DNA from: Ignavibacteria bacterium
Lineage (GTDB): Bacteria > Bacteroidota > Ignavibacteria > Ignavibacteriales > Melioribacteraceae
Assembly: GCA_016873835.1 (NCBI GenBank)
Contig: VGVY01000010.1
Location: 1-38,145, forward strand
DNA length: 38,145 bases
Reading direction: 5' to 3'
Shown here: positions 1 to 38,145 of the stretch, piece by piece
How the letters are laid out: the number at the start of each line of letters is the position of its first letter
Position numbering within the stretch: position 1 is the stretch's first letter
Translations under genes and position numbers: made by a program
The notes under the pieces: generated by a model
Database searches by the model: none
What the model saw: only the letters and a program-made list of their open reading frames with translations
What the model was told of the DNA's origin: nothing

Positions 1-65
1 GGGGGACTCGAACCCCCGACCAATAGATTAAGAGTCTACTGCTCTACCAACTGAGCTAAGGAAGC
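1..65 (-). tRNA. tRNA-Lys (anticodon CTT), 3' end cut by window edge
   Basis: On the minus strand the cloverleaf reads from base 65: acceptor strand GCTTCCT (65-59), then TA and a GCTC D-stem, an anticodon stem GTAGA/TCTAT with seven-base loop CTCTTAA, a five-base variable loop and a T-arm of GGGGG / TTCGAGT / CCCCC. Loop positions 34-36 are CTT, so it decodes AAG lysine. The second acceptor strand, discriminator base and CCA lie outside the window. It lies 69 bases downstream of the argH stop in the same direction; no terminator is visible between them. Confidence 0.95.
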
Positions 66-134
66 GTTGCAAAAATACAGAAATTGAGAAAGACGCCAAA
101 ATTAGTAATGAATAAAGAGGGGAAAAACTGGTTG

Positions 135-1511
135 TTAACCTTTAGAAAGTTTTTTCTTCCAATAGCTAATTTGTTTTTTAACTAATACCGGATTTGGAGA
201 GCCGAAGGTTTTTTTTCTCTTAAGAGAGGTTTCGATTGTTAGATAAGTAAGAGCTTCACTATTAAAAATAACATTGAATTCTTGCAATTCTAGAAGTGTT
301 AGTTGGGTGAAGGACTTATTTTTCTCTTCACAATATTTTATTATTTTGCCAACTGTGTGATGTGCTTCTCTAAATTGCAAACCTTGTAATACAAGCCAAT
401 CAGCTATATCAGTTGCAAGAATAAAGCTATCCTTTAACTGATCTATGAATCTGTTTTTATTAACTACAATATCTCTAAAAATTTTTGTTAAGATTTGTAA
501 ACTTTCAGAATATATATAATATGATTCGAAAAGAGGAGCTTTATCCTCTTGCATGTCTCTATTATAACTAAGCGGAAGTCCTTTCAGTGTTGTTAAAATT
601 GAAACATAGTTTCCAAAAATCTTTCCGCTCCGTCCTCTAATTAGTTCAGCCATATCAGGATTTTTTTTCTGCGGCATTAATGAAGAGCCGGTTGTAAACT
701 GATCTGAAATTTTCACCAATTGCCATTCACTTGAAGTCCAGAGAATTAATTCTTCAGCTAACCGACTTAAGTGCATCATGCCAATCGAAACAGCATTTAA
801 AAAATCCAAAATGAAATCTCTATCTGAAACGGAATCGAGTGCATTTTTTGTTGATTCTTTGAATCCTAATTTCTTGGCAGTAAAATTTCTGTCCAAAGGC
901 AATATCGATCCCGCAAGAGCTCCAGAACCAAGCGGCGATTGATTAGATTCATTCTCTACAAATAAAAATCTTTTCTTATCCCTTTCTAACATTTCAACAT
1001 AAGCTAAAAGATGAAATGCAAAAGAAATTGGCTGAGCGCGCTGAAGATGTGTATAACCTGGAATTATTGTTTCAATATTTTTTTCAGAAATTTCTAATAG
1101 GGTTTGTTGAAAAGATCGGATATTTTTTAATACTTCCTTTACTGCTTTCTTTATCCACAACTTGGCATCAGTAACTACTTGATCATTTCTACTTCTGCCG
1201 GTGTGAAGTTTACCGGCTGTTTCGCCAATTATTTCTGTAAGTCTTGATTCTATAGCAGAATGAATGTCTTCGTATTCATTTGGATTCGGTTTCCATTGGC
1301 CGGACTGAAATTCGTTTTTAATCTGCAAAAGTCCATTTATAATTTTCTTCTGCTCTTGTTTCGTTATCAAACCTATTTTACAAAGCATTTCCGAATGGAC
1401 TTGCGAAACAAGAATATCTTCATCAAACAATTCAATATCGATGTGCAATGAAGATGAAAATCTCAACGCATCATTATCTAATTTTTCTTTAAACCTTCCA
1501 CCCCAAAGCAT
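135..1511 (-). CDS. argH: argininosuccinate lyase
   Basis: Last enzyme of arginine biosynthesis: splits argininosuccinate into arginine and fumarate in the cytoplasm. The 458-residue length is normal. The fumarase/aspartase superfamily signature GSSLMPQKKNPD is present around residue 280, along with the early HTGRSRNDQV segment (about residues 102-111) that binds substrate, and the N-terminal MLWGGRF typical of ArgH. The start ATG overlaps the argG stop by one base (TAATG), so translation is probably coupled. It is the last gene of the argCJBRGH run. All key motifs are intact and nothing looks truncated. Confidence 0.97.
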   Translation of the reverse strand: MLWGGRFKEKLDNDALRFSSSLHIDIELFDEDILVSQVHSEMLCKIGLITKQEQKKIINGLLQIKNEFQSGQWKPNPNEYEDIHSAIESRLTEIIGETAGKLHTGRSRNDQVVTDAKLWIKKAVKEVLKNIRSFQQTLLEISEKNIETIIPGYTHLQRAQPISFAFHLLAYVEMLERDKKRFLFVENESNQSPLGSGALAGSILPLDRNFTAKKLGFKESTKNALDSVSDRDFILDFLNAVSIGMMHLSRLAEELILWTSSEWQLVKISDQFTTGSSLMPQKKNPDMAELIRGRSGKIFGNYVSILTTLKGLPLSYNRDMQEDKAPLFESYYIYSESLQILTKIFRDIVVNKNRFIDQLKDSFILATDIADWLVLQGLQFREAHHTVGKIIKYCEEKNKSFTQLTLLELQEFNVIFNSEALTYLTIETSLKRKKTFGSPNPVLVKKQISYWKKKLSKG

Positions 1512-2731
1512 TAAATCACTTTATTTTCTTTTTGTGATTGCAAAATTTCTGACATTGTTTTGTACGGCAATCCATAAATTTTTAAGAAGCCTTCACTCGA
1601 ACGATGATCGAAAGTGTCTTCGTTTGTATAAGTTGCAAGTTTCATGTTGTATAAACTATAAGGAGATGTTCTTGAAAGTACTTTTAAATTCCCTTTGTAA
1701 AGTTCTAATGTAACGTCGCCGCTTAAATTTTCTTGTGTTGCATCAACAAAAACCATAAGAGATTTAAATAACGGTGTAAACCAAAGACCATCGTAAATCA
1801 TATTTGCAACTTTATCTGAAATTACTTGCTTAAATCTAAATGTTTCTCTGTCTAAAATCAGTTTTTCTAATTCATTATGTGCATAATGTAAAATTACAGC
1901 GGCTGGTGCCTCATAAATTTCACGGGATTTAATTCCAACAACTCTATTTTCAATCATATCAATTCTGCCAATGCCATGTTTGCCGCCAATTTCATTCAAT
2001 AATTCGAGCAGTTCAACCGGATCATATGTCTGTCCGTTAAGCCCCACTGGAATTCCTTTTTCAAATGTTAGTTTAATTTCTTCAGAATTATCGAGTGCAA
2101 ATTTTGGATTTGTGGTAATTTGATAAGCATCTTCAGGCGGTGCAACTGTGGGATCTTCTAACACACCGCATTCAATTGCAATTCCCCATAAATTCTCATC
2201 GATTGAATAAGGAGAATCTTTTGTAGCTTTAACGGGGATTTTGTGAAGATTTGCATAATTCATTTCTTCTTCACGGCTTTTAAATTCCCAAAATCTTAAC
2301 GGTGCCAAAATACTCATGCTTGGCGCAAGAGCTTGAATTCCCACCTCAAATCTAACTTGATCATTTCCTTTACCAGTACATCCGTGTGCAATAACTTCTG
2401 CTCCTTCAGCAATTGCAATATCGCACATCATTTTTGCTAAAAGCGGCCGGCCAATTGCCGTAGCTAATGGATAAGTTCTTTCATACAATGCCCCGGCTTT
2501 TAATGCCGGAAAGACATAATTGTTAACAAATTCGCTTCTCAAATCCATTACAACTGACTTAGCTGCGCCGGCAATTTTTGCTTTCTCTTCAAGATTTTCT
2601 AATTCAGCTCTTTGTCCAAGATTTCCGGTTGCTGCAATAATCTCTGCATCATATTTATGTGAAAGCCATTTCACCATTACAGACGTGTCTAGTCCGCCTG
2701 AAAACGCTACAACAATTTTTGTTTTGCTCAA
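1511..2731 (-). CDS. argG: argininosuccinate synthase
   Basis: ATP-dependent ligase joining citrulline and aspartate to argininosuccinate. The N-terminal PP-loop AFSGGLDTSV (residues about 9-18) binds ATP, and the conserved GCTGKGNDQVRFE segment sits near residues 118-130. The 406-residue length is normal for the ArgG family. It follows argR with a 17-base gap and precedes argH with a one-base overlap. The citrulline it needs would come from ornithine carbamoyltransferase, whose gene (argF) is not in this window. Confidence 0.97.
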   Translation of the reverse strand: MSKTKIVVAFSGGLDTSVMVKWLSHKYDAEIIAATGNLGQRAELENLEEKAKIAGAAKSVVMDLRSEFVNNYVFPALKAGALYERTYPLATAIGRPLLAKMMCDIAIAEGAEVIAHGCTGKGNDQVRFEVGIQALAPSMSILAPLRFWEFKSREEEMNYANLHKIPVKATKDSPYSIDENLWGIAIECGVLEDPTVAPPEDAYQITTNPKFALDNSEEIKLTFEKGIPVGLNGQTYDPVELLELLNEIGGKHGIGRIDMIENRVVGIKSREIYEAPAAVILHYAHNELEKLILDRETFRFKQVISDKVANMIYDGLWFTPLFKSLMVFVDATQENLSGDVTLELYKGNLKVLSRTSPYSLYNMKLATYTNEDTFDHRSSEGFLKIYGLPYKTMSEILQSQKENKVI

Positions 2732-2748
2732 TTTATTTTCCTCTCTAA

Positions 2749-3198
2749 TTATTTATCTACCATTAATTCTTTTATAAGGTCTACAACTCTTCTCAAATTT
2801 TTTATTGAACTTGGGATAACAAGCACAGTATCATCCCCGCCAACTGTTCCAAGAATTTCTTTTTTGTTTAATCGGTCAATGTAATGTGCAACACCTTGTG
2901 CTCTGCCAGAAAGCGTTCTAATAATTATAAGGGATTCATTATGTTCAACACTAATAATTTCAAAACCAATAAGTTTTGAAATTTGTAATCCAGATTCTTC
3001 AACGTTGATAACATATTTTGCGCCATTTTCACCAAATGCTCTTACTACTCCCATTTCAGCAAAGTCTCTGCTAAGCGTTGCCTGAGTGATATTAATGTTT
3101 TGCTCTGCAAGAAGCTGGATTAATTCTTCATGCGTCCCAACATTATTATTGGTTAGAATCTCTTTAATAATTGTTTGTCTTTTTAATTTTGCTTGCAT
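2749..3198 (-). CDS. argR: arginine repressor ArgR
   Basis: Arginine-responsive hexameric DNA-binding protein of 149 residues, the usual size. The N-terminal winged helix covers about residues 1-70 (KRQTIIKEIL, then THEELIQLL and TQATLSRDFAEMG, the recognition helix). The C-terminal oligomerisation and arginine-binding domain ends with GTVGGDDTVLVI, whose paired aspartates contact arginine in known ArgR proteins. Lying inside the operon between argB and argG, it probably autoregulates through the ARG-box-like palindrome at 6409-6426; that is inferred. Confidence 0.93.
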   Translation of the reverse strand: MQAKLKRQTIIKEILTNNNVGTHEELIQLLAEQNINITQATLSRDFAEMGVVRAFGENGAKYVINVEESGLQISKLIGFEIISVEHNESLIIIRTLSGRAQGVAHYIDRLNKKEILGTVGGDDTVLVIPSSIKNLRRVVDLIKELMVDK

Positions 3199-3217
3199 TA
3201 TTTATCTCGTTTGTTTG

Positions 3218-3994
3218 TTATGACGATTGAATAATCCATGTTCCAGAAGAATTATCATATAAATTTGTGAAAGTTCTACTTTCTAAAACCGATCCAATCC
3301 AAATCTTTTTAATTCCTTTGTTTAAAAGTTCTATGCAGCTATTCAGTTTAGGAATCATTCCCTCTGTAATTTCACCATTAATTATTCCATCTAAAATCTC
3401 TTGATCGCTTACTTTTCGTTGTATTTTCCCTCTTAGAATAACTCCATTAACATCAGACATAAAGAAAACGCTTTCGGCAACAATTGCGGTGGAAAGAACT
3501 TCCGTAAAAATGTCTGCATTTACATTAATCAAATTTCCATTCTTATCACTGCAAATACTTGAGAATACCGGGATCACATCTTCTCTTAATAAATTGTGTA
3601 TCCACTCAATCGATCCTACTTGTTTAGGTACACCAACAAATCCCATTTCTTTATCAACAACTTTTGCTACAAAAGTTCTTCTATCGAAACCCGATAAACC
3701 CACAGCTTCATGACCAACTGAATTTAATCTGCTTACAATTTTTGAATTAAGCAGACCAGATTGTACAGCAGCTACAACATCCATTACTTCCTTAGAAGTT
3801 ACCCTTTGGCCATTTTTGAATTTAACTTCATGACCAAGTGCTTTTGACCATTGCGAAATATCATTGCCGGCACCATGGACAATTACAATTCCGTCATAGA
3901 ATTTTTTAATTTCAATAAGGGATTCTTTCCAAGATGAACTATTAATGAAACCGTCAATTGCTTTTCCGCTAATTTTTAAAACTGCAATTTTCAT
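3218..3994 (-). CDS. argB: acetylglutamate kinase
   Basis: Phosphorylates N-acetylglutamate, the second step of arginine synthesis. The 258-residue protein lacks the N-terminal extension of arginine-inhibited kinases, so control is more likely transcriptional. Amino-acid kinase features are VLKISGK at the N-terminus, VHGAGND near residue 40, RVTSKEVMDVV, and NVNADIFTEVLSTAI near residue 160. Both glycine loops deviate from the common pattern: SG replaces GG in the first, and GAGN replaces GGGP or GGGC in the second. Position between argR and argJ makes ArgB the best call; the changes may be lineage-specific. Confidence 0.9.
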   Translation of the reverse strand: MKIAVLKISGKAIDGFINSSSWKESLIEIKKFYDGIVIVHGAGNDISQWSKALGHEVKFKNGQRVTSKEVMDVVAAVQSGLLNSKIVSRLNSVGHEAVGLSGFDRRTFVAKVVDKEMGFVGVPKQVGSIEWIHNLLREDVIPVFSSICSDKNGNLINVNADIFTEVLSTAIVAESVFFMSDVNGVILRGKIQRKVSDQEILDGIINGEITEGMIPKLNSCIELLNKGIKKIWIGSVLESRTFTNLYDNSSGTWIIQSS

Positions 3995-4005
3995 TTTAGA
4001 CCTTT

Positions 4006-5211
4006 TTATGTTCGATATCTTGCATTGATTTTTACATAATCAACCGAGAAGTCGCAAGTCCACCAAGTGCAAGAATATTTTCCGCCGTTTAGATTTATGT
4101 TAATACTAAATTCATTTTTGGAAAGTATTTTTTTTGCTTCTTCTTCATCGAGTAATATTTTAAAATCGGGCTGCAAAACCGGCAGTCCATCAAAACTTAT
4201 ACTTACTTTTGATGGATTAAAATTTGCGCCGCTCATTCCAGCTGCAGACATTATCCTTCCCCAATTCGCATCTTCGCCATGCATCGCAGTTTTCAACAAT
4301 GGTGAATTAGCAAGAGATTTACATACGAGTTCTGCATCTTTTTGTGAATCAGCTCCAGTTACATTTATTGCAATTAATTTTGTCGCTCCTTCCCCATCTG
4401 ATACAATTGACTTTGCCATTGTTATACATAAGTCATCCAATGCTTCTTGAAAAATAACGTGGTCTTCTGTATTAAGTTTTATTTCTAAATCTGATTTACC
4501 ATTTGCAAGAAAAATAACCATATCATTAGTACTTGTTTCGCCATCAACAGAAATTTTATTGAACGAAATATTTACAGCTTTAGACAACATCTCTCGCAAT
4601 AATTCTTTTTCAATTCTGGCATCAGTAGTAATGAATGCTAACATAGTTGCCATGTTTGGCATTATCATTCCGCTGCCTTTGCACATTGCACCAATTGTAA
4701 CATTACCGCTCAACAAAGAAACATCAACAGCAAAGGATTTCATTATAGTATCTGTTGTCATAATTGCTTCGGCTGCATCTAATCCGCCCTTTTCAGTCAA
4801 TACATTTGTTATTTCATCAATTCCTAAAAGTATTTTTTGAACTGGAAGGGGCTGACCAATAACTCCAGTTGAACTAATTAAAATATTCTCTGAAGTCACA
4901 TTCAATTTATCAGCACAATAGCTTTGAATAAATTTAGCATTATCAAACCCTTTTTGCCCAGTGCACGCATTAGCATTTCCTGAATTGATCAGAACTCCTT
5001 TTACTGAAATGTTTTGATTGGTTATTTCTTGCGAAATAAGAAGCGGCGCGGCTTTTGCCTTATTCAAAGTATATACACCAGCAGCGCTGCATAATGAATC
5101 AGAAACTAAAAGAGCAAGATCTTTTTTCTTTCTTTTTATTCCGCAAAAAATTCCTGATGCTTTAAAACCTTTTGGTGATGTTACACCGCCATTATTTATA
5201 TAATTGTGCAT
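4006..5211 (-). CDS. argJ: bifunctional glutamate N-acetyltransferase / ornithine acetyltransferase
   Basis: Transfers the acetyl group from N-acetylornithine to glutamate, recycling acetate in the cyclic arginine pathway. The self-cleavage site is visible as KGSGMIMPNMATML: the A188/T189 pair would be cut, leaving Thr189 as the catalytic N-terminus of the beta chain. The oxyanion-hole segment STGVIG is at 114-119, and the C-terminus DYVKINARYRT is the family's typical ending. Its start overlaps the argC end by 20 bases. Whether it also uses acetyl-CoA (bifunctional form) cannot be decided by eye. Confidence 0.96.
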   Translation of the reverse strand: MHNYINNGGVTSPKGFKASGIFCGIKRKKKDLALLVSDSLCSAAGVYTLNKAKAAPLLISQEITNQNISVKGVLINSGNANACTGQKGFDNAKFIQSYCADKLNVTSENILISSTGVIGQPLPVQKILLGIDEITNVLTEKGGLDAAEAIMTTDTIMKSFAVDVSLLSGNVTIGAMCKGSGMIMPNMATMLAFITTDARIEKELLREMLSKAVNISFNKISVDGETSTNDMVIFLANGKSDLEIKLNTEDHVIFQEALDDLCITMAKSIVSDGEGATKLIAINVTGADSQKDAELVCKSLANSPLLKTAMHGEDANWGRIMSAAGMSGANFNPSKVSISFDGLPVLQPDFKILLDEEEAKKILSKNEFSININLNGGKYSCTWWTCDFSVDYVKINARYRT

Positions 5212-6229
5212 TTTTAACTCCGTAGGGTACTATTCCAGTTGATTCATCCCAATTAAAAAGTTTATTCATATTTTGAATTGCCTGACCAGCGCCGCCTTTA
5301 ATTAAATTATCTATCGCCGCTGTTATTATTATCGAATTTTTTCTTGTAGAAATATTTATGTCACAAAAATTTGATCCCACAACCCACTTTAATTGAGGAG
5401 GAGTATTTCTTAACCTTACAAACTGGGACTCCGCAAAAAAATTGCTATAAGTTTCCTCAATCTTTTTTTGGTCAACATTATTTGATAAATGAATTGTGCT
5501 TGTTGAATAAATTCCAACTGCAATTGGTAATAAGTGAGTAGAAAAAGTAAAATGAGAATTAAATCCTCTCGAGTTTAGCTCTTGTAGTATTTCCGGCTCG
5601 TGTCTGTGTTTGTGAACGTTATATGCCATTACATTTCCATCAAGTTCAGACAGAAGTAAATCAACTCTTGGAGATTTACCCGCACCGCTTGATCCTGAAT
5701 AGCCATTAACACTAATTGAAACTATTTTTTTATTATACTGCTCAACGATTGGAATAATGGAAAGTAAAGCTGCTGTTGCAAAGCAACCCGGATTGGAAAT
5801 TAAATTTGAAGTATAGGATTCATTTTTTACAACATCAGATAATCCATAAACTTTTTGCTTCAGAAATTCTGGAAAAGAATGTTCAAATCCATACCATTCA
5901 GGATATAAATCAGAGTTGTTAAGTCTGAAATCACCACTTAAATCAATTACTTTTTTCCCATTATCAATTAATGAGGGAACAATATTAAGGGACTCCCCAT
6001 GTGGAAGTGAAACAAAATATAAATCAAGATTGAGCGACAACTCAGAAATATTTTTAACTTTTTTATCAAACGTAGTATTAGCCAATTCTGGAGAAATTGA
6101 AAATAAATTTTCACCCGATGAATTAAATCCATAAATCTCATAATCATCTACAAATGGATGACTCTCACAAAATTGAATTAATTTTTTCCCCAAATAACCA
6201 CTACCGCCAATAATACCAATTGATATCAT
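5192..6229 (-). CDS. argC: N-acetyl-gamma-glutamyl-phosphate reductase
   Basis: NADPH-dependent reduction of N-acetylglutamyl phosphate to the semialdehyde. It has an N-terminal Rossmann GIIGGSGYLGKKL (residues about 5-17) and the active-site cysteine in SNPGCFATAALLS (about residues 145-157). The histidine-containing segment near NVHKHRHEPEI is also typical of ArgC. Length is 345 residues. It is the first gene of the arginine operon; the start has a GGA Shine-Dalgarno remnant seven bases upstream and a leader of about 140 bases from the predicted promoter. Confidence 0.95.
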   Translation of the reverse strand: MISIGIIGGSGYLGKKLIQFCESHPFVDDYEIYGFNSSGENLFSISPELANTTFDKKVKNISELSLNLDLYFVSLPHGESLNIVPSLIDNGKKVIDLSGDFRLNNSDLYPEWYGFEHSFPEFLKQKVYGLSDVVKNESYTSNLISNPGCFATAALLSIIPIVEQYNKKIVSISVNGYSGSSGAGKSPRVDLLLSELDGNVMAYNVHKHRHEPEILQELNSRGFNSHFTFSTHLLPIAVGIYSTSTIHLSNNVDQKKIEETYSNFFAESQFVRLRNTPPQLKWVVGSNFCDINISTRKNSIIITAAIDNLIKGGAGQAIQNMNKLFNWDESTGIVPYGVKNAQLYK

Positions 6230-6324
6230 TTAATTTCCTTTGCTAATTAATGTGTATGTAATTGAAAAAGGATTTTACCTTTTAAGGGAATGGTTAAAAC
6301 GCCTACGGCGAATTAAAACTGAGG

Positions 6325-6338
6325 TTTCTATGTAGAAA
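6325..6338. repeat. 14-base perfect palindrome in the argC leader
   Basis: TTTCTA-TG-TAGAAA forms perfect six-base arms. It lies in the predicted argC leader, about 95 bases before the start codon. It could be a small RNA hairpin or a protein site; nothing in the sequence distinguishes these. Confidence 0.35.
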
Positions 6339-6373
6339 GTTATTACCACTTTTATTCATTTTTTAACTGTGGA

Positions 6374-6402
6374 AAATTAAAAATTTGAAAAGACATTGTC
6401 AA
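6374..6402 (-). promoter_or_regulatory. predicted sigma-70-like promoter of the arg operon
   Basis: On the minus strand a perfect TTGACA (6402-6397) is followed after 17 bases by TAATTT (6379-6374). A transcript starting near 6367 would have a leader of roughly 138 bases before argC. The leader holds two small palindromes (6325-6338 and CGCC-TAC-GGCG at 6300-6310), but I recognise no riboswitch or T-box. Confidence 0.6.
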
Positions 6403-6408
6403 TACATA

Positions 6409-6426
6409 ATTGCATTATTATGCAAA
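6409..6426. promoter_or_regulatory. ARG-box-like ArgR operator
   Basis: The 18-mer has arms TGCAT and ATGCA around a four-base A/T centre (6411-6424), the same geometry as the ArgR consensus (TGAAT-N4-ATTCA arms), with one base changed per arm. It lies seven bases upstream of the predicted argC -35 element, and also upstream of the divergent lipoprotein gene. The match to ArgR sites is from knowledge of the family; binding is inferred. Confidence 0.55.
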
Positions 6427-6513
6427 TTTTGTCGTTGATAAAGCTAATTTTTGATTATTTATGAATATTTATACGATTTTCGATTAAGTGTAAGAGATTG
6501 CTTAATTTTGAGT

Positions 6514-7443
6514 ATGAAAACGCCCAATTTGAAGTCAACTTTACTTACTCTTCTTTTTTACTTTGTTATTACTTTCTTTTTAGTTTCATGTAAATCCGAT
6601 ACCGAAGATGTAAAAAACAAGGGTTATATTGTTACAGACGATCTGAATAACAAAATTCACTTCGAAGAAATGCCTAATAGAGTTATCACACTTGCACCGA
6701 ATTTAACCGAAATGATTTTCGATCTTGGCTTGCAAAATTTTCTTGTCGGCAATACATTACATTGCAATTATCCAGACGAAGCTAAAAAAATTGAAAAGGT
6801 TGGAGACCTTCTAACGTTTAATTTTGAACAAATTGTTAAGCTCAATCCTGATCTTATTTTTATAACAGTTGAAGGAAACACAAAAGAAACATATGAGAAG
6901 TTTAAAGAACTCGGTTTAAAGATTTTTGTATCGAATCCAAGAAACTTTAATGGTGTAAAAAAAACTTTCTCTGATATTGGCAAGGTTTTCAAAATTGAAG
7001 AAAAGGTTGATAAAACCATTAATGATTGGGAGAATTCTATTGATAAAATTAAAAGTGACAAAAAAAGTTTTGTAAATATGACAGCGATGTTTCTGATTGA
7101 ATTAAAACCGATAATGTTGGCTGGTAGGACAACTTTTCTAAACGAATATCTTGAGTATAACGGTTTAAAAAATATTGCGGATGATGTTGAATTTAATTAC
7201 CCAATTTTTAACCGTGAGGAAATTCTAAGACGCAACCCGGATTTTATTATTTACCCGACCGGCGGAGATGATACGATTGAAAAAATTATTTCTGTTTACC
7301 CGGAATGGAAAAATTTAAAAGCTGTAAAAAAAGGAAACGTTGTTTTTATTAATAGAGATTTATATATGAGGCCTGGTTCGCGTTTTGTCGAAGCTTTAGC
7401 TGATCTTAATGCTCTTCTTCATCAGCTTCAGAATCTTCATTAG
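6514..7443 (+). CDS. helical-backbone periplasmic binding lipoprotein (BtuF/FecB type)
   Basis: A 309-residue exported lipoprotein. The chosen ATG gives a clean signal peptide, a basic start followed by LLTLLFYFVITFFLVSC with lipid-acceptor Cys26; the more upstream in-frame ATG at 6451 would add 21 non-signal residues. The body resembles the substrate-binding proteins of iron-siderophore or cobalamin ABC importers: PNRVITLAPNLTEMIFDLG at the start of the first lobe, then KLNPDLIFI, and a second lobe with RNPDFIIYPTGGDD and a PGSRFVEALADL ending. No permease or ATPase gene lies nearby, so it must work with a transporter encoded elsewhere. The ligand (haem, siderophore, cobalamin or another metal complex) cannot be read from sequence. 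Confidence 0.8.
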   Translation: MKTPNLKSTLLTLLFYFVITFFLVSCKSDTEDVKNKGYIVTDDLNNKIHFEEMPNRVITLAPNLTEMIFDLGLQNFLVGNTLHCNYPDEAKKIEKVGDLLTFNFEQIVKLNPDLIFITVEGNTKETYEKFKELGLKIFVSNPRNFNGVKKTFSDIGKVFKIEEKVDKTINDWENSIDKIKSDKKSFVNMTAMFLIELKPIMLAGRTTFLNEYLEYNGLKNIADDVEFNYPIFNREEILRRNPDFIIYPTGGDDTIEKIISVYPEWKNLKAVKKGNVVFINRDLYMRPGSRFVEALADLNALLHQLQNLH

Positions 7444-7654
7444 GCTCGGCAATAAAAAGCATTGCACACTTATCGCCTTTAAACTTTCCTTTTTCTTTAC
7501 AAGTATGATATCGCTCTTTTACTTTTTCTATATTAATTTCTTTTTCAGAGACTCCAAAAAATTCTAATTCGTCCCCGCATTCAGAACAAAATAAAATTTG
7601 TTTGCTTTCAGCTTTATCCTTATCGTGAATATATTTTTTTCTACTTAGCTTCAT
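7406..7654 (-). CDS. small zinc-ribbon-like hypothetical protein
   Basis: An 82-residue cytoplasmic protein with CSECG near residue 22 and a second Cys pair (HTCKEKGKFKGDKC), suggesting a four-cysteine zinc site, and a very acidic C-terminal tail. I chose the ATG at 7654 because GGGAG lies ten bases upstream; an in-frame ATG at 7681 would add nine residues. The start overlaps the end of the upstream membrane protein gene by 14 bases. The last 38 bases run antisense to the end of the convergent binding-protein gene. Function unknown. Confidence 0.65.
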   Translation of the reverse strand: MKLSRKKYIHDKDKAESKQILFCSECGDELEFFGVSEKEINIEKVKERYHTCKEKGKFKGDKCAMLFIAEPNEDSEADEEEH

Positions 7655-7964
7655 CAAAAACCGGCTCCCATTCATTTCCATTACATGGAAGATTATTTAC
7701 AGTAGGATGCTTATCATAAATTAAACAAATTATTGCTGTTTTGTCAAAATGTTTACAACTTGAACAAAGAGTATCTTCCGAAATTTCTTTGTTCTCTTCA
7801 ACAAAAAAACGGTATTGAATCATTGCCGGGTGAATTACTACGCCATATACTGTCATTATTCCAAACCACCACCAATATTTATATTCAATATATCCTTGAA
7901 GAAGCCAAAGTGATGGAATCAGAATAGCGGTTCTCACTAAAGCCCAAAAAATTATAGCACCCAT
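7641..7964 (-). CDS. small membrane protein with four-Cys cytoplasmic or periplasmic tail
   Basis: A 107-residue hypothetical protein with two predicted membrane segments (about residues 4-24 and 29-48, Trp-rich around WWWFG). The hydrophilic tail contains CSSCKHFD, a Cys in IICLIYDKHP and another in LPCNGNEW, arranged like a metal-binding or Fe-S knot. It overlaps the downstream zinc-ribbon gene, so the two are probably co-expressed. I do not recognise the family and assign no function. Confidence 0.65.
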   Translation of the reverse strand: MGAIIFWALVRTAILIPSLWLLQGYIEYKYWWWFGIMTVYGVVIHPAMIQYRFFVEENKEISEDTLCSSCKHFDKTAIICLIYDKHPTVNNLPCNGNEWEPVFDEAK

Positions 7965-7999
7965 AAAATTTCTAATTTAAATACTCAATTACAACTTGC

Positions 8000-8015
8000 T
8001 TTTGTTTAAACAAAA
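8000..8015. repeat. 16-base perfect palindrome between symporter and membrane-protein genes
   Basis: TTTTGTTT and AAACAAAA form a perfect self-complementary site just after the stop of the symporter gene that ends at 8024. It could be a weak A/T terminator or a binding site for the downstream gene; the helix would be weak because it has only two G-C pairs. Confidence 0.3.
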
Positions 8016-8023
8016 AATACGCT

Positions 8024-9523
8024 TTAAGAATTCACAATTAAGATTTCATCTTCTGAAGAAGCAACTGCACAGCAAACGGCAGCATCGCCAGTAACATTTA
8101 CAACTGTACGGCACATGTCTAATATTCTATCAACGCCCATGATTAATGCTATTCCTTCTTCGGGAATTCCAGCTGATTTTAAAACAATTATCAGCATTAT
8201 AATTCCAACTCCAGGCACCGGAGCTGTACCAATTGAAGCCAAAACTGCCGTTAAAATAATTGTAAGCTGCTGACCAATTGTTAGATCCATTCCAAAAACT
8301 TGAGCAATAAAAACTGCGGCAACTCCTTGATACATTGCAGTTCCATCCATATTAATTGTTGCACCAAGCGGAAGCACAAAACTTGTAATGCTTTTTGATA
8401 CCCCTAAATTTTCTTGGCAAACTTCCATATTTACCGGAAGCGTTGCAGCGCTTGAGCTTGTTGTGAATGCAATAGCTTGCATTCTTCTTATCCCTTTGAA
8501 AAATGTTTTTACTTTTATTTTAGAGAACAACCGAACTATTAATGCATAAACGCCAAATGTATGAAGTGCAAGTCCAATTAATAAAGTTGCTGCGTACCAA
8601 AACAGAGTTTGCAAAATATCAAATCCAAATTCAGAGACGGTTGCACTAATGAGTGCAAAAACTCCAATGGGCGCAATTAACATTACGACATCAACAAGCC
8701 GTATCATTACCTCACTTAATCCGTCAAAGAAATTAATTACAAAATTCGCTTTCTCTTTTTTTATTAATGTTAACACCATGCCAACCATTACTGAAAAAAA
8801 TACAATTTGAAGCATTTGAGAATTTGCTATCGCGCCAAATGGATTACGCGGTACAAGATCAACTATCATTTCCTTAACACTAAAACCGACTTCGCTTTCC
8901 AATTTTGATTGCAAATCTGGCTGATATACAGACATCAATCTGTCTTTAGTTTCAGGATTCATTATTTCGCCCGGTCGAATAACATTTGCAATCATTAATC
9001 CAATTGCGATTGCAATTGCTGTCGTGATCAAATAAAATGCTAAGGTTTTAGAGCCGATACGTGCAAACTTTTTAATATCGCCAAGACTTGCTGCACCTAC
9101 AATTAACGAAGCAAGTACAAGCGGAACCGCGATCATATTTAGCAGCCGAATAAAAATATCGCCAATCCATTTGATTGATTGCGCAATTGTTTCCTCTTTT
9201 CCGATAAACAGAACATTTTCAAATTTTTCTACATTGTCGGTTTCAACTTGTAAACCAAAGTCTGTTTCTTGCAGCTTTAGTTTTTTGAAATGAGAAATAA
9301 TCTCAAGTTGTTGATCCGATTCAAAAGATATTTCTTTGAGTCCATCTATTTTTAAAAATGTAACTTTCTTCCAATTTTTAATAGATGATTCAACTAATTG
9401 ATTATTCTTAATGGTTTTTATTATTAGCAGATGTGTGTTTACTTTGAAGATTGAGCCAAAGATGGCTCCAAGTATTAATCCAATCAAAATTTGATTGTGC
9501 AGTTTTGGAAGTTTTATTTTCAT
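8024..9523 (-). CDS. dicarboxylate/amino acid:cation symporter (DAACS, GltP type), copy 1
   Basis: A 499-residue inner membrane transporter of the glutamate/aspartate symporter family. Hallmarks are the TTSSSAATLPVNM serine-rich re-entrant loop HP1, NMDGTAMYQG in TM7, SIGTAPVPGVG in HP2, and DRILDMCRTVVNVTGDAA in TM8. The Arg in DMCRT aligns with the arginine that binds acidic side chains in GltPh-type transporters, so glutamate, aspartate or a dicarboxylate is likely. Unusual: about 85 residues of hydrophilic sequence separate TM1 (residues about 11-29) from TM2 (starting about 118), where archetypal members have a short loop. It follows its paralogue with a 14-base gap. Confidence 0.93.
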   Translation of the reverse strand: MKIKLPKLHNQILIGLILGAIFGSIFKVNTHLLIIKTIKNNQLVESSIKNWKKVTFLKIDGLKEISFESDQQLEIISHFKKLKLQETDFGLQVETDNVEKFENVLFIGKEETIAQSIKWIGDIFIRLLNMIAVPLVLASLIVGAASLGDIKKFARIGSKTLAFYLITTAIAIAIGLMIANVIRPGEIMNPETKDRLMSVYQPDLQSKLESEVGFSVKEMIVDLVPRNPFGAIANSQMLQIVFFSVMVGMVLTLIKKEKANFVINFFDGLSEVMIRLVDVVMLIAPIGVFALISATVSEFGFDILQTLFWYAATLLIGLALHTFGVYALIVRLFSKIKVKTFFKGIRRMQAIAFTTSSSAATLPVNMEVCQENLGVSKSITSFVLPLGATINMDGTAMYQGVAAVFIAQVFGMDLTIGQQLTIILTAVLASIGTAPVPGVGIIMLIIVLKSAGIPEEGIALIMGVDRILDMCRTVVNVTGDAAVCCAVASSEDEILIVNS

Positions 9524-9537
9524 ATAAGTTTATTCAT

Positions 9538-11073
9538 TTAATTATCTAAATTAATTTTTCCAATTTCATTTTCGCTCGATGCAACTACGCAACATACCGC
9601 AGCATCTCCAGTAACATTTGTAGCTGTTCTGCACATGTCTAAAATTCTATCTACACCCATTATGAGTGCAATTCCTTCTTGCGGAATTCCAACTGCTTTT
9701 AAAATAATTATTAACATAATTATCCCAACTCCGGGAACTGGAGCCGTACCAATTGAAGCTAGAACTGCTGTTAAGATTATTGTTAGCTGTTGACCTATAT
9801 TGAGATCAATTCCAAAAACTTGTGCAATGAATATGGCGGCAACTCCTTGATACATTGCTGTTCCGTCCATATTAATTGTTGCCCCTAATGGCAAAACAAA
9901 GCTTGTCAAACTTTTTGAAATACCTAAACTTTCGTGGCATACTTCCATGTTAACGGGGAGCGTTGCAACGCTTGAGCTGGTTGTAAATCCAATTACCTGA
10001 ACTCTTCTTATAGCTTTAAAAAAATCAATCACTTTAATTTTAGAAAATACTTTTAATAGTAATGAATATGTTCCAAAAGTATGGAGAAGGAGTCCGCCAA
10101 TCAAAGTTAATGAGTACCATATTAGTGTTTGAAGAATATCGAATCCAAATTCTGATACAGTAGCGGCAATCAATGCGAAAACTCCGATTGGCGCAATTAA
10201 CATTACAATATCAACAAGTTTAATCATCACATCGCTAAGCCCATCAAAAAAATTAATAACTGGTTCAGCTTTTTCTTTCTTAATAAGAGTCAGTACCATT
10301 CCAAGCATTACCGAGAAAAAAACTATTTGCAGCATTTCGGATGATGCTATCGCTCCAAATGGATTTTTGGGAACTAACTCAACGAGCATGTTTGAGATGC
10401 TAAAACCAACTTCGTTCTCTAGGCGTGAACTAACGTCTGAATCATAGACAGACATTAATTTTTCTTTTGTTTCTACATTCATTATTTCGCCTGGTGCAAC
10501 TAGGTTAGCCGCAATCAAACCGAATGTGATGGCAATAGCAGTAGTGCCAATATAAAGGGAAAGTGTTTTGGACCCGATTCTTGCAAACTTTTTTATATCT
10601 CCAAGACTTGCAGCCCCAACTATTAATGAGGCAACTACGAGAGGAACTGCTATCATATTCAAAAGACGAATAAAAATATCGCCAAGCCATTTAATTGATT
10701 GAGCGAGAGTCTCTTCTTTATCGATCAATAAAACATTTTGATATTGATTTTCCTCAATGAGCTTTTGTTGCTCTTTGTTAAAAAAATTAAAAACAACTAC
10801 TTCATATTTTTGTTTGTTCTTTTTAAACTTTGCAAACTGAGCAATTATTTCTAATTGTTGATCAGAGCCATAAGTGAGGGAGTCAATCGTTTCACCGTGT
10901 TTAATAAAAACAAACTTTGACCATTTTTCAATTTTTTCCTCAATTAATAATTTTTCTTTTTCATATTTAAGTACGAGTCTGTGTGTATTAATCTTAAAAA
11001 ACGATCCGAATAAAGCTCCTAAGAGAAGTGCAATTAAAATTTGATTATGAAGTTTTGGCATCTTTAATTTCAT
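9538..11073 (-). CDS. dicarboxylate/amino acid:cation symporter (DAACS, GltP type), copy 2
   Basis: A 511-residue paralogue of the gene that follows it, sharing nearly identical motif blocks: TTSSSVATLPVNM, NMDGTAMYQG, SIGTAPVPGVG and DRILDMCRTATNVTGDAA. It keeps the TM8 arginine associated with acidic substrates. The insert between TM1 and TM2 is also present and slightly longer, at about 95 residues, but far less conserved than the membrane core. The pair looks like a tandem duplication whose extracytoplasmic loops have diverged, which may change substrate capture or partner binding (inference). It is the first gene of the pair; upstream is the hairpin at 11168-11192. Confidence 0.93.
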   Translation of the reverse strand: MKLKMPKLHNQILIALLLGALFGSFFKINTHRLVLKYEKEKLLIEEKIEKWSKFVFIKHGETIDSLTYGSDQQLEIIAQFAKFKKNKQKYEVVVFNFFNKEQQKLIEENQYQNVLLIDKEETLAQSIKWLGDIFIRLLNMIAVPLVVASLIVGAASLGDIKKFARIGSKTLSLYIGTTAIAITFGLIAANLVAPGEIMNVETKEKLMSVYDSDVSSRLENEVGFSISNMLVELVPKNPFGAIASSEMLQIVFFSVMLGMVLTLIKKEKAEPVINFFDGLSDVMIKLVDIVMLIAPIGVFALIAATVSEFGFDILQTLIWYSLTLIGGLLLHTFGTYSLLLKVFSKIKVIDFFKAIRRVQVIGFTTSSSVATLPVNMEVCHESLGISKSLTSFVLPLGATINMDGTAMYQGVAAIFIAQVFGIDLNIGQQLTIILTAVLASIGTAPVPGVGIIMLIIILKAVGIPQEGIALIMGVDRILDMCRTATNVTGDAAVCCVVASSENEIGKINLDN

Positions 11074-11167
11074 AACAAAATGATCCTTTATGAAAGAACC
11101 CTCAAAATTACAATAAAATGATTAATAAATTGAAACGAATTATTTGAATTTAATGGCTGGCAGTTCA

Positions 11168-11192
11168 GTCTGCCGAAAACGATTCGGCAGAC
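11168..11192 (-). terminator. GC-rich hairpin after the phosphate transporter gene
   Basis: GTCTGCCGAA (11168-11177) and TTCGGCAGAC (11183-11192) form a perfect ten-base stem with loop AACGA, 20 bases after the phosphate transporter stop. No T-run follows on the minus strand, so it may end transcription poorly or act as a 3' stabiliser. An alternative stem GGCAG (11159-11163) with CTGCC (11170-11174) competes with it. Its core is 17/21 identical to the hairpin after nosZ (30240-30270). Confidence 0.5.
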
Positions 11193-11211
11193 CGAAGTAA
11201 AAGTTGTTCTA

Positions 11212-13452
11212 TTATTTCTTGACTTTGGATTTGATAAGTTCTTTATTAAAATTAATTATCTCAGAAACATTATTAGAAATATTTTCAGTTTTAAAAAGAA
11301 TATTAAGGAACAAAACATTCGCTCTTACTTTAGCTGTTCCTTTTTTAATATGCATAATTTGGTTCTTATCTAATTTCTTAATCGACTTTTTCATTTCTTG
11401 AATTTTTTCATCCAAGTCTTCAAGTTTCGATAAATCTTTTTTAGAAAACTTTTTTGCAACCAAGTCGAATTGAGCAGTAATAAGATTTCTTAATTGTTTG
11501 AAATCTTCTTTTTGTTCCTTTGCTAATCCAGTGTGATTATTATCCACATGCTCATACGTCATTTTTGCTATATCAGCAATCGAAGCAGAAATCTCGCGTA
11601 CCGATGAAATTGCCTTACCGATATTTAAATCTTCATGTGCTTCAATTCCATCTAATATTTGTGCGCCTTGAATTATCTTGCCGATAATTACAGAGCTGCT
11701 GTCATCTAATTCTTTAGATGTTTTTACTGACTTTTTCAGTTTTTTTCTGCTTTCATTGCTAAGACCGGAAAAAATATCATCATAGATTTTGTGAGCAGAT
11801 GCAAGAAAGTTTTTAATATCATCAGCTAAATTTTCTAGAATTGCTGATTTTTCACTAGCTATCATTGCAGATTCAAGTTTTGCTACTTTCTTCTCTCGCT
11901 TAGTGTGAAGAAAGTTAGACCTCGCAATAAGAACAATGGCTAATAATACTATTATAATAGTTACAATTAATCCGCCATAATACATTCCAAGCGAAAGAAT
12001 GCTAGTACTCGTAAAAGCTAAAAATGCTGTAAAGAACCATCCAGATATAACAGTCAATACTCCGCTTACTCTATAAACTGCGCTTTCTCTCCCCCATGCT
12101 TTATCAGAAAATGAAGTTGACATTGCAACCATAAAAGTAACATATGTTGTAGAAAGAGGAAGCTTGTAAGCAGTACCCAGTGATATTAAACTACTCGCAA
12201 CCATTAGATTTACTGTTGCGCGCATAAAATCAAATGCTGGTCTTTCGCTTTTGTCTAATTTATTGTATTCAGCTTTTGTTATATCAAATCTTTTTTGAAT
12301 CCAACTATAAATTCTCAATGGAACTAATGATTGAACGTAATGACCAATCATCATAGACATCCTTACTAATCCACGCGCAACTCCGGAAGATTCAAATTTT
12401 TCGTAACCTTCAAATTGTCTTCCTAAACCAATTTCTGTTTTTGTAACAGATCGTGCTTTTTTATTGAACCAAAGAGTTCCAACCATTATTAATCCGGCAA
12501 GAATTAATATGAGTGTATCCGTTCTAGCTGGTTCGAGTAACGCATCTAATTTAATCCCTAATGGATTACTGCTTGCCGATGCAATTTGAAATGAACTTAA
12601 TCCAGCTAACGGAACACCGATAAAATTAACAAGATCATTTGCTGCAAATGCTAGCGCTAAAGAAAATGTTCCGATGAGAACTATTGGTTTTAAAATATTA
12701 ATTCTTGTAAACCACATTAATAGTTGAAGGATGATTGTCCAACCAACTATATTAATTCCTATTACTGACCAAGTGTGGACTTTAATCCATTCGATTATTT
12801 CAGATGAAAGAAATGTTGTTCCTTTAGCTCCCTTAACAATTATAAAGTACGTCAAAGAAGTTAAAGCAAACGAGCCCCAAATAGCACCGTAACGCTTCAA
12901 AGTTTTTTCATAATTGAAGGTAAAAATAAGCCGAGTGATATATTGTACAATCGAACCAGCTGCAAAAGAAGCTACAACAGACAACAGAATTGCAGAAAAA
13001 ATACCTAATGCTCTTCCAGTGTTAATGTACTGTCCGATAAATTCAATTCCTTTGCCGGATTTTCCTAATTTCACTAATGCCATCATAACACTTCCACCCA
13101 AGAGCGATGACACAAGTGAAACTGTTGTAGAAGTTGGCAATCCAAAAGTGTTAAAAATATCGAGCAGTAAAACATCAGTAAACATAACAGCTAAAAATAT
13201 AACCATTACTTCGTTAAGTGTGAGCATTGTTGGATTAAAAAATCCGGAACGAGCAACTTCCATCATTCCACTTGAAAATAACGTTCCAACAACAACACCC
13301 AAACTTGCAACAACTAAAATAATGTGGCGCGGCGCAACTTTAGATCCAATAGCAGAATTCAAAAAATTTACTGCATCATTTGCAACGCCAACTATTAAAT
13401 CAGATGCGGCAAGGATAAATAATATAATTACAAAGAAAAGGTAAGTTTCCAC
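11212..13452 (-). CDS. inorganic phosphate transporter (PiT family) with PhoU-like C-terminal domain
   Basis: A 746-residue membrane protein. The two PiT repeats each begin with the phosphate-binding signature: ANDAVNFLNSAIGSKV (about residues 25-40) and FAANDLVNFIGVPLAG (about 270-285). Ten to twelve membrane segments run to about residue 525. The remaining 220 residues are soluble, helical and charged, rich in coiled-coil-like repeats (KNFLASAHKIYDDIF, EEKIQEMKKSIKKLD type), resembling the PhoU-like domain seen fused to PiT in Bacteroidota. That domain probably tunes transport in the cytoplasm. Plain PiT proteins are shorter, about 400-500 residues. It is monocistronic and divergent from the permease gene. 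Confidence 0.92.
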   Translation of the reverse strand: METYLFFVIILFILAASDLIVGVANDAVNFLNSAIGSKVAPRHIILVVASLGVVVGTLFSSGMMEVARSGFFNPTMLTLNEVMVIFLAVMFTDVLLLDIFNTFGLPTSTTVSLVSSLLGGSVMMALVKLGKSGKGIEFIGQYINTGRALGIFSAILLSVVASFAAGSIVQYITRLIFTFNYEKTLKRYGAIWGSFALTSLTYFIIVKGAKGTTFLSSEIIEWIKVHTWSVIGINIVGWTIILQLLMWFTRINILKPIVLIGTFSLALAFAANDLVNFIGVPLAGLSSFQIASASSNPLGIKLDALLEPARTDTLILILAGLIMVGTLWFNKKARSVTKTEIGLGRQFEGYEKFESSGVARGLVRMSMMIGHYVQSLVPLRIYSWIQKRFDITKAEYNKLDKSERPAFDFMRATVNLMVASSLISLGTAYKLPLSTTYVTFMVAMSTSFSDKAWGRESAVYRVSGVLTVISGWFFTAFLAFTSTSILSLGMYYGGLIVTIIIVLLAIVLIARSNFLHTKREKKVAKLESAMIASEKSAILENLADDIKNFLASAHKIYDDIFSGLSNESRKKLKKSVKTSKELDDSSSVIIGKIIQGAQILDGIEAHEDLNIGKAISSVREISASIADIAKMTYEHVDNNHTGLAKEQKEDFKQLRNLITAQFDLVAKKFSKKDLSKLEDLDEKIQEMKKSIKKLDKNQIMHIKKGTAKVRANVLFLNILFKTENISNNVSEIINFNKELIKSKVKK

Positions 13453-13563
13453 AAATCAACTCCAATTAGATATTCTTATTTCGAGGGACAATTATGTTCA
13501 ACTCGATTGTTAAAATGACAAGAACAACAGACGAGGAATTTACTCTACCAAGATAACGATACT

Positions 13564-13591
13564 TTGTAAATTATAAACAATTTCCTAAAAT
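13564..13591 (+). promoter_or_regulatory. possible promoter of the amino acid permease gene
   Basis: TTGTAA (13564-13569) and TAAAAT (13586-13591) are separated by 16 bases and lie about 100 bases before the permease start. The match to sigma-70-like elements is fair only; AT-rich DNA produces such pairs by chance. Confidence 0.35.
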
Positions 13592-13691
13592 ATTTTTTTG
13601 GACTCTCTGTTAATAAAACAAGTTTTTTCTAAAAAATTGATTTGAGAAATGAAATTCTATGTGTATTTTGCCCCAAATTTTGCGAGAAATC

Positions 13692-15110
13692 ATGACCGAC
13701 AAGAATAAAAAGACCGACCTTATTAGAGGACTAGGATTAACTGCCGCCGTAATGCTTGTTGCTGGCTCGATGATTGGCTCTGGTATATTTCGAAAACCAT
13801 CAACTATGGCTGGTCAACTTGGCTCTCCAGAATTACTAATTATAGTTTGGATTGCTGCCGGGTTAATTACTTTAATTGGTGCATTAGTAAATGCCGAAAT
13901 GGCTGGAATGTTTGATGCAACCGGCGGTCAGTATGTTTATTTCAGGAAAATGTATGGCGATTTTACTTCATACATTTATGGTTGGTCTATCCTTTCGGTA
14001 ATTCAAACCGGGAGTCAGGCTGCAATTGCATATGTCTTTGCAGAATATATTGGTTATTTTGTTAAATTGCTTCAGCTTTCTCAAGCATGGCAAGATTTTA
14101 CAGTTTATATTCCTCTTGTTGGTGATATCCACCCCTTCATAGATTTTGGAACCAAAGCAGTTGCAATTCTTGCTATCATTTTTTTAACAATTGTTAATTA
14201 CATTGGGGTAGTGTTTGGCGGTACTGTTCAAACAGTATTAACCTACTTGAAAATAATTGCAATTGTATTTATATCTTTTCTTTTAATAGTCTTTGGTTCC
14301 GGGAGTTTTTCAAATGTATATACTGGTTTTTCAATTCCGGAATCTACCTTAACAAATCTTTTTAGTTTAATTGGATTATCATTTGCCGGTGCATTCTGGG
14401 CTTATGATGCATGGAATAATTTAACATTTGTTTCGGGAGAAGTTAAAGACCCTCAGCGAAACGTTCCGCTTGGACTTACATACGGAGTATTAATTGTAAT
14501 CGGAGTTTATGTTTTAATAAATATTGCATATTTATATGTTCTGCCGGTGGGGCAAATGGCAGATTCTCCATTAGTTGCAGCAAGTGCCGCGGAAGTAATT
14601 TTTGGAAATAGCGGTGCCTCAATAATTTCTCTTGTTGTGATTGTATCAACATTCGGAGCATTGAACGGAAGTATTTTAGCAACTGCACGTGTTCCATTTG
14701 CAATGGCAAAAGCAAATTTATTTTTCAAAGGTTTTGGAAAAGTTCATCCCGGATTCGGTACTCCGCACATTTCACTTGTAATACAAGGTATTTGGTCTTG
14801 TGTATTAGTGATGTCCGGTTCCTTTGATACAATAACTGATTATGTAATTTTTGCATCCTGGCTTTTTTATCTTCTTGGTGCTTATGGTGTGTTTGTGCTT
14901 CGTAAAAAAATGCCGGATCACCCACGCCCTTATAAAGTTTGGGGTTATCCTTATACTCCGATAATTTTTGTTGTCTTTGCGTTTTTCTTTTTGGTTAATT
15001 CAATAGTATCTGATACAGAAAATGCAATGATGGGTTTAATACTTGTTGCAACTGGACTTCCAATGTACTTTTTCTGGAAGTATTATAAAAAGAAAAATAT
15101 TGTTGAATAA
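13692..15110 (+). CDS. APC-family amino acid permease
   Basis: A 472-residue inner membrane transporter with about twelve hydrophobic segments. The first helix carries the APC signature MLVAGSMIGSGIFRKPS, in which the GSGIF stretch binds substrate backbone. GALVNAEMAGMFDATGGQYVYFRKMYG follows, then SFAGAFWAYDAWNNLTFVSGEVKDPQRNVP in TM6-7, the pattern of the LAT-like (heterodimeric transporter) subgroup. I chose the ATG at 13692 because MTDKNKKTDLIRGLGL matches the usual short hydrophilic N-terminus; a start at 13659 would add eleven residues. Substrate is not inferable; a neutral amino acid or an exchanger function is typical. Confidence 0.88.
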   Translation: MTDKNKKTDLIRGLGLTAAVMLVAGSMIGSGIFRKPSTMAGQLGSPELLIIVWIAAGLITLIGALVNAEMAGMFDATGGQYVYFRKMYGDFTSYIYGWSILSVIQTGSQAAIAYVFAEYIGYFVKLLQLSQAWQDFTVYIPLVGDIHPFIDFGTKAVAILAIIFLTIVNYIGVVFGGTVQTVLTYLKIIAIVFISFLLIVFGSGSFSNVYTGFSIPESTLTNLFSLIGLSFAGAFWAYDAWNNLTFVSGEVKDPQRNVPLGLTYGVLIVIGVYVLINIAYLYVLPVGQMADSPLVAASAAEVIFGNSGASIISLVVIVSTFGALNGSILATARVPFAMAKANLFFKGFGKVHPGFGTPHISLVIQGIWSCVLVMSGSFDTITDYVIFASWLFYLLGAYGVFVLRKKMPDHPRPYKVWGYPYTPIIFVVFAFFFLVNSIVSDTENAMMGLILVATGLPMYFFWKYYKKKNIVE

Positions 15111-15150
15111 GCCGTGCTCTCAACCGCATTGTTGAATCAATATGCAAGTA

Positions 15151-15165
15151 GTTCTATTTTAGAAC
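15151..15165. repeat. 15-base palindrome upstream of the M1 peptidase gene
   Basis: GTTCTA-TTT-TAGAAC has perfect six-base arms and ends 21 bases before the peptidase start codon. It could be an operator or a small hairpin in the 5' leader; its arms resemble but do not equal those at 6325-6338. Confidence 0.3.
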
Positions 15166-15186
15166 ACAACATTTATTAAACTTGCT

Positions 15187-16812
15187 ATGAAAACATTTAT
15201 CTCTTCTCTGCTAATAATTACAAACGTATTATTTGCTCAGTTCGGTTCACAAGATTCTGGCGGAAAACTAATCCCGGAACAAGCTTGTTATGATGTAAAA
15301 TTTTATGAAGTTGATTTAACAATCATACCTACAGAAAAAGCTATTGGCGGAACTGTATCAATAACAGCTCGAGCGACTCAGAATTTTCGAGATATAATTC
15401 TTGACCTCGATCAAAATTTAAATCTTGATTTAATAGAATGGTTAAATGGGAGTGGAAACTTGATTTATTTTCATGAGCAAGGGAAAATAAAAATTTCCTT
15501 TCCTAAAGAAATAATCACAAATCAATTATTCACACTAATAATTTCTTATAGTGGATTGCCGCGCACTCCAAAACGCCCTCCGTGGGATGACGGTTTTATT
15601 TGGCAAAAAACTAATAATGGCGAGGACTGGGTGACATTAACATGTCAAGGCGGCGGTGCGGATATTTGGCTGCCGTGCAAAGATCATCCAAGTGATGAGC
15701 CCGATTCAGTTTCTTTAAGGTTTACAGTCCCCGATAATTTAATTTGTGTTGCAAGCGGAAAATTTATTTCTTCAATTCATAATTCTAACAGTACTAAAAC
15801 TTGGAATTGGTTGGTATCCACTCCAATTAACAATTACAATATTGTGTTTTACCTTGGTCCATATAAATCAATTGAGCATGAGTTCAAAAGTATAACCGGC
15901 AATAAATTCCCATTTACAATTTGGACTCTGCCAGAAAATTATGAAAAGGCAAAAACACACTCGCTGCAATTTATTCAGCACATGAAAATAATGGAAGAAT
16001 TAATTGGTCCATATCCATTTCGAGCTGATAAATATTCAGTTGTAGAAACTCCTCACTTGGGAATGGAACATCAAACAGCGATTGCATATGGCTTCGGCTG
16101 GAAGAATCATAAAGATTTTGAATTTGATTGGCTTCACCATCATGAATTTTCTCACGAGTGGTGGGGAAATTTAGTTACTGCTAAAGACTGGTCAGACTTT
16201 TGGATTCACGAAGGATTAGGAACATACATGCAGCCGCTTTATCTTGAAAAAGTTTTTGGAAAAGATAAATACATTAGCTACTTAAAAAGTATAAAGAGAT
16301 TTTCTAATCAAAAACCAGTAGCACCTCGCGGTAAAAAGACTGCCGGAGAATCATACATGCTCGATGTCTATTATAAAAGCGCATGGATTATACATACTCT
16401 CCGCTTTTATCTGGGCGATGAAGTTTTTTTCAAGGTACTTCGAAGGTGGGCTTATATAACTCCTGAAATGGAATTAGCAACAGATGGCTCTCAATGCAGA
16501 ATTACTACAACAGAAGAATTAATCGATATTGCAGAAAAAATATCTCAGCAAAAGTTGAATTGGTTTTTTGAGGTTTATCTTAGACATGCTTCAATTCCAA
16601 AACTTCATTATCAGAAAGATTCTCAAAAATTAACTTTATGGTGGGAAGTAGAGGAAAACTTGCCGTTTCAATTACCTGTTGAAATTAAAATCGGCGATAA
16701 AATTACTCGAATAAATATTTCAACTTCCAAAAGCGAAATAATTATTCCCAATAATTCTGAATTTGTAATTGATCCAAACGAAACTGTTTTGATGGATTTA
16801 ATAAAAAATTAA
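15187..16812 (+). CDS. secreted M1-family zinc metallopeptidase
   Basis: A 541-residue exported aminopeptidase-like protein. Residues 1-17 form a Sec signal peptide ending at LFAQ. The beta-rich N-terminal domain is followed by the GMEHQ exopeptidase motif (292-296) and the zinc site H319-E320-F-S-H323 with the third ligand E342 in IHEGLGTYM, exactly the HEXXH-X18-E spacing of M1 peptidases. It lacks the long C-terminal helical domain of full-length aminopeptidase N, like many Bacteroidota M1 proteins. It would trim peptides in the periplasm or at the cell surface. It opens a closely spaced five-gene run that ends with the corrinoid protein. Confidence 0.93.
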   Translation: MKTFISSLLIITNVLFAQFGSQDSGGKLIPEQACYDVKFYEVDLTIIPTEKAIGGTVSITARATQNFRDIILDLDQNLNLDLIEWLNGSGNLIYFHEQGKIKISFPKEIITNQLFTLIISYSGLPRTPKRPPWDDGFIWQKTNNGEDWVTLTCQGGGADIWLPCKDHPSDEPDSVSLRFTVPDNLICVASGKFISSIHNSNSTKTWNWLVSTPINNYNIVFYLGPYKSIEHEFKSITGNKFPFTIWTLPENYEKAKTHSLQFIQHMKIMEELIGPYPFRADKYSVVETPHLGMEHQTAIAYGFGWKNHKDFEFDWLHHHEFSHEWWGNLVTAKDWSDFWIHEGLGTYMQPLYLEKVFGKDKYISYLKSIKRFSNQKPVAPRGKKTAGESYMLDVYYKSAWIIHTLRFYLGDEVFFKVLRRWAYITPEMELATDGSQCRITTTEELIDIAEKISQQKLNWFFEVYLRHASIPKLHYQKDSQKLTLWWEVEENLPFQLPVEIKIGDKITRINISTSKSEIIIPNNSEFVIDPNETVLMDLIKN

Positions 16813-16847
16813 GTTTTGTGCTACAATTTAAATAACAAGGTCCCGCA

Positions 16848-17210
16848 ATGACAGAGATAATAATTTTATTAATAATTGGACTAGCCGCTGGTATAGTAAG
16901 CGGTGTTCTTGGAATTGGAGGCGGTATTGTTGTAATTCCTATGCTGGTCGGATTTTTAGGATACTCACAAAAAGATGCTCAAGGAACTTCGCTTGGGTTG
17001 CTTTTGCTGCCAATCGGAATTCTTGCGGTTATGAATTATTACAATGCCGGACACATAAATTTAAAAGCAGTTGGAATTATGGTCATCACTTTTGTAATTG
17101 GAAGTTATCTTTCATCGCTTTATGCTTTGGAACTTCCGGAAGCAACTCTTAAAAAAATATTTGCTGTTTTTCTCTTTCTTTATGCAATAAAACTTTTTTT
17201 AGATAAATAA
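16848..17210 (+). CDS. half-size TauE/SafE (TSUP) membrane transporter
   Basis: A 120-residue membrane protein covering only the first TauE/SafE repeat: the glycine-rich GLAAGIVSGVLGIGGGIVVIPML near residues 12-34, then GTSLGLLLLP, and four hydrophobic segments ending in FLFLYAIKLFLDK. Full members are about 250 residues with two such repeats. Half-size forms presumably dimerise. The natural stop codon and good flanks argue for a true small protein and not a broken gene. The family exports sulfite, sulfoacetate or related anions; the substrate here is unknown. Confidence 0.8.
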   Translation: MTEIIILLIIGLAAGIVSGVLGIGGGIVVIPMLVGFLGYSQKDAQGTSLGLLLLPIGILAVMNYYNAGHINLKAVGIMVITFVIGSYLSSLYALELPEATLKKIFAVFLFLYAIKLFLDK

Positions 17211-17213
17211 TAT

Positions 17214-17226
17214 GGAGTAAATTATT
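17214..17226 (+). promoter_or_regulatory. Shine-Dalgarno GGAG pointing to an AUU start codon
   Basis: GGAG (17214-17217) is followed after six bases by ATT (17224-17226) in the transporter frame. The same frame has a stop, TAA, at 17218-17220, and offers no ATG, GTG or TTG until 17302, which is already past the first half of TM1. Confidence 0.5.
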
Positions 17227-18126
17227 CGCGATTTCAAAATTTCAAGGACTGCTGCTGTTTTAATTGCCCTACTTGTTACCTTTCTATGGTCAACTTCTTT
17301 TGTGATAATAAAATTAGGATTGAAAGAGATTCCTCCTTTAATTTTTGCCGGGTTAAGATATTTTATTGCATTCATCTGTTTGTTTCCATTCATTCTTACA
17401 CAAGAAAAAATTTATGAGATAAAATCGATTGACAAAAAGGGCTGGGTAAAATTAATCTCACTCGGAATTGTTTTTTATACCGCAACGCAAGGAACACAAT
17501 TTATTGGATTATCACTGCTTCCGTCTGTCACGGTAAGTTTGTGGTTAAACTTCACCCCAATAATTGTTGCTGTTTTAGGAATATTATTACTTTCCGAAAT
17601 TCCTTCATTTCGTCAATGGCTTGGAACTATATTGTTCGTTCTTGGAATTCTTGTTTATTTCTTCCCGGTTGATTTGTCTGGAAATCAAATAACCGGATTG
17701 ATTGTAATGACAATAGGAGTATTTGCTAATTCCGCTTCCGCAATTTTAGGAAGAGATATTAATAGAGATTCTAAACTTCATCCAATTGTTGTAACTGTGA
17801 TTAGTATGGGTGTCGGTGCTGTAATTTTATTAATTGCTGGAATTTCAATTCAAGGTTTGCCTCCAATTTGTTTTATAAATATCCTCTATTTATTATGGCT
17901 TGCAATAATTAACACAGCACTTGCTTTCACGCTTTGGAATCTATCTCTCCGTAAATTGACTGCTATGGAATCGAGCATAATTAATGGAACTATGCTTATT
18001 CAAATAGCAATTCTTGCTTGGATTTTCCTTGGAGAATCAATTACACTGCAAGAAGGGTTTGGTATGCTGCTCGCCGCAGTTGGTACTGTTTTAGTTCAAA
18101 TCAAAAAAAGAAATGCAAAAATTTAA
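17224..18126 (+). CDS. EamA/DMT-family membrane transporter, probable AUU start
   Basis: A drug/metabolite-type inner membrane transporter, about 300 residues if translation begins at ATT 17224, the normal length for this ten-helix family. The frame preserves TM1 with the conserved TFLWSTSFVIIKLGLKEIPP segment. The first standard start in frame is GTG 17302, in the middle of that helix, which would give 274 residues and lose most of TM1. The second repeat (GVFANSASAILGRDINR, then NTALAFTLWNLSLRKL and ESITLQEGFGMLLAAVGTVLVQ) is intact. Alternatives are a recent start-codon mutation or a sequencing error changing ATG to ATT. It overlaps the next gene by 14 bases. Substrate unknown. Confidence 0.82.
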   Translation: MRDFKISRTAAVLIALLVTFLWSTSFVIIKLGLKEIPPLIFAGLRYFIAFICLFPFILTQEKIYEIKSIDKKGWVKLISLGIVFYTATQGTQFIGLSLLPSVTVSLWLNFTPIIVAVLGILLLSEIPSFRQWLGTILFVLGILVYFFPVDLSGNQITGLIVMTIGVFANSASAILGRDINRDSKLHPIVVTVISMGVGAVILLIAGISIQGLPPICFINILYLLWLAIINTALAFTLWNLSLRKLTAMESSIINGTMLIQIAILAWIFLGESITLQEGFGMLLAAVGTVLVQIKKRNAKI

Positions 18127-19006
18127 GGTCACTTCAATTGGCGAGTTTCTTTGGGATATTTATCCTGATCAAAAAAGATTGGGCGGTGCCCCATTTAATT
18201 TTATTTATCACATCTGGAAATTATTGGGCACTGCGAATTTTATTTCCAGTGTTGGAAACGATCCTTTGGGAAATGAAATCCTTGCCTATTTGAACAAAAT
18301 TAACTTTCCAACTAAAAATATCCATGTAAACAAAAAATATCCTACTGGAATTGTGAATGTAAGTCTTAATGAGAATAAAATTCCAAGCTTTAAAATGAAA
18401 TCCGAAACATGCTGTGATTATCTTGAGCTTGATGGGGCCGACATAAATATAATAGAACATGAAACTGACCTTTTATATTTCGGAACATTTTCTCAAAGGA
18501 ACGAAACAACGCGCGATACCATTCAATCTCTATTCAAATACAATATAAAATATTTTTGCGATCTTAATCTTCGTCATTCATTCTTCACAAAGGAAATGAT
18601 TGAAAAATCGCTTTCAGTTAGTAATGTATTAAAAATGAACGAGGAAGAATTTGATCAACTGTGTAATATTTTTTCACTGAACAAAAATCTTGAAGACGCG
18701 GTTTATACACTAATGAAAAGATTTAAAATAGAACTGCTATGTATAACTCGCGGAGAGAATGGCTCAACAATGTATGATCTTAATTCAACCCACGAATACT
18801 TGGCGCCAAAAGCTGAAGTGATTGATACACTGGGAGCCGGCGATGCTTTTTCTGCAGTGATGTGTATTGGTTATTTGGACAATTGGAATATTGAGAAAAT
18901 AAACAAGCTTTCTAATGAGTTCGCTGGAGAGATATGTAAAATTAAAGGAGCCGTTCCTTATGATGATTCTTTATATTTTAGTATACTATCCAAATTTAAA
19001 AACTAA
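18113..19006 (+). CDS. PfkB-family sugar kinase (fructokinase-like)
   Basis: A 297-residue ribokinase-fold kinase. N-terminal GEFLWDIYP and LGGAPFNF (residues 23-30) form the sugar-binding part, and SSVGNDPLGNEIL resembles PfkB signature 1. The ATP site and catalytic base are in D238-TLGAGD244-AFSAV. The GGAPFN pattern and short size resemble fructokinases more than ribokinases or adenosine kinases. It starts inside the transporter gene (14-base overlap), which suggests coupled translation and perhaps a link between uptake and phosphorylation of one compound (inference). Confidence 0.85.
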   Translation: MQKFKVTSIGEFLWDIYPDQKRLGGAPFNFIYHIWKLLGTANFISSVGNDPLGNEILAYLNKINFPTKNIHVNKKYPTGIVNVSLNENKIPSFKMKSETCCDYLELDGADINIIEHETDLLYFGTFSQRNETTRDTIQSLFKYNIKYFCDLNLRHSFFTKEMIEKSLSVSNVLKMNEEEFDQLCNIFSLNKNLEDAVYTLMKRFKIELLCITRGENGSTMYDLNSTHEYLAPKAEVIDTLGAGDAFSAVMCIGYLDNWNIEKINKLSNEFAGEICKIKGAVPYDDSLYFSILSKFKN

Positions 19007-19018
19007 TCCGAGCTTATA

Positions 19019-19657
19019 ATGAACCTTGAACATAAACTATCTGAATTAGCACAGTTTATTATTTCCGGCAAACATTTAGATGCTCAAAAAATTACTACAG
19101 AATTAGTTGAGAATAATGTTGATGCAGATACCATTTTAAAAGAATCATTGATGAAGGGAATGGACGTTGTTGGTCAGCGGTTTCGTGATAATATTATTTT
19201 TGTTCCGCAAGTTCTTGTTTCTGCAAGGGCAATGAAAACAGCAATGAAAATTTTAGAGCCATTAATGATAAAAGGAAATATCAAGTCAAAAGGAAAAATT
19301 TTAATTGGAACTGTAAAAGGCGATGTACACGATATTGGAAAAAATATTGTTGCTACTATGCTTCAAGGCGGCAGCTATGAGGTTGTTGATATTGGAATTG
19401 GATGCGACGAAAATAAATTTCTTCAGGAATATGAAATCCACAAACCGAATGTAATCGGCATATCCGCACTCTTAACCACAACAATGGTAAATATGAAGCC
19501 GGTTATTGATCATTTTAAAAACAAAAACATAAACTTGCCGTTTATTGTAGGCGGTGCACCAATAAATAAAAAATACGCCGATGAAATCGGTGCATTTGGT
19601 TATGGAAAAGATGCATATGAAGCTGTTAAAATTGTAGATAGTCTATTGGATAGTTAA
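19019..19657 (+). CDS. corrinoid (B12-binding) protein, MtaC/MtbC type
   Basis: A 212-residue cytoplasmic methyl carrier. The helical cap domain covers residues 1-85 (ELVENNVDADTILKESLMKGMDVVG, FVPQVLVSARAM). The Rossmann-like cobalamin domain follows with D102-V-H104-D-I-G107, where His104 would be the lower cobalt ligand, then SALLTT near 149-154 and VGGAP at 177-181. This is the layout of cognate corrinoid proteins of methyltransferase systems and of the B12 module of MetH. No methyltransferase or reactivating enzyme is in this window, so its donor and acceptor remain open. It ends the plus-strand run, convergent with the next gene. Confidence 0.88.
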   Translation: MNLEHKLSELAQFIISGKHLDAQKITTELVENNVDADTILKESLMKGMDVVGQRFRDNIIFVPQVLVSARAMKTAMKILEPLMIKGNIKSKGKILIGTVKGDVHDIGKNIVATMLQGGSYEVVDIGIGCDENKFLQEYEIHKPNVIGISALLTTTMVNMKPVIDHFKNKNINLPFIVGGAPINKKYADEIGAFGYGKDAYEAVKIVDSLLDS

Positions 19658-19675
19658 TTTTGGGGAATTCACATC

Positions 19676-20188
19676 TCATTCCAGGTTTAAACTTCCTAAA
19701 AACAAATTGAGATTTATTCCAAAGGCATTCAGAGAATTGTTTAAGTTACAATGAAGAATAAAACCTACACCTAAAAAATTCCATATGTTATAGCAATATT
19801 GAAATTCTCCAATAAACGACCTTAATTTTTTTTCTGTTCCTTTTGAAAAAAGTCCTTTTGATTCATACAATGTAGCTTCAGCAAACCCTCCAGAAATCAA
19901 TGCATGTGAATCTTTCATTTTGAAAATATAGCCGGCTAATAAACCAAATTCATCATATCCACTTCCTAAGATTTCACCACCTCCACTGTATCTAAGTGTT
20001 GCCACAACTTTATCAATCGTAATGCTGCCATTTATGTTTACTCCTATTCCAGACTCATAAATTTTTGCATAACTAATTCCTATTCCAGCATTTACCCAAC
20101 CATTGATTGAATATTCTTTATCTTGTGCAAATGTAGTTCCGATATTAAATAGCAGAGTAAAGATTAAATATTTGAATAAACATTTCAT
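19676..20188 (-). CDS. exported beta-barrel-like hypothetical protein
   Basis: A 170-residue protein with a Sec signal peptide (KCLFKYLIFTLLFNIGTTFAQ, cleaved after about residue 21). The mature part alternates short hydrophobic and polar strands with many glycines and aromatics (YSGGGEILGSGYDEFGLLAGYIF), consistent with a small outer membrane barrel. It ends in hydrophobic strand-like sequence (NLNLFLGSLNLE). It starts two bases after the FucI-like gene, so it is probably co-transcribed. I do not recognise a specific family. Confidence 0.6.
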   Translation of the reverse strand: MKCLFKYLIFTLLFNIGTTFAQDKEYSINGWVNAGIGISYAKIYESGIGVNINGSITIDKVVATLRYSGGGEILGSGYDEFGLLAGYIFKMKDSHALISGGFAEATLYESKGLFSKGTEKKLRSFIGEFQYCYNIWNFLGVGFILHCNLNNSLNAFGINLNLFLGSLNLE

Positions 20189-20190
20189 TA

Positions 20191-21444
20191 CTAGTTAATA
20201 AACATCTCCCACCATTGAAGCATTTCTTTTGAGTATGTCCCTCTCATGAGAAGAAGGTGATTCCCTAATGGTTCTGTTAATAAATCGGAAGCCTTTGCGC
20301 TTCCATGAAGCTTTACAAGAAGTTGAGTTCTGCATAGATTTTCTTCGTCTGTAGATTGAAGTATTTCTGCGTTAGAAATCCAAATTTTATTCATGTTCTT
20401 TCCGCCAAGCCTAAATACTGTAGCCTTCCCTTTTGAAAATTCTCCTTGAATACCAACTCCAAGCCCAGATTCAAAATGTGTGCGGAGTTTGTATTTCTCT
20501 GTCATTCCAATCGGGACCGTACAATGAGCTAATAAAATTGAATTGTTTTGTTCATCTACTTTAGCTGGATTTGCCATCCAAACAGTTTGATTGGTTAAAT
20601 AATTTGCCCAAATCATTCCAATGGTAGAAACTATATCTCCTTCGCATCCGGCTGTAATTCCATCATCGTTTAGCTTCGCTAATGCAAAACATCCGGTGGT
20701 GTTAAGATCCGTAACAAGATCAAAACATCGGACAGAAACTGCTTGTAAATTTTTTTCTTCAACTAATTTTTTAAGCGCAGCATAAACTTTTACAACTTGC
20801 TTTAATTCTTTTTTCTTCGGCTCTTTAATTTCTGAAGCATTTTTCAAAAATGTGTAATGAACATCTTCAATTTCTTCATCCGTGACATTTGCTATTTTCG
20901 TTTTCAATTCTTCTAGTTCAATCTGCTCAATTGCTGCGCCCCAGATTACGGATAATTGATTAAAATCTAGCTGGCTTGCAACAAGCCAGTCTGATGGACT
21001 GCCAATCAAACCAACTCTTGTTCTTTTAAATTGATAATAAACTTGATAATGTTTTAGTAACTGATCTAAATCTTTCCAGCAATCTTTATTCGAATTAGTA
21101 TCTAAGTAAATAATTTTCCCTTTTACATTTTCTTGGTGAATGCGTGCAAGAACTTCCAAAGCAGCCGGTAAAGAATTATTGCCGGGATGTGCTAAAAGGA
21201 AAATCGGTTCGTTGCCAAATTTTTCCCTTCTTTTTTGCCACAAGCCTAGAATTTTTTGCTCGGTTCCGCCGGTCAGTACTAAAAATACTATTGGAATATC
21301 TGCCAAAATATCGTCTTCAGTTAGGTGCTCTAGCGAATGATGAAAAAGTTCGGTTTGAATGTCTGCGGCAATATCATTAGGAGAAATTTGTGTAATACTA
21401 CTAGCAATAGAAATGTATCCGTACTTGGAATTTACGTCATGCAT
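20191..21444 (-). CDS. L-fucose/L-arabinose isomerase-like protein
   Basis: A 417-residue cytoplasmic protein resembling the FucI/AraA-type isomerase superfamily. The N-terminal half has alternating strands and helices (IPIVFLVLTGGTEQKIL, KIIYLDTNSNKDC, RVGLIGSPSDWLVAS), and the C-terminal half has RCFDLVT (239-245), AGCEGDIVSTIGM (265-277) and AHCTVPIGM (306-314). D242, E268 and H307 are candidate metal ligands. These proteins are common next to sugar metabolism genes but most have no proven substrate. A PfkB kinase and a HAD phosphatase lie within a few kilobases, which would fit a sugar pathway; this is inference. Confidence 0.75.
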   Translation of the reverse strand: MHDVNSKYGYISIASSITQISPNDIAADIQTELFHHSLEHLTEDDILADIPIVFLVLTGGTEQKILGLWQKRREKFGNEPIFLLAHPGNNSLPAALEVLARIHQENVKGKIIYLDTNSNKDCWKDLDQLLKHYQVYYQFKRTRVGLIGSPSDWLVASQLDFNQLSVIWGAAIEQIELEELKTKIANVTDEEIEDVHYTFLKNASEIKEPKKKELKQVVKVYAALKKLVEEKNLQAVSVRCFDLVTDLNTTGCFALAKLNDDGITAGCEGDIVSTIGMIWANYLTNQTVWMANPAKVDEQNNSILLAHCTVPIGMTEKYKLRTHFESGLGVGIQGEFSKGKATVFRLGGKNMNKIWISNAEILQSTDEENLCRTQLLVKLHGSAKASDLLTEPLGNHLLLMRGTYSKEMLQWWEMFIN

Positions 21445-21460
21445 AACTACTCCAGATTAA

Positions 21461-21937
21461 TTAAATCATTGGTATTGTTCCTTTCTTTGCCACAATTAAA
21501 ACTGCGCGCTCATCCTTGAGAGTTAAAAGAATGTCTTTTGTCGAATTATTTTTCCAAATAATAATTTCCGTGCCGAAAATGTTTTTTAATTCAAATTCTT
21601 TTCCAAATAAATTTAAACCAATTTCCTTAAACTGAGTAAAAAATTTCTGTGCAGATTCTTCATCTCGTTTTCCATTGCTTATTGATTTCATTTTCATTTG
21701 ATCTTGAATGTCGAACGAAAAACTAACCTTTATAGAATTCGGCTCCAGCCAACTATAATAACTTATCGATTTTCCCCTCTCGCTTTTTTTCTCTTCCCAC
21801 TTTTCACTTGGAAATAATTTTATAATTTCTTTAGAGGATAGCTGCATATCAATATTAACAAAATTATCGGTGTTGAATTGCGCTACAGCTTTAACTGAAA
21901 ATAAAAGGAAGGTTAGAAACAACAAATTGATTTTCAT
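21461..21937 (-). CDS. secreted hypothetical protein
   Basis: A 158-residue protein with a signal peptide (INLLFLTFLLFSVKAVAQ, about 19 residues). The mature protein is lysine- and serine-rich with possible beta strands (SYYSWLEPNSIKVSFSFD, TEIIIWKNNSTKDILLTL) and no Cys or enzyme motif. It precedes the FucI-like gene by 16 bases, so it is likely the first gene of that three-gene unit. No function assigned. Confidence 0.6.
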   Translation of the reverse strand: MKINLLFLTFLLFSVKAVAQFNTDNFVNIDMQLSSKEIIKLFPSEKWEEKKSERGKSISYYSWLEPNSIKVSFSFDIQDQMKMKSISNGKRDEESAQKFFTQFKEIGLNLFGKEFELKNIFGTEIIIWKNNSTKDILLTLKDERAVLIVAKKGTIPMI

Positions 21938-22014
21938 ATTCGAATTAATGTTTTGTGTGGCTAAAAATAGAAAATTTTATTTGTTGATAATAGGGAAATC
22001 CTATTAAATCTAAG

Positions 22015-22656
22015 TTAGGCTTCTAAAATAATTGATGGCAGTTCGCTTATATCTTTTAATATTTTTTCTGCACCAGTGAAATCAAAATATTTAGTTAACT
22101 CAGTTGGAATTATGATGCATTTTAAACCGGCATCTAAGGCAGAGCGCAAGCCTCTTTCAGAATCTTCAACCACAATACAGTTATTTTTATCAAACCCTGA
22201 AAGCTGAAGTGCTTTTAAGTAAGGTTCGGGATCTGGTTTCACTTTTTTGCAATCGTCGCTTGTAACAACAAAATCGAAATATTTCAAAAATTGTGTTTGC
22301 TGATGAATTATTTCGAAATGATCCCTTCGAGAACTGGTGACTACGCCCATTTTAATTTTTCCAAATAATAATTTGAGCACATTATCTACACCATCTATTA
22401 TCTCAATATTATCTTTTAAAAGCTGACTGTAAACCTTATTTCTTTCGTTTCGCATTTCTGAAATATCTTTATCACTAAATCCTTGTTCCTTTGCTAAGTG
22501 CCATGTGCCATAAGATTTTTTTAGGAAATACTCTCTATAAATATCTTCATTTATTTCGATACCAATTTTATCAAACGTAATTTTACATGACTTGTAGTAA
22601 AGTTTTTCAGTATCAACTAAAATTCCATCATTATCCCAGAATATTGCTTTTATCAT
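22015..22656 (-). CDS. HAD-family phosphatase (beta-phosphoglucomutase/phosphoglycolate type)
   Basis: A 213-residue HAD hydrolase of the class with a helical cap after motif I. Motif I is D8-N-D10-G in IFWDNDGILVDTE, with Asp8 the nucleophile; motif II is the serine in VVTSSRRDHF; motif III is the lysine in VKPDPEPYLKA; motif IV is VVEDSERGL. Such proteins dephosphorylate sugar phosphates or act as phosphoglucomutases; the sequence does not settle which. It lies downstream of the nrf operon terminator and is probably transcribed separately. Confidence 0.85.
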   Translation of the reverse strand: MIKAIFWDNDGILVDTEKLYYKSCKITFDKIGIEINEDIYREYFLKKSYGTWHLAKEQGFSDKDISEMRNERNKVYSQLLKDNIEIIDGVDNVLKLLFGKIKMGVVTSSRRDHFEIIHQQTQFLKYFDFVVTSDDCKKVKPDPEPYLKALQLSGFDKNNCIVVEDSERGLRSALDAGLKCIIIPTELTKYFDFTGAEKILKDISELPSIILEA

Positions 22657-22697
22657 ATTGATTTCGACATGTTTTTATTTTTCAATGGGTAAATAAA

Positions 22698-22717
22698 AGG
22701 GATGCACATGCATCCCT
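22698..22717 (-). terminator. rho-independent terminator of the nrf operon
   Basis: AGGGATGCA (22698-22706) and TGCATCCCT (22709-22717) form a perfect nine-base stem with a two-base formal loop. On the minus strand it is followed by TTTTATTT. It lies 27 bases after the stop of the outer membrane barrel gene and separates the nrf operon from the HAD gene. Confidence 0.8.
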
Positions 22718-22744
22718 CTTAAAATATTTCTCTAATAAAGTTCA

Positions 22745-23962
22745 TCAGAGATTTACAACTGCCATCAGATACACCCAAGTTGCAATATCTTTACCGCGTC
22801 TCTCTTTAAATATTTCGCCTGGGGAAAAGAATGAAAATCCTCCCTCAAATGTCACATTACTATTATATTTATAGTTGAGTAGTAAATCCAGCTCTGAACC
22901 AAACTCTTTTGATGTTGAGCCGGTTTTTAGTTTGTAATTTCCATTTGCTAGAAAAATATGAAAATGTGCCGATGCTCTAAGTTTTTCAACTGGCGAAATC
23001 GAAAACCTTCCAATTAAATCTGTAACTCCAAGCCCGTATGTATCTATTGGAAGATTAATAAAATAATCCATGTATCCAAAATATTTATGACCGGTTGCGT
23101 AAAGGGTGTTAAATGATTTGTATTTTTTGTCGGTAGGAGTTTCATCTCCGCTTATGTAATCAATTCCAACGCCTAGAGAAGGTTGAGCTGTACTTTCAAA
23201 ATTATAATTTGCATTGAATGCAAACATGTATGCATTAACGTCTTGTTTAATTCCAGAAGAAGTAATTTCTCCAAGTTGATATGCAAATTCTGTTTCGTGT
23301 GTTAATTGGTCCAAATCCCCCTTAACATAAAACCCCAAAGTAAATCTGTTTAACAAATCTGTGGGTACTCCTCGCTGCCAAATTATAAACGGCTGAATTT
23401 TATATGCTTTAATTAGCACAAGGTCTGTATAAATTCCGAGAATTTGTTGATCCAAAGAATCGCCATAATTAAATCTTTCGAATTCTTGTAAGTCGAAAAT
23501 ATCTGCTTTGAATTTTTCTCCATTGATTGTAAGAACAGCGCCTTCAAAACTACGACCAACATTGCTCCAATTTACAGCGCCAATTAATCTCTCCGGTCCA
23601 TATGCTAATTCCATTCTTCCAATTTTAAGGTCAATCGGAAGAGCAAATAGGTTTTCTATTTTGAAGTATGCTTGATGAAGATCAACATTCTTAAAATTTG
23701 ACAATGTGTTTGCTACTTCTCCAAATACTCTTGAATCTTGAACTTGAATAAATCCGCTTACATCTTTTAGCGGCATGAAAGATACACCAAGTCGTGTTCT
23801 TAAAGATGTATAAGTTTTGGCTTTGAAATTATTATTGAATCCTTTTTTATCGAATTCAAATCTCGGTCTTACTTGAGCTGATAACTTAAATGTTTCTTGA
23901 GCAAATGATAATGCTGTTGTTATCGTTAGTATTGTTAAAATCAATAAAAAATTTTTTTTCAT
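22745..23962 (-). CDS. outer membrane beta-barrel (porin-like) protein of the nrf operon
   Basis: A 405-residue exported protein. The ATG at 23962 is preferred because GGAG lies six bases upstream; an in-frame TTG at 23974 includes that site. The signal peptide is KKNFLLILTILTITTALSFAQ. The mature sequence has many amphipathic strand patterns ending in aromatic or hydrophobic residues (GVSFMPLKDVSGFIQVQDSRVFGE, LNLKTGST-type turns), the conserved RMELAYGPERLIGAVNWSNVGRSF stretch reminiscent of alginate-export/porin-like barrels, and a C-terminal strand YLMAVVNL. It starts 25 bases after nrfA. A role in letting nitrite or nitrate across the outer membrane is plausible but inferred from position. 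Confidence 0.75.
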   Translation of the reverse strand: MKKNFLLILTILTITTALSFAQETFKLSAQVRPRFEFDKKGFNNNFKAKTYTSLRTRLGVSFMPLKDVSGFIQVQDSRVFGEVANTLSNFKNVDLHQAYFKIENLFALPIDLKIGRMELAYGPERLIGAVNWSNVGRSFEGAVLTINGEKFKADIFDLQEFERFNYGDSLDQQILGIYTDLVLIKAYKIQPFIIWQRGVPTDLLNRFTLGFYVKGDLDQLTHETEFAYQLGEITSSGIKQDVNAYMFAFNANYNFESTAQPSLGVGIDYISGDETPTDKKYKSFNTLYATGHKYFGYMDYFINLPIDTYGLGVTDLIGRFSISPVEKLRASAHFHIFLANGNYKLKTGSTSKEFGSELDLLLNYKYNSNVTFEGGFSFFSPGEIFKERRGKDIATWVYLMAVVNL

Positions 23963-23987
23963 TTTTGTCTCCAATCAAAAATTCTTT

Positions 23988-25484
23988 TTAATACTTTATT
24001 AATGTGCCTTGTCTCTCTTTTGCTTTTTTATCCCATTCGGGAATTACATTATCAATCAAATCTTTTTTATCTGCTCTTAATTCTGTCATATCAAGACCAA
24101 TGTATCTCTGAGCCTTCTCCTTAGTTGAAATATCTGGAAATGCAATCGGATATTTTACACCTTTCTTAACTAATACTATAGCTAATTCTCTTCTAGCTTC
24201 TTCTGCTTTTTGAATTGCTGTTCCCAATACTCTAAAAGCTTCTACTGGTGCATGAAAACCAAGTCCGTTTGTCGCCGCCACATAATCCCATCTCCACTGA
24301 GCATGTCGGATCAATTTTAAAATTGGTTTCATTTCTGACTCAGTTGCGCCCTTATCCCAAGCGGTCTTTGCCTCCATATGTGCTTTTGCAATCCCTTTTT
24401 CTGCAATTCTTCTTGTCTCCTCAACTCTATCCTGAGTGAATTGTACATCTCTAATTAACGTTTCTGTTTTTTCTCGATGACAAACTGCGCATGAATTTTC
24501 AACATTTGCTAATGGACTCTGTATATGATGATCTGTGAACTTTACTCCGCCTTCAGATTTGTACGGCATATGACAATCGGAACATGAAACCCCTCTCTTT
24601 GCATGAATTCCGGTCATGAACATTTCATAGTCTGGATGTTGTGCTTTTATCATCGGTGCTTTGCTCAAAGCATGTGTCCAATCAGAAAATTCTATATCAT
24701 CATAGTATTTTTCCATATCCTCCGTAGTAAAACCATTATCCCAGGGAAAAGTCAAATATTTCGCACCTTCAACTTTTTTTGCATTAAAATAATATTCAAC
24801 GTGGCATTGTGCGCAAACCAATGAACGCATTTCGTTGTGTGAAAAATCATTTATACTTTTTCCTTGTCTTTCAAATGCTTCTACAAGAGCCGGTCTTGTA
24901 ATTCTTAAGTCCATCGTCTTCGGATCATGGCAATCTTGGCATCCAATCGGATTAACAATTTCGTGTCCAAAATCTTTCCAGGTTCCGCTGTAATAACCGG
25001 CAACTCCTTTTTGTCCCATTACCCTTGGAACATCTGTGCTTTTACATGTCCAGCACGTTGACGGCATAGGGCTTTGTTTGGCCCCTCCAGTCCTTAAAGT
25101 ATTTCTTGTATCAGTAATTGCATTTGCATGTCCTCGTCCTTGATTATAATCTCTTGAAAAGCCATAACCAGCCCATAGTATTACTAATTCTGGATATTTC
25201 TCAAGATAATCTGTCATTGATGACCCGCCATGCTTGCTTGCAAAATCACTATCTAGTGTTTTGCGGTATGATTCATACTCTCTTGGATAATTTTCTCCCC
25301 AAATTTCATTTCGTGGCTCCCAGTCGGAAATAGGCTTTACTGTTTGTAATGTAAATGATTCTCCTCTCCTTTCAACTATTGACGATGCAAGTAGCCCTAA
25401 TAGAAACACTATCACTATTGTTAGTAAAAACAGAACCCATCCAACCCATGGTTTTTCTTTGATTAATTCATTAATTGGTTTCAT
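23988..25484 (-). CDS. nrfA: ammonia-forming pentahaem cytochrome c nitrite reductase NrfA
   Basis: Reduces nitrite to ammonium with six electrons in the periplasm. All five haem sites are present: the catalytic C144-W-T-C-K148 with lysine as axial ligand, and C182-H186, C224-H228, C301-H305 and C332-H336. The calcium site and active site residues are recognisable as E230-Y231 in CHVEYYF and K280-x-Q282-H283 in MIKAQH. Residues 14-35 form a single N-terminal membrane segment or uncleaved signal anchor. It follows nrfH and precedes the barrel gene. The product may also reduce NO and hydroxylamine, as characterised NrfA enzymes do. Confidence 0.97.
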   Translation of the reverse strand: MKPINELIKEKPWVGWVLFLLTIVIVFLLGLLASSIVERRGESFTLQTVKPISDWEPRNEIWGENYPREYESYRKTLDSDFASKHGGSSMTDYLEKYPELVILWAGYGFSRDYNQGRGHANAITDTRNTLRTGGAKQSPMPSTCWTCKSTDVPRVMGQKGVAGYYSGTWKDFGHEIVNPIGCQDCHDPKTMDLRITRPALVEAFERQGKSINDFSHNEMRSLVCAQCHVEYYFNAKKVEGAKYLTFPWDNGFTTEDMEKYYDDIEFSDWTHALSKAPMIKAQHPDYEMFMTGIHAKRGVSCSDCHMPYKSEGGVKFTDHHIQSPLANVENSCAVCHREKTETLIRDVQFTQDRVEETRRIAEKGIAKAHMEAKTAWDKGATESEMKPILKLIRHAQWRWDYVAATNGLGFHAPVEAFRVLGTAIQKAEEARRELAIVLVKKGVKYPIAFPDISTKEKAQRYIGLDMTELRADKKDLIDNVIPEWDKKAKERQGTLIKY

Positions 25485-25519
25485 ATTGTTGACCTTCGTT
25501 TATTATTTTTGATTTTATT

Positions 25520-26113
25520 TCAGTTGTTAATCCATTCGGGAATTGCAGATTTCATTTTTGGCACTTTAGCTATTGGTGTGGAAGATAATCCTTTAACTTT
25601 TCCATGTGGAGTTTCTCTGTGACAGTCCCAACAATATTTTCCTTCATGCTGTTCAGCAATGCTTCTGTAATTAACCTTTCTATAAGAAACTGGATGGAGC
25701 TGTTTCTCATGACATCGAATACAATTTTCTTGCACTGCATTTTTACCGGCTTGCTTAATTCTTATAACTTGCGGTTCCATTCTTAATGTAAACATAGTTG
25801 CATGTCTTAGACCATCGCTTGCTTTAAATAGATATTTTCTTAGAAAATTATCTTGCGGAACGTGACAATCATTACAATTAGCAACCTTCCCGTGACTCCC
25901 TCTTTGCCAAGTCGCATACTCTGAAGTCATTACATGACAATTAATACATGCTTCGGGTTTGTCTGATAAATATGACACAGCATTGGAAATGTGGAAAATG
26001 TAAAAAATCAACCCAACAAATATTCCTACTATAACAAATACTTGAAATCTCCAGTTTCTAGGTGGTTTAATCACATTAATTGCTTTTTGAAATTTCTTAA
26101 TATCTTTTACCAT
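25520..26113 (-). CDS. nrfH: tetrahaem quinol dehydrogenase NrfH
   Basis: Membrane-anchored NapC/NirT-family cytochrome that passes quinol electrons to NrfA. One membrane helix is at about residues 23-42. Four haem motifs follow: C56-INCH60 with M62 in the position of the unusual methionine ligand of NrfH haem 1, C80-H84, C131-H135 and C161-H165. The 197-residue length is a little longer than archetypal NrfH. It starts one base after the stop of the upstream ferredoxin-type gene, indicating tight co-translation. Confidence 0.95.
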   Translation of the reverse strand: MVKDIKKFQKAINVIKPPRNWRFQVFVIVGIFVGLIFYIFHISNAVSYLSDKPEACINCHVMTSEYATWQRGSHGKVANCNDCHVPQDNFLRKYLFKASDGLRHATMFTLRMEPQVIRIKQAGKNAVQENCIRCHEKQLHPVSYRKVNYRSIAEQHEGKYCWDCHRETPHGKVKGLSSTPIAKVPKMKSAIPEWINN

Positions 26114-26114
26114 T

Positions 26115-27203
26115 TTATTCTCCGGGCTCAGATATATTATTTAGTTCTTCAATTTCCGATGAAGATCTTGGATGACCAAATGAGTTTCTATTTTGATGAA
26201 GCTCAATGTACTCTTGACTTGAGATATTTGACTGCCAGTTGCCAGTAAAAATTCCAATACTTGTTATACCAACATAAATAAGGACTATTACAAAAATAAG
26301 TGATTTTTTGGATACTTTTTTTTCAACAACTTTAGTATTTACATCAAGAGTATTTGCAACCGGACATACATCAATACAATTATAACAGCTAGTGCATTCA
26401 TCAGATCGAACCGTTACAACCTTATCAACTTTTATAAATGACGGGCATGCTTTAGCACAAAGCGCACAATCAACACATTTGCTCACATTACGTTTTATTT
26501 TTGTTGGACTTAAAAATGAAATCAATCCTAGAAGCGCTCCGTAAGGACATAAATATCTGCACCAAAAATATCTTATATAAATGGAGAGAAAAAATAGTAT
26601 TGAAATTACAATCAAAGAAAATTGACTAATTTCTGCAAAGAAGTAATACATTTTTATATCAGATATTTTATTGTAAGAACTATCCAAAAAATATTTTAAT
26701 GCTGCTGTAGTCATGGAAAAGAATATTGAGTAAACAAAAAATGCTAAGAGTAAATATTTCAATGAACGTAAAGGGTAATCCAAATAACCGGGTAGTTTTA
26801 CTCTTCTCTTAAAAATTTTCTTATAAAACTTTTCACCAAAGTCGCCAACTACTTCTGATAATAAACCAATCGGACATATCCAGCTGCAAAATGATTTTCC
26901 TACAACGAACGATACACCAACTATAGCTAGAAAGATAAAAAAACCGGCTGGATGTGCTGCGTGGATATCCCCTGTAAGTAAAAAGTAATATACACTCATT
27001 AAAGAACTGATAGGTAAAAATGCTTCGACCCCAGCCGGTCGGGTGGAAATAAAATTTGTATCTCCCACTTCAAGTGATTTTACGAAGAAGGAAAATTCAA
27101 CTCCAATCCAAATACAAATCAATGCAAAAATTAATTGAATAATAAATCGATACCTTTGTATCGGTTTTTCGGAATTTTTCTCAATTCTTTTCTTTTCGAT
27201 CAT
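26115..27203 (-). CDS. NapH/NosR-like membrane polyferredoxin
   Basis: A 362-residue inner membrane iron-sulfur protein and first gene of the nrf operon. It has about five membrane helices, two CxxxCP motifs (C106-SWIC110-P and C215-RYLC219-P) as in the NapH/NosR/CcoG family, and two classical [4Fe-4S] ferredoxin motifs with ligands C243, C246, C249, C253 and C270, C273, C276, C280. A last membrane segment lies near residues 303-320, followed by a hydrophilic tail. NapH proteins move quinol electrons toward periplasmic reductases, so an alternative electron route into NrfH is the natural reading. A NosR-like role for the divergent NosZ is also possible, as no nosR gene is present here; the flavin-binding domain of NosR is absent. 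Confidence 0.88.
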   Translation of the reverse strand: MIEKKRIEKNSEKPIQRYRFIIQLIFALICIWIGVEFSFFVKSLEVGDTNFISTRPAGVEAFLPISSLMSVYYFLLTGDIHAAHPAGFFIFLAIVGVSFVVGKSFCSWICPIGLLSEVVGDFGEKFYKKIFKRRVKLPGYLDYPLRSLKYLLLAFFVYSIFFSMTTAALKYFLDSSYNKISDIKMYYFFAEISQFSLIVISILFFLSIYIRYFWCRYLCPYGALLGLISFLSPTKIKRNVSKCVDCALCAKACPSFIKVDKVVTVRSDECTSCYNCIDVCPVANTLDVNTKVVEKKVSKKSLIFVIVLIYVGITSIGIFTGNWQSNISSQEYIELHQNRNSFGHPRSSSEIEELNNISEPGE

Positions 27204-27220
27204 AAAGGTTCTTTCGTTTC

Positions 27221-27240
27221 AATTCAGATTATAAAATCCG
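27221..27240 (-). promoter_or_regulatory. putative Rrf2 operator A, over the nrf operon -10 region
   Basis: Read toward nrf, the 20-mer contains CGGAT-N6-ATCTG followed by AATT, an inverted repeat with one mismatch. It matches operator B (27363-27382) at 14 of 20 positions in the same orientation relative to transcription. A TATAAT (27233-27228) lies inside it as a likely -10 element; the matching -35 region is poor. The site is 17 bases upstream of the napH-like start codon. Confidence 0.55.
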
Positions 27241-27329
27241 TTTCAAAAATATTCTTTTTCCTTTATTTTTCCAAGAAAATTAGTGTACAAGGATTAAAAA
27301 AGATAATAATGGCCTGGTTTTCTTTTAAC

Positions 27330-27358
27330 TTGACAAAAAACTAAAATGTGCTTAGATT
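27330..27358 (+). promoter_or_regulatory. sigma-70-like promoter of the rrf2-nos operon
   Basis: A perfect TTGACA (27330-27335) and TAGATT (27353-27358) are separated by 17 bases. Transcription would begin near 27365, inside operator B, leaving a very short leader before the Rrf2 start at 27384. Confidence 0.65.
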
Positions 27359-27362
27359 TAAT

Positions 27363-27382
27363 CGGAACATTAAATCCGAATT
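27363..27382 (+). promoter_or_regulatory. putative Rrf2 operator B, over the nos operon start site
   Basis: CGGAA-N6-ATCCG (27363-27378) extends to a larger imperfect inverted repeat, TTAATCGGA (27358-27366) against TCCGAATTAA (27375-27384). It overlaps the predicted transcription start and stops at the ATG of the regulator gene, the expected place for an autoregulatory site. It shares CGGA-N8-ATCYGAATT with operator A. Confidence 0.6.
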
Positions 27383-27383
27383 A

Positions 27384-27785
27384 ATGATTAATATTAAAGT
27401 AAAATATGGGCTGAAGGCTCTTATTTATCTCTCAAACCGTGGTATGCACTCAATTACATCTGCAGCTCAAATTTCTGAAGAGCTAGAAATTCCAAAAGAA
27501 TTTACCTCTAAAATTTTGCAATCACTTACAAAATATGGTTATGTAGAATCGCGTAAAGGAAAAGGCGGAGGTTTTGGTTTATCACAAGATCCATATGAAA
27601 TAAAAATTTCTGATCTATTTACATCATTAGGGAACTCATTTGATGATCAAGTTTGTCTTTTTCAAATCAATAAATCTTGTAAGGGAGAAAATTGCAGACT
27701 ATGCAATGAGTGGAATTCTTTTAATGAAAAGTTTAAAGCTCTTATCAAAGAGTATACAGTTGGCAGTTTCTCATGTTTACTATAA
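27384..27785 (+). CDS. Rrf2-family transcriptional regulator (NsrR/IscR-like)
   Basis: A 133-residue winged-helix regulator. MINIKVKYGLKALIYLS starts the DNA-binding domain as in IscR and NsrR, and the wing carries the family signature SRKGKGGGFGL (56-66). The sensor loop contains C91, C99, C104 and C107 plus C131 at the end; three cysteines at this place normally hold a [2Fe-2S] or [4Fe-4S] cluster, and the extra cysteine spacing (C-x7-C-x4-C-x2-C) is unusual. I preferred ATG 27384 over GTG 27348, which lies upstream of the predicted RNA start. It precedes the cytochrome and nosZ genes by 28 bases, so it probably senses NO or redox state and controls the nos operon and, through operator A, the nrf operon (inference). 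Confidence 0.9.
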   Translation: MINIKVKYGLKALIYLSNRGMHSITSAAQISEELEIPKEFTSKILQSLTKYGYVESRKGKGGGFGLSQDPYEIKISDLFTSLGNSFDDQVCLFQINKSCKGENCRLCNEWNSFNEKFKALIKEYTVGSFSCLL

Positions 27786-27813
27786 ATAAATTATAAAAAC
27801 CTAAGGAGAATAA

Positions 27814-28284
27814 ATGAAAAAATATTTAATCACAATAACAATTATCACCTTACTTATTTGGGCTTGCGGCGAGGGTAAAAATGAAAGCGGAAGCTCTGAT
27901 TCAGCCAAAGAAAAGTTGGCTGCAAAATTTGGACTCACACTTTGGGAATATGAAAATGGTATTGGGCCAATTAAAGAAAAAATTCAGCTGAGTGAATTAA
28001 ATATGTCGAAAGCAAAATCGGGTGAGCAAGTGTTTACAATTAAATGTACGCAATGCCATAAACTTGATGAGCGTTATACCGGACCAGCGCTACGAGATGT
28101 AACTACAAGAAGATCGTCAGAATATATAATGAATCAAATTTTAAATCCAGAAGAAATGGCAATGAAGCATCCCGAAGCAAAAAAATTATTAGTACAGTAT
28201 GCTAATAAAATGACTTTTCAAAATGTAACACAAGAAGAAACACGAGCAATCTTAGAATATCTTCGTTCAGTAAACAATAAATAA
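27814..28284 (+). CDS. monohaem cytochrome c lipoprotein of the nos operon
   Basis: A 156-residue periplasmic electron carrier. The short signal peptide ends in a lipobox LLIWAC with C18 as lipid anchor. After a linker, a class I cytochrome c domain has C78-TQCH82 and a candidate distal methionine at M133 in NKMTFQN. GPALRDVTTRR and the C-terminal RAILEYLRSVN helix are typical. It starts with an AAGGAG site and is followed by nosZ after 12 bases, so electron delivery to NosZ is the likely role. Confidence 0.87.
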   Translation: MKKYLITITIITLLIWACGEGKNESGSSDSAKEKLAAKFGLTLWEYENGIGPIKEKIQLSELNMSKAKSGEQVFTIKCTQCHKLDERYTGPALRDVTTRRSSEYIMNQILNPEEMAMKHPEAKKLLVQYANKMTFQNVTQEETRAILEYLRSVNNK

Positions 28285-28296
28285 TAAGGAGGCAAA

Positions 28297-30231
28297 ATGA
28301 AAAACAAAAAAATTCTAGTTTCTCTAATAGTATTGGTAATTTTTTCTGCTGTGCTATATAATTGTTCAGATTCAAATAACGGTTTTGGGGATGCAGCAAA
28401 CCAAGTTTATGTTGCGCCCGGAACGCATGATGATTTTTACTTTTTTACTTCGGGTGGGTTTAGCGGTCAAGTTGGTGTATATGGCCTTCCATCAGGAAGA
28501 TTATTTAAACAACTCAGCGTTTTCTCGCAGCATCCGGAAACTGGTTATGGATATTCAGAAGAAACAAAACCGATGTTGATGACATCACATGGTTTTATTC
28601 CTTGGGATGATGCACATCATCCAAAAATATCCCAGACCGAAGGAGTGGCAGATGGAAGATGGTTGTTTATTAATGCCAACAACACTCCTCGTGTAGCAAG
28701 AATAGATTTAAAAACATTTGAAACAAATGAAATCATTGAAATTCCAAACTCTGGCGGAAATCACGGTTCTCCATTTCTAACCGAGAATACAGAGTATGTG
28801 GTTGCATCAACCCGTTTCAGCGTTCCTATTCCTGACAGAGATGTTTCAATTTCATCTTACAAAGAAAATTTCAAAGGAACGATTTCATTTATTAAAGTTG
28901 AATCCTCGGGGAAGATGAATTTAGCTTTTCAAATTCTTGTACCAGGATTTAATTATGATTTAGCACATGCCGGAAAAGGACCTTCACATGGATGGGCATT
29001 TTTTACATCTTATAATACAGAAGAAGCAAATACATTATTGGAAGTGAATGCTTCACAAAGTGATAAAGATTTTATTGCCGCTGTAAATTGGAAGGCTGCT
29101 GAAAAATTCGTTGCAGAAGGAAAAGCAAAATCTTTAAGTGCAGAATATTATAGAAATTATTTTGATGAGGAAAAACAACATGCGTTTTCAGAAAAAAATT
29201 CTAAAGTTTTGATTTTAAGTCCTCAAGAATGTCCGGGATTGATTTATTACCTACCAACACCAAAATCACCGCACGGTGTAGATGTTGACCCATCGGGGGA
29301 ATACATTGTGGCCGGCGGTAAATTAGCTGCCGTAATCCCCATTCATTCATTTTCAAAAATGCAACAAGCAATTGAGAGTAAAGATTTTATTGGTGATGTT
29401 GGCGGGATTCCAATTTTAAAATATGAATCTATTATCGCTGGTGAAGTTGAAGATCCCGGATTAGGTCCTTTGCATACAGAATTTGACGGAGATGGATACG
29501 CATATACATCAGCATTCATTTCCTCTGAAATCGTAAAATGGAAATTAGGAACATGGGAAGTAGTAGACAGAATTCCAACATATTATTCAATTGGTCACCT
29601 TTCAATTCCTGGCGGAGATACTAAAAAACCTTGGGGCAAATATGTTATTGCATTAAACAAAATAACAAAGGATAGATATCTTCCAACTGGTCCGGAATTA
29701 ACACAATCCGCTCAGTTAATTGATATAAGCGGTGATAAAATGAAACTGCTATTAGATTTCCCAACAGTTGGTGAGCCGCATTATGCTCAAGGAATTCCAG
29801 CAGAAGTATTGGCAAAGAACTCTAAGAAATTCTTTGAGCTTGAGAAAAACAATCACCCACACGGAGTAAAAAGCGAAAAAGAAACAAGAGTTGAACGAAA
29901 AGGAAATGAAGTCCGCGTGTACATGACAACAACCAGAACTCACTTCAAGCCGGACAACATTGAGGGAATACGTGTGGGCGATAAAGTCTATTTTCATATA
30001 ACAAATTTGGAACAAGACTGGGATATTCCACATGGATTTGCAATTAAAGGATTACAAAATGGAGAATTGTTAATTATGCCGGGGCAAACAAAAACAATAG
30101 TCTGGAATCCATTAAAAGCTGGAGTTTATCCATTTTATTGTACTGATTTTTGTTCGGCTCTGCATCAAGAAATGTCTGGTTATGTAAGAGTCTCGCCATC
30201 GGGAAGTAATGTTCCATTGTCATTCAATTAG
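28297..30231 (+). CDS. nosZ: nitrous oxide reductase, clade II (Sec-exported)
   Basis: Reduces N2O to N2 in the periplasm. The N-terminus has no twin-arginine motif but a Sec-type hydrophobic stretch ending near LYNC (Cys23), possibly a lipoprotein; this marks the clade II form. The seven-bladed propeller that holds the CuZ cluster contributes histidines in DDAHHPK, NHGSP, DLAHAGK, SPHGVDVD, GPLHTEFDGDGY and SIGHLS. The cupredoxin domain holds CuA with the IPHGF histidine and C615-T-D617-F-C619-SAL-H623-QE-M626; clade I enzymes have Trp where Asp617 stands. Length 644 residues is normal. It has an AGGAGG-like ribosome site and is the main enzyme of the operon. Confidence 0.97.
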   Translation: MKNKKILVSLIVLVIFSAVLYNCSDSNNGFGDAANQVYVAPGTHDDFYFFTSGGFSGQVGVYGLPSGRLFKQLSVFSQHPETGYGYSEETKPMLMTSHGFIPWDDAHHPKISQTEGVADGRWLFINANNTPRVARIDLKTFETNEIIEIPNSGGNHGSPFLTENTEYVVASTRFSVPIPDRDVSISSYKENFKGTISFIKVESSGKMNLAFQILVPGFNYDLAHAGKGPSHGWAFFTSYNTEEANTLLEVNASQSDKDFIAAVNWKAAEKFVAEGKAKSLSAEYYRNYFDEEKQHAFSEKNSKVLILSPQECPGLIYYLPTPKSPHGVDVDPSGEYIVAGGKLAAVIPIHSFSKMQQAIESKDFIGDVGGIPILKYESIIAGEVEDPGLGPLHTEFDGDGYAYTSAFISSEIVKWKLGTWEVVDRIPTYYSIGHLSIPGGDTKKPWGKYVIALNKITKDRYLPTGPELTQSAQLIDISGDKMKLLLDFPTVGEPHYAQGIPAEVLAKNSKKFFELEKNNHPHGVKSEKETRVERKGNEVRVYMTTTRTHFKPDNIEGIRVGDKVYFHITNLEQDWDIPHGFAIKGLQNGELLIMPGQTKTIVWNPLKAGVYPFYCTDFCSALHQEMSGYVRVSPSGSNVPLSFN

Positions 30232-30239
30232 TAAACTTT

Positions 30240-30276
30240 TTGGGCTGTCGAAAATTAATCGGCAGTCCAATTTTTT
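30240..30276 (+). terminator. intra-operon terminator-like hairpin after nosZ
   Basis: TTGGGCTGTCG (30240-30250) pairs with CGGCAGTCCAA (30260-30270) as an 11-base stem with two G-T pairs and a nine-base loop, followed by TTTTTT (30271-30276). It lies nine bases after the nosZ stop and 30 bases before the next gene. It would let most transcripts end after nosZ, giving more reductase than assembly factors. Confidence 0.75.
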
Positions 30277-30305
30277 AAATATTGTATTTGGATAAGGGTG
30301 AAGAA

Positions 30306-30881
30306 ATGATGACTGTGAAATCAAGAATATTAATGTTTGTAGCATCGATACTACTGCTTAGTACATTTTTATTCCCAATCTGGAATATTGATTTGCATGC
30401 GCCACAATATCCGGAAGGAATTGGATTAAGAATTTGGATAAATCAAATTACTGGATTGAATGAATTTGATCTTCATAATATTAATAAGCTAAATCACTAT
30501 ATAGGGATGAAAGAAATCCAACCTGATGCAATCAAAGAATTAAAAATAATGCCGTATATAATTATTGGCTTTGTGCTTTTGGGATTATTAATAACATTAT
30601 TAAAAAGAAAGAAATTGGTGGTTGTTTGGTTGGTTTTACTTTTAATTACCCTTGGCGTTGGCTTATACGATTTCTATCTGTGGGAATATGACTATGGGCA
30701 TAATTTAAACCCGAATGCTGCAATTAAAGTCCCAGGTATGGTTTACCAGCCTCCATTAATTGGATCAAAAAAATTATTAAATATGAATGCAGTTTCACTG
30801 CCCGGAATCGGCGGTATTTTTATAGGAATTTCTGTTGTTCTCTCTTCTTTAGCAATTTATTATGACCGAAAAAATAAGTGA
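30306..30881 (+). CDS. nos-cluster membrane protein (NosB-like position)
   Basis: A 191-residue inner membrane protein with a first helix at about residues 7-27, an extracytoplasmic region containing NEFDLHNINKLNHYIGMKE, and three more helices. The loop before the last helix has YDFYLWEYDYGHNLNPNAAIKVPGM and PPLIG, with several His, Met and acidic residues that could bind metal. The ATG at 30306 has an upstream AAGGGTGA site. It lies between nosZ and nosL, where clade II clusters often have a small membrane protein called NosB; sequence homology to that protein could not be checked. A role in N2O reductase maturation or electron transfer is inferred. Confidence 0.7.
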   Translation: MMTVKSRILMFVASILLLSTFLFPIWNIDLHAPQYPEGIGLRIWINQITGLNEFDLHNINKLNHYIGMKEIQPDAIKELKIMPYIIIGFVLLGLLITLLKRKKLVVVWLVLLLITLGVGLYDFYLWEYDYGHNLNPNAAIKVPGMVYQPPLIGSKKLLNMNAVSLPGIGGIFIGISVVLSSLAIYYDRKNK

Positions 30882-31342
30882 GAAATAACATGCATAAAAA
30901 AACTATTAAAATATTTTACTTTTTTTTAATTACTCTATTGATATTTTCTTGTCAGAAATCTCCAGAGCCAATTGCTTACGGAGAGGATATTTGTGAAAAT
31001 TGTAAAATGACAATTACAGAAAATAAGTTTGGATCAGAGCTTATTACTAACAAGGCAAAAATTTTAAAATTCGATTCAATAGAATGTCTTGCTGATTATT
31101 CATCGAAACAAGATGCTGAAATAATTCATTCGATGTGGGTTACAAATTTAACCGAACCATCCAAATTAATTGAAGTTGATGAGGCAATCTTTTTGCACAG
31201 CGATAATTTGAAAAGTCCAATGGGGTTGAATTTATGCGCGGTAAGAGAAAAGAGTTCTTTGGAAAAAATAATTGCCGATTATGGCGGAGAGGAAATGAGC
31301 TGGAATCAGGTTTTATCTTATGTTAAAAAGGAATGGGACTAA
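30878..31342 (+). CDS. nosL: NosL copper chaperone lipoprotein
   Basis: A 154-residue lipoprotein with lipobox LLIFSC (Cys25) and the NosL signature C39-ENC42-KM44, whose cysteines and methionine bind Cu(I), followed by the FDSIECLADY segment. It delivers copper to apo-NosZ for the CuZ site in characterised systems. The GTG start overlaps the upstream TGA (GTGA); an ATG at 30890 is an alternative start that also keeps the signal peptide. It overlaps nosD by 23 bases. Confidence 0.92.
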   Translation: MRNNMHKKTIKIFYFFLITLLIFSCQKSPEPIAYGEDICENCKMTITENKFGSELITNKAKILKFDSIECLADYSSKQDAEIIHSMWVTNLTEPSKLIEVDEAIFLHSDNLKSPMGLNLCAVREKSSLEKIIADYGGEEMSWNQVLSYVKKEWD

Positions 31343-32573
31343 AAATATTGCATTATTAATTACACTTATTCTGATTTTCTTCCAATCAAACTTATATACA
31401 AAAGCAATTAAAGTTGGATCAAATCATAAAGTAAAAACCATTACAGCCGCATTATTATTTGCCGTAAATGGCGACACTCTTTTAATTGCTTCGGGTATTT
31501 ATAAAGAAGGACCAATTGCAATTCGCAAATCTATAACAATTGTTGGGATTAATAATCCAATAATTTCTGGCGACGGTAAATACGAAATATTCTTGGTGGA
31601 AGCGAATAATGTGAAAATTACGGGACTCGTATTTCGTGAGGCTGGCTTGAATTACATAAAGGATAATGCAGCAATTAAACTTAACAACGTAAAAAATTGT
31701 GTTATCTCATCTAACAAATTCGAAAACAATTTCTTTGGAATATATCTTGCTAAATCCCAGAATTGTATAATTGACGGGAATATAATATCAGCAAATCATA
31801 AAAAAGAAACACAATCTGGAAATGGAATCCATCTTTGGTACTGTAAAAATATTATCATCAAGAACAATACGATTCGAGGTCACCGCGATGGCATTTATAT
31901 GGAATTTGTGCGCAACAGCAATATCCATAATAATTTTGCAGAAAAGAATATAAGATACGGACTTCACTTTATGTTTTCTGACAGCTGCAGTTATTCCAAT
32001 AATCATTTCCAGATTAATGGCGCCGGCGCTGCAGTAATGTATTCTCATAACGTCGAAATGAAAAATAACCGATTCGAAAAAAATTGGGGCAGTGCCTCTT
32101 ACGGATTACTTCTAAAAGATATTTACGATAGCAAAATTTCAAATAACATTTTTTATAAAAATTCATGTGGAATCTATTTTGAAGGCTGCAATAGAATAAC
32201 TTTTACAAAAAATGATTTAATAGAAAACGGATGGGCGGTACGTTTGATGTCAAATTCAATGGAAAATAAATTTAGTGAAAACAATTTTATCAGCAACTCA
32301 TTCGATATTGCCACAAACAGCACAAAAAATTATAATTATTTTGACGGTAATCATTGGTCGGAATATAAAGGATACGATTTAAATAAAGACGGAATAGGAG
32401 ATGTTCCTTTTAGACCAGTTAAGTTATTTTCATTTATAAGTGAAAGAATAAGACCCTCTTTGATTCTTATCAGAAGTCTATTCATAGAAATTGTAAATAT
32501 TGCGGAGACAGTGTTTCCAACGTTCACGCCGGAAGCTTTGTTAGACAACAATCCAAAGATGAAGAGAATATAA
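31320..32573 (+). CDS. nosD: NosD periplasmic copper-site maturation protein
   Basis: A 417-residue exported protein required in known systems for CuZ assembly with NosF and NosY. Residues about 8-28 form the signal peptide. The body is a right-handed parallel beta-helix made of about ten repeats of the NNXI-type pattern (for example CKNIIIKNNTIRGHRDGIYMEF, SNIHNNFAEKNIRYGLHFMF, EMKNNRFEKNWG), then the carbohydrate-binding-like ending NYFDGNHWSEYKGYDLNKDGIGDVPFRP. It starts inside nosL and its stop overlaps the nosF start by one base. Confidence 0.95.
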   Translation: MLKRNGTKNIALLITLILIFFQSNLYTKAIKVGSNHKVKTITAALLFAVNGDTLLIASGIYKEGPIAIRKSITIVGINNPIISGDGKYEIFLVEANNVKITGLVFREAGLNYIKDNAAIKLNNVKNCVISSNKFENNFFGIYLAKSQNCIIDGNIISANHKKETQSGNGIHLWYCKNIIIKNNTIRGHRDGIYMEFVRNSNIHNNFAEKNIRYGLHFMFSDSCSYSNNHFQINGAGAAVMYSHNVEMKNNRFEKNWGSASYGLLLKDIYDSKISNNIFYKNSCGIYFEGCNRITFTKNDLIENGWAVRLMSNSMENKFSENNFISNSFDIATNSTKNYNYFDGNHWSEYKGYDLNKDGIGDVPFRPVKLFSFISERIRPSLILIRSLFIEIVNIAETVFPTFTPEALLDNNPKMKRI

Positions 32574-33277
32574 TGATTGAAATAAGTAACCTTTCGAAAA
32601 ATTTTGGTGCTTTAGAAGCAATAAAGAATCTTTCGGTTAAGATTCAGCAAGGCTCTATAACTTATTTAGTTGGTCCAAATGCATCAGGAAAAACAACGCT
32701 TATTAAATCAATACTTGGATTAGTAAAACCCTCGTCCGGTTCGATAACAATAAACAAAGAAAGGTTAAATGGCAATCACGAGTATCGATCAAAAATAGGA
32801 TATATGCCGCAAGTTGCATCATTTCCGGATAATCTTGCGGTTCAGGAGATCTTTAGTATGATAAAAAATTTGCGAGAAGGTTTTGTTGACTATGATGAAG
32901 AGTTAATAAATCTATTTAAACTTGAAAAAGAAAAAAACAAGAGACTAAAAAATCTTTCGGGCGGAACAAAACAAAAAGTAAATGCTGCAATTGCATTTTT
33001 ATTTAATCCGGAAATTTTAATACTTGACGAACCTACAGCGGGTTTAGACCCCGTTTCCAGCAGCATTTTAAAAGATAAAATTGTTAGCGAAAATAAAAGG
33101 GGGAAAACAATAATTTTCACTTCGCATATATTAAGCGAGCTGGAAGAATTAGCAAAGGAAGTTATTTTTTTGTTGGAAGGACAAATTCGTTTTAATGGCA
33201 CAATAGAAGAACTTATTAATTCAACCAGCAAACATAATCTTGAGCGAGCAATTGCTTCGATAATGAAAGGTGATTAA
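32573..33277 (+). CDS. nosF: NosF ABC transporter ATPase
   Basis: A 234-residue ATP-binding subunit of the NosDFY complex. Walker A is G34-PNASGKTT42, the Q-loop is at YMPQVASFPD, the ABC signature is LSGGTKQKVNAAIA (about residue 127), Walker B is ILILDEPTAGLDP, and the switch histidine is in IFTSHIL. It drives changes in NosY that are thought to supply sulfur or copper for the CuZ cluster in the periplasm. The one-base overlap with nosD (TAATG) and eight-base overlap with the nosY frame show tight coupling. Confidence 0.95.
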   Translation: MIEISNLSKNFGALEAIKNLSVKIQQGSITYLVGPNASGKTTLIKSILGLVKPSSGSITINKERLNGNHEYRSKIGYMPQVASFPDNLAVQEIFSMIKNLREGFVDYDEELINLFKLEKEKNKRLKNLSGGTKQKVNAAIAFLFNPEILILDEPTAGLDPVSSSILKDKIVSENKRGKTIIFTSHILSELEELAKEVIFLLEGQIRFNGTIEELINSTSKHNLERAIASIMKGD

Positions 33278-33278
33278 T

Positions 33279-34070
33279 GTGAATATATTAGCGAAAATAA
33301 TACGTTATCAAATTCATGATATTTCCCGAAGCATGTGGCTAATTATTTATACATTGTTTTTTTTACTGACTAGTTATGGGTTAATTTCTTTCTCTAATAA
33401 TATTCCAAAGGTTCTTGTTAGCCTGATGAATATTACTTTAATAATAATTCCGATGGTGTCAATAATTTTTGGCACAATATACCTTTATAACAACAAAGAT
33501 TATGTAGTATTAATGCTTTCGCAACCGATAAAAAGAACAGTGCTTTATTTTGGATTATACCTTGGGCTTGTAATTCCTTTGGCATTTAGTTTTGTTATCG
33601 GAATTAGTATTCCTCTGATTCTTTCGGGAAAAAATTGGTTAGAACACATAGCGGTGATTGTTTATTTATTTACATCTGGAGTTTTCCAAACAATTATTTT
33701 TGTTTCTATTGCATTCTTAATTTCAATAGTAAACGAAAACCGAATTCTTGGATTAGGACTATCAATTTTTATTTGGTTGTGTTTCGCAGTTTTATACGAC
33801 GGTATGCTTTTGTTAATAATTGAGTTTTTTCAAGATTATCCTTTAGAAAAAATGCTAATTGGGTTTTTATTTTTTAATCCAATTGATTTAGCAAGGATAT
33901 TAATAATTTTAAAATTAGATGTTGCTGCTTTGATGGGCTATACTGGTGCTGTATTTCAAAAATTTTTTAATACTGAATGGGGAATTATTCTCTCATTGAG
34001 TTCCCTTACTATTTGGTCAATTGTGCCATTGTTAATAGGAAAATCCAAATTTTTAAAGAAAGATTTTTAG
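33279..34070 (+). CDS. nosY: NosY ABC transporter permease
   Basis: A 263-residue inner membrane protein with six hydrophobic segments: MWLIIYTLFFLLTSYG, VLVSLMNITLIIIPMVSIIFGTIYLY, VLYFGLYLGLVIPLAFSFVIGI, FTSGVFQTIIFVSIAFLISI, LGLGLSIFIWLCFAVLYDGMLL, and a last one near the C-terminus. I chose GTG 33279 because AGGTGA sits five bases upstream; GTG 33270 would add three residues. The DISRSMW start and the position after nosF identify NosY. Confidence 0.92.
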   Translation: MNILAKIIRYQIHDISRSMWLIIYTLFFLLTSYGLISFSNNIPKVLVSLMNITLIIIPMVSIIFGTIYLYNNKDYVVLMLSQPIKRTVLYFGLYLGLVIPLAFSFVIGISIPLILSGKNWLEHIAVIVYLFTSGVFQTIIFVSIAFLISIVNENRILGLGLSIFIWLCFAVLYDGMLLLIIEFFQDYPLEKMLIGFLFFNPIDLARILIILKLDVAALMGYTGAVFQKFFNTEWGIILSLSSLTIWSIVPLLIGKSKFLKKDF

Positions 34071-34113
34071 TTTCAAAAAAAATATACTTAAATTCAATTA
34101 CAGAGGATTAATA

Positions 34114-34956
34114 ATGATAAGAGAAATAGTTAACATAGATGAACAATTATGCGATGGCTGCGGTGATTGCGTGCCGGCTTGCGCTGAAGGTGCAATACAA
34201 ATTATTGACGGAAAGGCAAGATTAATAAGCGATCTTTTTTGTGATGGACTTGGTGCGTGTCTTGGATACTGTCCTCAAGGAGCTATAACAATTGAAATGA
34301 GAGAAGCTGCTCCTTACAATGAAAGATTAGTGATGGAAACTATTGTAAAAGGGGGGGAAGAAGTGATCAAAGCACATTTGAATCATTTAAGAGATCATGG
34401 TGAGCATGAATATTTTAGCCAAGCTATAGATTATCTAAATGAAATTGGAATGAGTTATGTAATCAGTGAATTAGCAGAATCAAAATCAGAATTGGTATGC
34501 GGCTGTCAGGGATCACAATCAAAAGAAATAGTGCGGCAAGAAAGCATAGAAGCAAATGGAGTCAGATATTCGCAGTTACGGCAGTGGCCAGTTCAGCTAC
34601 ACTTAGTTTCGCCGCTTGCAAATTATTTTAAGTATTCTGACTTATTGTTAACTGCAGATTGCGTTCCATTTGCATATGCAGATTTTCACAATGACTTTTT
34701 AATAAATAAAAGTCTTGCAATAGCATGTCCTAAATTAGACACTAATAAACAAGTATATTTAAATAAATTAGTTATGATGATAAATGACTCGAATATTAAA
34801 TCGATTACAGTTTTAATTATGCAAGTTCCGTGCTGCAGTGGTTTGATGCAAATGGCACAGCAAGCTATAGAATTAAGTAAAAGAAAAATTCCTTTGCGCG
34901 TCAATGTAATTAGTATAGAAGGTGAAGTTCTACAAGATGTAGAAATTAATATATAG
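34114..34956 (+). CDS. ferredoxin-like Cys-rich protein in the nos operon
   Basis: A 280-residue cytoplasmic protein. The N-terminal ferredoxin domain has C13-x2-C16-x2-C19-x3-C23 and a second motif C43-x5-C49-x3-C53-P that lacks one of the four usual cysteines. The C-terminal 200 residues carry further conserved-looking cysteines: VCGCQGSQ (C129, C131), ADC183, ACPK (C205) and VPCC (C240, C241). This arrangement is reminiscent of iron-sulfur proteins found near hybrid-cluster-protein genes in anaerobes; no hcp lies in this window. The gene follows nosY by 43 bases with a GAGG site, and precedes the octahaem cytochrome by 30 bases. A redox or NO-related role is inferred from position only. 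Confidence 0.72.
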   Translation: MIREIVNIDEQLCDGCGDCVPACAEGAIQIIDGKARLISDLFCDGLGACLGYCPQGAITIEMREAAPYNERLVMETIVKGGEEVIKAHLNHLRDHGEHEYFSQAIDYLNEIGMSYVISELAESKSELVCGCQGSQSKEIVRQESIEANGVRYSQLRQWPVQLHLVSPLANYFKYSDLLLTADCVPFAYADFHNDFLINKSLAIACPKLDTNKQVYLNKLVMMINDSNIKSITVLIMQVPCCSGLMQMAQQAIELSKRKIPLRVNVISIEGEVLQDVEINI

Positions 34957-34986
34957 TATCTTACTACAACAATTACGGAGGTGTTA

Positions 34987-36219
34987 ATGAAATCCAAAAT
35001 GTTAATTTTATTAACCATGTATTTATTTGCCGGAATGAGCAATGCCCAAAATTGTATTAATTGTCACAAAGCAGTTACTCCTCAAATTGTTTCCGACTGG
35101 CAAATAAGCAAGCACTCTCAAAATGATGTGGATTGCGCTGTATGCCATGGAAGTGATCATAACAGCGGATCTAATGTTGCAAATGTAAAACTTCCAACGC
35201 CTGAAACTTGTGCTCAATGTCATGATACTCAAGTAACACAATACAAGAAGGGGAAGCATTCTTTAGGATGGGCTGCAATGAAGGCTATGCCGACAGCACA
35301 CATGCAGCCAATGGCTTTAATGGATGGATTAAAAGGATGCGGCGGCTGTCATAAAATTGGCGACAAATCAACAGAGGAATTAAAACAGCTTAAAGAATCG
35401 GGTTCTAAATTTGGTCACTTTGCATGTGAATCTTGTCACACTCGTCACACTTTCAGTGCAGAAGAAGCCCGGCAGCCTCAAGCATGTCAAACTTGCCATC
35501 AAGGTTTTGATCATCCACAATGGGAAATGTATTCATCATCCAAACACGGTGTTCGTCATAATTTAAAACAGCTTGGTGTTTTAAGTAAAGATGCTTCAGC
35601 GCCAACATGCCAAACATGTCATATGTCTAAAGGTGATCATGAAGTAAGAACTGCGTGGGGCTTTTTAGCTGTAAGATTGCCAATGCCGCAAGACGAACAA
35701 TGGGCAAAAGATAGGGCAACAATATTAAAAGCACTTGGTGTTCTTGACCCTGATGGAAAACCAACAAAGTTAGTTGATGTTGTAAAAGCAGCCGATGTAG
35801 CAAGGCTAACAGAAGAAGATTGGCAAAAGGAAAGAAATAAAATAATTAAGATTTGTGGTGATTGTCATTCTGAAAATTTGGTTAAAGCCGAACTTCAAAA
35901 AGGAGATGAAATGATTCGCCAAGCTGATCGTTTAATGGCGGAAGCAATAAATATCGTTTCGGAACTTTATAAAGAAGGTGTGCTCAAAAAAGCTGAAGGT
36001 TATCCACATGCTTATCCGCTTCTTTTAACATTTCATGATGCGCCAACTGTTATTGAACAAAAACTCTTTGTTATGTTTCTTGAACACAGAATGAGAACTT
36101 TTCAAGGTGCTTTTCATAACAATCCAGATTACTCACTATGGTATGGATGGAGTGAAATGGTTAGAGATCTTTCAGAAATAAAAGAACTGGCTGCAGATAT
36201 GAGAAGAAATAAACATTAA
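34987..36219 (+). CDS. octahaem hydroxylamine oxidoreductase-like cytochrome c
   Basis: A 410-residue periplasmic multihaem protein. The ATG at 34987 has GGAGG five bases upstream and gives a signal peptide KMLILLTMYLFAGMSNA. Eight CXXCH motifs are at C23, C50, C75, C118, C147, C167, C208 and C290, the number and spread of HAO-type cytochromes; by family knowledge the fourth (C118-GGCH122) would be the catalytic haem. The C-terminal helix bundle has FVMFLEHRMRTFQGAFHNNPDYSLWYGWSEM, the HAO-type ending. Whether the haem-crosslinking tyrosine of true hydroxylamine oxidases exists needs an alignment; without it the enzyme would run as a reductase, as proposed for epsilonproteobacterial HAO. Last gene of the operon. 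Confidence 0.88.
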   Translation: MKSKMLILLTMYLFAGMSNAQNCINCHKAVTPQIVSDWQISKHSQNDVDCAVCHGSDHNSGSNVANVKLPTPETCAQCHDTQVTQYKKGKHSLGWAAMKAMPTAHMQPMALMDGLKGCGGCHKIGDKSTEELKQLKESGSKFGHFACESCHTRHTFSAEEARQPQACQTCHQGFDHPQWEMYSSSKHGVRHNLKQLGVLSKDASAPTCQTCHMSKGDHEVRTAWGFLAVRLPMPQDEQWAKDRATILKALGVLDPDGKPTKLVDVVKAADVARLTEEDWQKERNKIIKICGDCHSENLVKAELQKGDEMIRQADRLMAEAINIVSELYKEGVLKKAEGYPHAYPLLLTFHDAPTVIEQKLFVMFLEHRMRTFQGAFHNNPDYSLWYGWSEMVRDLSEIKELAADMRRNKH

Positions 36220-36232
36220 AACATTCTTAATT

Positions 36233-36288
36233 GGTTGTCTCAAAAATTATCAGGAGTCATTCTTTTTTTTTGAGACAACCTTTTTTTT
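36233..36288 (+). terminator. rho-independent terminator of the nos operon
   Basis: GGTTGTCTCAAAAA (36233-36246) pairs perfectly with TTTTTGAGACAACC (36267-36280), with a 20-base loop, followed by TTTTTTTT (36281-36288). The T-run ends just one base before the GAGG ribosome site of the methyltransferase gene. Confidence 0.85.
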
Positions 36289-36296
36289 GAGGTAAA

Positions 36297-37037
36297 ATGC
36301 TCACGTGTAGGAATTTTTATGATCATGTTTCGGGATATTACGAAAAGATGATTGATTATGAAAAAAACTTACAATTACGAATTGATGCTTATAAAAATAT
36401 TTTCCCAATAAATGGTAAGGTGGCCGATATAGGATGCGGCACTGGTCTTGATTCTGTTGCACTTGCAAGAAACGGGCATACGGTTACGGCATTTGATATT
36501 TCGCCTAACATGATAAGTGAGTTAAAGAAAAAAGCCATTAAAGAAAATTTGCAAATCAAGGCTTATGTAAATTCTTTTAAAACAATTTCACAAAAGTATA
36601 ATTACTCTTTTGATTATGTAGTTTCTGTTGGAAATACAATAGCTCACCTAAGACAATCTGAATTAAAAAAATCTTTTCTGCGAATGCACAACCTTTTAAA
36701 ACCTGGTGGGAAATTATTTCTGCATATCCTTAATTATGAAAAAATAATAATGGGCTCAAAAAGGATTAATAATATTGCGTATAGAGATGGATTAACAATC
36801 ATTCGTTTTTATGACTTCCTTAAATCATACTTAAATTTTAATATCCTAAGTTTTTGTGATGAGACCCCAAAAGAATATAGTCTAGTTACTACTAAGCATT
36901 TTCCGCATTCAATTAATACAATTAAAAACTGCGCAAAATATGGAAGGTTCAGAAAGATAAATTTCTACAGTACTTTTGGTTTGGATAAGTTTAACCAGAA
37001 TGAATCGAAAGATATTTTTATACTTCTTAAGAAATGA
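36297..37037 (+). CDS. SAM-dependent methyltransferase
   Basis: A 246-residue class I methyltransferase. Motif I is VADIGCGTGLDSVALA (residues about 41-56), followed by HTVTAFDISPNMI for binding the SAM ribose, the DYVVSVGNTIAHL motif, and LLKPGGKLFLHILNYE at the post-motif strand. The C-terminal part is weakly conserved and gives no substrate clue. The start has GAGG directly after the nos terminator T-run, leaving no space for its own promoter between them, so expression may depend on readthrough. It ends one base before the end of the convergent gene. Confidence 0.85.
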   Translation: MLTCRNFYDHVSGYYEKMIDYEKNLQLRIDAYKNIFPINGKVADIGCGTGLDSVALARNGHTVTAFDISPNMISELKKKAIKENLQIKAYVNSFKTISQKYNYSFDYVVSVGNTIAHLRQSELKKSFLRMHNLLKPGGKLFLHILNYEKIIMGSKRINNIAYRDGLTIIRFYDFLKSYLNFNILSFCDETPKEYSLVTTKHFPHSINTIKNCAKYGRFRKINFYSTFGLDKFNQNESKDIFILLKK

Positions 37038-37637
37038 TTATAAGTCTCTTCCGCAATACCGGCACACTTTTGCTTTAGCCTTAATTTTTTCTGCACAATA
37101 AGGACATTCTTTTGTTTGCTCGCCTATTTCTCCATCAACTGCATCCGCAAATTTAAATGCTTGTTTATTCATATGAAAATCTTTGTAAAGCTCTTGTGCT
37201 TTGGATAATGCTTCCTTTAATTTTTTAGGATGAGAAATATTTTTGTAGGTTGTTTCTCCAAATTCGGCTGCGGTTTGAATTTGGACTGTTCCAAAACCCA
37301 TTATTCTTCCCCAAATGGATTGATGATAGGAAACGTTATTAATTTTATCAATTGGACTTTCCTTAGAATTAATTGTAAACACACCGCTTTCATCTATTAC
37401 TCTATTATCGGTAACCGCCCATAAATCATTTTTCCAAGAATAATATCGATACCAAAAATATATGAAGGCTAAAACCGGCAATAACAAATACCAGCTTTTA
37501 GCTTCTTCTAATCTCAAGTATAAAAAAATGGATAGAAAGATTAATGTTACAGCTATAAAGAAGGGAATAATTAAAAAGAACCAGTGTTTTCTAGTTTCGA
37601 AAAGTAGTTTTTCATCTGCTCTAAGTTGAGTTCTCAT
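37038..37637 (-). CDS. PH-domain membrane protein with C-terminal zinc ribbon
   Basis: A 199-residue protein. Two membrane helices (about residues 19-41 and 47-62) precede a bacterial PH-like domain (YdbS type: DLWAVTDNRVIDESGVFTINSKESPIDKINNVSYHQSIWGRIMGFGTVQI, about residues 71-120). The C-terminus has CPYCAEKIKAKAKVCRYCGRDL, a four-cysteine zinc ribbon (C178, C181, C192, C195 approximately) seen in many small membrane proteins. The function of this family is not established. The stop codons of this gene and the methyltransferase gene abut, with no spacer between them. It is eight bases downstream of the second Rrf2 gene and is probably co-transcribed with it. Confidence 0.8.
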   Translation of the reverse strand: MRTQLRADEKLLFETRKHWFFLIIPFFIAVTLIFLSIFLYLRLEEAKSWYLLLPVLAFIYFWYRYYSWKNDLWAVTDNRVIDESGVFTINSKESPIDKINNVSYHQSIWGRIMGFGTVQIQTAAEFGETTYKNISHPKKLKEALSKAQELYKDFHMNKQAFKFADAVDGEIGEQTKECPYCAEKIKAKAKVCRYCGRDL

Positions 37638-37644
37638 ATTTTAT

Positions 37645-38076
37645 TCACAATGAAGTTATTTTTTCAATTGTTTTTTCTCTAAGCTGCTCTAAGGTTTCAG
37701 CATTCAACATACTATAAGTTTCTTCTCTAAGTTTTCCCCATTTATCATGAACCGGGCAAGGTTTTTCAACAGAACAGCCAGGGAAGCCTAGAACACATTG
37801 TTGAAAAGCTTCTAATCCGTCAATAGTTTCAACAATATCAATTAACTTTATTTGAGAAGGATTTTTTGCAAGATAAAAACCACCGCTTTTGCCTTTTTTT
37901 GATCCAACAATACCGCTGTTTGTTAATATCTGCAAAACTTTTGAAACAAACTCTTTAGGAACTTTGAGCTCTTTTGAGACCTCAGCAGCATTATAGATTT
38001 TCTTTTCTTTTTTAATGGAAAGAAAAAGAACCGCTTGTAGCCCAAGCTCGCATGCTTTGGAAAAGAAGACAGTCAT
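37645..38076 (-). CDS. second Rrf2-family regulator (IscR/NsrR-like)
   Basis: A 143-residue winged-helix regulator, starting MTVFFSKACELGLQAVLFLS, with wing GKSGGFYLA and the sensor cysteines C94, C101 and C107 plus H110 (C-x6-C-x5-C-x2-H). In IscR three cysteines and a histidine at this place hold a [2Fe-2S] cluster, so iron-sulfur or NO sensing is likely. It differs from the nos-linked Rrf2 in cysteine pattern. A terminal region (LNAETLEQLREKTIEKITSL) forms the last helix. It lies at the window edge, and its target genes may lie beyond it. Confidence 0.9.
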   Translation of the reverse strand: MTVFFSKACELGLQAVLFLSIKKEKKIYNAAEVSKELKVPKEFVSKVLQILTNSGIVGSKKGKSGGFYLAKNPSQIKLIDIVETIDGLEAFQQCVLGFPGCSVEKPCPVHDKWGKLREETYSMLNAETLEQLREKTIEKITSL

Positions 38077-38095
38077 TTAATTTTCTAAGGTCATT

Positions 38096-38125
38096 TGTAT
38101 ATAAGATGTATAATTCTGAAATCAA
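38096..38125 (-). promoter_or_regulatory. promoter and direct repeat upstream of the second rrf2
   Basis: On the minus strand TTGATT (38125-38120) and TATATA (38103-38098) are 16 bases apart. Two TGTATA hexamers on the plus strand (38096-38101 and 38107-38112) repeat with an 11-base period, one helical turn, and overlap the -10 region, which could be a binding site for the regulator itself. Confidence 0.4.
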
Positions 38126-38145
38126 ATCTAAAATAAAAAGTTAAA

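Follow-up and report, generated by a model that had tools for sequence, protein, structure and literature searches.

A conserved palindrome at the divergent nrf and nos promoters of an Ignavibacteria bacterium, a candidate operator for Rrf2-family repressors

The locus, its promoters and the two sites

The stretch of DNA analysed here (the window, 38,145 nucleotides) is contig C10 of a 2.75-Mb assembly that is 98.8% complete and whose nearest named relatives are Melioribacter and other Ignavibacteriota. Two nitrogen-oxide operons diverge from a single intergenic region (Table 1). The minus strand carries nrfA, nrfH and the gene for a NapH/NosR-like ferredoxin protein (fdH), while the divergent plus-strand operon begins with rrf2a and continues with genes for a c-type cytochrome and a Sec-type NosZ and then with the remainder of a clade II nos cluster. 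A multihaem cytochrome of the Multi-haem_cyto / cytochrome c554 families is encoded beside the nos cluster, at 34981-36219, and is a possible further nitrogen-oxide or electron-transfer enzyme.

Table 1. Features of the window, with predicted regulatory elements marked as such
Feature	Position	Strand	Remarks
nrfA, ammonia-forming cytochrome c nitrite reductase	23988..25484	-	NF008339, 644.7 bits (cut-off 595)
nrfH, electron donor of NrfA	25520..26113	-	TIGR03153, above cut-off
fdH, NapH/NosR-like membrane 4Fe-4S protein	26115..27203	-	First gene of nrf operon
Site A operator core (predicted)	27223..27242	-	AACGGATTTTATAATCTGAA; directly downstream of -10/-7 box of fdH-nrfH-nrfA operon
nrf-side promoter	27244..27274	-	TTGGAA (27274-27269) as -35, TATTTTTG (27251-27244) as -10/-7; from orthologue alignment
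Second conserved block	27296..27317	+	Degenerate copy of GGATAWTMAWGACCC; upstream of nos -35, at about -60
nos-side promoter	27330..27358	+	TTGACA-N17-TAGATT; TTGAC-to-site distance fixed in nearly all orthologues
Site B operator core (predicted)	27361..27380	+	ATCGGAACATTAAATCCGAA; over presumed start point of rrf2-cytc-nosZ operon
Rrf2a, Rrf2 regulator adjoining site B	27384..27785	+	133 aa; candidate repressor and autoregulator
c-type cytochrome of nos operon	27814..28284	+
nosZ, Sec-dependent (clade II) N2O reductase	28297..30231	+	TIGR04246, 946.6 bits (cut-off 625)
Rrf2b, second Rrf2 regulator	37645..38076	-	143 aa; end of cluster
Possible degenerate third site, rrf2b promoter	38101..38120	-	TCAGA-N8-TCTTA; same-family matrix 9.6 bits, rank 3

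The two sites were first described as 20-mers, CGGATTTTATAATCTGAATT on the minus strand (27240-27221, site A) and CGGAACATTAAATCCGAATT on the plus strand (27363-27382, site B), and their coordinates, sequences and identity at 14 of 20 positions are exact as given. Both are instances of one even-centred 20-bp palindrome, ATCRGA-N8-TCYGAT, with the dyad arms TCRGA-N8-TCYGA. The pattern originally read from them, CGGA-N8-ATCYGAATT, captures a real inverted repeat but in a register that is off by two. A palindrome has no direction, so the orientation of each site along its own transcription falls away; the sites look oriented because in each one the end of the -10/-7 box runs into the upstream arm. 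At site B the dyad (27362-27379) is a perfect 5+5 repeat, TCGGA-N8-TCCGA, the only one in the intergenic region that contains G/C, and the operator core ends 4 nt before the rrf2 ATG. At site A the dyad (27224-27241) is TCAGA-N8-TCCGT, with one arm mismatch, and this site is weaker in the window than in its orthologues. A third, degenerate candidate at the rrf2b promoter scores near the null mean of 9.4 bits with the same-family matrix and has no support from the other-families matrix (both described below), and is left as weak.

The TTGACA-N17-TAGATT promoter on the nos side and the regulator's ATG at 27384 are confirmed, and TAGATTTA within this promoter resembles the Bacteroidota-type -7 box TAnnTTTG. 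The nrf-side promoter, which is degenerate in the window itself, was placed by alignment to TTGACA...TATAATTTTG in two loci of relatives, L006 and L035. A TATAAT is present within site A, as first noted, but it is the A/T spacer of the palindrome and was rejected as a -10 element: the conserved -10 of the orthologues (TATAATTTTG) lies just before the site, where the window has TATTTTTG on the minus strand. In the promoter alignment, the operator follows TTGAC and an A/T-rich -10/-7 box (TAnnTTT) at a near-constant distance, and in nearly all aligned promoters it begins at the end of this box and spans the presumed start point. A repressor that keeps RNA polymerase off the promoter is expected at just such a place, in keeping with the repressor-like placement proposed from the start, with the operator fit to block initiation.

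The block upstream of the nos -35 element, GGATAWTMAWGACCC in its conserved form, is found at the nos promoter in six loci that represent part of the Melioribacteraceae. It lies some 60 bp before the presumed nos start and is a possible activator site. As a genome-wide motif it was rejected, the inspected copies away from nos promoters being mostly inside ORFs.

Conservation and specificity of the palindrome

Conservation at orthologous intergenic regions, on which the original prediction had been staked, was examined, and the same palindrome is kept at the same two places: the position of site A in nine loci of relatives and that of site B in 12 orthologous rrf2/ric-nos promoters. In the Ignavibacteriota as a whole it occurs before cytochrome-nosZ operons, before fdH-nrf operons and before the rrf2b gene. 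The idea of an operator common to both promoters, linked to Rrf2 and predicted to be autoregulatory, is supported by this conservation at the nos, nrf and rrf2 promoters of orthologous loci. Melioribacteraceae relatives have additional sites before genes for Ric/YtfE (DUF542-hemerythrin), hemerythrin and DUF438-hemerythrin-PAS proteins, before nrfH and the gene for the 4Fe-4S protein of the cluster, and before genes of the cytochrome c or COX1-like type. In L035 (3150-3890) and L037 (2050-2800) the gene that directly follows site B is not rrf2a but a Ric/YtfE-like (DUF542-hemerythrin) ORF, identified by sequence resemblance.

The pairwise match between the two sites carries no weight of its own. 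In first-order Markov versions of both AT-rich promoters the best 20-mer match has a median of 14 and reaches at least 14 in 135 of 200 cases, and the actual promoters contain a second, unrelated pair of 20-mers that agree at 14 positions. The identity first offered as evidence is thus at chance level and was rejected as such; the evidence for A and B is comparative. That the two AT-rich promoters are alike merely by chance is what the median would lead one to expect, but this explanation is already refuted by the conservation of the sites, and also by the matrix and genome-wide ranks and by the promoter alignment, so that it is hardly credible.

A matrix built from relatives, with the window excluded and with training sites from the same family, gives the window's two top scores to B (22.1 bits) and A (16.3 bits), followed by 9.6 bits for the next match. 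Since the motif itself helped to gather some of the relatives' sites, the main test is a matrix whose training sites all come from other families. It places B first and A second among 38,118 window positions, at 19.9 and 15.3 bits, with the next best at 3.7 bits. Only one of 2000 symmetric column-permuted matrices puts both top matches in this intergenic region. The palindrome is also specific genome-wide. With a profile of 52 sites from relatives, run over whole genomes, the 2.75-Mb genome of the window scores highest at B and third highest at A. Of seven further genomes, most likewise have their top match at the nos/nrf cluster; that of G066 lies instead at a separate fdH promoter and that of G086 at a cytochrome c gene. 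One profile match (G000:C28:18026) has no matrix site of at least 13 bits and is treated as chance.

A related geometry extends beyond the phylum. Promoters of nosZ-linked Rrf2 genes in Bacteroidota carry AAARGA-N8-TCYTTT, which has the same RGA-N8-TCY geometry with a different outer half-site. It is found upstream of nosZ and/or its Rrf2 gene in twelve loci, often as the sole full match within a locus of about 22 kb, and these sequences suggest a common operator code in the FCB group. Upstream of nosZ-linked Rrf2 genes of Calditrichota (L078:3313 and L072:8950) stand TAAGACATCAATGTCTTA and TAAGACAAAAAAGTCTTA, another half-site variant with N8 spacing.

The two Rrf2 proteins and the alternatives

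Both regulators of the window belong to the Rrf2 family (Rrf2a: Pfam PF02082, 87.9 bits against 30, and TIGR00738, 94.2 against 73.3; Rrf2b: TIGR00738, 102.5 against 73.3). Cys ligand sets are retained in both lineages. Rrf2a has C91-x7-C99-x4-C104-x2-C107, kept throughout its lineage except in L038, and Rrf2b has C94-x6-C101-x5-C107-x2-H110 together with Glu10. Three conserved Cys ligands of the NsrR type are thus found in each protein, C94/C101/C107 in Rrf2b and C91/C99/C104, plus C107, in Rrf2a. In ScNsrR the acidic N-terminal fourth ligand is Asp8; in an alignment made by eye and not including ScNsrR, the residue that may correspond to it is Glu10 in Rrf2b and Lys/Arg in most Rrf2a proteins. 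The HTH/wing segments of the two are alike (PKEF-SK...S-KGK-GGF). The Rrf2a lineage evolves fast, with long branches and 33-54% identity within the family; Rrf2b proteins of the same genomes share 67-84% identity.

The palindrome is linked to one Rrf2 clade. A tree of 83 Rrf2 proteins places 35 of its 37 site-labelled rows in one 52-row branch (support 99/97) that includes both lineages and the two genes of the window (27384+ and 37645-). Two motif-linked rows, L041 and L043, lie outside this clade, and some of its members carry no site. Rrf2b orthologues in other Ignavibacteria have the same palindrome in their own promoters, which predicts autoregulation, except in L035, L036, L157 and L172; that of the window is at best weak.

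Of the proposal that one Rrf2 protein serves both promoters, the common, Rrf2-linked operator stands, but the regulator is probably not simply one protein: the window has two genes of the same clade, and relatives in which no adjacent rrf2 was found keep both sites. In the genomes G294 (L035) and G295 (L037) both sites are kept at 23-30 bits, and the two Rrf2 genes found in each are an Rrf2b orthologue and one other, neither of the rrf2a type, so that an IscR/NsrR-like protein of the Rrf2b type probably binds there. In the window, either or both Rrf2 proteins may bind A and B. These two genomes also lend weight to the possibility that Rrf2b is the main repressor at A and B and that Rrf2a only tunes or no longer binds, although the completeness of both assemblies is not stated. 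Outside the family, it is the Rrf2b lineage alone that accompanies the palindrome and has it in its own promoter. On the other hand, site B lies directly at rrf2a in most Melioribacteraceae, the recognition helix (PKEF-SK) and wing (SRKGKGGGF) of the clade are retained in Rrf2a, and in the window the site at the rrf2b promoter is degenerate. On balance a main role for Rrf2b is conceivable, though not the favoured assignment. That the sites belong to another regulator altogether (CRP/FNR, NarL or other), Rrf2 being linked by neighbourhood only, is improbable: CRP/FNR-type control is frequent for nitrogen-oxide genes (PMC1274295), but no FNR-like match with up to two mismatches overlaps A or B, and rrf2 genes of one clade have the palindrome beside them even where nos is not their neighbour.

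The nature of the signal is approached through the predicted targets. One of them, Ric/YtfE, is typically under NsrR control (PMC1274295) and so hints at nitric oxide or nitrosative stress. The relatives' sites, which stand before nrf, nos, Ric, hemerythrin and DUF438 genes, mark the combination of nitrosative-stress and nitrogen-oxide genes, under presumed control, that is characteristic of NsrR. The sites before the Ric/YtfE, hemerythrin and DUF438 genes suggest a nitric-oxide or redox signal. The case for nitric oxide is drawn from relatives, several of them MAGs of unstated completeness, because the genome of the window has no ScdA_N (Ric) or Hcp gene and no copper nitrite reductase (NirK) above cut-off. 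The bound Rrf2 protein might instead sense redox or Fe-S status, like IscR or RsrR. The NCBIfam SUF-regulator, IscR and NsrR models score close together, all below cut-off, the best solved relatives of Rrf2b are chains of the redox sensor RsrR (6hsd, 6y45), and the Cys4 pattern of Rrf2a is unusual. Since the relatives' targets are nitric oxide/nitrosative and nitrogen-oxide genes rather than isc/suf, a sensor of this kind is conceivable but less likely than not.

Proposed mechanism and relation to known systems

It is quite likely that A and B serve as operators of dimeric repressors of the Rrf2 family, from a single Ignavibacteriota clade, which would lift their repression of both operons upon a nitric-oxide or redox signal; most likely the palindrome is the operator of an autoregulated NsrR-like repressor, with a new sequence. 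An Rrf2 dimer would bind ATCRGA-N8-TCYGAT from the end of the -10/-7 box across the transcription start of each divergent operon, and would exclude RNA polymerase from the genes of nitrite ammonification (fdH-nrfH-nrfA) and of N2O reduction (rrf2a-cytc-nosZ and so on). Through site B the adjacent rrf2a would repress itself. Nitric oxide or a related redox signal would change the presumed Fe-S cluster, and both operons would then be switched on together. A more tentative extension is that two diverged Rrf2 proteins (Cys4, C-x7-C-x4-C-x2-C, and Glu/Cys3/His) read one operator and combine two signals so as to switch on nitrite ammonification together with N2O reduction, and that RGA-N8-TCY is a clade II nos code crossing phyla, with half-sites ATCRGA in Ignavibacteriota and AAARGA in Bacteroidota; this is possible, if doubtful.

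Clade II N2O reducers are a major biological sink of N2O, and we know of no established model of clade II nos regulation. With a candidate operator, candidate repressors and a short list of predicted targets, this regulation can be tested directly. Joint induction of DNRA (nitrite to ammonium) and N2O consumption is predicted from them for Ignavibacteriota, and the motif allows regulons to be predicted from metagenomes. In the available part of a survey of marine metagenomes, clade II nos clusters are described as being without the NosR regulator typical of clade I, and Rrf2 genes are reported beside clade II nosZ; that part gives neither a binding motif nor a target set (PMC6264515). The Melioribacter roseus genome paper, in the part available, proposes that the BadM/Rrf2 regulator Mros1101 may control the neighbouring nos operon, and the gene order is the same; the account there describes no operator and does not link the nrf operon or a second Rrf2 (PMC3534657). 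No description of an ATCRGA-N8-TCYGAT operator was found in the open-access papers searched.

Among characterized proteins, IscR, the SUF regulator and RsrR share the Rrf2 fold, and the C-x6-C-x5-C-P-x-H motif and Glu10 of Rrf2b are close to those of Fe-S Rrf2 proteins. Unlike them, the two proteins score below the cut-off of the IscR equivalog (TIGR02010, 44.5 and 51.7 bits against 207.55), the operator is different, and the predicted targets are other than Fe-S assembly genes, the neighbourhood being nos/nrf and not isc/suf.

The comparison with NsrR is the closest in function. The published NsrR operator consensus is gATGyAT-N5-ATrCATc (PMC1274295), and the original view that the motif is unlike it agrees with a search allowing up to three mismatches, which finds no copy in the intergenic region and seven in the window, where seven are expected; the classical NsrR and FNR motifs were both discarded as matches at A or B. 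Besides this difference from ATCRGA-N8-TCYGAT, both proteins fall far below the NsrR equivalog cut-off (NF008240, 182 bits; Rrf2a 46.4, Rrf2b 42.0), and their main predicted targets are the divergent clade II nos and nrf operons. Like NsrR of E. coli, Neisseria, Bacillus and Streptomyces coelicolor, they combine an Rrf2 winged helix and a conserved Cys cluster with an operator at the promoter, and their predicted target genes overlap with those of NsrR in nitrite and nitric oxide metabolism and Ric/YtfE. The predicted autoregulation also has its counterpart in NsrR of S. coelicolor, which is autoregulated (PMC9338935).
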